From assembly GCA_031279825.1 (NCBI GenBank), contig JAITHT010000080.1, positions 1-35,704 on the forward strand: a stretch of 35,704 bases of DNA. The letters run 5' to 3'. Below the pieces are notes generated by a model. That model saw nothing but the letters and a program-made list of their open reading frames with translations. It was not told where the DNA came from and ran no database searches. Position numbers and translations under genes: made by a program. This document shows, one piece after another, positions 1 through 35,704 of the stretch; the stretch's first letter is position 1, and the number at the start of each line of letters is the position of its first letter. This DNA comes from Desulfovibrio sp. Its GTDB lineage: Bacteria; Desulfobacterota; Desulfovibrionia; Desulfovibrionales; Desulfovibrionaceae.

Positions 1-704
1 AGGAGAGCGTGGCGTTCTTTACTGACGCGCGTGAGTTCCGCCAGGACGTCGTGGTGTTGGCCGCTTGTGAAGGAGGCGACTCCCGGACGGATGGCCCCGG
101 CTTTGTCCGCGGCGATTTCCCTGAGGGAATGCCCCAGAATGTGTTGATGATCTATGCTGATGGGCGTAAAGACGAGCAAATCCGCTTCCATGGCTGTGGT
201 GGCGTCGTAGATGCCGCCGAGTCCGCTTTCCATGATGGCGATGTCCGCGCCGCCTTCGGCAAAGGCCAGCGCCGCAAGGCAGGTGACGAACTCGAAATAC
301 GAAAGATCGCCGGCCCCATGCCGCATAAGCGTGTTGGCCAGATGAAGCCAGTGTTTTTCTTCCAGAAGTTCCTCATCAAGTCGTACTCGTTCGCGCACCG
401 AAAGAAAATGCGGCGAGGTATGCAGACCCGCGGACAGACCGTGTTCCCGCGCCAGAGCCGCCAGCATGGTTGAGACGGAACCTTTGCCGTTGGTGCCCAC
501 GATTTGTACAAGGCAATAGGGCGGCCGGCGCAACTTCAGGCGTTCGAGCACCGTTATCATGCGATCAAGACCGGGTCGCATACGGAAAAGGCCGAGATTC
601 GCAAGATACGAGGCAAAGGCCGGGGCATCGGTAAAGGCAGGCGCACCTTCATCGGCGTGTTGCGAATGCGGGACAGGCTTATGCATTGCTTCTGTATAGG
701 CCAT
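1..704 (-). CDS. folC: Folylpolyglutamate synthase / dihydrofolate synthase, N-terminal part (runs off left edge)
   Basis: An open minus-strand frame enters from the left edge and begins at the ATG at 704 (a second in-frame ATG is at 686; neither has a strong ribosome binding site). About 234 residues are visible against roughly 430 in the family, so the C-terminal half is outside the window. The reading gives the Mur-ligase-type P-loop GTNGKGS near residues 70-76, followed by the HTSPHF and YFEF segments typical of FolC. The enzyme adds glutamate to folates, and in bifunctional forms also makes dihydrofolate from dihydropteroate, using ATP in the cytoplasm. It lies downstream of the atp operon on the same strand but beyond a terminator, so it probably has its own promoter. 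The family call is firm; the exact start is not. Confidence 0.85.
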   Translation of the reverse strand, partial: MAYTEAMHKPVPHSQHADEGAPAFTDAPAFASYLANLGLFRMRPGLDRMITVLERLKLRRPPYCLVQIVGTNGKGSVSTMLAALAREHGLSAGLHTSPHFLSVRERVRLDEELLEEKHWLHLANTLMRHGAGDLSYFEFVTCLAALAFAEGGADIAIMESGLGGIYDATTAMEADLLVFTPISIDHQHILGHSLREIAADKAGAIRPGVASFTSGQHHDVLAELTRVSKERHAL

Positions 705-874
705 TTGTCGTATAAGGAGCAACAAAAAAAGCCCGGAATTCCAATGCCCTGTGTTGCGAGATATTGTGTATTTGTACTACGCAGGCGGTCACCCCCATGG
801 GTGATAGTGTTTTCGCGGTGCCGGTCGGGATGAAGTTTGCGGAAATAAAGCGGATGATGGCAATGCTATAATGT

Positions 875-906
875 AAAAGGGGCACCCTTTCGGGTGCCCC
901 TTTTTT
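875..906. terminator. Bidirectional rho-independent terminator
   Basis: Nine-base perfect arms GGGGCACCC and GGGTGCCCC (79-87 and 92-100 of the 800s block) enclose a TTTC loop. There is an A-tract on the left and a T6 tract on the right, so it can work in both directions. It lies between atpC and folC and probably ends the minus-strand atp transcript. Confidence 0.85.
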
Positions 907-911
907 GCTCT

Positions 912-937
912 GGGGCATTTTCAAAGTGGAAATGCTC
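912..937. repeat. Family A solo palindrome
   Basis: An imperfect palindrome (GGGCATTTTCA, spacer, TGGAAATGCTC) matches the head hairpin of the 127-bp family A repeats found elsewhere in the window. Here only the head is present, between the atpC stop and the terminator. It may be a remnant or a solo end. Confidence 0.6.
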
Positions 938-962
938 TATGTGAGTAAAACGAGCCGACGTA

Positions 963-1364
963 TCAACCGCGGTTTTTAAGAGACAGGCGATACGTAGCCC
1001 GGCGTAAGGCGAATTCAGCCCTGGGCAGACTGACATCAGATCCCTTGTGGGCTATTCGCTCGGTAGCGCGATTAAACGCCCGCTCGGCGCGTGCAAAATC
1101 AATATGCTCGGCTTCTTCGGCGCATTCCGCAAGCACGGTGACCGTGTTGTCGGAAACTTCGGCAAAGCCTCCGGAGACAAACACATAGCGAGTTTTGCTG
1201 TCAGCCTTGTAATACAGGCAACCAACGGCCAAACCCGAGATAAAGGGGACGTGTTCGGGCAATACGCCGAATTCGCCTTCAATGCCTGGCGCTCCGACAT
1301 ACTCCACTTGCCTGCTTAACACAATCTGGTCGGGAGTGACTATTTCCAATTGGAGCGATGCCAT
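963..1364 (-). CDS. atpC: F1 ATP synthase epsilon subunit
   Basis: This 133-residue protein has the usual length and the N-terminal beta-sandwich of the epsilon subunit ([25 protein letters not shown]), followed by the C-terminal helical hairpin. Epsilon joins gamma in the central stalk and links F1 to the c-ring; its C-terminal helices can inhibit ATP hydrolysis. A strong AGGAGGGAT site precedes the ATG at 1364. It is the last gene of the minus-strand atp operon, 9 nt after atpD, and the terminator follows about 60 nt downstream. Confidence 0.95.
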
Positions 1365-1373
1365 GATCCCTCC

Positions 1374-2807
<1,434 letters not shown>

Positions 2808-3683
2808 TTAGCCTTTCAGCGCTTCAACGCCGCCCACGATATCCATAAGATCTTTGGTAATGGCCGCCTGACGCGTTTTATTATACAGCAGGGTCAATGC
2901 CGCCGTCATGTCGTCGCAGTTTTTCGTTGCATTATCCATAGCCATCATGCGAGCGGCGTGTTCACTGGCGGATGTATCTAGAAGGCCGCGATATATCTGC
3001 ACTTTAACGAAGCGAGGCAGAAGTTCGGCCAGAAGGCCTTCCACCGCCGGTTCGTAGATATAGTTCTTTGCCGCTCCCTCCGCGTGTTCGTCCCGGTGAT
3101 CCGCAGCAATGGGGAGAACAGGGAGGGACACGGGAACCTGCTTGGCGAGGCTGATGAATTCGCCGTAAACCATAAGCACTTCATCCAGTTGTCCGGAGAG
3201 AAAGTCATCCATAACGCGCTGACCGACCGAGACGGCCAATTGGAAGTCAAAGCTGTTCATCTGGCCTATGATGGCCAGGGGTATCTCGTACCCAAGCTTT
3301 CTGACGGCATCGCGCGCCTTCTTGCCTACGCAATAAAACTTGACGGCTTTGCCCTCCTTTGTTTTTTCTCTGGCGATTTTCAGAGCGGCGGTTATAATGT
3401 TGACGTTGAAACTGCCGCACAGACCTCGATCCGAGGTGGCAAGCACAATGCCGACGGTTTTTACCTCATCGCGAACAGCCAGAAAAGGATGGGCCGTCTC
3501 TTCGGACTGCCCTCCCAAATTGCTCAGCATGTCAAAGAACTTTTGCGCGTAGGGGCGAAAACGTTCAATGCGCTGTTGAGCGCCGCGCAACTTCGCGGAG
3601 GCGACCATGTTCATGGCCTTGGTGATCTGCTTGGTCTTCTTGACCCCGCCGATCTTTAACTTGACATCTTTAAGAGAAGCCAT
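2808..3683 (-). CDS. atpG: F1 ATP synthase gamma subunit
   Basis: At 291 residues this is full length. The N-terminal helix (ASLKDVKLKIGGVKKTKQITKAMNMVA) and the C-terminal helix (ASEHAARMMAMDNATKNCDDM) form the coiled-coil shaft that rotates inside the alpha3beta3 ring; the Rossmann-like middle (ATSDRGLCGSFN) is also present. GGAGG lies just before the ATG at 3683. It is 15 nt from the atpA stop, in the conserved order alpha-gamma-beta-epsilon. Confidence 0.95.
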   Translation of the reverse strand: MASLKDVKLKIGGVKKTKQITKAMNMVASAKLRGAQQRIERFRPYAQKFFDMLSNLGGQSEETAHPFLAVRDEVKTVGIVLATSDRGLCGSFNVNIITAALKIAREKTKEGKAVKFYCVGKKARDAVRKLGYEIPLAIIGQMNSFDFQLAVSVGQRVMDDFLSGQLDEVLMVYGEFISLAKQVPVSLPVLPIAADHRDEHAEGAAKNYIYEPAVEGLLAELLPRFVKVQIYRGLLDTSASEHAARMMAMDNATKNCDDMTAALTLLYNKTRQAAITKDLMDIVGGVEALKG

Positions 3684-3698
3684 TCATGCCTCCGGAAG

Positions 3699-5207
3699 TT
3701 ACGCCTTGAAGTCTTTCTTGAATTCCTTGATGGCCGTTTGCAGACGCTCTTCAATAGAGGCATCAAGAGCCTTTTTTTCTTTGATTTCTTTTAAAAGTTC
3801 AGCTTTGGAAGCCTTCATGAATTCCAGCAGAGCGATTTCAAAGGGACGGACCGCCTCCAAGGGAATATCGTCCATAAAGCCTTTGGTGGCGCTGTAGATG
3901 GATACGACCTGCTCATAATCTTCCATGGGTTTGTACTGAGGCTGTTTCAAAAGCTCCACCAGACGGGCGCCGCGATTGAGTTTTTGCAAGGTGCCTTTGT
4001 CCAGGTCGGAACCAAACTGCGCAAAGGCGGCCAACTCACGATACTGGGCAAGGTCAAGCCGCAGAGAACCCGCCACTTGTTTCATCGCTTTGATCTGGGC
4101 GGCTCCGCCCACGCGCGAAACAGACAGGCCGACGTTGATGGCCGGGCGAACCCCCGCGTTGAACAGATTGGGTTCAAGATACACTTGGCCGTCAGTAATG
4201 GAAATGACGTTGGTCGGAATGTAGGCGGACACGTCTCCGGCCTGGGTTTCGATAATCGGCAGGGCGGTCAGAGAACCTGCGCCTTGGCTGTCGGACATTT
4301 TCGCCGCGCGTTCAAGCAGACGGGAGTGCAGATAGAACACGTCGCCGGGGAAGGCTTCTCGTCCCGGAGGACGGCGGAGCAGCAGGGACATCTGGCGATA
4401 GGCCACGGCCTGCTTGGAAAGATCGTCGTAAATGATGAGGGCATGCTTGCCGCTGTTGCGGTAATATTCAGCCATGGCGCAACCGGAATAGGCCGCGATA
4501 TATTGGAGCGCGGCCGGTTCGGATGCCGTGGCCGAGATAATGGTGGTGTATTCCAAGGCGCCGTATTTCCGCAAGGTGTCGGCTACCAGAGCCACATTGG
4601 CTTTTTTCTGGCCGATGGCGACGTAAAAGCAGTGGATATCGGTATTTTTCTGGGCGAGAATGGCATCAATACACACGGCCGTCTTGCCTGTTTGCCGGTC
4701 GCCGATGATCAGTTCGCGCTGTCCCCGGCCGATTGGCGTCATGGCGTCAATGGCCTTGATGCCGGTAGGCATGGGTTCATGGACTGATTTTCGGGCGATG
4801 ATGCCGGGAGCTTTGATTTCCACCGGGCGAAGTTCCGTTTTTCCCAAAGGGCCAAGGCCGTCAATCGGCTGGCCGAGAGGATTAAGGACCCGGCCCATAA
4901 CAGCGTCGCCCACCGGTACGGAGAATATCTGGCCGGTGCGCTTGACCGGATCTCCCTCTTTGATATTGGTATCGTCGCCGAGCAGGGCGACGCCCACGTT
5001 GTCTTCTTCAAGGTTCAGCACCATGCCCATGAGGCCGCCCGGGAATTCAAGCAATTCCATAGCCATGGCGTTGCTGACCCCGTAGACGCGGGCAATACCG
5101 TCACCGACATACAGTACGGTGCCGGTTTCGCTCATTTCCACGCGCTGTTCGTAATTTTGGATTTGACTCTCTAAAATTTTGCTGATTTCTTCGACTTTAA
5201 TCTGCAT
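3699..5207 (-). CDS. atpA: F1 ATP synthase alpha subunit
   Basis: This is the non-catalytic nucleotide-binding subunit of F1. From the ATG at 5207 it is 502 residues, the usual size, beginning [12 protein letters not shown]. The P-loop GDRQTGKT is at 169-176, with the beta-barrel before it and the helical C-terminus after. The frame can be extended upstream to 5270, but that adds about 21 residues overlapping atpH that are not family-like, and a GGGGTGA site precedes 5207. The gap to atpH is only 4 nt. Confidence 0.95.
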
Positions 5208-5211
5208 GGCC

Positions 5212-5763
5212 CTACTCACCCCTCTTGATGGTGTCTTTGAGGATGGAAAGTTGTGCGCGGAGGCTGGCATCCATCACCTGATCGCCTACCTTGAGCACCA
5301 CGCCTCCAAGAATTTCGGGGGATACCCCGAATGACAGCATAAGCGTATGCTTGGTTTTTTTCTCGAGTTGTTTGACAATGGCGGTTTGTTTTGCCGCGTC
5401 CATCGGGATTGCCGTGAGCAATTCTCCTCGAATGACCCCTTTTTCCGCATCAAGTAGTTGATCGAAGACGGTTGCGATACGGTCCAACTCGCGAAGGCGA
5501 TCCTTTTCCGCCAGGAGGAAACAAAAGTGGACAACGACGCCTGAAAGCTTCAATCTGGTGATTAATTGCGCCACTGTTTGTTTTTTTTCTTCGGGCGAAA
5601 AAATCGGGTTGCGGAAAAACTGGGCAAGACTCGGTGATTCTTGCAGAATCGTACGGATGGCTCCAAGGCCGGAGGCATAATTTTCCAGTTCCGGCAGACC
5701 GTTTTTTTTGCCGAGAGCGAATAAGGCTCTGGCATATCTGCGTGCTACTACATTGCCGGTCAA
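5212..5763 (-). CDS. atpH: F1 ATP synthase delta subunit
   Basis: This 183-residue protein matches the OSCP/delta family: an N-terminal helical bundle ([26 protein letters not shown]) and the C-terminal signature [22 protein letters not shown]. Delta connects F1 to the peripheral b/b' stalk. The start is a TTG at 5763 that overlaps the atpF stop codon (TTGA), preceded by AAGGTGG at good spacing, which suggests translational coupling with atpF. Confidence 0.92.
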
Positions 5764-6332
5764 TTGATCACCACCTTTGTTAGATATTTATCTATAAGCT
5801 TTGCATGGTCCGGAGCAGAAAGCTTTTGAGCAAGCAGCGTTTCCGTGGCTGCGACAATGTGTTCGGCCATTTCAGCGCGCATGGCGCTGATGGCGGCATT
5901 GATCTCATTGTCGGCGGTTTTTTTCGCCGCAACGGTGATTTGTTCGGCTGTTTTCTGCGCTTGGGCGATGATAGCGGCCTTCATGGTTTCTCCCTGCGCG
6001 ATGTGTTCCGCCAGAAGGGCTTGGCATTCCCGATCAAGATTGGCGATGCGTTTTTCCACCTCTTTGAGGTTCTGCTGCATTTCGCGCTTGCGTTCCTCAA
6101 GGGTGGCTATTTCAGCGGCTATGCCCTCGCTGCGACCTTTAAAAAAAGCGGCTATCTTTTTGCCGAAGAAATAATAAATAATAGCAAGAACAGCGATAAA
6201 ATTAATGATGCGATAGGCAAAGTTCTTCCACGGCAATTCGTGAGCCTGCCCGACGTCGCCTGAGGCAAGCGCGAAAGTGGCGGTGAACAGCAAAAGAAAA
6301 ACTACGATGAAAAGCGTCTTCAATCTGTGCAC
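5760..6332 (-). CDS. atpF: ATP synthase subunit b (peripheral stalk)
   Basis: The protein has a signal-like hydrophobic N-terminus (LKTLFIVVFLLLFTATFALA), a second membrane segment (FAYRIINFIAVLAIIYYFFGKK), then a long charged helix that would dimerise with b' to form the stator. The longest open frame starts at 6407, inside atpF', but a GGAGGG at 6340-6345 sits 7 nt before a GTG at 6332, giving about 190 residues. An ATG at 6347 is the alternative. An extra N-terminal hydrophobic segment is also known in b subunits of some delta-type proteobacteria. Its stop overlaps the atpH start. Confidence 0.85.
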   Translation of the reverse strand: MHRLKTLFIVVFLLLFTATFALASGDVGQAHELPWKNFAYRIINFIAVLAIIYYFFGKKIAAFFKGRSEGIAAEIATLEERKREMQQNLKEVEKRIANLDRECQALLAEHIAQGETMKAAIIAQAQKTAEQITVAAKKTADNEINAAISAMRAEMAEHIVAATETLLAQKLSAPDHAKLIDKYLTKVVIN

Positions 6333-6339
6333 GCGAAAA

Positions 6340-6345
6340 CCCTCC
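6340..6345 (-). promoter_or_regulatory. Ribosome binding site deciding the atpF start
   Basis: On the minus strand GGAGGG is followed by seven bases and then GTG (6332). The ATG at 6347 lies just upstream of this site, so the GTG is the better start. Confidence 0.55.
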
Positions 6346-6372
6346 ATAACGTCGTAAAGGCGTTGCCGTTGG

Positions 6373-6789
6373 TTATCCGAGAATTTTATCAAGCGCTTTG
6401 GCGGCATAGGCGTTAACTTGCGAAAGAAGAGCGGCTGTTGCCTTGTGAGTATCTTCAGCGATCTGTTTTTTAGCGGAATTCAGATATCTCTGGGCTTCAG
6501 CCTGGGCGGCATGAATGGTAGCCTGTTCCTGAGTCTGTCCTTCGGCTTTAAGAGCGTCACGGGCAAGAGACGCTTTGCTTCGCGCTTCACTGACGGCGTT
6601 TTCGTAAGCGCTGACTTTTGCGGCGGCTTCGGCGTTGCATTTTTCAATATCGGCGAGACAGTCGGCGGTGAGAGCGTTGCGATCGGCTATTTGCTGCCGC
6701 ACCGGCTTGATAAGAAGAAAATTGAGCGCTACCAGGGTAACCAGAAAGTTAGCCAGTTGTATCAGCAGTGTCTTATCTAAATCAATCAT
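6373..6789 (-). CDS. atpF': ATP synthase subunit b' (second peripheral stalk subunit)
   Basis: This 138-residue protein has an N-terminal membrane segment (LLIQLANFLVTLVALNFLLIKPV) and then an almost uninterrupted Ala/Glu/Lys-rich helix, the pattern of subunit b'. Together with the b subunit encoded just downstream it would form a b/b' stator, as in photosynthetic bacteria and many sulfate reducers. An AGGAGAAC site precedes the ATG at 6789. It is the first gene of this atp operon; the a and c subunit genes (atpB, atpE) are not here and must lie elsewhere. Confidence 0.9.
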   Translation of the reverse strand: MIDLDKTLLIQLANFLVTLVALNFLLIKPVRQQIADRNALTADCLADIEKCNAEAAAKVSAYENAVSEARSKASLARDALKAEGQTQEQATIHAAQAEAQRYLNSAKKQIAEDTHKATAALLSQVNAYAAKALDKILG

Positions 6790-6963
6790 ACGTTCTCCTT
6801 AACTGGGATTTATGGAATACGTATCCCGGATCGACGACGGAACCCGTCTTGGCGGCTACTGTCGAAAGGCGTGCAAAAACTGCCGCGGAGACAAGGCGCA
6901 CCGCCATTGCCTGCAGCTTACATGCCGACTTTGTCAGCAGCTACGATTGTACGAATCGCAGTG

Positions 6964-6992
6964 AGCCTATCCGAGCGAGGTATATTTGTAAA
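6964..6992 (-). promoter_or_regulatory. Candidate sigma-70 promoter of the atp operon
   Basis: On the minus strand TTTACA (6987-6992) is separated by 17 bases from TAGGCT (6964-6969), about 175 nt upstream of atpF'. The spacing is ideal and the -35 box good, but the -10 box is weak. This is a prediction from consensus only. Confidence 0.35.
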
Positions 6993-7063
6993 GTTTTTTT
7001 ATTGATGTTGTTGGAGGGCAATTCTGCTTGCCGAAACAAAGGCGCGGGGCGATAGTCTTTTTG

Positions 7064-7116
7064 CTACAAGTGATTTCATAAATGGGCCAATAGCCCATTT
7101 ATGAAATCACTTGTAG
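7064..7116. repeat. Perfect 24-bp-arm palindrome related to family B ends
   Basis: Positions 7064-7087 and 7093-7116 are exact reverse complements separated by CAATA. The outer part (CTACAAGTGATTTCATA) is the same sequence that ends the family B elements near 22733 and, with changes, near 28276. It lies in the 570-nt divergent gap between the atp and arn operons. There is no T-tract, so it is not a typical terminator; it looks like a solo repeat end. Confidence 0.85.
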
Positions 7117-7359
7117 CGTATTTTGATGTTGCAACGCTTCACAGCGCGCATGCGTAGTTATGCGCTGTATCTCCCGAAAGGCGCAGGCGGAACACGTTTC
7201 GCCGTTAAACGCCGGAGGGAGCGAAATGCTTCAGGGAGGCGCTCTGAGGGATTCGGGAAGCGTGCGGGCCGGCGTACGGGGGCTGGCGGAAAAGCCTGAG
7301 GTGGAGTATAGGAGTGACGGCGCATCGCCGACCACCTTCAACATTTACGGAAAATCGTC
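7117..7359 (+). other. Leader region of the arn operon
   Basis: I see no convincing gene here. There is a bulged hairpin at 7141-7169 (ACAGCG paired with CGCTGT). A short open frame from the ATG at 7226 has an excellent GGAGGGAGCG site, whereas arnB itself has only a weak site. That frame runs out of frame into arnB and its codon choice does not look like a gene. Confidence 0.4.
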
Positions 7360-8508
7360 ATGGAATCTTTTCTGCCCTTTTCCCATCCAGCCATCGGGGA
7401 TGCGGAAATGGCCGCGGTTGAACAGGTTCTGCGTTCCGGCTGGATAACCACCGGTCCGTGGAATCACGATCTGGAATCGGCCTTTTGCCGACAGTTCGGC
7501 TGCGAACATGCCGTTGCCCTTTCTTCGGCCACTGCCGGCATGCATGCGGTTCTGGCCGCGCTCGGGGTCGGCCCTGGAGACGAGGTGATCACTCCCTCGC
7601 AGACGTGGGTTTCCACACCCAACATGATAGCGCTTCTCGGCGCCGAGCCGGTAATGGTCGATGTGGATCGCGATACGCTGATGGTGAGCGCGGAGGCGGT
7701 TGAAGCGGCCATTACTCCCAGAACCAGGGCAATTGTTCCTGTGCATTATGCGGGAGCTCCCCTTGATCTGGATTCTCTGCGGACCGTGGCCGGACGGCGC
7801 GGCATCGCGCTGGTTGAAGACGCGGCCCATGCCGTAGGAAGCCGTTTCGGCGACGAATGGGTGGGCGCGCGGGGCACGGCCGTCTTTTCCTTTCACGCCA
7901 TAAAGAATGTCACCTGCGCGGAAGGCGGCCTGCTTGCCACTGATGACGGGGCGCTGGCGGATCGGGTGCGCCGCCTGAAATTTCACGGGCTGGGGTTGGA
8001 CGCCTTCGATCGGGAGCAACAGGGCCGCAGGCCGCAGGCGGAAGTGATGGAGCCCGGCTACAAATATAATCTTTCCGATCTGCACGCAGCCCTTGCGGTG
8101 ACGCAACTCGCCCGTCTGCCGGAACTTAACGGGCGCCGCAAGCAATTGGCGGAACGCTATCTGGCGGGCCTTAAGGATTCTCCTTTCCTGCCTCTGGGGT
8201 TGCCCGAGTATCCCCATGAGCACGCCTGGCATTTATTCATGATTCGGGTGGATGAAGAGCGTTGCGGGATAGGCCGCGATGCCCTGATGGAACGCCTGAA
8301 GGCCGTGAACATAGGAACCGGCCTGCACTTTCGGGCGGTTCACACGCAGCGCTATTACCGCGAGCGCTATCCAAGTCTGGTTCTGCCCAATACCGAATGG
8401 AATTCCATGCGTCTGTGCACCCTGCCTCTTTTCCCGGATATGGCGGAACGCGACGTGGATCGCGTGCTTGACGCCTTACTCTCCATTCAGAGGAGTCCGC
8501 ATGCATGA
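7360..8508 (+). CDS. arnB: UDP-4-amino-4-deoxy-L-arabinose--oxoglutarate aminotransferase
   Basis: This PLP-dependent DegT/DnrJ/EryC1-family aminotransferase converts the UDP-4-keto-pentose made by ArnA into UDP-4-amino-4-deoxy-L-arabinose using glutamate. At 382 residues it is the usual size. The PLP lysine is K182 in [14 protein letters not shown], the same position and motif as in E. coli ArnB. The upstream segments GWITTGPW and [10 protein letters not shown] and the aspartate of [10 protein letters not shown], which contacts the PLP ring nitrogen, are also present. It is the first gene of the arn operon and overlaps arnC by 8 nt. Only a weak ribosome binding site precedes the ATG. Confidence 0.95.
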
Positions 8509-9484
8509 TCTTACGTCTGTCCGCAAGGTTTCCATCGTCATTCCCGTGTATAATGAGCGGGAATGCTTGCCTGAACTGCTGGAGCGGACGTCCGCCGCGT
8601 GCCGGCTGCTGGAGCGCGATTATGAAATAATTCTGGTGGATGACGGCAGTGCGGACGATTCCGCCGGTATTCTCACGGCGGCTGCGGAACGGTCGGGCGG
8701 GCGCATCGTCGCGGTGTTGCTCAACCGTAATTACGGCCAGCACGCGGCGGTCATGGCGGGTTTGAGCCAGGCGGACGGGGATGTGATCATCACCCTGGAC
8801 GCGGATTTACAAAATCCGCCTGAGGAAATTCCGCGTTTGATCAGCGCGGCCGAGCAAGGATACGATGTCGTGGGAACAGTGCGCGACAACCGTCAAGACA
8901 GCCTGTTCCGCAAGGGCTGTTCCCGCCTGATCAACCGTCTGATCCAGCGCGCCACCGGCAAGGGGATGGAGGATTACGGCTGCATGCTGCGGGCCTATCG
9001 CCGTCATATCGTAGCCGCCATGCTGGACTGCCATGAGCGCAGCACCTTCATTCCGATTCTTGCCAACATCTTTGCGCGCAGGACTGTGGAGATCAGGGTC
9101 AGCCATAGCGAGCGCAAGTTCGGCGATTCCAAATACGGCTTGCTTAAGCTGGTCAATCTCATGTTCGATTTGATCACCTGTCTGACGACAACCCCATTGC
9201 GCCTGCTGAGCGTGCTCGGCAGCCTTATCGCTTGTTCCGGCTTTTTGCTGGCGGTGACTCTGGTTGTCCTGCGGTGTATTCTGGGGCCGGACTGGGCGGC
9301 TGAGGGAGTGTTCATGCTCTTTGCCATCCTTTTCATGTTTGTCGGCGCCCAATTTATCGGTCTGGGGCTTTTGGGGGAATACATCGGGCGCATTTATAAC
9401 GACGTGCGTGCCAGACCCCGTTATTTCATCCAGCAGGTGACAGGCAAAACCCCGCTTCAGGGCGTGAACAGGAATATGCTATGA
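8501..9484 (+). CDS. arnC: Undecaprenyl-phosphate 4-deoxy-4-formamido-L-arabinose transferase
   Basis: This GT2-family membrane glycosyltransferase moves the formylated aminoarabinose from UDP to undecaprenyl phosphate at the inner membrane. From the ATG at 8501, which follows AGAGGAG, it is 327 residues (E. coli 322). It shows the GT-A start [10 protein letters not shown], the VDDGSADDS segment, [13 protein letters not shown], and two C-terminal membrane helices ([18 protein letters not shown] and [20 protein letters not shown]). The open frame continues 11 codons upstream inside arnB, but these are not family-like. It overlaps arnA by 4 nt. Confidence 0.93.
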
Positions 9485-11472
9485 AAACAGTCGTCTTCGC
9501 ATACCACGATATTGGCTGCACCGGCCTGCGCGCTCTGACGGAAGCAGGCTTTACGATCCAGGCGGTCTTCACCCATGCGGATGATCCGGGGGAAAGGCGC
9601 TTTTTTTCCTCCGTGGCGCATACGGCATCAGAGCTTGGCCTGCCCGTATTCGCGCCGGAAGACGTCAATCATCCCCTTTGGGTGGAACGTCTGCGTCAGT
9701 GGAAGCCTGATGTTCTTTTTTCTTTTTATTATCGTAAGCTGCTTGGAGAGGAAGCGCTCTCCATAGCGCCTAACGGGGGATTCAATCTGCACGGATCCCT
9801 GTTGCCCCGCTATCGAGGGCGCGCTCCGGTAAATTGGGCGCTGGTCAATGGAGAGCGCGAAACCGGCGTTACTCTCCATACCATGACCAGGCGGGCGGAT
9901 GCCGGAGATATTGTCGGGCAGCGCTCCGTGTCCATAGAGGAAGAAGATACCGCGCTCAGCCTGCACGGCAAATTGAATGAGGCGGCTCGTGCACTCCTGG
10001 CGGAGATCCTGCCGCAGATTAAAAAAGGCTCACTGACGTTACGGAAACAAAATGAGGAGGACGCCACCTATTTCGGCCGCCGTACTCCCGCGGACGGCGA
10101 AATCGTCTGGCATAAGCCGGCGCGCGAGATTAACAATCTTATCCGCGCGGTGACGGAACCCTACCCCGGAGCCTTTACCTGGTTTGGACAGCAAAAGATG
10201 ATTATCTGGAAGAGCCGCATTCTTGACTCGCCGCATAGGGAACTGCCGGGCACGCTGCTTGCTTTGGAACCGCCGACAGTGGCCTGCGGGGAAGGGGCTC
10301 TGGAAATACTCGCCGGACAGAGTGACGACGGCTTGTACAGACAAGGAACTTTTCTGGCGCGGAGCATGAATCTGGTGAAGGGAGGCCGCCTGACGGGGAG
10401 GGCGGACGCCGCGCTCCGGCGGAAACGGCCTGTCCGGGTGCTGATTTTAGGGATCAACGGCTTTATAGGCAACCATCTTACAGAACGTTTGTTGAGGGAG
10501 GGCGGCTACGAAGTTTACGGCTTGGATATCGGTTCCGAAGCCATCAGCCGCTTTCTGGATTGCCCGGAATTCCATTTTGTGGAGGGCGATGTCGGCATCC
10601 ATACGGAATGGATTGAATATCACATAAAGAAATGCGACGTTATCTTGCCTCTGGTGGCCATAGCCACGCCGATTGAATACACGCGCAACCCTTTGCGTGT
10701 ATTTGAGCTGGATTTTGAAGAAAATTTAAAAATCGTCCGCTATTGCGTCAAGTATAAAAAGCGCATTATTTTTCCTTCCACTTCCGAAGTTTACGGCATG
10801 TGCGACGATGTGGAGTTTGACGAAGACAGTTCCCGCCTCATTCTCGGCCCGATTAATAAGCAGCGCTGGATTTACTCCGCTTCTAAACAACTGCTTGATC
10901 GGGTCATCTGGGCTTACGGCACCGGCGAGGGACTTGCCTTTACCCTGTTCCGGCCTTTTAACTGGATGGGGCCGCGTCTGGATAATCTGCACGCCGCGCG
11001 CATAGGCAGTTCCCGCGCCATTACGCAGCTTATTCTTAATTTGGTGGACGGCTCGCCCATTAAGCTGGTGGATGGGGGCGAACAGAAACGCTGTTTTACC
11101 GATATCAACGACGGTATAGATGCCTTGTACAAGATTATTGACAATACCGATAAGCGTTGCGACGGGCAGATCATTAATATCGGCAACCCTGATAATGAAG
11201 CCAGCATCCGCGAACTTGCCCTGATTCTGCTCGAGTGTTTCGACAGACACCCTTTACGCGGCTCTTTTCCTCCTTTTGCCGGGCTTCAGACCGTGGAGAG
11301 CGGCGACTACTACGGCAAAGGCTATCAGGACGTGGCCCACCGCAAGCCCAGCATCAAAAACGCCCGCCGTCTGCTCGGCTGGAGCCCGCGGGTGCCGCTG
11401 CGCAAGACCGTTGAGGAAACCCTGGACTTCTTTTTACGCGCGGCGGTCGGCCGTTTTGATGATAACGCATGA
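9481..11472 (+). CDS. arnA: Bifunctional UDP-4-amino-4-deoxy-L-arabinose formyltransferase / UDP-glucuronate oxidative decarboxylase
   Basis: This 663-residue fused enzyme (E. coli 660) supplies two steps of the aminoarabinose pathway. The N-terminal formyltransferase (about 1-300) keeps the catalytic residues N102, H104 and D140, seen in [21 protein letters not shown] and the following RRADAGDIV. The C-terminal short-chain dehydrogenase (about 319-663) has the NAD-binding [12 protein letters not shown], the FPSTSEVYG serine/glutamate segment and YSASK (YxxxK). It oxidises and decarboxylates UDP-glucuronate to the 4-keto-pentose. Both halves look intact. It has ATGA overlaps with arnC before it and arnD after it. 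Confidence 0.96.
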
Positions 11473-12380
11473 AACGTGTGGGTCTGAAGGTTGATGTCGA
11501 TACCTTTAACGGTACCAGGCACGGTGTGCCTCGATTATTGGCGCTGTTCAATTCGCGAGGAATCAGGGCCAGTTTTTTTTTCAGCGTCGGCCCCGACAAT
11601 ATGGGTCGTCACCTCTGGCGCCTGTTTCGTCCGGCCTTTTTGTGGAAGATGCTTCGTTCCAACGCGCCGTCCTTGTACGGATGGAGCGTTCTCCTGGCCG
11701 GCACGGCCTGGCCCGGCAGACTGATAGGGAGGACGTTGGGAGAGCGTATGCGCGAAACCCTTGCCGCGGGGCATGAGGTAGGGCTGCATGCTTGGGATCA
11801 CCACGGTTGGCAGACGCATATGCCGTCTTGGTCGGAAAAGCGGCTGGAGGAGGAAATACGCAAAGGTCTGGACGCATTGGAACAGATAGTGGGACAAAAA
11901 ATATACTGTTCGGCCGCTGCCGGCTGGCGCGCCGATGATCGCGTGCTTGCGGTCAAAGAGCGCTTTGCTTTCCGCTATAACAGCGATTGCAGGGGCAGCG
12001 GTCCTTTTCGTCCGCTGCTTGCGCCCCGGCGTCTCGGAACGGTGCAGATTCCGACGACCTTGCCGACTTTTGACGAGGTCGTCGGCCGTGAGGTAAGCGA
12101 AGCCGGATATAATGACTATATTCTGGCAATAATGCGGGAGTCTCCCGGTATGCCGGTATACACCGTTCATGCCGAAGTGGAGGGCGTTTCCCGCGCCGGG
12201 CTGTTTGAGAACCTCGTGGCGCGGGCGGCGCGGGAGGAACTGATGTTCTGTCCTTTGAGCGATTTGCTCCCCGACGATCCGGAATCACTGCCGTCGGGGC
12301 GGGTCGCCTGTTTGCCTTTTCCCGGCCGCGAAGGTTGCCTGGGCCGTCAGGTTGATGTGGAGACGACATGCGGCCGTTGA
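11469..12380 (+). CDS. arnD: 4-deoxy-4-formamido-L-arabinose-phosphoundecaprenol deformylase
   Basis: A NodB/polysaccharide-deacetylase-fold enzyme of 303 residues (E. coli 296). It removes the formyl group from the lipid-linked sugar, making transfer effectively irreversible. The first NodB motif is DVD at 9-11, and the metal-binding HAWDH is at 107-111. The start overlaps the arnA stop by 4 nt and the end overlaps arnT by 13 nt, so it is translated within the arn operon. The short C-terminal tail past about residue 280 is not clearly conserved. Confidence 0.92.
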
Positions 12381-14056
12381 CAAAAATAGCGGCCGCGCCG
12401 GCTATTCTCCTGTTGGTGGTATTCTTTTCCGTCCTGTACTTTGTGCCCTTACACGGCAGGAACCTCTGGCAGCCTGACGAAACCCGCTATGCCGAGATCA
12501 GTCGCGAAATGGCGCGCAGCGGAGATTGGGTCGTGCCGCGTTTGCTGGGAATTCGCTACTTTGAAAAACCCGTTGCCGGGTATTGGATTAACAGCATCAG
12601 CCAGATTGCTCTCGGTGAAAATAATTTTTCCGTGCGTTTCGGTTCCGCGTTGTGTACCGGCCTGAATGCCGTGCTGGTGTATTTTTTAGGCATGCTTCTG
12701 TGGCGCGAGCGCGAAACGGCGTGTATCGCCGCCCTGATATATCTTTCCATGCTGCTTGTAGGGGGTATCGGCACTTACAGCGTGCTTGATCCCATGCTGA
12801 CGTTATGGATGAGCGCCGCGCTTCTGTGCTCTCACTTTTCCTTGAGAGCGTCCACACGGCGGACCAAAGCCCGGGCCTATGTTCTGCTGGGCTTAGCCTG
12901 CGGCATGGGCTTTCTGACCAAGGGATTCGTCGCCCTCGTCATTCCGGCGGCGGCAAGCGTCCCTATATTCGTGCTGCAACGGCGCGTTAAGGAACTGTTT
13001 TGCTACGGACCTCTCTCCGTGCTCTCTGCCGTTGCGCTCTGCGCTCCCTGGAGCATAGCGATCGCGTTGCGGGAACCGGACTACTGGCATTATTTCTTTT
13101 GGGTGGAGCATGTACAGCGTTTTGCCGGAGAACACGCGCAGCACAGGGCGCCTTTCTGGTTTTATCTGCCGTATGTATTTGCCGGAAGCATCCCCTGGCT
13201 TGGCTTTCTTCCGGGGAGCATACGGTGGAGTTTGCGGGAGAGCCGTACCCGCCCGGATATGGTGTTTCTCCTCAGTTGGTTGTTTATGCCGTTGCTGTTT
13301 TTCAGCCTGGCCAAGGGCAAACTGCCTACCTACATCTTGCCCTGTATGGCTCCTTTGGCGTTGCTGCTCGCCAGATACGGGCAGGACAGCGCTCGTGGCG
13401 GGCGGCGTCTGCCCGTGCTTTGCAACGGCGGCATCAATGCGGGCATCGGCATTGCCGGGCTTTTTGCCTTAGCCGTCCTGACTCTGGATTTGCTGCCCAT
13501 ACCTCCTTTCTTTGGCCGGCAGGAGTGGTTTAAGCCGGTGCTGGGCGCCGTTTCACTGCTGTTCTGGTGCGCGGCGGCCTTCCTTTCACTGCTCCGGCGC
13601 TCCGGTTTCTGGCTATGGGCCGCAGCCTGCCCTCTACTTGCCGCCTTGTTCATTGCCTCATTTTTGCCTGATGTGCTGATTGCCGGCAAGCAACCGCAAC
13701 CCTTTATTCATCGGAATAAAGAGATATTGCGGGACAGCCGGTTTATTCTTTCGAACAACGTGGGTATGGCGGCGGCTTTGGCGTGGGAATTAAAACGCGA
13801 CGATCTGCTGATGCTCCATGACGCCGGTGAATTGGCCTATGGTCTGGGCTATCAGGACAGCCGGGAGCGTTTGCTGCGAAAAGAAGAGGTAAAAGAGTGG
13901 CTCACGCAGGCGAGGCGACAAGGAGACGTTGCCATGTTCCTGCGCGTATCCAGAGAACATGTCGAACCTCCTCCCTATGTGCCTTCCCCGGATTACCTTG
14001 ACCGTACAGATCGATATATATTATTGCTGTATAAACAGCGGGCGATTGATCCTTGA
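12368..14056 (+). CDS. arnT: Undecaprenyl phosphate-aminoarabinose:lipid A 4-amino-L-arabinose transferase
   Basis: This GT83-family (GT-C fold) integral membrane glycosyltransferase moves aminoarabinose from undecaprenyl phosphate to lipid A phosphates on the periplasmic side, which lowers binding of polymyxin and cationic peptides. At 562 residues it is close to E. coli ArnT (550). The first periplasmic loop carries the conserved [13 protein letters not shown] near 36-48 and the YFEKP segment, and many hydrophobic helices follow. GTGGAGACGAC precedes the ATG. The flippase genes arnE and arnF usual in enterobacteria are not next to it. Confidence 0.93.
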
Positions 14057-14181
14057 GAGCTATTCGCGTATACACCAAATGTACGGATCGCTCGTATTAT
14101 AACGACCGAACCGGCGCAAAAAAGTTCTGTCCATCATCCGATGGGAAAAGCGTGCGGCCTTCCGTACGATTGAGGTTAAAG

Positions 14182-14730
14182 ATGCGCGATAAAGAAACAC
14201 TATGCGCATGTCGTTACAATACTCCGCTGGGCGGCGCCGTCGCGACGGCGAAAGGCGCGAACATCAGCGGATTCTGGTTTATCGGGCAAAAATACTTCCC
14301 TCGGACGACAATATTCTGGACTGAGCGGCCGGATCTTCCTGTCTTCATTTCCCTGCGTCTTTGGCTGGAAAGCTATTTCGCCGGAGCAAATCCCGCGTTG
14401 GACATCGCCGTTACGCCTGACGGGACGCCTTTTCAGAAAATGGTCTGGGATATCCTGAAGCGTATTTCCTATGGAAAGGTCCGCACATACGGCTCTATCG
14501 CCGGGCAAATAGCGGCGTCGAGAGGACCGGCTTCCATGTCGGCCCAAGCTGTCGGCGGCGCTGTGGGGCGTAACCCCGTCTCCCTGTTGATCCCTTGCCA
14601 TAGGGTTATCGCGTCCGACGGCAGTCTTGCCGGGTATGCCGGAGGCATTGATAAAAAAAAGGCGTTATTGCGGCTGGAACAGGCGGATTTTACGATACGC
14701 TATTCTATACTTGAGGCGTCGAAGGGGTAA
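14182..14730 (+). CDS. ogt: Methylated-DNA--protein-cysteine methyltransferase (Ogt/MGMT type)
   Basis: This DNA repair protein takes O6-alkyl groups from guanine onto its own cysteine. From the ATG at 14182, which follows TGAGGT, it is 182 residues. The active cysteine is C139 in IPCHRVIASDGSLAGYAGG; the DNA-binding helix-turn-helix region (FQKMVWDILKRISYGKVRTYGSIA) is also present. An upstream TTG at 14053 would add 43 residues that do not look conserved but would couple it to arnT. Its last 26 nt overlap the convergent DUF1992 gene. Confidence 0.9.
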   Translation: MRDKETLCACRYNTPLGGAVATAKGANISGFWFIGQKYFPRTTIFWTERPDLPVFISLRLWLESYFAGANPALDIAVTPDGTPFQKMVWDILKRISYGKVRTYGSIAGQIAASRGPASMSAQAVGGAVGRNPVSLLIPCHRVIASDGSLAGYAGGIDKKKALLRLEQADFTIRYSILEASKG

Positions 14731-15163
14731 ATGGCGCGGATGACGGCATACCGGTATTCGTAGAAACGTTTGAATGCCGTATACGGTTGATTAACTGCTC
14801 CAGATAGGGGATCTCGCAGGCTTCCGGCAGAGTGGCGCAGCCGTGATTTCCCGGCGCGTTTTCTTGCTGTGCGCGTTTGACTCGGCGTAACAAGACGTTC
14901 AAACGTTGCATTTTTCCATAGATATCCCCTTCGTCAGGACAATGTTCCAATAATTCGCCTGCACTGACGCATCTTCCCACATCCGGTAATTTTTCGATGT
15001 AGCCTCCGTTTTTCAGAATAGTATAGGCCATTCGCAACTCCGGCGGCAGATGAGAAAGATTTTCGAAATTTAATGGGTTGCCCATTCCGGGCAAATTATC
15101 CAATACTCCGTCTTCGATCGCCTGTTCTATTTTTCTTTCCGCGATAAAACTTATGGCATCCAT
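14705..15163 (-). CDS. DUF1992 (DnaJ homologue subfamily C member 28-like) protein
   Basis: This 152-residue protein begins MDAISFIAERKIEQAIEDG and continues with DNLPGMGNPL, the signature of DUF1992 (also called the DnaJC28-conserved domain). The biochemical role of the family is not settled, and no J-domain is visible here. A GAGGAT site precedes the ATG. The final Thr/Pro-rich stretch is probably disordered and overlaps the ogt 3' end by 26 nt in convergent orientation. It could be the last gene of the ccm transcript, about 65 nt downstream, though a family A palindrome stands in between. Confidence 0.85.
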   Translation of the reverse strand: MDAISFIAERKIEQAIEDGVLDNLPGMGNPLNFENLSHLPPELRMAYTILKNGGYIEKLPDVGRCVSAGELLEHCPDEGDIYGKMQRLNVLLRRVKRAQQENAPGNHGCATLPEACEIPYLEQLINRIRHSNVSTNTGMPSSAPFTPSTPQV

Positions 15164-15201
15164 GGTACATCCTCATTTGTGCCAAACGGATGTCTCCGCC
15201 C

Positions 15202-15230
15202 TAAAGCATTGTCAAAGTGAAAATACTTTA
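15202..15230. repeat. Family A solo palindrome overlapping the stop of the ccm TPR gene
   Basis: A degenerate copy of the family A head hairpin (TAAAGCATTGTCA, spacer, TGAAAATACTTTA) covers the last bases of the TPR gene including its TAA stop at 15228-15230. The arms pair well despite differing from other copies. Confidence 0.55.
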
Positions 15231-15848
15231 AAGTTCCGTCTTGGCTTTGCTGACAGTGTCGGCATCGGCTTCGGAAGAGGAGATTACTTTACGCAGCAAG
15301 GCTTCTGCTTCGGTGTTTTTGCCTATATGATATTTATAGATAATGGCAAGATTATACATGGCCGCCGGGTCTTCTTTGAGAGAGATCAGTTCTTCAAAGC
15401 TTTGAGCCGCCGCTACGAATTTATTTTGCTGATATTGGCTGATACCCAACAGGTAGCGCGGCTTTATGTCCTGAGGACGGCTCAGGGTTGCCCGGTTAAG
15501 AAAAACTTCCGCCCGTCTCCAGTCCTGGGAGGCGATAAAGATATCACCGATTCGGTACAGCACATCGGCATCATTCGGCGCAGTTTGCAGTTTACGCATC
15601 AGATCCATTAATTCACCGGCCTGTTCTTCCGAGACGGCCGGAGATTCTTTCTCCGCGGGTAGCGCGAGGATTTTACCATCCGGGGGAGAGGGCGCCTGAT
15701 TTTGCTGCGTCTCGGCTATACCTCTGTTAATGGTTTCTTTGATGAGAGACGGTTTGGTTTTGAACAAGAAGGTAGTGGACATAGCTGTCAAGGCGGCTAC
15801 AATACACAGTGCCGCAAAAATAACGGTAAAAGAAACCGGACGATTCAT
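15228..15848 (-). CDS. CcmI-like TPR protein of the cytochrome c maturation cluster
   Basis: From the ATG at 15848, preceded by a strong GGAGGAG, the protein is 206 residues: one N-terminal membrane segment (VIFAALCIVAALTAMSTTFLF) and a periplasmic part with tetratricopeptide repeats from about residue 90 (VLYRIGDIFIASQDWRRAEVFLNRA, PRYLLGISQYQQNKFVAAAQSFEELI). In System I, CcmI/CycH uses such TPRs to hold apocytochrome c. Its position directly after ccmD (ATGA overlap) supports an equivalent role, but this is inference since the sequence similarity to CcmI is general. The frame can be extended upstream to 15974 but that overlaps ccmD. Confidence 0.75.
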   Translation of the reverse strand: MNRPVSFTVIFAALCIVAALTAMSTTFLFKTKPSLIKETINRGIAETQQNQAPSPPDGKILALPAEKESPAVSEEQAGELMDLMRKLQTAPNDADVLYRIGDIFIASQDWRRAEVFLNRATLSRPQDIKPRYLLGISQYQQNKFVAAAQSFEELISLKEDPAAMYNLAIIYKYHIGKNTEAEALLRKVISSSEADADTVSKAKTEL

Positions 15849-15988
15849 GTATCCTCCTCCATAATACGGGCCATCTGACTGATACGCCGGGACAAGGCAG
15901 CCTGTCTGCGGGCGAGAAAGCAAAGATATGTCCCAAGTCCGGCCCAGACAACCATGCCCGCGTACATTATCCAATCATAGCTATCCAT
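15845..15988 (-). CDS. ccmD: Haem exporter accessory protein CcmD
   Basis: A 47-residue minus-strand protein, short and easy to miss: MDSYDWIMYAGMVVWAGLG, a membrane segment to about residue 25, then a basic cytoplasmic tail (RRQAALSRR). Size, single N-terminal helix, and position between ccmC and the TPR gene fit CcmD, which helps release holo-CcmE from the CcmABC complex. Its stop overlaps the next start (ATGA). Confidence 0.82.
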   Translation of the reverse strand: MDSYDWIMYAGMVVWAGLGTYLCFLARRQAALSRRISQMARIMEEDT

Positions 15989-15999
15989 GATGCGCATCC

Positions 16000-16746
16000 T
16001 TAATTTTGCAAAATTTCCCGGTGATCTTGCCGCAAAAGTCGTGCAGCGGCCAGTATAGCAACTCGCTGTTCATCGCATGCCAGTTTCCAGCGAAAGGTGG
16101 TAAGTCCGATCCAGATGAAGGCGAAGGCCAGAATACAGACGAAAACGGTGGTTTTCATTTCCGGTTCCAGGGATATGGAGGGCGGATGGATATAGCTCCA
16201 CAACCGCGCGGAAAAAAAAACCAGAGGTACGTCGAGAAAGGCCAGTATGCCCACCACCGCAGCGATTCGGGAACGTTTTTCCGGTTGAATATCCATGGTG
16301 CGGATAATGAGATAGCCGGTATAGATAAAGCACATGACCAGAGTGGTCGTGAGACGGGCATCCCAGGTCCACCAGACTCCCCATGCCGGCTTACCCCATA
16401 TGGAGCCGGTGACGAGGGCCAGAGAGGCGAGCACGACGCCGATTTCGGCCGCTGCGCCGGCAAGAGCATCCCAGTGAAATTGTCGGGTGCACAAATAGGC
16501 TATACTTGCGGCAAATACTATAAAAAAACTGAATAGCCCCCACCAGGCCAAGGGGAGATGCAGGTAGAAAATTTTTTGCGGCAGGCGCATGGTGGCTTCA
16601 ATGGGCGCATAGACAAAAATGAGCCATTGGCAAAGCGCCAGAGCGAGGCCGCCGACAAAGGACAATAGGGAGAGTGCCGTATAGGCCGTTTCTTTGGACA
16701 CCATTGCAAGGGTATGTTCGTGTGTAAGAAAGTCTTGCTTGTTCAC
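16000..16746 (-). CDS. ccmC: Haem exporter protein CcmC
   Basis: This haem-handling membrane protein attaches haem to CcmE. At 248 residues it shows about six hydrophobic helices and the tryptophan-rich WWD motif WGKPAWGVWWTWDARLT near 117-133. A candidate axial histidine lies before it (FYLHLPLAW, H63) and another after it (YIHPPS). The chosen GTG at 16746 has a poor ribosome binding site; an internal ATG at residue 15 is a possible alternative. It is 11 nt upstream of ccmD and about 118 nt downstream of ccmB. Confidence 0.92.
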   Translation of the reverse strand: MNKQDFLTHEHTLAMVSKETAYTALSLLSFVGGLALALCQWLIFVYAPIEATMRLPQKIFYLHLPLAWWGLFSFFIVFAASIAYLCTRQFHWDALAGAAAEIGVVLASLALVTGSIWGKPAWGVWWTWDARLTTTLVMCFIYTGYLIIRTMDIQPEKRSRIAAVVGILAFLDVPLVFFSARLWSYIHPPSISLEPEMKTTVFVCILAFAFIWIGLTTFRWKLACDEQRVAILAAARLLRQDHREILQN

Positions 16747-16864
16747 GTTGCGCGCATCCCGGCATTGTTGGATATTTTCAGGAAAGAAAGCGTTATTTCA
16801 GAAAAGTTGCGGCATTTCTTTTGCAATTATCGGTATTGAGATGCGATTTGCTTCATAGTAAAAG

Positions 16865-17542
16865 TTACTCTTCGGCATTGTAAATCACCGGAAACAGAAA
16901 CAAGGCGGCAGCTATAAAAATAGCGTTGAAGGCCAGTGTCATGGCGAACCAGGACACTACCCCTTCCGCAGGAATGCCGCTGAACATCACAGATACGATA
17001 CGTATGCCGCTCAGGAAAAGGGGAATCAGCAAAGGGAACACTATAATGCTGAGCAAAGACTCCCGGGAGGACGTTCCTTGGGATAGGGCGCCGAGGAGTG
17101 AACCCACGGTGACAATGCCGATGTCGGCTAAAAGAACGATACCCAATCCCAATGGCCAGAAATCAGAGATCGTCTGACTGAGAAAAACGACGGATGCGGG
17201 CAGAAACAGCCCTTGCGCTGCGAACAGCACGCATAGACCGGCCATGGCCTTGCCCAGCCAGACGCACTGTACCGGCGCGGGACCGAGGATCAGTCCTTGC
17301 CGTTGCCCGTTGCCTTCTTCATAAGCATATACGGTGCTGAAAATAAGTACATGGCAAAAAGCCGAGGCAAGCCAGAAAATACTTGCCGCTCCTTGAGGCG
17401 TCATGCGTTGCCCGGGCAACAGGGACAGACTGAAAACAAAAATAAGCAAGAGCCCTAGAATAACAGCCTGCAGCAGGCCGTTGCCTCTGCAAAAACAGAG
17501 GATAAGATCTTTGCGGCAAATGAGCAGGGAGGCTTTTAACAC
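16865..17542 (-). CDS. ccmB: Haem exporter membrane protein CcmB
   Basis: This is the membrane partner of the CcmA ATPase. From the GTG at 17542, which overlaps the ccmA stop and follows AAGGTGG, it is about 225 residues, the family size. It starts LKASLLICRKDLIL and has about six membrane helices, including QAVILGLLLIFVFSLSL and LGIVLLADIGIVTVGSLLGALSQG. CcmAB uses ATP to free haem-loaded CcmE from CcmCD. The frame extends 12 codons upstream to an ATG at 17578, but that lies inside ccmA. Confidence 0.9.
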   Translation of the reverse strand: MLKASLLICRKDLILCFCRGNGLLQAVILGLLLIFVFSLSLLPGQRMTPQGAASIFWLASAFCHVLIFSTVYAYEEGNGQRQGLILGPAPVQCVWLGKAMAGLCVLFAAQGLFLPASVVFLSQTISDFWPLGLGIVLLADIGIVTVGSLLGALSQGTSSRESLLSIIVFPLLIPLFLSGIRIVSVMFSGIPAEGVVSWFAMTLAFNAIFIAAALFLFPVIYNAEE

Positions 17543-18291
17543 ATGCCACCTTCGTGGACGGGATGAGAAACGGAGCACATATGCCGCGGCGACATGGCGT
17601 TTTGTTCCAGATAATCCCGTGTTGTTCCGTAAAAAGATAGCATTGTATGTTCCAGGATGGCCAGCATGTCGGCGCGATGGATATCCTCGGCCGGATTGTG
17701 GGTGATCCAGACGATGGCGGAGCCGGTATTTTTTGCGTCGGCGATTTCCCTGTACAGAATGGATCGGGAGCGGGTATCAAGGCCCGTATCAGGTTCATCC
17801 AGTAAAAAAACATCAGGCCGCGATAAAAAAATTCTGGCGAGGTTCAATCGTTGCGCCATACCTCGGGAAAAATTCTTGACTTTTTCTTCGGCGACATGGG
17901 CAAGTTCCACGCGTTCCAAGACATCCATAAAGTCTTGTTCCGCGCATGCACGCTGATACAGGGATGTCCAGAAGCGTAAATTTTCAAGGGCGCTCAAGTC
18001 CGGATACAAAAAAGTCTGATGCCCGAGGTACGCAAACACCGGAGCGTTTTCGCCCGTAACTGCGGCATTCGTTCCGACTGCCGCCTTGCCCTCCGGTGTT
18101 CGTCGGCCTCGAAACACAGAGCCGGCGGAAGGGAGGAGCAAGCCGGCCATGATCTTGAGCAGTGTGGATTTCCCGGTGCCGTTGGCGCCTGTGAGCAGGG
18201 TGACGGTTCCTGATCGTATGCTCAGGGAGATATCCCTGAAAATAAGCCGGGGACCGTAGAAGTGGGTCACATTGTCCAGGCCGAGCAGCAT
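17536..18291 (-). CDS. ccmA: Haem exporter ATP-binding protein CcmA
   Basis: An ABC ATPase of 251 residues, slightly longer than the usual 205-220. Walker A GANGTGKST is at 35-43, the signature region FSRGMAQR at 141-148, and Walker B LLDEPDTGLD at 163-172, followed by the switch histidine in WITHNP. A 20-residue insert rich in Gly/Ala (about 62-85) and the tail account for the extra length. It lies between ccmF (14 nt upstream) and ccmB (overlap) on the minus strand. Confidence 0.92.
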   Translation of the reverse strand: MLLGLDNVTHFYGPRLIFRDISLSIRSGTVTLLTGANGTGKSTLLKIMAGLLLPSAGSVFRGRRTPEGKAAVGTNAAVTGENAPVFAYLGHQTFLYPDLSALENLRFWTSLYQRACAEQDFMDVLERVELAHVAEEKVKNFSRGMAQRLNLARIFLSRPDVFLLDEPDTGLDTRSRSILYREIADAKNTGSAIVWITHNPAEDIHRADMLAILEHTMLSFYGTTRDYLEQNAMSPRHMCSVSHPVHEGGMC

Positions 18292-18305
18292 GAGAAACGC
18301 ATCCG

Positions 18306-20381
18306 TTATTGTTCCGCATCAGGTTCAAGAGCCGATTCCTCATCATATTCGCCGATTTTTTTGCGGCGTGCGCGGGCAAGGCTGAACAGGGGGAACAGGC
18401 ACATGAGCGTGCCGCCGATCCAGAGCCAGTTGATCAGAGGATTAATATTCACGGCCAGAGCGGCTTTCCCTTGTCCGTCCACGCTGAGCAGGGTGGCGTA
18501 GAGCTCTTTCCCCAAACTGAAAAGGGTGCTTACTTCGGCATAGGTCTGGTTTTCAAAATTGGCGTACTGTCGGCGTTGGGGGGCAAGCGTGCCGGCAATA
18601 TTTCCTTTTTTATCTTTAACGAGCAGTTCCGCTTCTAAAAACACATAATTCGGTCTGCCGTTCCTGTTGATTTGTCCCTTGCCCTCGTACAGTTCTTTGA
18701 GAAGCACCGTGTATTCGCCGACGGCGCCTTCTTCTTGTTTGCCGAGTTCCAGAGTCTGTTTAATCTGGTACGGTCCGGAAAATGCCACGCCCAGCACCAT
18801 CATCAGCAGGCCGATATGGACGCCGTGGGCTATAAGGGAGGAGCGAAGGTTAAGCAAGGCTCTATTGGTGGCGAACAGCAGTATGATGCCGGTTATGGCT
18901 CCCATGGAGCAACTCGCCGCCAGAAGGGCCGTAGGCTGGCGGATGCCGGCTAGGTAAAGTCCGGCGGCCACGGCGAGAGTTACGCTAAAAGAGCAGAGGC
19001 ATGCTGCCGGTTGAGAAAAACCGCTCCCCTGATTCGGTATTTGCCATTTGCGACAAGGGCAGAACAGCAAGAGCACACTGAGCAGGGAGAACAGCGGCAG
19101 GCACGTGCGGTTGTAAAACTCCGGTTCCAACCCCATTGGCTTGTTCGGCAGTCCGGCGCGTAGAAATTCCGGAAAAAAGTTCGCTATGCCGCGCAGTTTA
19201 TCAATGATGACCGGCCATATGGTAGCCACCAGAATAATGAAGGCAAGGGCCAGGAGGAGCCAAACGGCAAAGATGAGCAAACCTTCTTTGCTGGTGAGAT
19301 TTTCCAAAGATTGGGATGTATGTCGGGGGCTTGGGGAATACAGGCTTATCACGGCGGCAATAAGCAGAAAGCTCAGGGTATAGACGAGTAACGGAGTCCC
19401 CACTCCGCCGTCGCCGAAGGCATGCAGGGATTCCACCACCCCGCTGCGCACGAGGTAGGTGGCGAAAAAAGCTGAAACGGTAGTGCAGGCCATGAGAAAA
19501 ACATTGGTGCGCTGCAGTTTGCCGCGTCTGCTTTCCATGACGGCCGTATGCAGGCTGGCGGAGGCTACAAGCCAGGGAATGAGTGACGCATTTTCTACAG
19601 GATCCCACGCCCAATAACCTCCCCAGCCCAGTTCCATATACGCCCACCATCCTCCGAGGACAATTCCGGCGGTCAATAATGACCAGGAGACGAAAATAAA
19701 CGGGCGAGAAGCCTGCCACCAGTAGGCTTCTTCGCGTTGTCCGTTGTCCGGGGCATGCGCTTTGCCGTTGATGGCTTGGGCAAGCGCCAGACAGCCCGGC
19801 GTCACAAAGCCGCCATAGCCGAGAAAAAGCAGGGGAGGGTGGAAAATCATGCCGGGATTTTGGAGCAGGGGATTGAGCCCCCGCCCGTCCACAGGCGAGG
19901 GGGAGAGCATAATGAACGGGTTATTCCAGACTGTAAGAATAAGCAGAAAAAAAGCCATGATGGAGAAAAAGAACAAGCAATAGTATAACCGCGTGGTCGT
20001 ATGTAAGTTTTTGTAGGAGGGCATGCACATGAAAAGTGTTCCGCCGATGGCTACGGACCACGCCCAGAATAGCATGGAGCCGGACTGGCCCGCCCAGAAA
20101 GCGGTCATTCTGTAAAACAGCGGCAGAGTTGTATCGGAATATTGAGCCACGTATTCCAGTGTGAAATCGCACTTGATGAAGGCCAGCAGGAGAATGAACG
20201 CGCTGACGCTCATGCAGGCGGTAATCAGAAAGTGGGTTATTCTGGTAAACAATTCCAGAGGGACTGTGGCGGATGAACTGTTTTTTCTCAATAGCATCAG
20301 GGTTTGCAAGGCAATGCCTGCGGGGGGGAGGCAAGCCATGAGGAAAGAAAGGGTGAGTAACTGAGAGGCGAATGAATACAT
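18306..20381 (-). CDS. ccmF: Cytochrome c haem lyase CcmF
   Basis: A 691-residue multi-spanning membrane protein that joins haem from CcmE to the cysteines of apocytochrome c. The WWD domain (GGWWAYMELGWGGYWAWDPVENAS) lies near 243-265, preceded by the HPPLLFLGYGGF histidine segment and followed by further helices and a large periplasmic C-terminal domain (about 540-660). AGGAGACCCT precedes the ATG at 20381. It is separated from ccmE by 390 nt that include a family A element, so it may have its own promoter. The last 25 residues are charged. Confidence 0.95.
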   Translation of the reverse strand: MYSFASQLLTLSFLMACLPPAGIALQTLMLLRKNSSSATVPLELFTRITHFLITACMSVSAFILLLAFIKCDFTLEYVAQYSDTTLPLFYRMTAFWAGQSGSMLFWAWSVAIGGTLFMCMPSYKNLHTTTRLYYCLFFFSIMAFFLLILTVWNNPFIMLSPSPVDGRGLNPLLQNPGMIFHPPLLFLGYGGFVTPGCLALAQAINGKAHAPDNGQREEAYWWQASRPFIFVSWSLLTAGIVLGGWWAYMELGWGGYWAWDPVENASLIPWLVASASLHTAVMESRRGKLQRTNVFLMACTTVSAFFATYLVRSGVVESLHAFGDGGVGTPLLVYTLSFLLIAAVISLYSPSPRHTSQSLENLTSKEGLLIFAVWLLLALAFIILVATIWPVIIDKLRGIANFFPEFLRAGLPNKPMGLEPEFYNRTCLPLFSLLSVLLLFCPCRKWQIPNQGSGFSQPAACLCSFSVTLAVAAGLYLAGIRQPTALLAASCSMGAITGIILLFATNRALLNLRSSLIAHGVHIGLLMMVLGVAFSGPYQIKQTLELGKQEEGAVGEYTVLLKELYEGKGQINRNGRPNYVFLEAELLVKDKKGNIAGTLAPQRRQYANFENQTYAEVSTLFSLGKELYATLLSVDGQGKAALAVNINPLINWLWIGGTLMCLFPLFSLARARRKKIGEYDEESALEPDAEQ

Positions 20382-20771
20382 AGGGTCTCCTGAATACCGA
20401 ATGAGGCTCTCATGGAGATGAGGGCAAAGGAATACTATAGCCTGAGTATCCCTGTTAAGGCAATATAACTAAGGGAGATTTTTTCCCTCACGAGGCATTG
20501 CTTTTCTTGAAACGCACGTCGCTGGTATGCCGTAATCCGGCAAGTGGGGAGGAAACGAAATTAAAGATATCCGCCGGCAGATGCGGTTTTTGAGCGTATG
20601 AGAGCATTTTCAAAGTGAAAATGCTCTGGTAACCGGCAGCGTAAGCGCTGACTTGCGCGCACGAGGAGTAAGCGAAAATTCTTTTCGCCGTTAACGACGA
20701 GAGCAGCGTTTCAAAGTAATCTGCTTCGGCATGTGCAGCACGGCCCTGTTGATCGCAGGCAGAGGGGGATT
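20382..20771. other. ccmE-ccmF gap: no gene, contains a family A element
   Basis: A 106-codon minus-strand frame spans this gap but it is built from the family A repeat and lacks protein-like features. The full-length repeat lies at 20601-20726. I see no other feature. Confidence 0.6.
20601..20726 (+). repeat. Family A element, full length (126 bp)
   Basis: It begins with the palindromic head AGAGCATTTTCA/TGAAAATGCTCT, continues with the shared core (CCGGCAGCGTAAGCG, CGAGGAGTAAGCGAAA, TTTTCGCCG) and ends with TTTCAAAGTAATCTGCTT. The two ends form terminal inverted repeats. It has no coding capacity. Confidence 0.85.
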
Positions 20772-21185
20772 TTATGTGCGGTTTTCTTTTTGATACTTTG
20801 ACGGGCATTTGGTCATAAGGACTTCTGCTTTAAAAATCTTGCCGGCATCTGCAAAAGAACCTTCCACAATGACTTCCGCCCCTGCCTTAAATGTATCGGG
20901 TACGATTCCTGAAAAAGTGACATGGAGCGTCTTACCGGCATCATCCTTGTCTTCAAGTTGAAATTGTATGCCGGAATCGTTTTCCATCCTGGCAATGCCT
21001 TCTTTTTTGACTGTACCGAAGAGACGGGCGGAGCGTACTTGATCCACAGGAATAGTCAGCGCTTCAGAGACATTGAGAAAATATACCGAATTTTCAGAAA
21101 TGCCGGCAAACATCAGGTATGCGACGCCGGAGAGGAAAAGTATGAGAGCGGCCGCGTATACTTTGCTATTTTTTGTCACAGACAT
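20772..21185 (-). CDS. ccmE: Haem chaperone CcmE, CxxxY type
   Basis: This 137-residue protein has an N-terminal membrane anchor (about 9-28) and a periplasmic OB-fold domain (RLFGTVKKEGI, VTFSGIVPDTFKAGAEVIVEGSF). The haem-binding site is the C-terminal CPSKY at 127-131. E. coli CcmE has HxxxY here; a cysteine in place of the histidine is the known CxxxY variant of Desulfovibrio and some archaea, which occurs in System I variants lacking CcmH. CcmE receives haem from CcmC and passes it to CcmF. GGTGA precedes the ATG at 21185. No CcmG or CcmH gene is seen in this window. Confidence 0.93.
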   Translation of the reverse strand: MSVTKNSKVYAAALILFLSGVAYLMFAGISENSVYFLNVSEALTIPVDQVRSARLFGTVKKEGIARMENDSGIQFQLEDKDDAGKTLHVTFSGIVPDTFKAGAEVIVEGSFADAGKIFKAEVLMTKCPSKYQKENRT

Positions 21186-21304
21186 ACGTCTTCACCCTTG
21201 TACTTGGGAAGATTGAGAATCACCGGAAAAAACACATGAGCGATTCGGAAGTCGGCTTTTCTTTTTTGGTCTTTATATCTTCCTGCGTACGATACCACAC
21301 TTGC

Positions 21305-21342
21305 CTGTCGTATGCAATCGAATAGCCTTATGCGTACGACAG
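21305..21342. repeat. Inverted repeat upstream of ccmE
   Basis: CTGTCGTATGCA (left) pairs with TGCGTACGACAG (right), 11 of 12 positions, across a 14-base loop. It has no T-tract. A third related copy of the half-site (TGCGTACGATAC) lies just before it at about 21286. It could be an operator for ccmE or a hairpin. Confidence 0.4.
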
Positions 21343-21403
21343 CCGTTCCGCTTTAATAATACAAGATGCCGCCGCAAGGGATACTCGCAGTGTCGGCATA
21401 ATG

Positions 21404-21436
21404 GTGCTCTGCGGTGCTGTTTTCGCCGTAGAGCAC
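21404..21436 (-). other. Stem-loop downstream of the CBS-domain gene
   Basis: GTGCTCTGCGG pairs with CCGTAGAGCAC (10 of 11) around an 11-base loop, 14 nt after the stop of the CNNM/CBS gene. The stem suits a terminator but a T-tract is missing, so its function is uncertain. Confidence 0.4.
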
Positions 21437-21449
21437 ATGTTTCGGCGGT

Positions 21450-22487
21450 TTAGTATTTGGGGGAGTCAAGCAGACGGCGACGTCTCTGCCGGGCAAGTTC
21501 GCGCAGGTCAGGCACTTCATCCGTCTCATCAACAATTTCTCGGCCGAGCACTTCTTCCAGCACATCCTCAAGAGTGACGACACCCGCCATACCGCCGAAT
21601 TCATCCAATACCACGAGAATATGTACCCGATCATCGAGAAAACGTAACAGCAACTTATCCAGCGGCAGAGATTCCAAAACGAAATGAATAGGGTGCATAA
21701 TATCGGAAAGTTTGCGCGCGTGCTGATCATCGGCAAGTTCCTCAAGTACCCGACGGCGGGATATCAGGCCGACAATATCTTCATTGTTGTCGCCGTAGAC
21801 AGGAATACGGCTGAAATGCCAGAATCCGTCAACTTTTTGCGCCTCTTGGACCGCTATATCGGCGGGCAGCGTGAACGCCACCGTGCGCGGGGTCATGATA
21901 TCGCGCACCGATTTGCTGTCCAGAGCCAAAATATTGCGGATGGAGGTCTCTTCGTAAGGTTCAAGGCGGCCACTACGGCGCAGTATACTGATAATAGCGT
22001 AAATGTCCTCTTCAGTAGCGGTCGGCCCTTTTTCTTGAGGCGTCACCAGCCTGGCTATCCATGTGGAAACCGCAATAAGGGGTTTAAGCGCGATAACCAT
22101 GGCGTCGACCGTGTACGCGAGAAAAACGGCGGCGTGTCGGCAATAGGACATGCCGAGGGTTTTAGGGATGATTTCCGAACAGAGCAGTATAAGGACGGTG
22201 AATCCCGCGGCAAATGCAATCATATACTGCTCGCCGAAAACAGCGGAGGCAAGACTGCCGGCAATGGCTGATCCGGCGGTATTGGCGATTGTGTTCAAGG
22301 TGAGAATAGCTGCAATGGGCCGTTCCACTTGGCTGCGCAAGATAAAAAGTTTCTTTCCGGCTTTTTGCCTGGACTTGCGCATATTTTCTATATGGCTCCA
22401 AGGTATGGAATACAAAGCGGCTTCAAGAAAAGAACAGAGAAAAGAAATCGACAGGGAAACGGCAATGGTCAAAAGGAGTACGGCCAT
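21450..22487 (-). CDS. CNNM/CBS-domain membrane protein (hemolysin C / CorB family)
   Basis: A 345-residue protein with an N-terminal CNNM (DUF21) membrane domain, about 1-140 (SFLCSFLEAALYSIPWSHIE, ILLCSEIIPKTLG), then a pair of CBS domains at about 190-310 (SVRDIMTPRT, RIPVYGDNNEDIVGLI, LVVLDEFGGMAGVVTLEDVLEEVLGREI). Family members are implicated in magnesium or cobalt transport. The C-terminal CorC_HlyC domain common in relatives is absent; the protein ends about 25 residues after the CBS pair. The ribosome binding site before 22487 is weak. It is a single gene on the minus strand, with structured repeats on its upstream side. Confidence 0.88.
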   Translation of the reverse strand: MAVLLLTIAVSLSISFLCSFLEAALYSIPWSHIENMRKSRQKAGKKLFILRSQVERPIAAILTLNTIANTAGSAIAGSLASAVFGEQYMIAFAAGFTVLILLCSEIIPKTLGMSYCRHAAVFLAYTVDAMVIALKPLIAVSTWIARLVTPQEKGPTATEEDIYAIISILRRSGRLEPYEETSIRNILALDSKSVRDIMTPRTVAFTLPADIAVQEAQKVDGFWHFSRIPVYGDNNEDIVGLISRRRVLEELADDQHARKLSDIMHPIHFVLESLPLDKLLLRFLDDRVHILVVLDEFGGMAGVVTLEDVLEEVLGREIVDETDEVPDLRELARQRRRRLLDSPKY

Positions 22488-22577
22488 GCAAGTATTACCG
22501 GGGCGTTAAGGGTTGTATCGTCGGGAAATAAGACGAGCGTCCGCAGACATATAGTGTAAAATGACTGTTGCATATTT

Positions 22578-22733
22578 AGAAGTCATTTCATAATTCACTA
22601 TGAACTGACTTCTAACGTCGGACGAAAGTCCGGCGCGCCGCCACAAGCGGCGTGAGCAAGCCGAAAACCGCGTTTTTCGGCGAAGCAATCCTCATACATA
22701 GGCCATTGGGCTATGTATGAAATCACTTGTAGT
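22578..22733 (+). repeat. Family B hairpin-chain element B1
   Basis: Five successive hairpins. The head is AGAAGTCATTTCATA paired with its near complement (22578-22613, 14 of 15). The second is GGAC-GAAA-GTCC with a GNRA loop (about 22620-22631). Next come CGCCGC/GCGGCG (about 22636-22652), GCCGAAAA/TTTTCGGC (about 22660-22681), and TCATACATAG/CTATGTATGA (22692-22720). The outer ends AGAAGTCATTTCATA and CAAGTGATTTCATA (complement) are similar, like terminal inverted repeats. Its core is almost identical to element B2 at 28158-28276. It ends about 90 nt before gmhB. Confidence 0.85.
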
Positions 22734-22824
22734 ATGCCCTTGCACGGATGGCAAGAGGAGTTCTTGCCAAAAAGCGTTCCTCATGCCACAAACGCACACG
22801 GTGGCCATGAATCAAGGATCCCCC

Positions 22825-23436
22825 ATGCCGACTTTTTCTTCTCTGCTTCTTGATCGGGACGGCACGCTTATTAAAGACAAGCATTATCTGGCGGATCCGG
22901 ACGGCGTGGAACTTCTGCCCGGCGTCGGCGAGTCCCTCGCCTCTCTTGCCCGGCAGGGGCTGCGTTTTTTTCTTGTGAGCAACCAATCCGGTGTGGGCCG
23001 GAAAATATTTTCCTATAAATCTGTGCTTGCCTGCAACGAACGTTTAGCCGTACTGCTTGCCGCGTACGGCGTTCGCTTCGCTGATATGCTTTTTTGTCCG
23101 CATGCACCGGCAGATGGCTGCTTTTGCCGTAAGCCGGCTGCGGGCATGTGGAAAATTCTTGAGCGACGTTACGGTCTTAACGCGGAAGATTGCTGCATGA
23201 TCGGGGATAAAGAGGAGGATATGCGCTTTGCCGCGCATGCCGCTCTTGCCGGCAGGATTTTGGTGCTCACAGGCAAGGGCTTGAGCGTAGCGGCCCGTCT
23301 CGGGATTCCTTCATCTTCCGTGTCCGAGGTGAGCAAGTTTGTGCCCGAAAGTCCCGGCCATCCTCAACTGATTATTTCCGATTTTACCTTGCTTGAACGC
23401 GGTCTTATCCTCCTTAGGCAAGAGGATGAGGCATGA
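22825..23436 (+). CDS. gmhB: D-glycero-D-manno-heptose 1,7-bisphosphate 7-phosphatase
   Basis: A HAD-family phosphatase in the ADP-heptose pathway for LPS inner core. From the ATG at 22825, which follows AAGGATCCCCC, it is 203 residues. The nucleophile motif DRDGT (D10, D12), the VSNQSGVGR segment, a zinc site CPHAPADGCFCRKP (C91, H93, C99, C101), and GDKEED (128-133) are the GmhB signature. The open frame can be extended to 22717, but the first part of that extension is translated from the end of repeat element B1 and should not be annotated. It overlaps the heptosyltransferase gene by 4 nt. Confidence 0.9.
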   Translation: MPTFSSLLLDRDGTLIKDKHYLADPDGVELLPGVGESLASLARQGLRFFLVSNQSGVGRKIFSYKSVLACNERLAVLLAAYGVRFADMLFCPHAPADGCFCRKPAAGMWKILERRYGLNAEDCCMIGDKEEDMRFAAHAALAGRILVLTGKGLSVAARLGIPSSSVSEVSKFVPESPGHPQLIISDFTLLERGLILLRQEDEA

Positions 23437-24473
23437 CGCGCATAGCGGTCTGGAATACCGCCTTTCTGGGTGATGCCGTGCTTACGCTGCCCCTGTTGCA
23501 AAGCTTGCGCCTGCGGTATCCCAAAGCCGTTCTGGATTTTTATGTGAGAGGGGGGGGGCTTGCTGCATTATTTGTCCGGAATTCCATAATTTCTTCTGTA
23601 TATACCTATGACAAGCAGGGAAAAGAAAAGGGCTTTGCCGGTCTCATCCGTCTTGGGCGCGAATTGAGCAAGCGAAAGTATGATGTATGGATATCGGCCC
23701 ACGGCAGCCTCCGCAGTTCTTTGCTTGCCATGGCTTCCCGCGCGCCGGTGCGTATCGGTTACCGGCAATCGGCCCTTGCCGGTTTGTGCCACACGCACGT
23801 CGTTGACCGTCAATTTGGACGACTGGATGAAATAGAGCGCCTTTTGCAATTGCTGCGCCCTCTTGGCCCCGGTCCGGAATCGCATTGGCCGGAAATCGTT
23901 CTTGGCCGGCAAGAAATCCGGGAGGCGGAATCTTTCTTCGCCGAATTGGGCGGCCCCGTACTCGGCTTACATCCCGGTTCCGTCTGGGCGACTAAACGCT
24001 GGCCCGCCTCCTATTTTGCGGAAATAGGGCGCAGAGCTTTGCGGACAGGCGCCGATGTGCTGCTTTTCGCCGGTCCCGGGGAAGAGGATATCGCGCTTTC
24101 CGTGTACGAACACATATCGGCAAAGTCAGGCAGAAACGAAAAATCCCGTCTTCATAACCTGTCCGGCAGGCTTTCTCTGCCGTTGTTCGCCGCGTATATC
24201 AGCCGGCTGTCCTGTTATGTCACCAATGATTCAGGTCCCATGCATCTGGCCTGGAGTCAGCATGTGCCGGTAACGGCTCTATTTGGGCCGACAGTCCGCT
24301 CTTTGGGTTTTTCTCCGCGCGGATTAACGTCTTCTGTGTGTGAAACACCTATTGCCTGTCGCCCCTGCGGGTTGCACGGCCCGATATCGTGTCCTTTGAA
24401 GCATCACCATTGCATGACGCGTATCTCTCCCGATCACGTATGGGAAGAGGTACGGGAGAAGCTTTTGTTGTAA
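23433..24473 (+). CDS. waaF: ADP-heptose:LPS heptosyltransferase (GT9, WaaF-like)
   Basis: This 346-residue GT9-family enzyme adds heptose to the LPS inner core. The N-terminal domain has IAVWNTAFLGDAVLTLP with the catalytic-type aspartate D13; the C-terminal nucleotide-binding domain has LGLHPGSVWATKRWP (about 178-190) and TNDSGPMHLA (264-273). The C-terminal CRPCGLHGPISCPLKHH resembles WaaF more than WaaC. Its start overlaps the gmhB stop (ATGA), placing heptose synthesis and transfer in one operon. WaaF and related heptosyltransferases are hard to separate by eye, so the symbol is less sure than the family. Confidence 0.85.
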   Translation: MTRIAVWNTAFLGDAVLTLPLLQSLRLRYPKAVLDFYVRGGGLAALFVRNSIISSVYTYDKQGKEKGFAGLIRLGRELSKRKYDVWISAHGSLRSSLLAMASRAPVRIGYRQSALAGLCHTHVVDRQFGRLDEIERLLQLLRPLGPGPESHWPEIVLGRQEIREAESFFAELGGPVLGLHPGSVWATKRWPASYFAEIGRRALRTGADVLLFAGPGEEDIALSVYEHISAKSGRNEKSRLHNLSGRLSLPLFAAYISRLSCYVTNDSGPMHLAWSQHVPVTALFGPTVRSLGFSPRGLTSSVCETPIACRPCGLHGPISCPLKHHHCMTRISPDHVWEEVREKLLL

Positions 24474-24525
24474 AGGAAGCAGGAATGAAGTATCGTCACG
24501 GCAGAGGCAAACAAGCGATCATTCT

Positions 24526-25530
24526 ATGAAGACTGCGGTATACTTTTTTTCTTCTCGTCTGCGGGCGTTCCTTTTTCCTTTGCTTTGCCTGCCGGCTTTA
24601 TGGGGTTGTGAAAACCCTTCTCTTACGTCCGGCGTTGTCGCTTCAGTCAATGGGCAGGCCGTTTCCTACCGGGAAATGGAGACTCGGAGGATCAACCTGT
24701 TCGCCGGTCGTTCCGCCGAAGCGCAGAATTGGAGTGAGGTTGAGATACGGGCTCAGTACAGGTATGTTATTAATCAGATTATTGAGGAACTGATTATCTG
24801 TCAGTATATGGAGAATAAGCAATTTGTTCCGGAGCCGGATTCATTGGATATGGAAGAACAGCGTATCCGCAAGGATTATCCGGAAGGTGTTTTTGAACAA
24901 ATGTTGATGGAAGAGGGCATACATTTTGATGAATGGCGGGAATCTCTGCGTAGACGTCTTGTAATCAAACAGTTTTTAGCCCAGGTGCTCAGGCCGGAAA
25001 TAACTATTACGGCTGATGAGGTACATCAATATTTTACCACGCATAATGATGATTTTTTTATTCCCGAACAATGGCATTTCATCCAGATCTCCGGTCTTGA
25101 TAAAAAAACGGTGGAGAATGCCCGCAACAGTTTTATAGCAAACAGGAATGCCACGACCGTACAAAAGGAGTTTTTGATCTCCGTTCATGATGTGCGTATG
25201 GGTAAAGATCGTCTTCCTGAGGATTTGTACAAGGAGATCGTCCCCCTGGAAATCTGGCAAGGCTCGCGGGTAAAAGCCGTTGATGACGGATTTCGTACCG
25301 TTGTGCTTATTGAAAAAAGTTCTGCGACTATGCTTGAACCCACTGAAATGGCTAAACGGGTGGAACATGCCCTGGTTGAGGATAAGATGCGGGTTCTTTA
25401 CGCTGCGTGGATGGAACAGCGCCTTGCTCGCGCAAACATTCGCCTTGCGTCTTCCTTTTTTCTCGAACATGCCTCCGAGGAGGAATCAGGGACGCCTTTG
25501 CTCATGCGGCATAACGCTACCTCTCATTGA
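24526..25530 (+). CDS. SurA-N-like periplasmic lipoprotein with degenerate PPIase region
   Basis: A 334-residue protein with a lipoprotein-type signal peptide: basic start, hydrophobic core, and lipobox ALWGC with C28 as the predicted lipid-modified cysteine, followed by Glu. The mature N-terminus (VVASVNGQAVSYREMETRR) and the helical region after it match the SurA N-terminal chaperone domain. The part from about 175 (EQWHFIQI) sits where a parvulin PPIase domain would be, but the conserved parvulin motifs are not recognisable. It is probably an outer-membrane protein chaperone rather than an isomerase. It precedes the clearer SurA gene. Confidence 0.75.
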   Translation: MKTAVYFFSSRLRAFLFPLLCLPALWGCENPSLTSGVVASVNGQAVSYREMETRRINLFAGRSAEAQNWSEVEIRAQYRYVINQIIEELIICQYMENKQFVPEPDSLDMEEQRIRKDYPEGVFEQMLMEEGIHFDEWRESLRRRLVIKQFLAQVLRPEITITADEVHQYFTTHNDDFFIPEQWHFIQISGLDKKTVENARNSFIANRNATTVQKEFLISVHDVRMGKDRLPEDLYKEIVPLEIWQGSRVKAVDDGFRTVVLIEKSSATMLEPTEMAKRVEHALVEDKMRVLYAAWMEQRLARANIRLASSFFLEHASEEESGTPLLMRHNATSH

Positions 25531-25738
25531 TATAAAGACAAGTGCGGGAGTACCTTCGTCGCCCGCCTCTTCTGCGCGGTTTTCTTGAGCGTATTGTCGG
25601 CACGTATGTCATTATTGCCTTTTGACGCTAACTGGTATAGAAAGTAAAGAGCACTCATTACTTGGTTGCTGTGTTGCAATTGTTTGTTTTTGTTCAGCTA
25701 TCGATTGTTTTACGCGTAGCTTCATTAAACAAATTTGC

Positions 25739-25743
25739 AGGAG
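25739..25743 (+). promoter_or_regulatory. Ribosome binding site deciding the surA start
   Basis: AGGAG is followed by seven bases and TTG at 25751. This places the start directly before the signal peptide and rejects the 43-residue upstream extension. Confidence 0.6.
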
Positions 25744-25750
25744 ACGTGCT

Positions 25751-26680
25751 TTGTCTATCTTTTGTAAAATTGCGGTAACGTTTCTTGTAAGTCTGTCTTT
25801 CCTTATTGCAGCACAAGCATCTGAAATAACGCTTAATAAAATTGCCGCTGTGATAAATGGAGAAATGATTACACTTCATGAACTACGCAGGCATTTAGGT
25901 GCGGAACTCGCCCGTCAGAGAATTGCTCCTGATGATCCGCGTGTGCCCGAGTTGCAATCTCAGGTACTTGATTCCATGATTAATGATATTCTTATCCGTC
26001 AGGAAGCCAAGCGTTATAAAATTACGGTTAGTGACGGCGAGGTTGAGGCGGAATTGAAAAAGATTATTGCCCGTAGCGGCATGAGTTCAGAACAATTTGC
26101 AATGCAGATGAAAAAAGAAGGTACTACCCGGGAGTTGCTTAAGGAGCGTTTGGCTGATACTCTTTTGCGGCAGCGTGTCAGCAACTTTATGATAGTGCGT
26201 AAAATTATCGTGACGAAAGAAGAAGTCGAGGAATATTACGAAAAGCACAAATCTGAATTCTCCGGACAAAAAGTCGCGAATTTTTCGATCATCATGTTGC
26301 CGGAAAAATTAAATACGCAAAGTATTTACCAGCAGCTGCTTTCCGGCACGCTGAGCTTTGAGGAAGGGGCGGCAAAATATTCGGCGGATCAATCCGCTGA
26401 ACAGAAAGGACACGTTGTCGGTATTGCGTGGGACAGGCTTCCCCAGGATATGCAAAAACTTTTGTCTTCTTTGAAAGATGGACAAATGTCTCCATTGCTC
26501 AGAACCCAAGGCGGATTTGTGATTATCAGGCGTGACGGTGTGGAGGATGCAAAACCGCTTACGTTACAGGAAGCGACGCCGCTAATAGAAGAAATCATTC
26601 GCGCCCCTCGTCTTGAAGAGCGTTTCAAGGAGTACACCAGTCAGCTACGCAGTAAGGCTGTACTTGATATTCGCATGTAA
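25751..26680 (+). CDS. surA: Periplasmic peptidyl-prolyl isomerase / chaperone, SurA type
   Basis: From the TTG at 25751 the protein is 309 residues. A signal peptide (KIAVTFLVSLSFLIAAQA, cleavage before SE) leads into the SurA N-terminal domain (LNKIAAVINGEMITLHELRRHL, MINDILIRQEAKRYKI). One parvulin-like domain follows from about 190 (VANFSIIMLPEKL, EGAAKYSADQSAEQKGHVVGIAW, GFVIIRRDGV), with a C-terminal helix after it. E. coli SurA has two parvulin domains; this one has a single copy, as in many non-enterobacterial homologues. It would assist outer-membrane protein folding. It is followed 18 nt later by the RodZ-like gene. Confidence 0.83.
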   Translation: MSIFCKIAVTFLVSLSFLIAAQASEITLNKIAAVINGEMITLHELRRHLGAELARQRIAPDDPRVPELQSQVLDSMINDILIRQEAKRYKITVSDGEVEAELKKIIARSGMSSEQFAMQMKKEGTTRELLKERLADTLLRQRVSNFMIVRKIIVTKEEVEEYYEKHKSEFSGQKVANFSIIMLPEKLNTQSIYQQLLSGTLSFEEGAAKYSADQSAEQKGHVVGIAWDRLPQDMQKLLSSLKDGQMSPLLRTQGGFVIIRRDGVEDAKPLTLQEATPLIEEIIRAPRLEERFKEYTSQLRSKAVLDIRM

Positions 26681-26698
26681 CTATCGAGGCGGGCAGCG

Positions 26699-27649
26699 AT
26701 GACACTACAGGAATTGGGGCAAGCCATACGGGAAAAACGCGTGGCTGCAAATCTTTCCATTGAGAACGTATCGGGGCGTATCAAGATTTCCGTGCGCATA
26801 CTGAAATCTATAGAGGAGGGTTCTTTCACCGATTTGCCTCATGCGGTGTACACGAAAAGCTTCATTCGGACTTTTGGATTGCTTGTAGGCTATGATCCCC
26901 TTGAACTGAACGCTCATCTGGATGAACTATTTCCTCAGGAGTCTTTGAATGAAACGCGCAACGAGCCCGGCCCCCGAACCCGTATCCTCAAAGTCCCCTC
27001 TAATAACAGCAGAAATATAGCGATTCTGCTTATCTTTGCGTGCATTATTTCGCTTATTGTCGCCGGAGGGTGGTATGTAGCGAAAAATTATGGAGATGTT
27101 ATTTTCAATTTTGTTAAAATGCCTTTCTCCGCTTTAACGGCGCCCTCATCTGACAGCAAACAGAATGAAGGTCAACAATCTGCCCTGCAGTCCGCAACAC
27201 CGGCGCTTTTCCATAACGGAAGCGTTTCTTTTTCGCAAGGGGACGCACTTTCCCCTCCGGTTGGAGTTCCTCATCCACCGTCAACGGAAAACGTACATAC
27301 CGGAGTGCCTGACGGCAAAGCGCGAATTGAAGCGCCGCAAACACACTCTGTAACTGCCGCTGCCCCCGCTTCCGCGGGGGTTGACGCTTCTGGCGCCATA
27401 AACTCAAAAAGACAGTTGCGGATTATAGCGGAAGAGCCTTGCTGGATAACCTTTCAAGCCGATGGAGTGAAAGGGCGGGAGTATACCATGCAGCCTCAGG
27501 AAATTCTTGTCATCATCTATGAGAATACGCTTGAGATCGTTTTCGGCAACGCCGGAGGGGTGACTATGGTGCATAACGGACAGGATATCGGCAAACCCGG
27601 CCGATCAGGGCAGCGTGTGGCGATGCGTTTCCCCCGCTTACGTGAATAG
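26699..27649 (+). CDS. rodZ: RodZ-like helix-turn-helix membrane protein
   Basis: A 316-residue bitopic protein. The cytoplasmic N-terminus (about 1-75) is a RodZ-type helix-turn-helix (LGQAIREKRVAANLSIENVSGRIKI, YTKSFIRTFGLLVG). One membrane helix is at about 107-127, followed by a Ser/Pro/Gln-rich linker and a C-terminal DUF4115-like domain (ITFQADGVKGREYTMQPQE, IVFGNAGGVTMVHNGQDIG). RodZ links MreB to the cell-wall elongation machinery. It closes the surA operon. After its stop there is no gene for about 670 nt. Confidence 0.83.
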   Translation: MTLQELGQAIREKRVAANLSIENVSGRIKISVRILKSIEEGSFTDLPHAVYTKSFIRTFGLLVGYDPLELNAHLDELFPQESLNETRNEPGPRTRILKVPSNNSRNIAILLIFACIISLIVAGGWYVAKNYGDVIFNFVKMPFSALTAPSSDSKQNEGQQSALQSATPALFHNGSVSFSQGDALSPPVGVPHPPSTENVHTGVPDGKARIEAPQTHSVTAAAPASAGVDASGAINSKRQLRIIAEEPCWITFQADGVKGREYTMQPQEILVIIYENTLEIVFGNAGGVTMVHNGQDIGKPGRSGQRVAMRFPRLRE

Positions 27650-27691
27650 ACGTCATTGTTCAATAACGAAACGTTTCAGGACGCCGCCATT

Positions 27692-27818
27692 AGAGTAAAA
27701 TGCTCTGAGAGTATTGTTCCAATAAGTTGTTCACCCTCCTTCACGTCGGTAAAGCTGGAGTTAGCAGACAACGGTAAACGGCGGGTGCAAGATTTCAAAG
27801 TTGATCTGCCTTAAAGGC
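27692..27818 (+). repeat. Eroded family A element
   Basis: The left side (TAGAGTAAAATGCTCT) and right side (TTTCAAAGTTGATCTGCCTTA) resemble the ends of the 127-bp family A elements and are the right distance apart. The interior has largely diverged. It lies downstream of rodZ and abuts the transposase remnant. Confidence 0.45.
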
Positions 27819-28052
27819 TTTGGGTATACAAGACTCAGCGCCTCCAGCCAGCGCCAGTGCATTTTGGTCCAGTGCCGACTCCTCAAGGCACCGCCAAAAC
27901 TGACATTACTTGGCTACTACAAAATGTGCGAAAAATTCTGGACACTACCGCTATCGTTCCGTAATGACGGACTTCTTCATTTCCACTCGCATACGCAATG
28001 CAAATATCAGCCTTATGGACGTCCAAGCCAACGTAGCGTATACTTCTCATAG
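27815..28052 (-). pseudogene. IS110-family transposase remnant, interrupted
   Basis: The minus strand from the ATG at 28052 encodes MRSIRYVGLDVHKADICIA, the N-terminal DEDD-type motif of IS110 transposases, up to about HYGTIA (near 27953). The similarity then stops. An unrelated stretch of about 80 bp bounded by GTCCAG and CTGGAC follows with a stop codon. Then TKMHWRWLEALSL, which looks like a middle part of the same kind of protein, appears at about 27815-27875. A full transposase would be about 350-400 residues, so most of the gene is gone. This region falls in the long gap between rodZ and recO. Confidence 0.7.
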
Positions 28053-28157
28053 TCTGCCCCTCACTGATTGTGGCTCTGTGCCGTTTTTTTACTGCATAAC
28101 CCACGCGTTGCAGGATTGGGCAGACCTTTCAGTATGACGGTTCAATCATCCTATCTC

Positions 28158-28276
28158 TAGCCGGACGAAAGTCCGGCGCGCCGCCACAAGCGGCGTGAGC
28201 AAGCCGAAAACCGCGTTTTTCGGCGAAGCGATCCTCATAAACAGGCCATTGGCCTATTTATGAAATTACTTTGTAG
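28158..28276 (+). repeat. Family B hairpin-chain element B2
   Basis: The core (from CCGGAC-GAAA-GTCCGG through CGCCGC/GCGGCG to GCCGAAAA/TTTTCGGC) is nearly base-for-base identical to B1 at 22617-22690. The tail hairpin CATAAACAGGCC/GGCCTATTTATG (28236-28262) has the same layout but compensating differences from the B1 tail. The head hairpin of B1 is missing here. It ends about 45 nt before the recO start. Confidence 0.85.
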
Positions 28277-28322
28277 TAATGGGCGGCGTATATGGATGCC
28301 GATATTGTATGCCGGGGTGGAT

Positions 28323-29069
28323 ATGGAGTTTTCTGAACGGGTCTTGCTCTTGCGTGTGGGAAAATTCAAGGAATCGGATCTTTGGATACGTTTTCTTTCT
28401 CCCACGCGGGGAGTCCTGACAGCCTTTGCTTTTGGCGGGAGCCGCAGCCGCAGGCGCTTTATCGGCTGTCTGGACATATTCAATGAAGTCTGTATAAAAG
28501 CTGTCTCTTCGGGGCATGGCGCTTATCTGGCGCTGTGTGAGGGAGTATTAATTAAAGGCGTGCCGCGTCTGCGTAGCGATCCTCCGCGTTTAGGCATAGC
28601 CGCCAATTGCGCCGCTTTTTTACAGACTTTCGGAGTAACTATTGATGGAGCACAGGCCGCCTATTTCCTTTTTCATCAAACGTTACAGTTGTTGGAAGAA
28701 GAGGAGTCTTTACCCGGTCTATTGCCGTTTTTTTTCAGGGCCAGATTGGTTTTTGATCAAGGCTACGCTTTGGAAACGCGGCAATGCATGTTATGCGGCA
28801 AGCTTTTTCAACAGGAAAAAGCGTATTTGTTTCTTAAAGACGGACTTTTTTTTTGTCATGCCTGTTCCTCTTTGCAACTAGGGCAACGTCTTGCTTTGAG
28901 TGTGCAAGCATTGGAGGCTCTTGGGAAAACGCATGTGATGCCGCCCGTTTCCTGGGGAAAACTGCAGCTTGTGCCTTCCGTGGCACGGGAATGCGCCAGG
29001 GTTATAGATGGTTTTATTCAATACCATGTAGGCATTCACTGGGAAAATGGGCATTTTGTCAGGCATTAG
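28323..29069 (+). CDS. recO: DNA repair protein RecO
   Basis: RecO helps load RecA on SSB-coated single-stranded DNA with RecR. From the ATG at 28323 it is 248 residues: an N-terminal OB-fold (FSERVLLLRVGKFKESDLWIRFLSPTRGVLTAFAFGG) and a helical C-terminal domain. A zinc-finger-like set of four cysteines is present at C155, C158, C178 and C181 (CMLC, CHAC). GGGGTGG precedes the ATG. The frame extends upstream to 28260 but the extra residues come from the end of repeat B2. It is followed 4 nt later by a family A element. Confidence 0.88.
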   Translation: MEFSERVLLLRVGKFKESDLWIRFLSPTRGVLTAFAFGGSRSRRRFIGCLDIFNEVCIKAVSSGHGAYLALCEGVLIKGVPRLRSDPPRLGIAANCAAFLQTFGVTIDGAQAAYFLFHQTLQLLEEEESLPGLLPFFFRARLVFDQGYALETRQCMLCGKLFQQEKAYLFLKDGLFFCHACSSLQLGQRLALSVQALEALGKTHVMPPVSWGKLQLVPSVARECARVIDGFIQYHVGIHWENGHFVRH

Positions 29070-29072
29070 ATT

Positions 29073-29200
29073 AGAGCATTTTCACTTTGAAAATGCTCTG
29101 GCAACCGGCAGCGTAAGCGTCGGCTCTCGTGCGCGAGGAGTAGGCGAAACGTGTTTTCGCCGAGGGCGACGGGGGCAACGTTTCAAAGTTAATTTGCTCT
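29073..29200 (+). repeat. Family A element, full length (128 bp)
   Basis: Left end AGAGCATTTTCACTTTGAAA; right end, read as its complement, AGAGCAAATTAACTTTGAAA. These 20-base terminal inverted repeats match at 16 of 20 positions. The left end also folds on itself (TGAAAATGCTCT). The core includes CCGGCAGCGTAAGCG and a GGCGAAA/TTTTCGCC hairpin. It starts 4 nt after the recO stop. Confidence 0.9.
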
Positions 29201-29201
29201 T

Positions 29202-29314
29202 AGAGCAATTTCATAATGCCATTGCTCTCGTTGCGGCGGCTTCGCGCGCCGTTCGCCCATAGGCTTATTTTCGCAGGCTACGCCGAATGGAGGGTCTCAA
29301 AGTTAACATGCTCT
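29202..29314 (+). repeat. Family A-like element in tandem (113 bp)
   Basis: It starts one base after the preceding copy with a palindromic head (AGAGCAATTTCA ... ATTGCTCT) and ends with TCTCAAAGTTAACATGCTCT. It shares the family A end sequences but has a different interior (TTCGCCCATAGGC, TTTTCGCAGGC, ACGCCGAATGG). A fragment like this interior reappears in inverse orientation near 33073-33112. With its neighbour it fills most of the recO-glyQ gap. Confidence 0.7.
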
Positions 29315-29390
29315 GAAAGCGCTCGTTGTGAACCACGGAACTGATGTTCTGAAAACGGCCCTGCGGCCTTCTTGGTGGAGTGGAAAAACA

Positions 29391-30260
29391 ATGTATTTTC
29401 AAGATGTTATTTTGACTCTGCAAAATTTTTGGACATCAAGAGGGTGTGTCCTGCAGCAATCCTTTGATGTGGAATGCGGTGCCGGCACCTTTAATCCGGC
29501 GACGTTTCTGCGGGTTATAGGGCCCGAGCCGTGGAGTGCCGCTTATGTGGAAGCCTCGCGTCGTCCGACAGACGGTCGTTACGGAGAAAATCCCAACAGA
29601 TTGCAACATTATTTTCAATTTCAAGTCATTTTTAAGCCTTCTCCTGATACTATACAGGAGATGTATCTTGAAAGTTTGCGCGCGCTGGGCATTGCGCCGG
29701 CAAGCCATGACATCCGTTTTGTGGAGGATGATTGGGAATCTCCCACTCTAGGAGCCTGGGGTTTGGGCTGGGAAGTATGGCTTAATGGCATGGAAGTGAC
29801 ACAGTTCACATATTTTCAGCAAGTTGGCGGTATCGATCTTGATCCTGTCAGCGTTGAGCTGACGTATGGGCTCGAACGCCTCTGCATGTATCTTCAGGAA
29901 AAGGAATCCGTGTACGATTTGGCCTGGAATGAACAGGTCACTTACGGCCAAATTTACCACCAAAACGAAGTGGAACAGTCATATTTTAATTTTGAAGTCA
30001 GCGATGCGGATATGCTTTTGGGGCACTTCAATGATTTTGAAAGAGAATCCTTGCGGCTGGGAGAGCGCGGCTTGCTCTGGCCGGCATATGACTATGTCAT
30101 GAAGGCTTCGCATACATTCAATTTATTGGATGCGCACGGTGCCATTTCTATTACAGAACGTACAGGATATATCGCCAGAGTAAGAAATCTTGCTTCTATG
30201 GTGGCCAGGTTGTATGCTGAACAACGCAAAGGCATGATGTACCCTATGTTGCGAGCATAG
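29391..30260 (+). CDS. glyQ: Glycine--tRNA ligase alpha subunit
   Basis: The catalytic subunit of the alpha2beta2 glycyl-tRNA synthetase. From the ATG at 29391 it is 289 residues, the usual length, beginning [14 protein letters not shown]. Very conserved segments include [83 protein letters not shown] and [10 protein letters not shown]. The open frame can be extended to 29328, without support. A GGAGTGG site lies about 8-14 nt upstream. glyS normally follows directly; here 638 nt of repeats separate them. Confidence 0.97.
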
Positions 30261-30383
30261 AAGCCGGATGGGTCCGCGTGGACCGCGTACGCTGTCTTTC
30301 ATCAATGTGTTTGAAGTAATTCACGAATGCAACAGGGTGGCCCGTTTCGTAACGGATTTACCTGCGTAATCCTAGTGCCTAAT

Positions 30384-30689
30384 TGCAAAAATTCAAACTA
30401 TATTTTTTGCGGAATTTTTGCAGGATCGTCGGCTGAAAAGCATGGTTTCCAGCCGACTTACACCGCCTTCGGCGGCGTAAAACCCTCCAGGGTTTTATAG
30501 TGTTTACTTTTGCAAGTAAACACTAGTCTGGTGTCTCAGAAATTTGCTTACAAATTTCTGAGACGATCGCAAGCCGAAAAACGTGATTTTCGGCTTGCTC
30601 CCGCCGCCCGCGGCGGCGCGCCGGGCAATACGGCCCGACGGCTAGTGTCCTGATTTGTAATGTGAATTTATGACTCAGCACACTAGCCG
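30384..30689 (-). repeat. Family B element B3: chain of ten consecutive hairpins
   Basis: Ten stem-loops stand one after another in about 306 bp. In + coordinates the arms are: 30384-30394/30412-30422 (TGCAAAAATTC), 30428-30435/30450-30457 (GTCGGCTG), 30463-30467/30471-30475 (CCGCC), 30479-30486/30489-30496 (AAAACCCT), 30498-30509/30514-30525 (TAGTGTTTACTT), 30533-30546/30551-30564 (GTCTCAGAAATTTG), 30569-30580/30587-30598 (GCAAGCCGAAAA), 30602-30608/30612-30618 (CGCCGCC), 30622-30626/30633-30637 (CGGGC) and 30639-30648/30680-30689 (CGGCTAGTGT). Read on the minus strand, the last four correspond in order to the core of B1 and B2, so this is an inverted, expanded family B member. Confidence 0.85.
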
Positions 30690-30728
30690 CGCAAGAGGCT
30701 TGCAAGGCGGCCTTGCCCCCTTGTTTTT

Positions 30729-30859
30729 CCGGAGCGGATTCCCTTTGAAACGCCGCACTCGTTGTTGACGGCGAAAACAAGTTTCGCTCACTCCTCGTGC
30801 GTGAAAGCGGCGCTTACGCCGCCGGTCGGCAGAGTATTTTCAAGGTGAAAATGCTCCGG
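30729..30859 (-). repeat. Family A element, full length, inverted
   Basis: On the minus strand it reads from CCGGAGCATTTTCACC through the shared core (CGGCGGCGTAAGCGCC, CGAGGAGTGAGCGAAA, TTTTCGCCG) to TTTCAAAGGGAATCCGCTCC. The ends are matching GGAGC...GCTCC versions of the family A terminal repeats. It ends about 40 nt before the glyS start, and naive extension of glyS upstream translates part of it. Confidence 0.87.
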
Positions 30860-30898
30860 CATCGGGGCGCGAAATGCTACAAATTGAGGAATATCTTT

Positions 30899-33007
30899 AT
30901 GCCTGCTTTTGTTCTCGAAATTGGTACAGAAGAACTTCCTTCCCGTTTTTTGCTCTCCGCCGAAAAAGAACTGTCCGTCCGTTTTCCTGCTGCCCTTGAA
31001 GAAGCTGGCCTTGCCTTTGCCGATTGTACGTTTTGCTCCACACCGCGCCGTTTGGCCTTGCATATCAGCCGTCTTGCCGAAAGCGCCGCCATCAGGGAAG
31101 ATATGATTATAGGCCCCTCCCTCAAAGCAGCCTATGACATGGGAGGACGCCCGACCAGAGCTGCCGAAGGCTTTGCCAGGGCACAGAACGTCACCTTGGC
31201 GGAGGCGTTTACCATTGAAACGGAAAAAGGCGAATATGTGGCTGTTCGTAAAAGCGCAGGCGGTGAAAAGGCTCTGGATATTTTGGCGTCTCTCTGTCCT
31301 GCGGTTATTTCCGATCTGGCCTTTCCTAAACGCATGCGTTGGGGAAGCGGAAATTTCAGCTTCGCTCGCCCTATGCGTTGGATTCTCGCTCTTTTGGGAA
31401 ACAGGCTTGTGCCTTTTGTTGTCGGCAGGCTGTCATCTGGCGTTTTCACGTACGGGCACCGTGTGCATGGTTCCGGTCCCTTTCCCGTAAACGATGCCGC
31501 GGAGTATTTTGCCGTTATGGAGCAACAGTGCGGAGTTGTTGCGCAACGCGCCGACAGATACCGTATTATTAAGGAACAGGGCAATATCCTTGCCGAAGCT
31601 AAACAAGGAGTTGTTCTTTGGAAGGAGTCGCTTTTGGATGAGGTACAGGGATTATGCGAACATCCGGTACCTATTCTCGGTTCATTTGACTCAGTGTATC
31701 TTAACGTGCCGCGGGAAGTTTTGTTGACCAGCATGGAGAGCCATCAAAAAAGTTTTGGCATGGAAAGTGAAAATGGCCGCCTGCTTCCTTACTTTCTTAC
31801 GGTACTGAACATAACCCCCCAGGATATAGGAATAGTCAAAAAAGGTTGGGAACGCGTACTGCGTGCTCGCCTGGAAGACGCTCGCTTTTTTTGGGAGACG
31901 GATCTGGCCGCCGGTTTCCCTTCCTGGCTTAACGCCCTTGATTCCGTGATTTTTTTAGCCCCTCTCGGCAGTATGGGCGATAAGACCCGCCGTATAGAAT
32001 CGTTGTGCTCTTGGCTTGCTGATAGCATCCAATGCGCCGATTCCGAGAAAGAGGTTTTGAGGGAAGACGCTATGCGGGCCGGCAGATTATCCAAGGCGGA
32101 TCTCGCTTCCGCCATGGTCAAGGAGTTTGATACCTTGCAGGGTGTCATGGGCGGCATATACGCCGCGCATTTTGCGGAATCCGCCGGGGTAGTTCAGGCG
32201 ATTTCCGAGCAGTATCTTCCCTCCGGCCCGGACAGCCCTGTTCCCGCGTCTTTGTGCGGCGCTTTAGTTTCCATCGCCGACAAGGCGGACACGTTGGTCG
32301 GCTGTTTTGGTCTCGGCATGATTCCCACAGGCACAGCCGACCCCTATGGCTTGCGGCGTGCATCTTTAGGCATCGCCCGCATCGCCTTGGAGAAAGGGCT
32401 GCGTTTCAACTTTTCTGCTTTGTTCAGCAAAGCTATGCAAGAATACGGACAACGTGAGTGGAAGATTCTACCGGAGCAGGCACTGCCGCGTCTTGAAGAA
32501 TTTTTTGCTTTGCGACTTAAAAATCATTTTATTGCCGTCGGTGCGGACGCTTTGCTGGTTGAAGCCGTTTTGCAGGCGGGGTTTCACGATATTTGGGCGG
32601 TTTCAGCCCGTCTCGCCGCTTTAACCGACTTCACTAAACGTGTTGATTATGCGCAAAGCGTGCTGACCTTCAAAAGGGCAGCTAACGTCATTCGTAAACA
32701 GAATCAGGAAGAAGGACAAGGGCTCACGGGCTGCTATCTTTCCGAGTTGCTTGTTGAAGATGCGGAAAAAGCCTTGGCTGCGGAACTGGAGCGTTCCGAG
32801 GTTATTTTTGAGACATTGTGGCAGGAAGATCGTTTTTCGGAGCTTTTTTCTTTATTAGGTGCCTTGCATCCCTTTATAGATGGGTTTTTTAAGCAAGTTA
32901 TGGTTATGTGCGACGATGACGCTCTGCGTTTGAACCGTCTTAATCTTCTGTATTCTTTTCAGGAACGTTTCGGACGCCTTGCCGATTTTCTTGCTTTGCA
33001 AATCTGA
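30899..33007 (+). CDS. glyS: Glycine--tRNA ligase beta subunit
   Basis: This is the tRNA-binding subunit of the alpha2beta2 enzyme. From the ATG at 30899, preceded by TTGAGGAATATC, it is 702 residues, typical for GlyS, beginning MPAFVLEIGTEELPSRFLLS. Conserved segments include ADCTFCSTPRRLALHI, FPKRMRWGSGNFSFARPMRWILALL, ESHQKSFGM, FFWETDLAAGF, and GMIPTGTADPYGLRRASLGIARI. The C-terminal anticodon-binding region is complete. A 34-codon upstream extension to 30797 is translated from the family A repeat and should be left out. Confidence 0.97.
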   Translation: MPAFVLEIGTEELPSRFLLSAEKELSVRFPAALEEAGLAFADCTFCSTPRRLALHISRLAESAAIREDMIIGPSLKAAYDMGGRPTRAAEGFARAQNVTLAEAFTIETEKGEYVAVRKSAGGEKALDILASLCPAVISDLAFPKRMRWGSGNFSFARPMRWILALLGNRLVPFVVGRLSSGVFTYGHRVHGSGPFPVNDAAEYFAVMEQQCGVVAQRADRYRIIKEQGNILAEAKQGVVLWKESLLDEVQGLCEHPVPILGSFDSVYLNVPREVLLTSMESHQKSFGMESENGRLLPYFLTVLNITPQDIGIVKKGWERVLRARLEDARFFWETDLAAGFPSWLNALDSVIFLAPLGSMGDKTRRIESLCSWLADSIQCADSEKEVLREDAMRAGRLSKADLASAMVKEFDTLQGVMGGIYAAHFAESAGVVQAISEQYLPSGPDSPVPASLCGALVSIADKADTLVGCFGLGMIPTGTADPYGLRRASLGIARIALEKGLRFNFSALFSKAMQEYGQREWKILPEQALPRLEEFFALRLKNHFIAVGADALLVEAVLQAGFHDIWAVSARLAALTDFTKRVDYAQSVLTFKRAANVIRKQNQEEGQGLTGCYLSELLVEDAEKALAAELERSEVIFETLWQEDRFSELFSLLGALHPFIDGFFKQVMVMCDDDALRLNRLNLLYSFQERFGRLADFLALQI

Positions 33008-33217
33008 AATAACGAAATGCCGTCTTCAGCGACGTCGTCAGATGAGATCGCGGCAACTGTGTGAGACGCTCCATTCGGCGTAGCGCGCGAAAATAACGCG
33101 GCATAGGCAACTTTATTGACATTTCAGCTACACGCGAATATATTCTGGAATATTTCCACGTGAAATGCTCTCATAGTTCCTGATTTTTATTTTATATTGT
33201 TGGGAGGAGACGTTTGT
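33008..33217. other. glyS-transporter gap: repeat fragments, no gene
   Basis: There is a piece (33073-33112, CCATTCGGCGTAGC then GCGAAAATAACG) resembling, in inverse orientation, the interior of the tandem family A-like unit at 29202-29314. There is also a half palindrome (ACGTGAAATGCTCTC, about 33158-33172) like the family A head. An AT-rich stretch then leads to the GGGAGGAG site of the next gene and may hold its promoter. Confidence 0.45.
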
Positions 33218-34969
33218 ATGAAAGAAACAGACCATGATATCGTCGTTGACGACGGCAGAGCGCGTTTGTCCGATCTATGGAAAAAAGAGGATTATTGGGC
33301 AATCTGGCTGGGGTTCATTATTCTGATTGCGGGATATTGTCTGTTCATCAACGGCGCGCCGGCGAATTTCGCGGAAAAAGCGGCCGCGGCCGGCAGGCTA
33401 ATGGAAGAGGAAGCGCGCAAAGCTCCTTTTCGCACCGTTGAATTTTACGCCGCGCAAGATGCGAAAAACGGCATGCGCGCGCGCGACAGCGCCGCCGGCA
33501 AGATCCTAGCCAAATATCTGGCCACGCCGAAGACCTGGACGAACAGTCCCCTGGACGCTTTCTATATTGCGGAATCCGCAAGTTCCGCAGCCAATGAAAA
33601 AGCCGCGCCGGCGGCGGCGGCGGCTAAAGGCAAAGCGGAAGAATTCCTGGCGGCGGCAAAGGTAGCCCAGGCGGCGGCGGCGGAAGCGCAGTTTCAAAAC
33701 GCCGACCGCAACGCCGAGGCCAAAGACGCCATCGCGGCCTGGCGCACGGCGCGCGGCGCGGCTTCCAAGGCGGCGGACAAAGCGAAGCAAAAACCCTTCA
33801 ACCTTGCGCCCACGCTAGCCGTCCTTCTGGTCGTGGGCATACTGTTCTTCGGCATCGGAGCGGCCGCCATGGGCCAGAATCCGAGCCGCTTCGCCATCGG
33901 TTTCGCCGGGGTATTCGTGGTGGCCTTACTGGCCTTTATGATGGGCCAGCAGGGCGTCATGCGCCACTACGGCGTCAGCGGCGAGGCATGGGCCATTATT
34001 ATCGGCATGATCATCGCCAACACTGTGGGCACGCCCGCCTGCATCAAACCGGGCGTGCAGACGGAGTATTACATCAAGACCGGACTTGTGCTGCTGGGCG
34101 CGGAAGTGCTCATGGACAAAATCATCGCCATCGGCACGCCGGGTATCTTCGTCGCCTGGGTGGTGACCCCGATCGTGCTTGTCTCCACCTATATCTTCGG
34201 GCAAAAGGTGCTGAAGATTCCTTCAAAAACGCTGAATATCGTCATTTCCGCCGATATGAGCGTATGCGGCACCTCGGCGGCCATTGCCACGGCATCGGCC
34301 TGCCGGGCCAAAAAAGAGGAGCTCACCCTGGCCATCGGCATTTCCCTGACCTTCACGGCCATCATGATGGTCGCCATGCCCGCCTTTATCAAGGCCGTGG
34401 GCATACCTGACGTGCTCGGCGGCGCCTGGATAGGCGGCACAGTGGATTCCACAGGCGCGGTGGCCGCGGCGGGCGCTTTTCTGGGACCCAGGGCCATGTA
34501 CGTGGCTACCACAATCAAGATGATCCAGAACGTGCTCATCGGCGTAACGGCCTTTTGCGTGGCCGTGTACTGGACAACCCGGGTCGAACCTACGGAAAAC
34601 GGCATGGTGGGACGCAGCGTGGGCATCGGCGAAATATGGAACCGCTTTCCTAAATTCGTCATAGGCTTTCTAGCGGCGTCCGTTCTGGCCTCCCTCGTCA
34701 GCGGCGGCTTGGGGGCCGACCTGTCCAACGCCCTGGTCAACGAGGGCCTGGCGCGGGGTATCGCCACGCCCGTACGCAACTGGTGCTTTGTCCTGGCCTT
34801 CGCCTCCATCGGGCTCGGTACCAATTTTCGCGAACTCGCCCACTATTTCAAGGGAGGCAAACCCATTATCCTGTATGTGTGCGGGCAGACCCTGAACCTG
34901 ATACTGACCCTCGTCATGGCCTACGTTATGTTCTATATAATGTTCCCGGGAATCACCGCTGAGATTTAA
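33218..34969 (+). CDS. PF03601 (YeiH-type) putative sulfate exporter family membrane protein with Ala-rich insert
   Basis: A 583-residue membrane protein started at the ATG at 33218 after GGGAGGAG. The C-terminal 380 residues hold about ten membrane helices with the PF03601 pattern (IIIGMIIANTVG, YIKTGLVLLGAEVLMDKI, ISADMSVCGTSAAIATA, GGAWIGGTVDSTGAVAAAG, FVLAFASIGLGTNFREL). Members are often called putative sulfate exporters, mostly without biochemical proof. Unlike the short YeiH form (about 350 residues), it has a first membrane helix at about 27-46 and then about 150 Ala/Lys/Glu-rich residues (47-193), probably helical or coiled-coil. The gene is visibly richer in G+C than glyS. Export of a sulfur oxyanion would suit a sulfate- or sulfonate-using host, but this is inference. 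Confidence 0.82.
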   Translation: MKETDHDIVVDDGRARLSDLWKKEDYWAIWLGFIILIAGYCLFINGAPANFAEKAAAAGRLMEEEARKAPFRTVEFYAAQDAKNGMRARDSAAGKILAKYLATPKTWTNSPLDAFYIAESASSAANEKAAPAAAAAKGKAEEFLAAAKVAQAAAAEAQFQNADRNAEAKDAIAAWRTARGAASKAADKAKQKPFNLAPTLAVLLVVGILFFGIGAAAMGQNPSRFAIGFAGVFVVALLAFMMGQQGVMRHYGVSGEAWAIIIGMIIANTVGTPACIKPGVQTEYYIKTGLVLLGAEVLMDKIIAIGTPGIFVAWVVTPIVLVSTYIFGQKVLKIPSKTLNIVISADMSVCGTSAAIATASACRAKKEELTLAIGISLTFTAIMMVAMPAFIKAVGIPDVLGGAWIGGTVDSTGAVAAAGAFLGPRAMYVATTIKMIQNVLIGVTAFCVAVYWTTRVEPTENGMVGRSVGIGEIWNRFPKFVIGFLAASVLASLVSGGLGADLSNALVNEGLARGIATPVRNWCFVLAFASIGLGTNFRELAHYFKGGKPIILYVCGQTLNLILTLVMAYVMFYIMFPGITAEI

Positions 34970-34989
34970 AGAAGCGCTGGCGTATTTTT

Positions 34990-35016
34990 CTTAAGGGGGC
35001 TCCGGGCCCCCTTAAG
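34990..35016 (+). terminator. Terminator-like stem-loop after the transporter gene
   Basis: CTTAAGGGGGC (34990-35000) and GCCCCCTTAAG (35006-35016) form a perfect 11-bp stem with a 5-base loop, 20 nt after the stop codon. The stem is strong but no T-tract follows, so termination may be weak or rho-assisted. Confidence 0.45.
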
Positions 35017-35084
35017 ACTCCCCATGCGGGGTTTGAGGCACAGCTCCACAAACGAGTACAGCAGCATTTCAGCGTTGATCCGCC

Positions 35085-35211
35085 AGAGCATTTTCACTTT
35101 GAAAATGCTCTGGCAACCGGCAGCGTAAGCGCCGGTTGTATGCACGAGGAGTAGGCGAAATCTGTTTTCGCCGAGGGCGACGAGTGCAACGTTTCAAAGT
35201 TAATCTGCTTT
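35085..35211 (+). repeat. Family A element, full length (127 bp)
   Basis: Left end AGAGCATTTTCACTTTGAAA and right end TTTCAAAGTTAATCTGCTTT, with the shared core in between (CCGGCAGCGTAAGCGCCGG, CGAGGAGTAGGCGAAA, TTTTCGCCGAGGGCGACG). It is very close to the copy at 29073-29200. It ends 17 nt before the next small gene, so it may supply or block its expression signals. Confidence 0.9.
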
Positions 35212-35228
35212 AGAGGACAGAAGTACCC

Positions 35229-35537
35229 ATGCCGACGCCGTCCGAGTGCCGAATGAACGGCGAAAACAGCCTCCCGTCAGGATCGCCGGGATCGTCCATA
35301 GTCTCCGGAACGGCCCGCCTTATCCTGTGCCTGATTGTTCTCCTTGTGATTGTTTACGGCATCGCGCCGCTGCCGCCAGCCTGCTTCGGCCCCATGCGCG
35401 ATTTCGCCGCCGTAGTGGACGAAACGGGCATTACTCCCGGCGCGCTGTATTACACGGATATTCCTCAAAGCACCGACGCGGAGATGCGCCACCGCGACGC
35501 CCTTCGCTACGGTAAAAGTCAAAAGGCCTATCCCTGA
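35229..35537 (+). CDS. Small single-helix membrane protein, unknown function
   Basis: A 102-residue protein that I do not recognise. It has a polar N-terminus (about 30 residues), one hydrophobic helix (ARLILCLIVLLVIVYGIAPL, about 29-48), then a polar C-terminus (FAAVVDETGITPGALYYTDIPQ, then charged). A partial GAGGA lies about 12 nt before the ATG, rather far. The composition after the helix looks like a real periplasmic or cytoplasmic tail. It follows the PF03601 transporter and a family A element. Its end overlaps the minus-strand frame entering from the right edge by about 10 nt. Confidence 0.5.
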   Translation: MPTPSECRMNGENSLPSGSPGSSIVSGTARLILCLIVLLVIVYGIAPLPPACFGPMRDFAAVVDETGITPGALYYTDIPQSTDAEMRHRDALRYGKSQKAYP

Positions 35538-35704
35538 CTATCTTTCTCCCCGCAACGCAGTATTCCTTTTATTACGCCTATAGGAATAAGCACGCATAGG
35601 ATGAAGGTTAATGATAATCCGCTTATATCACTCATTATAGTAAATATAGAATAATTAATTTCATTCTCTAAAAACCATAAAAGCTCTATAGTACCATAAT
35701 GAGA
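35528..35704 (-). CDS. C-terminal part of an unknown membrane protein (enters from right edge)
   Basis: A 58-codon open frame runs from the right edge to a TAG at 35528-35530, while the other two minus-strand frames are closed by stops. It has a hydrophobic segment (ISGLSLTFILCVLIPIGVIKG) and a short charged tail (RCGEKDSQG). The stretch is AT-rich compared with the rest of the window, which makes such a long open frame unlikely by chance and may mark foreign DNA. No family is recognisable. Confidence 0.4.
   Translation of the reverse strand, partial: SHYGTIELLWFLENEINYSIFTIMSDISGLSLTFILCVLIPIGVIKGILRCGEKDSQG

Follow-up and report, generated by a model that had tools for sequence, protein, structure and literature searches.

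The question that this locus raises is why glyQ and glyS, two genes of one enzyme, should be separated by an unbroken series of hairpins. The stretch of Desulfovibrio sp. DNA that we analysed, here called the window, is 35,704 nucleotides long, and within it ten hairpins lie back to back at positions 30384-30689. An earlier note, made by inspection of the letters, had described ten consecutive hairpins at this place, and folding bears this out: the predicted RNA fold has an energy of -148.4 kcal/mol (z -12.7), and the DNA fold a z of -13.1, with 0 of 100 shuffles as low in either case. The two genes are indeed normally adjacent, as that note had assumed, at least in the genus. We found glyQ in 12 of the 15 genus genomes, this one included; in 10 of the 11 other genomes both genes are in the locus (in the eleventh the contig ends), and there the gap is 49, 11, 3, 34, 90, 12, 12, 12, 9 and 9 bp, as compared to 638 bp here. 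The short gaps in the 10 congeners indicate that the insertions are derived in this lineage.

The series divides into element A (30375-30523) and element B (30526-30683), each with five hairpins and each with the same core. Its left boundary, given before as 30384, was about 10 bp off, since the first element begins at the CTAG at 30372. Four of the hairpins had also been said to match, in inverse order, the core of shorter elements elsewhere in the window, with the other six being extra. The inverse match is there, with 52 nt being 88% complementary to 22630-22681 and 28173-28224, but the core is not limited to the second half of the series, as it is present in both A and B. When 30384-30689 was used as a query against its own genome, at least 29 further sites matched query positions 1-143 (the A part) and at least 10 matched positions 140-304 (the B part), one of these 10 being cut by a contig end; with 40 of 109 candidates scored, these copy counts are lower bounds. 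With the window counted, this makes at least 30 copies of A and at least 11 of B, and among the listed places it is the window alone that has A and B together. Both are short (149 and 158 bp), gene-less and multi-copy, and in these respects they are MITE-like and classify as MITEs. The earlier note had held that single-copy status would argue against a mobile family; the copies are in fact dispersed. Its proposal of a modular mobile palindromic element is supported by the dispersed copies, the TA/CTAG flanks, the empty sites and an IS630 relic with matching ends, while the notion of a single element has to give way to two. No Rfam 15 family reached its gathering score in the window (0 matches), and a search of a plasmid collection gave no match.

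Contigs often break in or beside the elements (contigs C15, C59 and C60 of genome G000, and many contigs of G004, G014 and G017; G, C and L numbers are our handles for genomes, contigs and loci), and the copy numbers in these assemblies are for this reason probably underestimates. The features of the window are collected in Table 1. Each element follows one plan, with a left end and hairpin 1, the conserved core, hairpin 4, and at the right end a hairpin in which two copies of the end face inward.

Table 1. Positions in the window of elements A and B, their parts, and related repeats.
Feature	Position	Strand	Basis
TA (in CTAG 30372-30375), left end of A	30373..30374	.	TA on both sides in 17/23 A copies
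Element A, 149 bp, five hairpins, ends GTGYCTAATTGCAAAAAT... and ...AAGTAAACAC	30375..30523	+	copies, fold, flanks
A hairpin 1 (TGCAAAAATTC...GAATTTTTGCA)	30384..30422	+	fold
A core: GATC + hairpin 2 (GTCGGCTGAAAA/TTTCCAGCCGAC) + hairpin 3 (CCGCCTTCGGCGG)	30424..30479	+	core alignment, covariation
A hairpin 4 (AAAACCC tccaGGGTTTT)	30479..30496	+	fold
A right-end hairpin TAGTGTTTACTTTTGCAAGTAAACACTA, two inward-facing end copies	30498..30525	+	fold, copy alignment
TA common to A and B (CTAG 30523-30526)	30524..30525	.	flank comparison
Element B, 158 bp, five hairpins	30526..30683	+	copies, fold, flanks
B hairpin 1 (GTCTCAGAAATTTG...CAAATTTCTGAGAC)	30533..30564	+	fold
B core: GATC + hairpin 2 (GCAAGCCGAAAA/TTTTCGGCTTGC) + hairpin 3 (CGCCGCCCGCGGCGGCG)	30565..30620	+	core alignment, covariation
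B hairpin 4 (CCGGGC...GGCCCG region)	30621..30638	+	fold
B right-end hairpin CTAGTGTCCTGA...CTCAGCACACTAG	30642..30686	+	fold
TA at right end of B	30684..30685	.	flank comparison
Element C copy with same core as A and B	22579..22729	-	own-genome search
C copy, truncated, same core	28158..28276	-	own-genome search
Element D, third small repeat in glyQ-glyS spacer, TAGAGCATTTTCACTTTGAA-type ends	30733..30860	-	sequence comparison
Solitary 55-bp palindrome, two C end copies, TA-flanked, arms 25 bp, 100% complementary	7063..7117	.	

In an alignment of its copies, A stops sharply at CTAGTGTCTAATTGCAAAAA and AAGTAAACACTAG. Both ends start with TAGTGT(Y)..., forming terminal repeats that are short and imperfect, and that in B extend over only about 6 bp by eye. 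Counted outside the motif used for locating the ends, TA borders 17 of 23 A copies and 10 of 16 C copies at both ends; of the 11 B copies 2 stop at a contig end, and 6 of the other 9, whose flanks can both be read, have TA at both ends. It is missing or altered in 6/23 A, 3/9 B and 6/16 C copies. The flanks read CTA...TAG in 14 of the 23 A copies and 6 of the 9 B copies with both flanks, though in C only in 4 of 16. CTAG is a rare word in the window, where it occurs 13 times in 35.7 kb; four of these are at the ends of A and B, and one borders the truncated C copy. IS630 elements insert at TA and duplicate it, according to an excerpt of PMC2170065 in which a preference for CTAG appears only in the title of a cited paper. 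We suggest that A and B would have been inserted at TA/CTAG targets in the glyQ-glyS spacer, with one using the CTAG end of the other: they share the TA at 30524-30525, which points to one having been inserted into the end of the other. Further abutting pairs are A and an insertion sequence with A-like ends, IS-A (L017), A and C (L150), and a lone B hairpin and A (L206).

We also performed an empty-site test, where the flanks of 46 copies and of the window's A+B were joined with one TA kept, and searched against the fetched loci only. For four of the 47 joins, all of them from A or C and none from B, an independent match to the rebuilt site was found. For an A within D (L015) the restored site was matched over 98 nt (90%), and for an A beside D (L027) over 46 nt (87%); for an A between C and D (L150) the join matches a C-D junction without A, that of L147, at 92% over 141 nt, and for a C beside an A end, also in L150, the match extends over 96 nt (84%). 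Removal of A together with one TA thus restores known sequence at three nested sites. The remaining joins, that of the window's A+B included, found nothing among the fetched loci, or only themselves or weak matches.

As candidate movers, the genome has 8 DDE_3 (IS630-type) matches, six of them above cut-off; IS-A holds one of the other two. IS-A (L049, also L186) is a degraded insertion sequence of 827 bp whose ends, TAGTGTCTAATTGCAAAAAT and TAGTGTTTAGTTGCAGAAAT, are near-identical to the two ends of A; its pieces match HTH_29 (31.4 bits, above cut-off) and the last part of DDE_3 (21.1 bits, below the cut-off of 28.6). Only A was found to have its ends in common with an insertion sequence of the IS630 family in its own genome, and by this resemblance A would be counted as IS630-mobilised. 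For B's right end, none of 12 places contained an insertion sequence with that end, a scan of the eight DDE_3 loci for TAGTGT/inverted repeats gave none that matches B's left end or the ends of C, and in the genome we saw no insertion sequence that is intact and has the ends of A, B or C. Another insertion sequence (L043) has ends of about 18 bp, GTGTTGCGTCC..., similar to the GTGTCGCGTCC ends on core-bearing elements of other genera. IS630 (Tc1/mariner-like) transposases would, as we picture it, move the elements in trans by cutting at their TA-flanked ends. Three core-rich genomes, G122, G086 and G134 (at least 16, 11 and 11 core copies), have no DDE_3 match, which suggests that the elements there are fossils or were moved by another transposase.

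The core that A, B and C have in common is 56 nt long, and consists of GATC, hairpin 2 (AAAA-NNNNNN-TTTT) and hairpin 3. For the model alignment, we chose 36 sequences by hand (copies of A, B and C and copies from congeners and from named MAGs) out of two listings of cores, one of 69 rows and one of 54 distinct cores, with most repeats, several indel copies and the MAG S139 left out. In this alignment 89.3% of the cells pair, 11 of the 19 pairs change on both sides, and the covariation score is 0.237 vs. 0.123 after shuffling (0/500 as high); shifting the partner by 1-3 columns lowers the score to 0.10 or less. Of 348 genomes in the order, 60 have the core according to a covariance model with at most 16 candidates scored per genome; they fall into 23 of 59 genera, and all 60 belong to the Desulfovibrionaceae. 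Twenty-two copies outside the model, in an alignment that was fitted to it, score 0.283 vs. 0.124 (0/500 shuffles); for the same copies the measure 'further pair types' is weaker (30/500 shuffles), and a structure predicted from this alignment without input has the same two hairpins. Absence of paired changes between copies, which had been named as an argument against a structured family, is thus not what we observe. Compensatory changes can, however, also come from palindrome-correcting mutation without selection.

While the core is kept, the ends change. Compared in pairs, 18 representatives are 79% identical in the core (58% after shuffling), as against 59% in the left 60 nt and 59% in the right 80 nt (57% shuffled for each), a contrast that is partly built in, as the core was the search target and its identity relative to the flanks is inflated. 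The flanks are nonetheless parts of the same elements, and their hairpins mostly persist without sequence conservation, with z <= -3 on the right side in 17 of 21 (controls 0/21) and z <= -2 on the left in 11 of 21 (controls 1/18); in G169 and G285 no flank hairpins were found. At least seven types of end can be told apart by eye on core-bearing elements (TAGTGTCTAATTGC, TAGTGTCCTGA, TAGAAGTCATTTCATA, TAGTGTCGCGTCC, TAGTAC..., TACTGATAT... and TAGAGCATTTTCA), and in a single congener, G006, the 11 of 20 fetched stretches with a recognised core represent at least three end types. One copy in this congener, L239 (G006:C58:32350-32950), is, as judged by sequence comparison, a chimera joined in or beside the core. 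Its left part compares at 0.80 with L250 and 0.65 with L252, both of end type X, and at 0.60-0.63 with five A copies (L247 0.60); its right part compares at 0.88 with the A copies L247 and L238 and at 0.60-0.75 with three others, and at 0.65 and 0.57 with X. Based on this one chimera, recombination through the common core is a probable way in which ends were exchanged. Terminal hairpins are also found on their own, with the 43-bp right-end hairpin of B type being solitary at L203 and L206 and a palindrome of C ends at 7063-7117 in the window, and this suggests a second route, in which insertion of solitary end hairpins may exchange ends. Such exchange would let an element follow whichever IS630 transposase is at hand.

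Taken together, we consider it very probable that the series belongs to a superfamily of hairpin-chain MITEs that are modular in build and mobilised by IS630, keep their core and can exchange their ends, and that A and B are two adjacent insertions.

Two further repeats of the window bear on the extent of this superfamily. C has about 24 copies in the genome, the window's two included, with 40 of 76 candidates scored. D is a repeat of about 128 bp, with window copies at 30733-30860, 20598-20717, 29070-29198 and 35082-35209, and its ends resemble those of a 997-bp IS630 in congener G006 (L258, 20-bp ends TAGAGCATTTTAACTTTGAA). In G140 (L275, L276) D-like ends flank a hairpin-2/3 core, so that D may be a diverged member of the hairpin-chain superfamily. 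The palindrome at 7063-7117 is the smallest solitary form seen.

Outside the family, we searched an even draw of 395 genomes of the phylum, of which 11 match, 7 of them from the same family and 4 from outside it; the outside scores (39-45 bits) overlap those of weaker own-family copies in the same draw (37-52 bits). Two further families of the phylum account for the outside matches, of which at least one follows the full plan. G434 has a multi-copy element that by eye follows the same plan, with TACCAA ends, hairpin 1, GATC, hairpins 2-4 and a right-end double hairpin; its hairpin 2 contains AAAAACGTGGTTTT but has a wholly different stem, and G462 is alike. G489 has C-type ends, and G580 the first half only (by eye). 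An exact 22-mer scan gave 92 stretches, of which 40 are from a gammaproteobacterial MAG, S139 (JALTLT; L056, L060, L064, L067 and 36 others). The S139 element is about 151 bp long and present in dozens of copies, with ends GGAA...CTCTGA, a right end of two end copies and, by eye, five hairpins in the same order, hairpin 2 being the same. In 15 of 26 full copies, also read by eye, the two 4-bp flanks are identical. Its core scores 31.5-34.5 bits (11 copies from 10 of the 40 loci), little above isolated 22-mer matches in Allomuricauda, Rhodobacteraceae and Clostridiales (27-29 bits); the best own-family copies listed score 63-84 bits and others down to 37, with one Desulfovibrio locus at 28.6. 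With such scores we treat the S139 element as a candidate rather than an accepted member of the superfamily, and likewise the elements of Enterobacteriaceae RIT693 and Cedecea colo that contain the 22-mer (33-38 bits). A lone S139 end hairpin is present in L112 at 5551. The RIT693 and Cedecea colo repeats are intergenic (L057, L058, L088, L108, L109, L116 and L124), and at several of these loci copies of a neighbouring hairpin stand on both sides by eye, like a duplication on insertion.

Why the core should be retained can be explained in more than one way. We favour the explanation that the hairpin structure itself is under selection, in the form of cruciform DNA or of RNA, either because it makes for a harmless insert or because it aids movement. 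It is possible, though on balance doubtful, that the hairpins are functionless, with all copies descending from one old element and template-switch repair of palindromes keeping the stems paired. Single A copies with inverted loops (GAA for TTC in hairpin 3 of L011, and an inverted hairpin-4 loop in L023) are as expected of template switching, and suggest that it does occur; it would pair stems without selection, and the persistence of flank stems without sequence conservation fits as well. What this leaves unexplained is that GATC and AAAA-6nt-TTTT are nearly fixed across genera while the ends and other stems diverge. A more speculative thought, and in our estimate a rather unlikely one, is that the core itself, a structure-dependent module of GATC, the AAAA-6nt-TTTT hairpin and a GC hairpin, is the replicating unit of selection, outliving transposases by changing its ends, with a host protein or RNA processing reading its structure. 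In Desulfovibrionaceae and related families the core would then be carried by many ends of IS630 type, and perhaps the gammaproteobacterial carrier, with an unrelated transposase type and 4-bp target duplications, would be one more vehicle.

The placement of the elements bears on whether the host makes use of them. In a set of 56 elements, a home-made gene caller called both flanks of 44 and one flank of 9, with 3 unscored. None of the 53 scored lies inside a called gene; the 44 divide into 12 in tandem with the same orientation, 16 in tandem with the opposite one, 9 between divergent and 7 between convergent genes. C alone leans towards the opposite orientation (10 opposite, 3 same), and A, B and C together have no clear orientation preference, which argues against a directional role of a transcript. 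In the spacer we found 3 terminator-like matches (shuffled mean 1.4, sd 1.2), one of them within A (30477-30498), and no promoter in a scan where 0.6 would be expected. The host might keep such elements as transcription insulators or mRNA stabilisers, and the absence from called genes, the stability of the hairpins and the terminator-like match in A would all be in line with this; with only 7 of 44 placements convergent, no clear overall orientation bias and a number of terminator-like matches not far above the shuffled mean, we nonetheless regard it as improbable. A role as terminators is likewise unsupported, given the few convergent placements and the near-shuffled number of matches.

Structured noncoding RNA had been the earlier note's other suggestion. 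Given the strong paired changes the elements might act as such an RNA, whereas the lack of a clear overall orientation preference counts against a transcript-specific role. In the form of a cis-acting RNA (an attenuator, a leader or a processing site) by which glyS would be regulated with respect to glyQ, this explanation could draw on the very stable RNA fold, the paired changes in the core and the position between two genes of one enzyme. We consider it very improbable, however, and disfavour a glyS-specific regulator, because the same elements are found in many other intergenic places and in both orientations, and are absent from the spacer of 10 congeners, and because no Rfam family matches the window. 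In these bacteria, a chain of hairpins between co-transcribed genes is thus not necessarily a regulator. Spread as REP/BIME-type palindromes by a RAYT (Y1) transposase, which the palindrome mosaics and two Y1_Tnp matches in the genome might bring to mind, is hardly credible, as Y1 transposases are not known to make a target duplication, the TA duplication, the TA/CTAG ends and the ends common with an IS630-type insertion sequence all fit IS630, and the two Y1 loci (L050, L051) have no exact TAGTGT.

We thus return to IS630-mobilised hairpin-chain MITEs, and to how they compare with what has been described. The usual pattern in MITEs is that the ends, being bound by the transposase, are conserved, whereas the interior drifts. 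Here it is the reverse, with the inside conserved across many genera and the ends drifting or swapped, which is unusual for such elements. The superfamily therefore provides a large natural data set, complete with compensatory mutations, for asking what the interior of a MITE does and how non-autonomous elements change their transposase. Such elements are undescribed for Desulfovibrio or Desulfovibrionaceae in the titles and abstract openings of the best-ranked open-access matches (in some cases the top 8-20 of up to 51), a set in which subscription papers are mostly absent.

Several known families of small repeats share part of these properties. Correia/NEMIS elements are flanked by TA and have a stem formed mainly by their two ends rather than a chain; REP/BIME palindromes are not known to make a target duplication; and Geobacter uraniireducens, the host of the Chunjie MITE, was once placed in the same class. 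The comparisons that follow refer to the excerpts of the cited sources. Correia/NEMIS of Neisseria are alike in being small mobile repeats with stem-loop transcripts, one form having an internal IHF site, and differ in their sequences, with an exchange of ends not described in that excerpt (PMC2229807). REP/BIME and REPIN palindromes are likewise small, extragenic and found as mosaics, but are tied to RAYT (Y1) and to GTAG/CGTC tags (PMC3733652). Chunjie resembles our elements by its insertion inside an operon; it differs in being 178-235 bp long with conserved ends of its own, and the excerpt mentions no shared core (PMC10969869). TIMEs are also non-autonomous miniature elements, and generate mosaic transposons; they are, however, derived from Tn3, with no hairpin-chain core mentioned in the part available (PMC4133298).

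The two nearest relatives in kind are both from the pneumococcus. BOX is made of structured modules in variable composition, and forms clusters with, and inserts into, other repeats; its modules are boxA, boxB and boxC and its ends have been compared with ISSpn2, whereas here there is a fixed five-hairpin chain with IS630-type ends (excerpt of PMC3049150). RUP of Streptococcus pneumoniae is, in the excerpts of PMC2229807 and PMC3049150, small and gene-less, with a TA target and IS630 ends; it is intergenic, inserts into other mobile elements, and is a MITE mobilised by IS630-Spn1. Functional DNA motifs are not reported for RUP in the former excerpt. Unlike RUP, the elements described here have a conserved core that is common to elements with different ends and is found in 23 genera. 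RUP is thus the closest working model for the hairpin-chain elements, and BOX the closest modular one.
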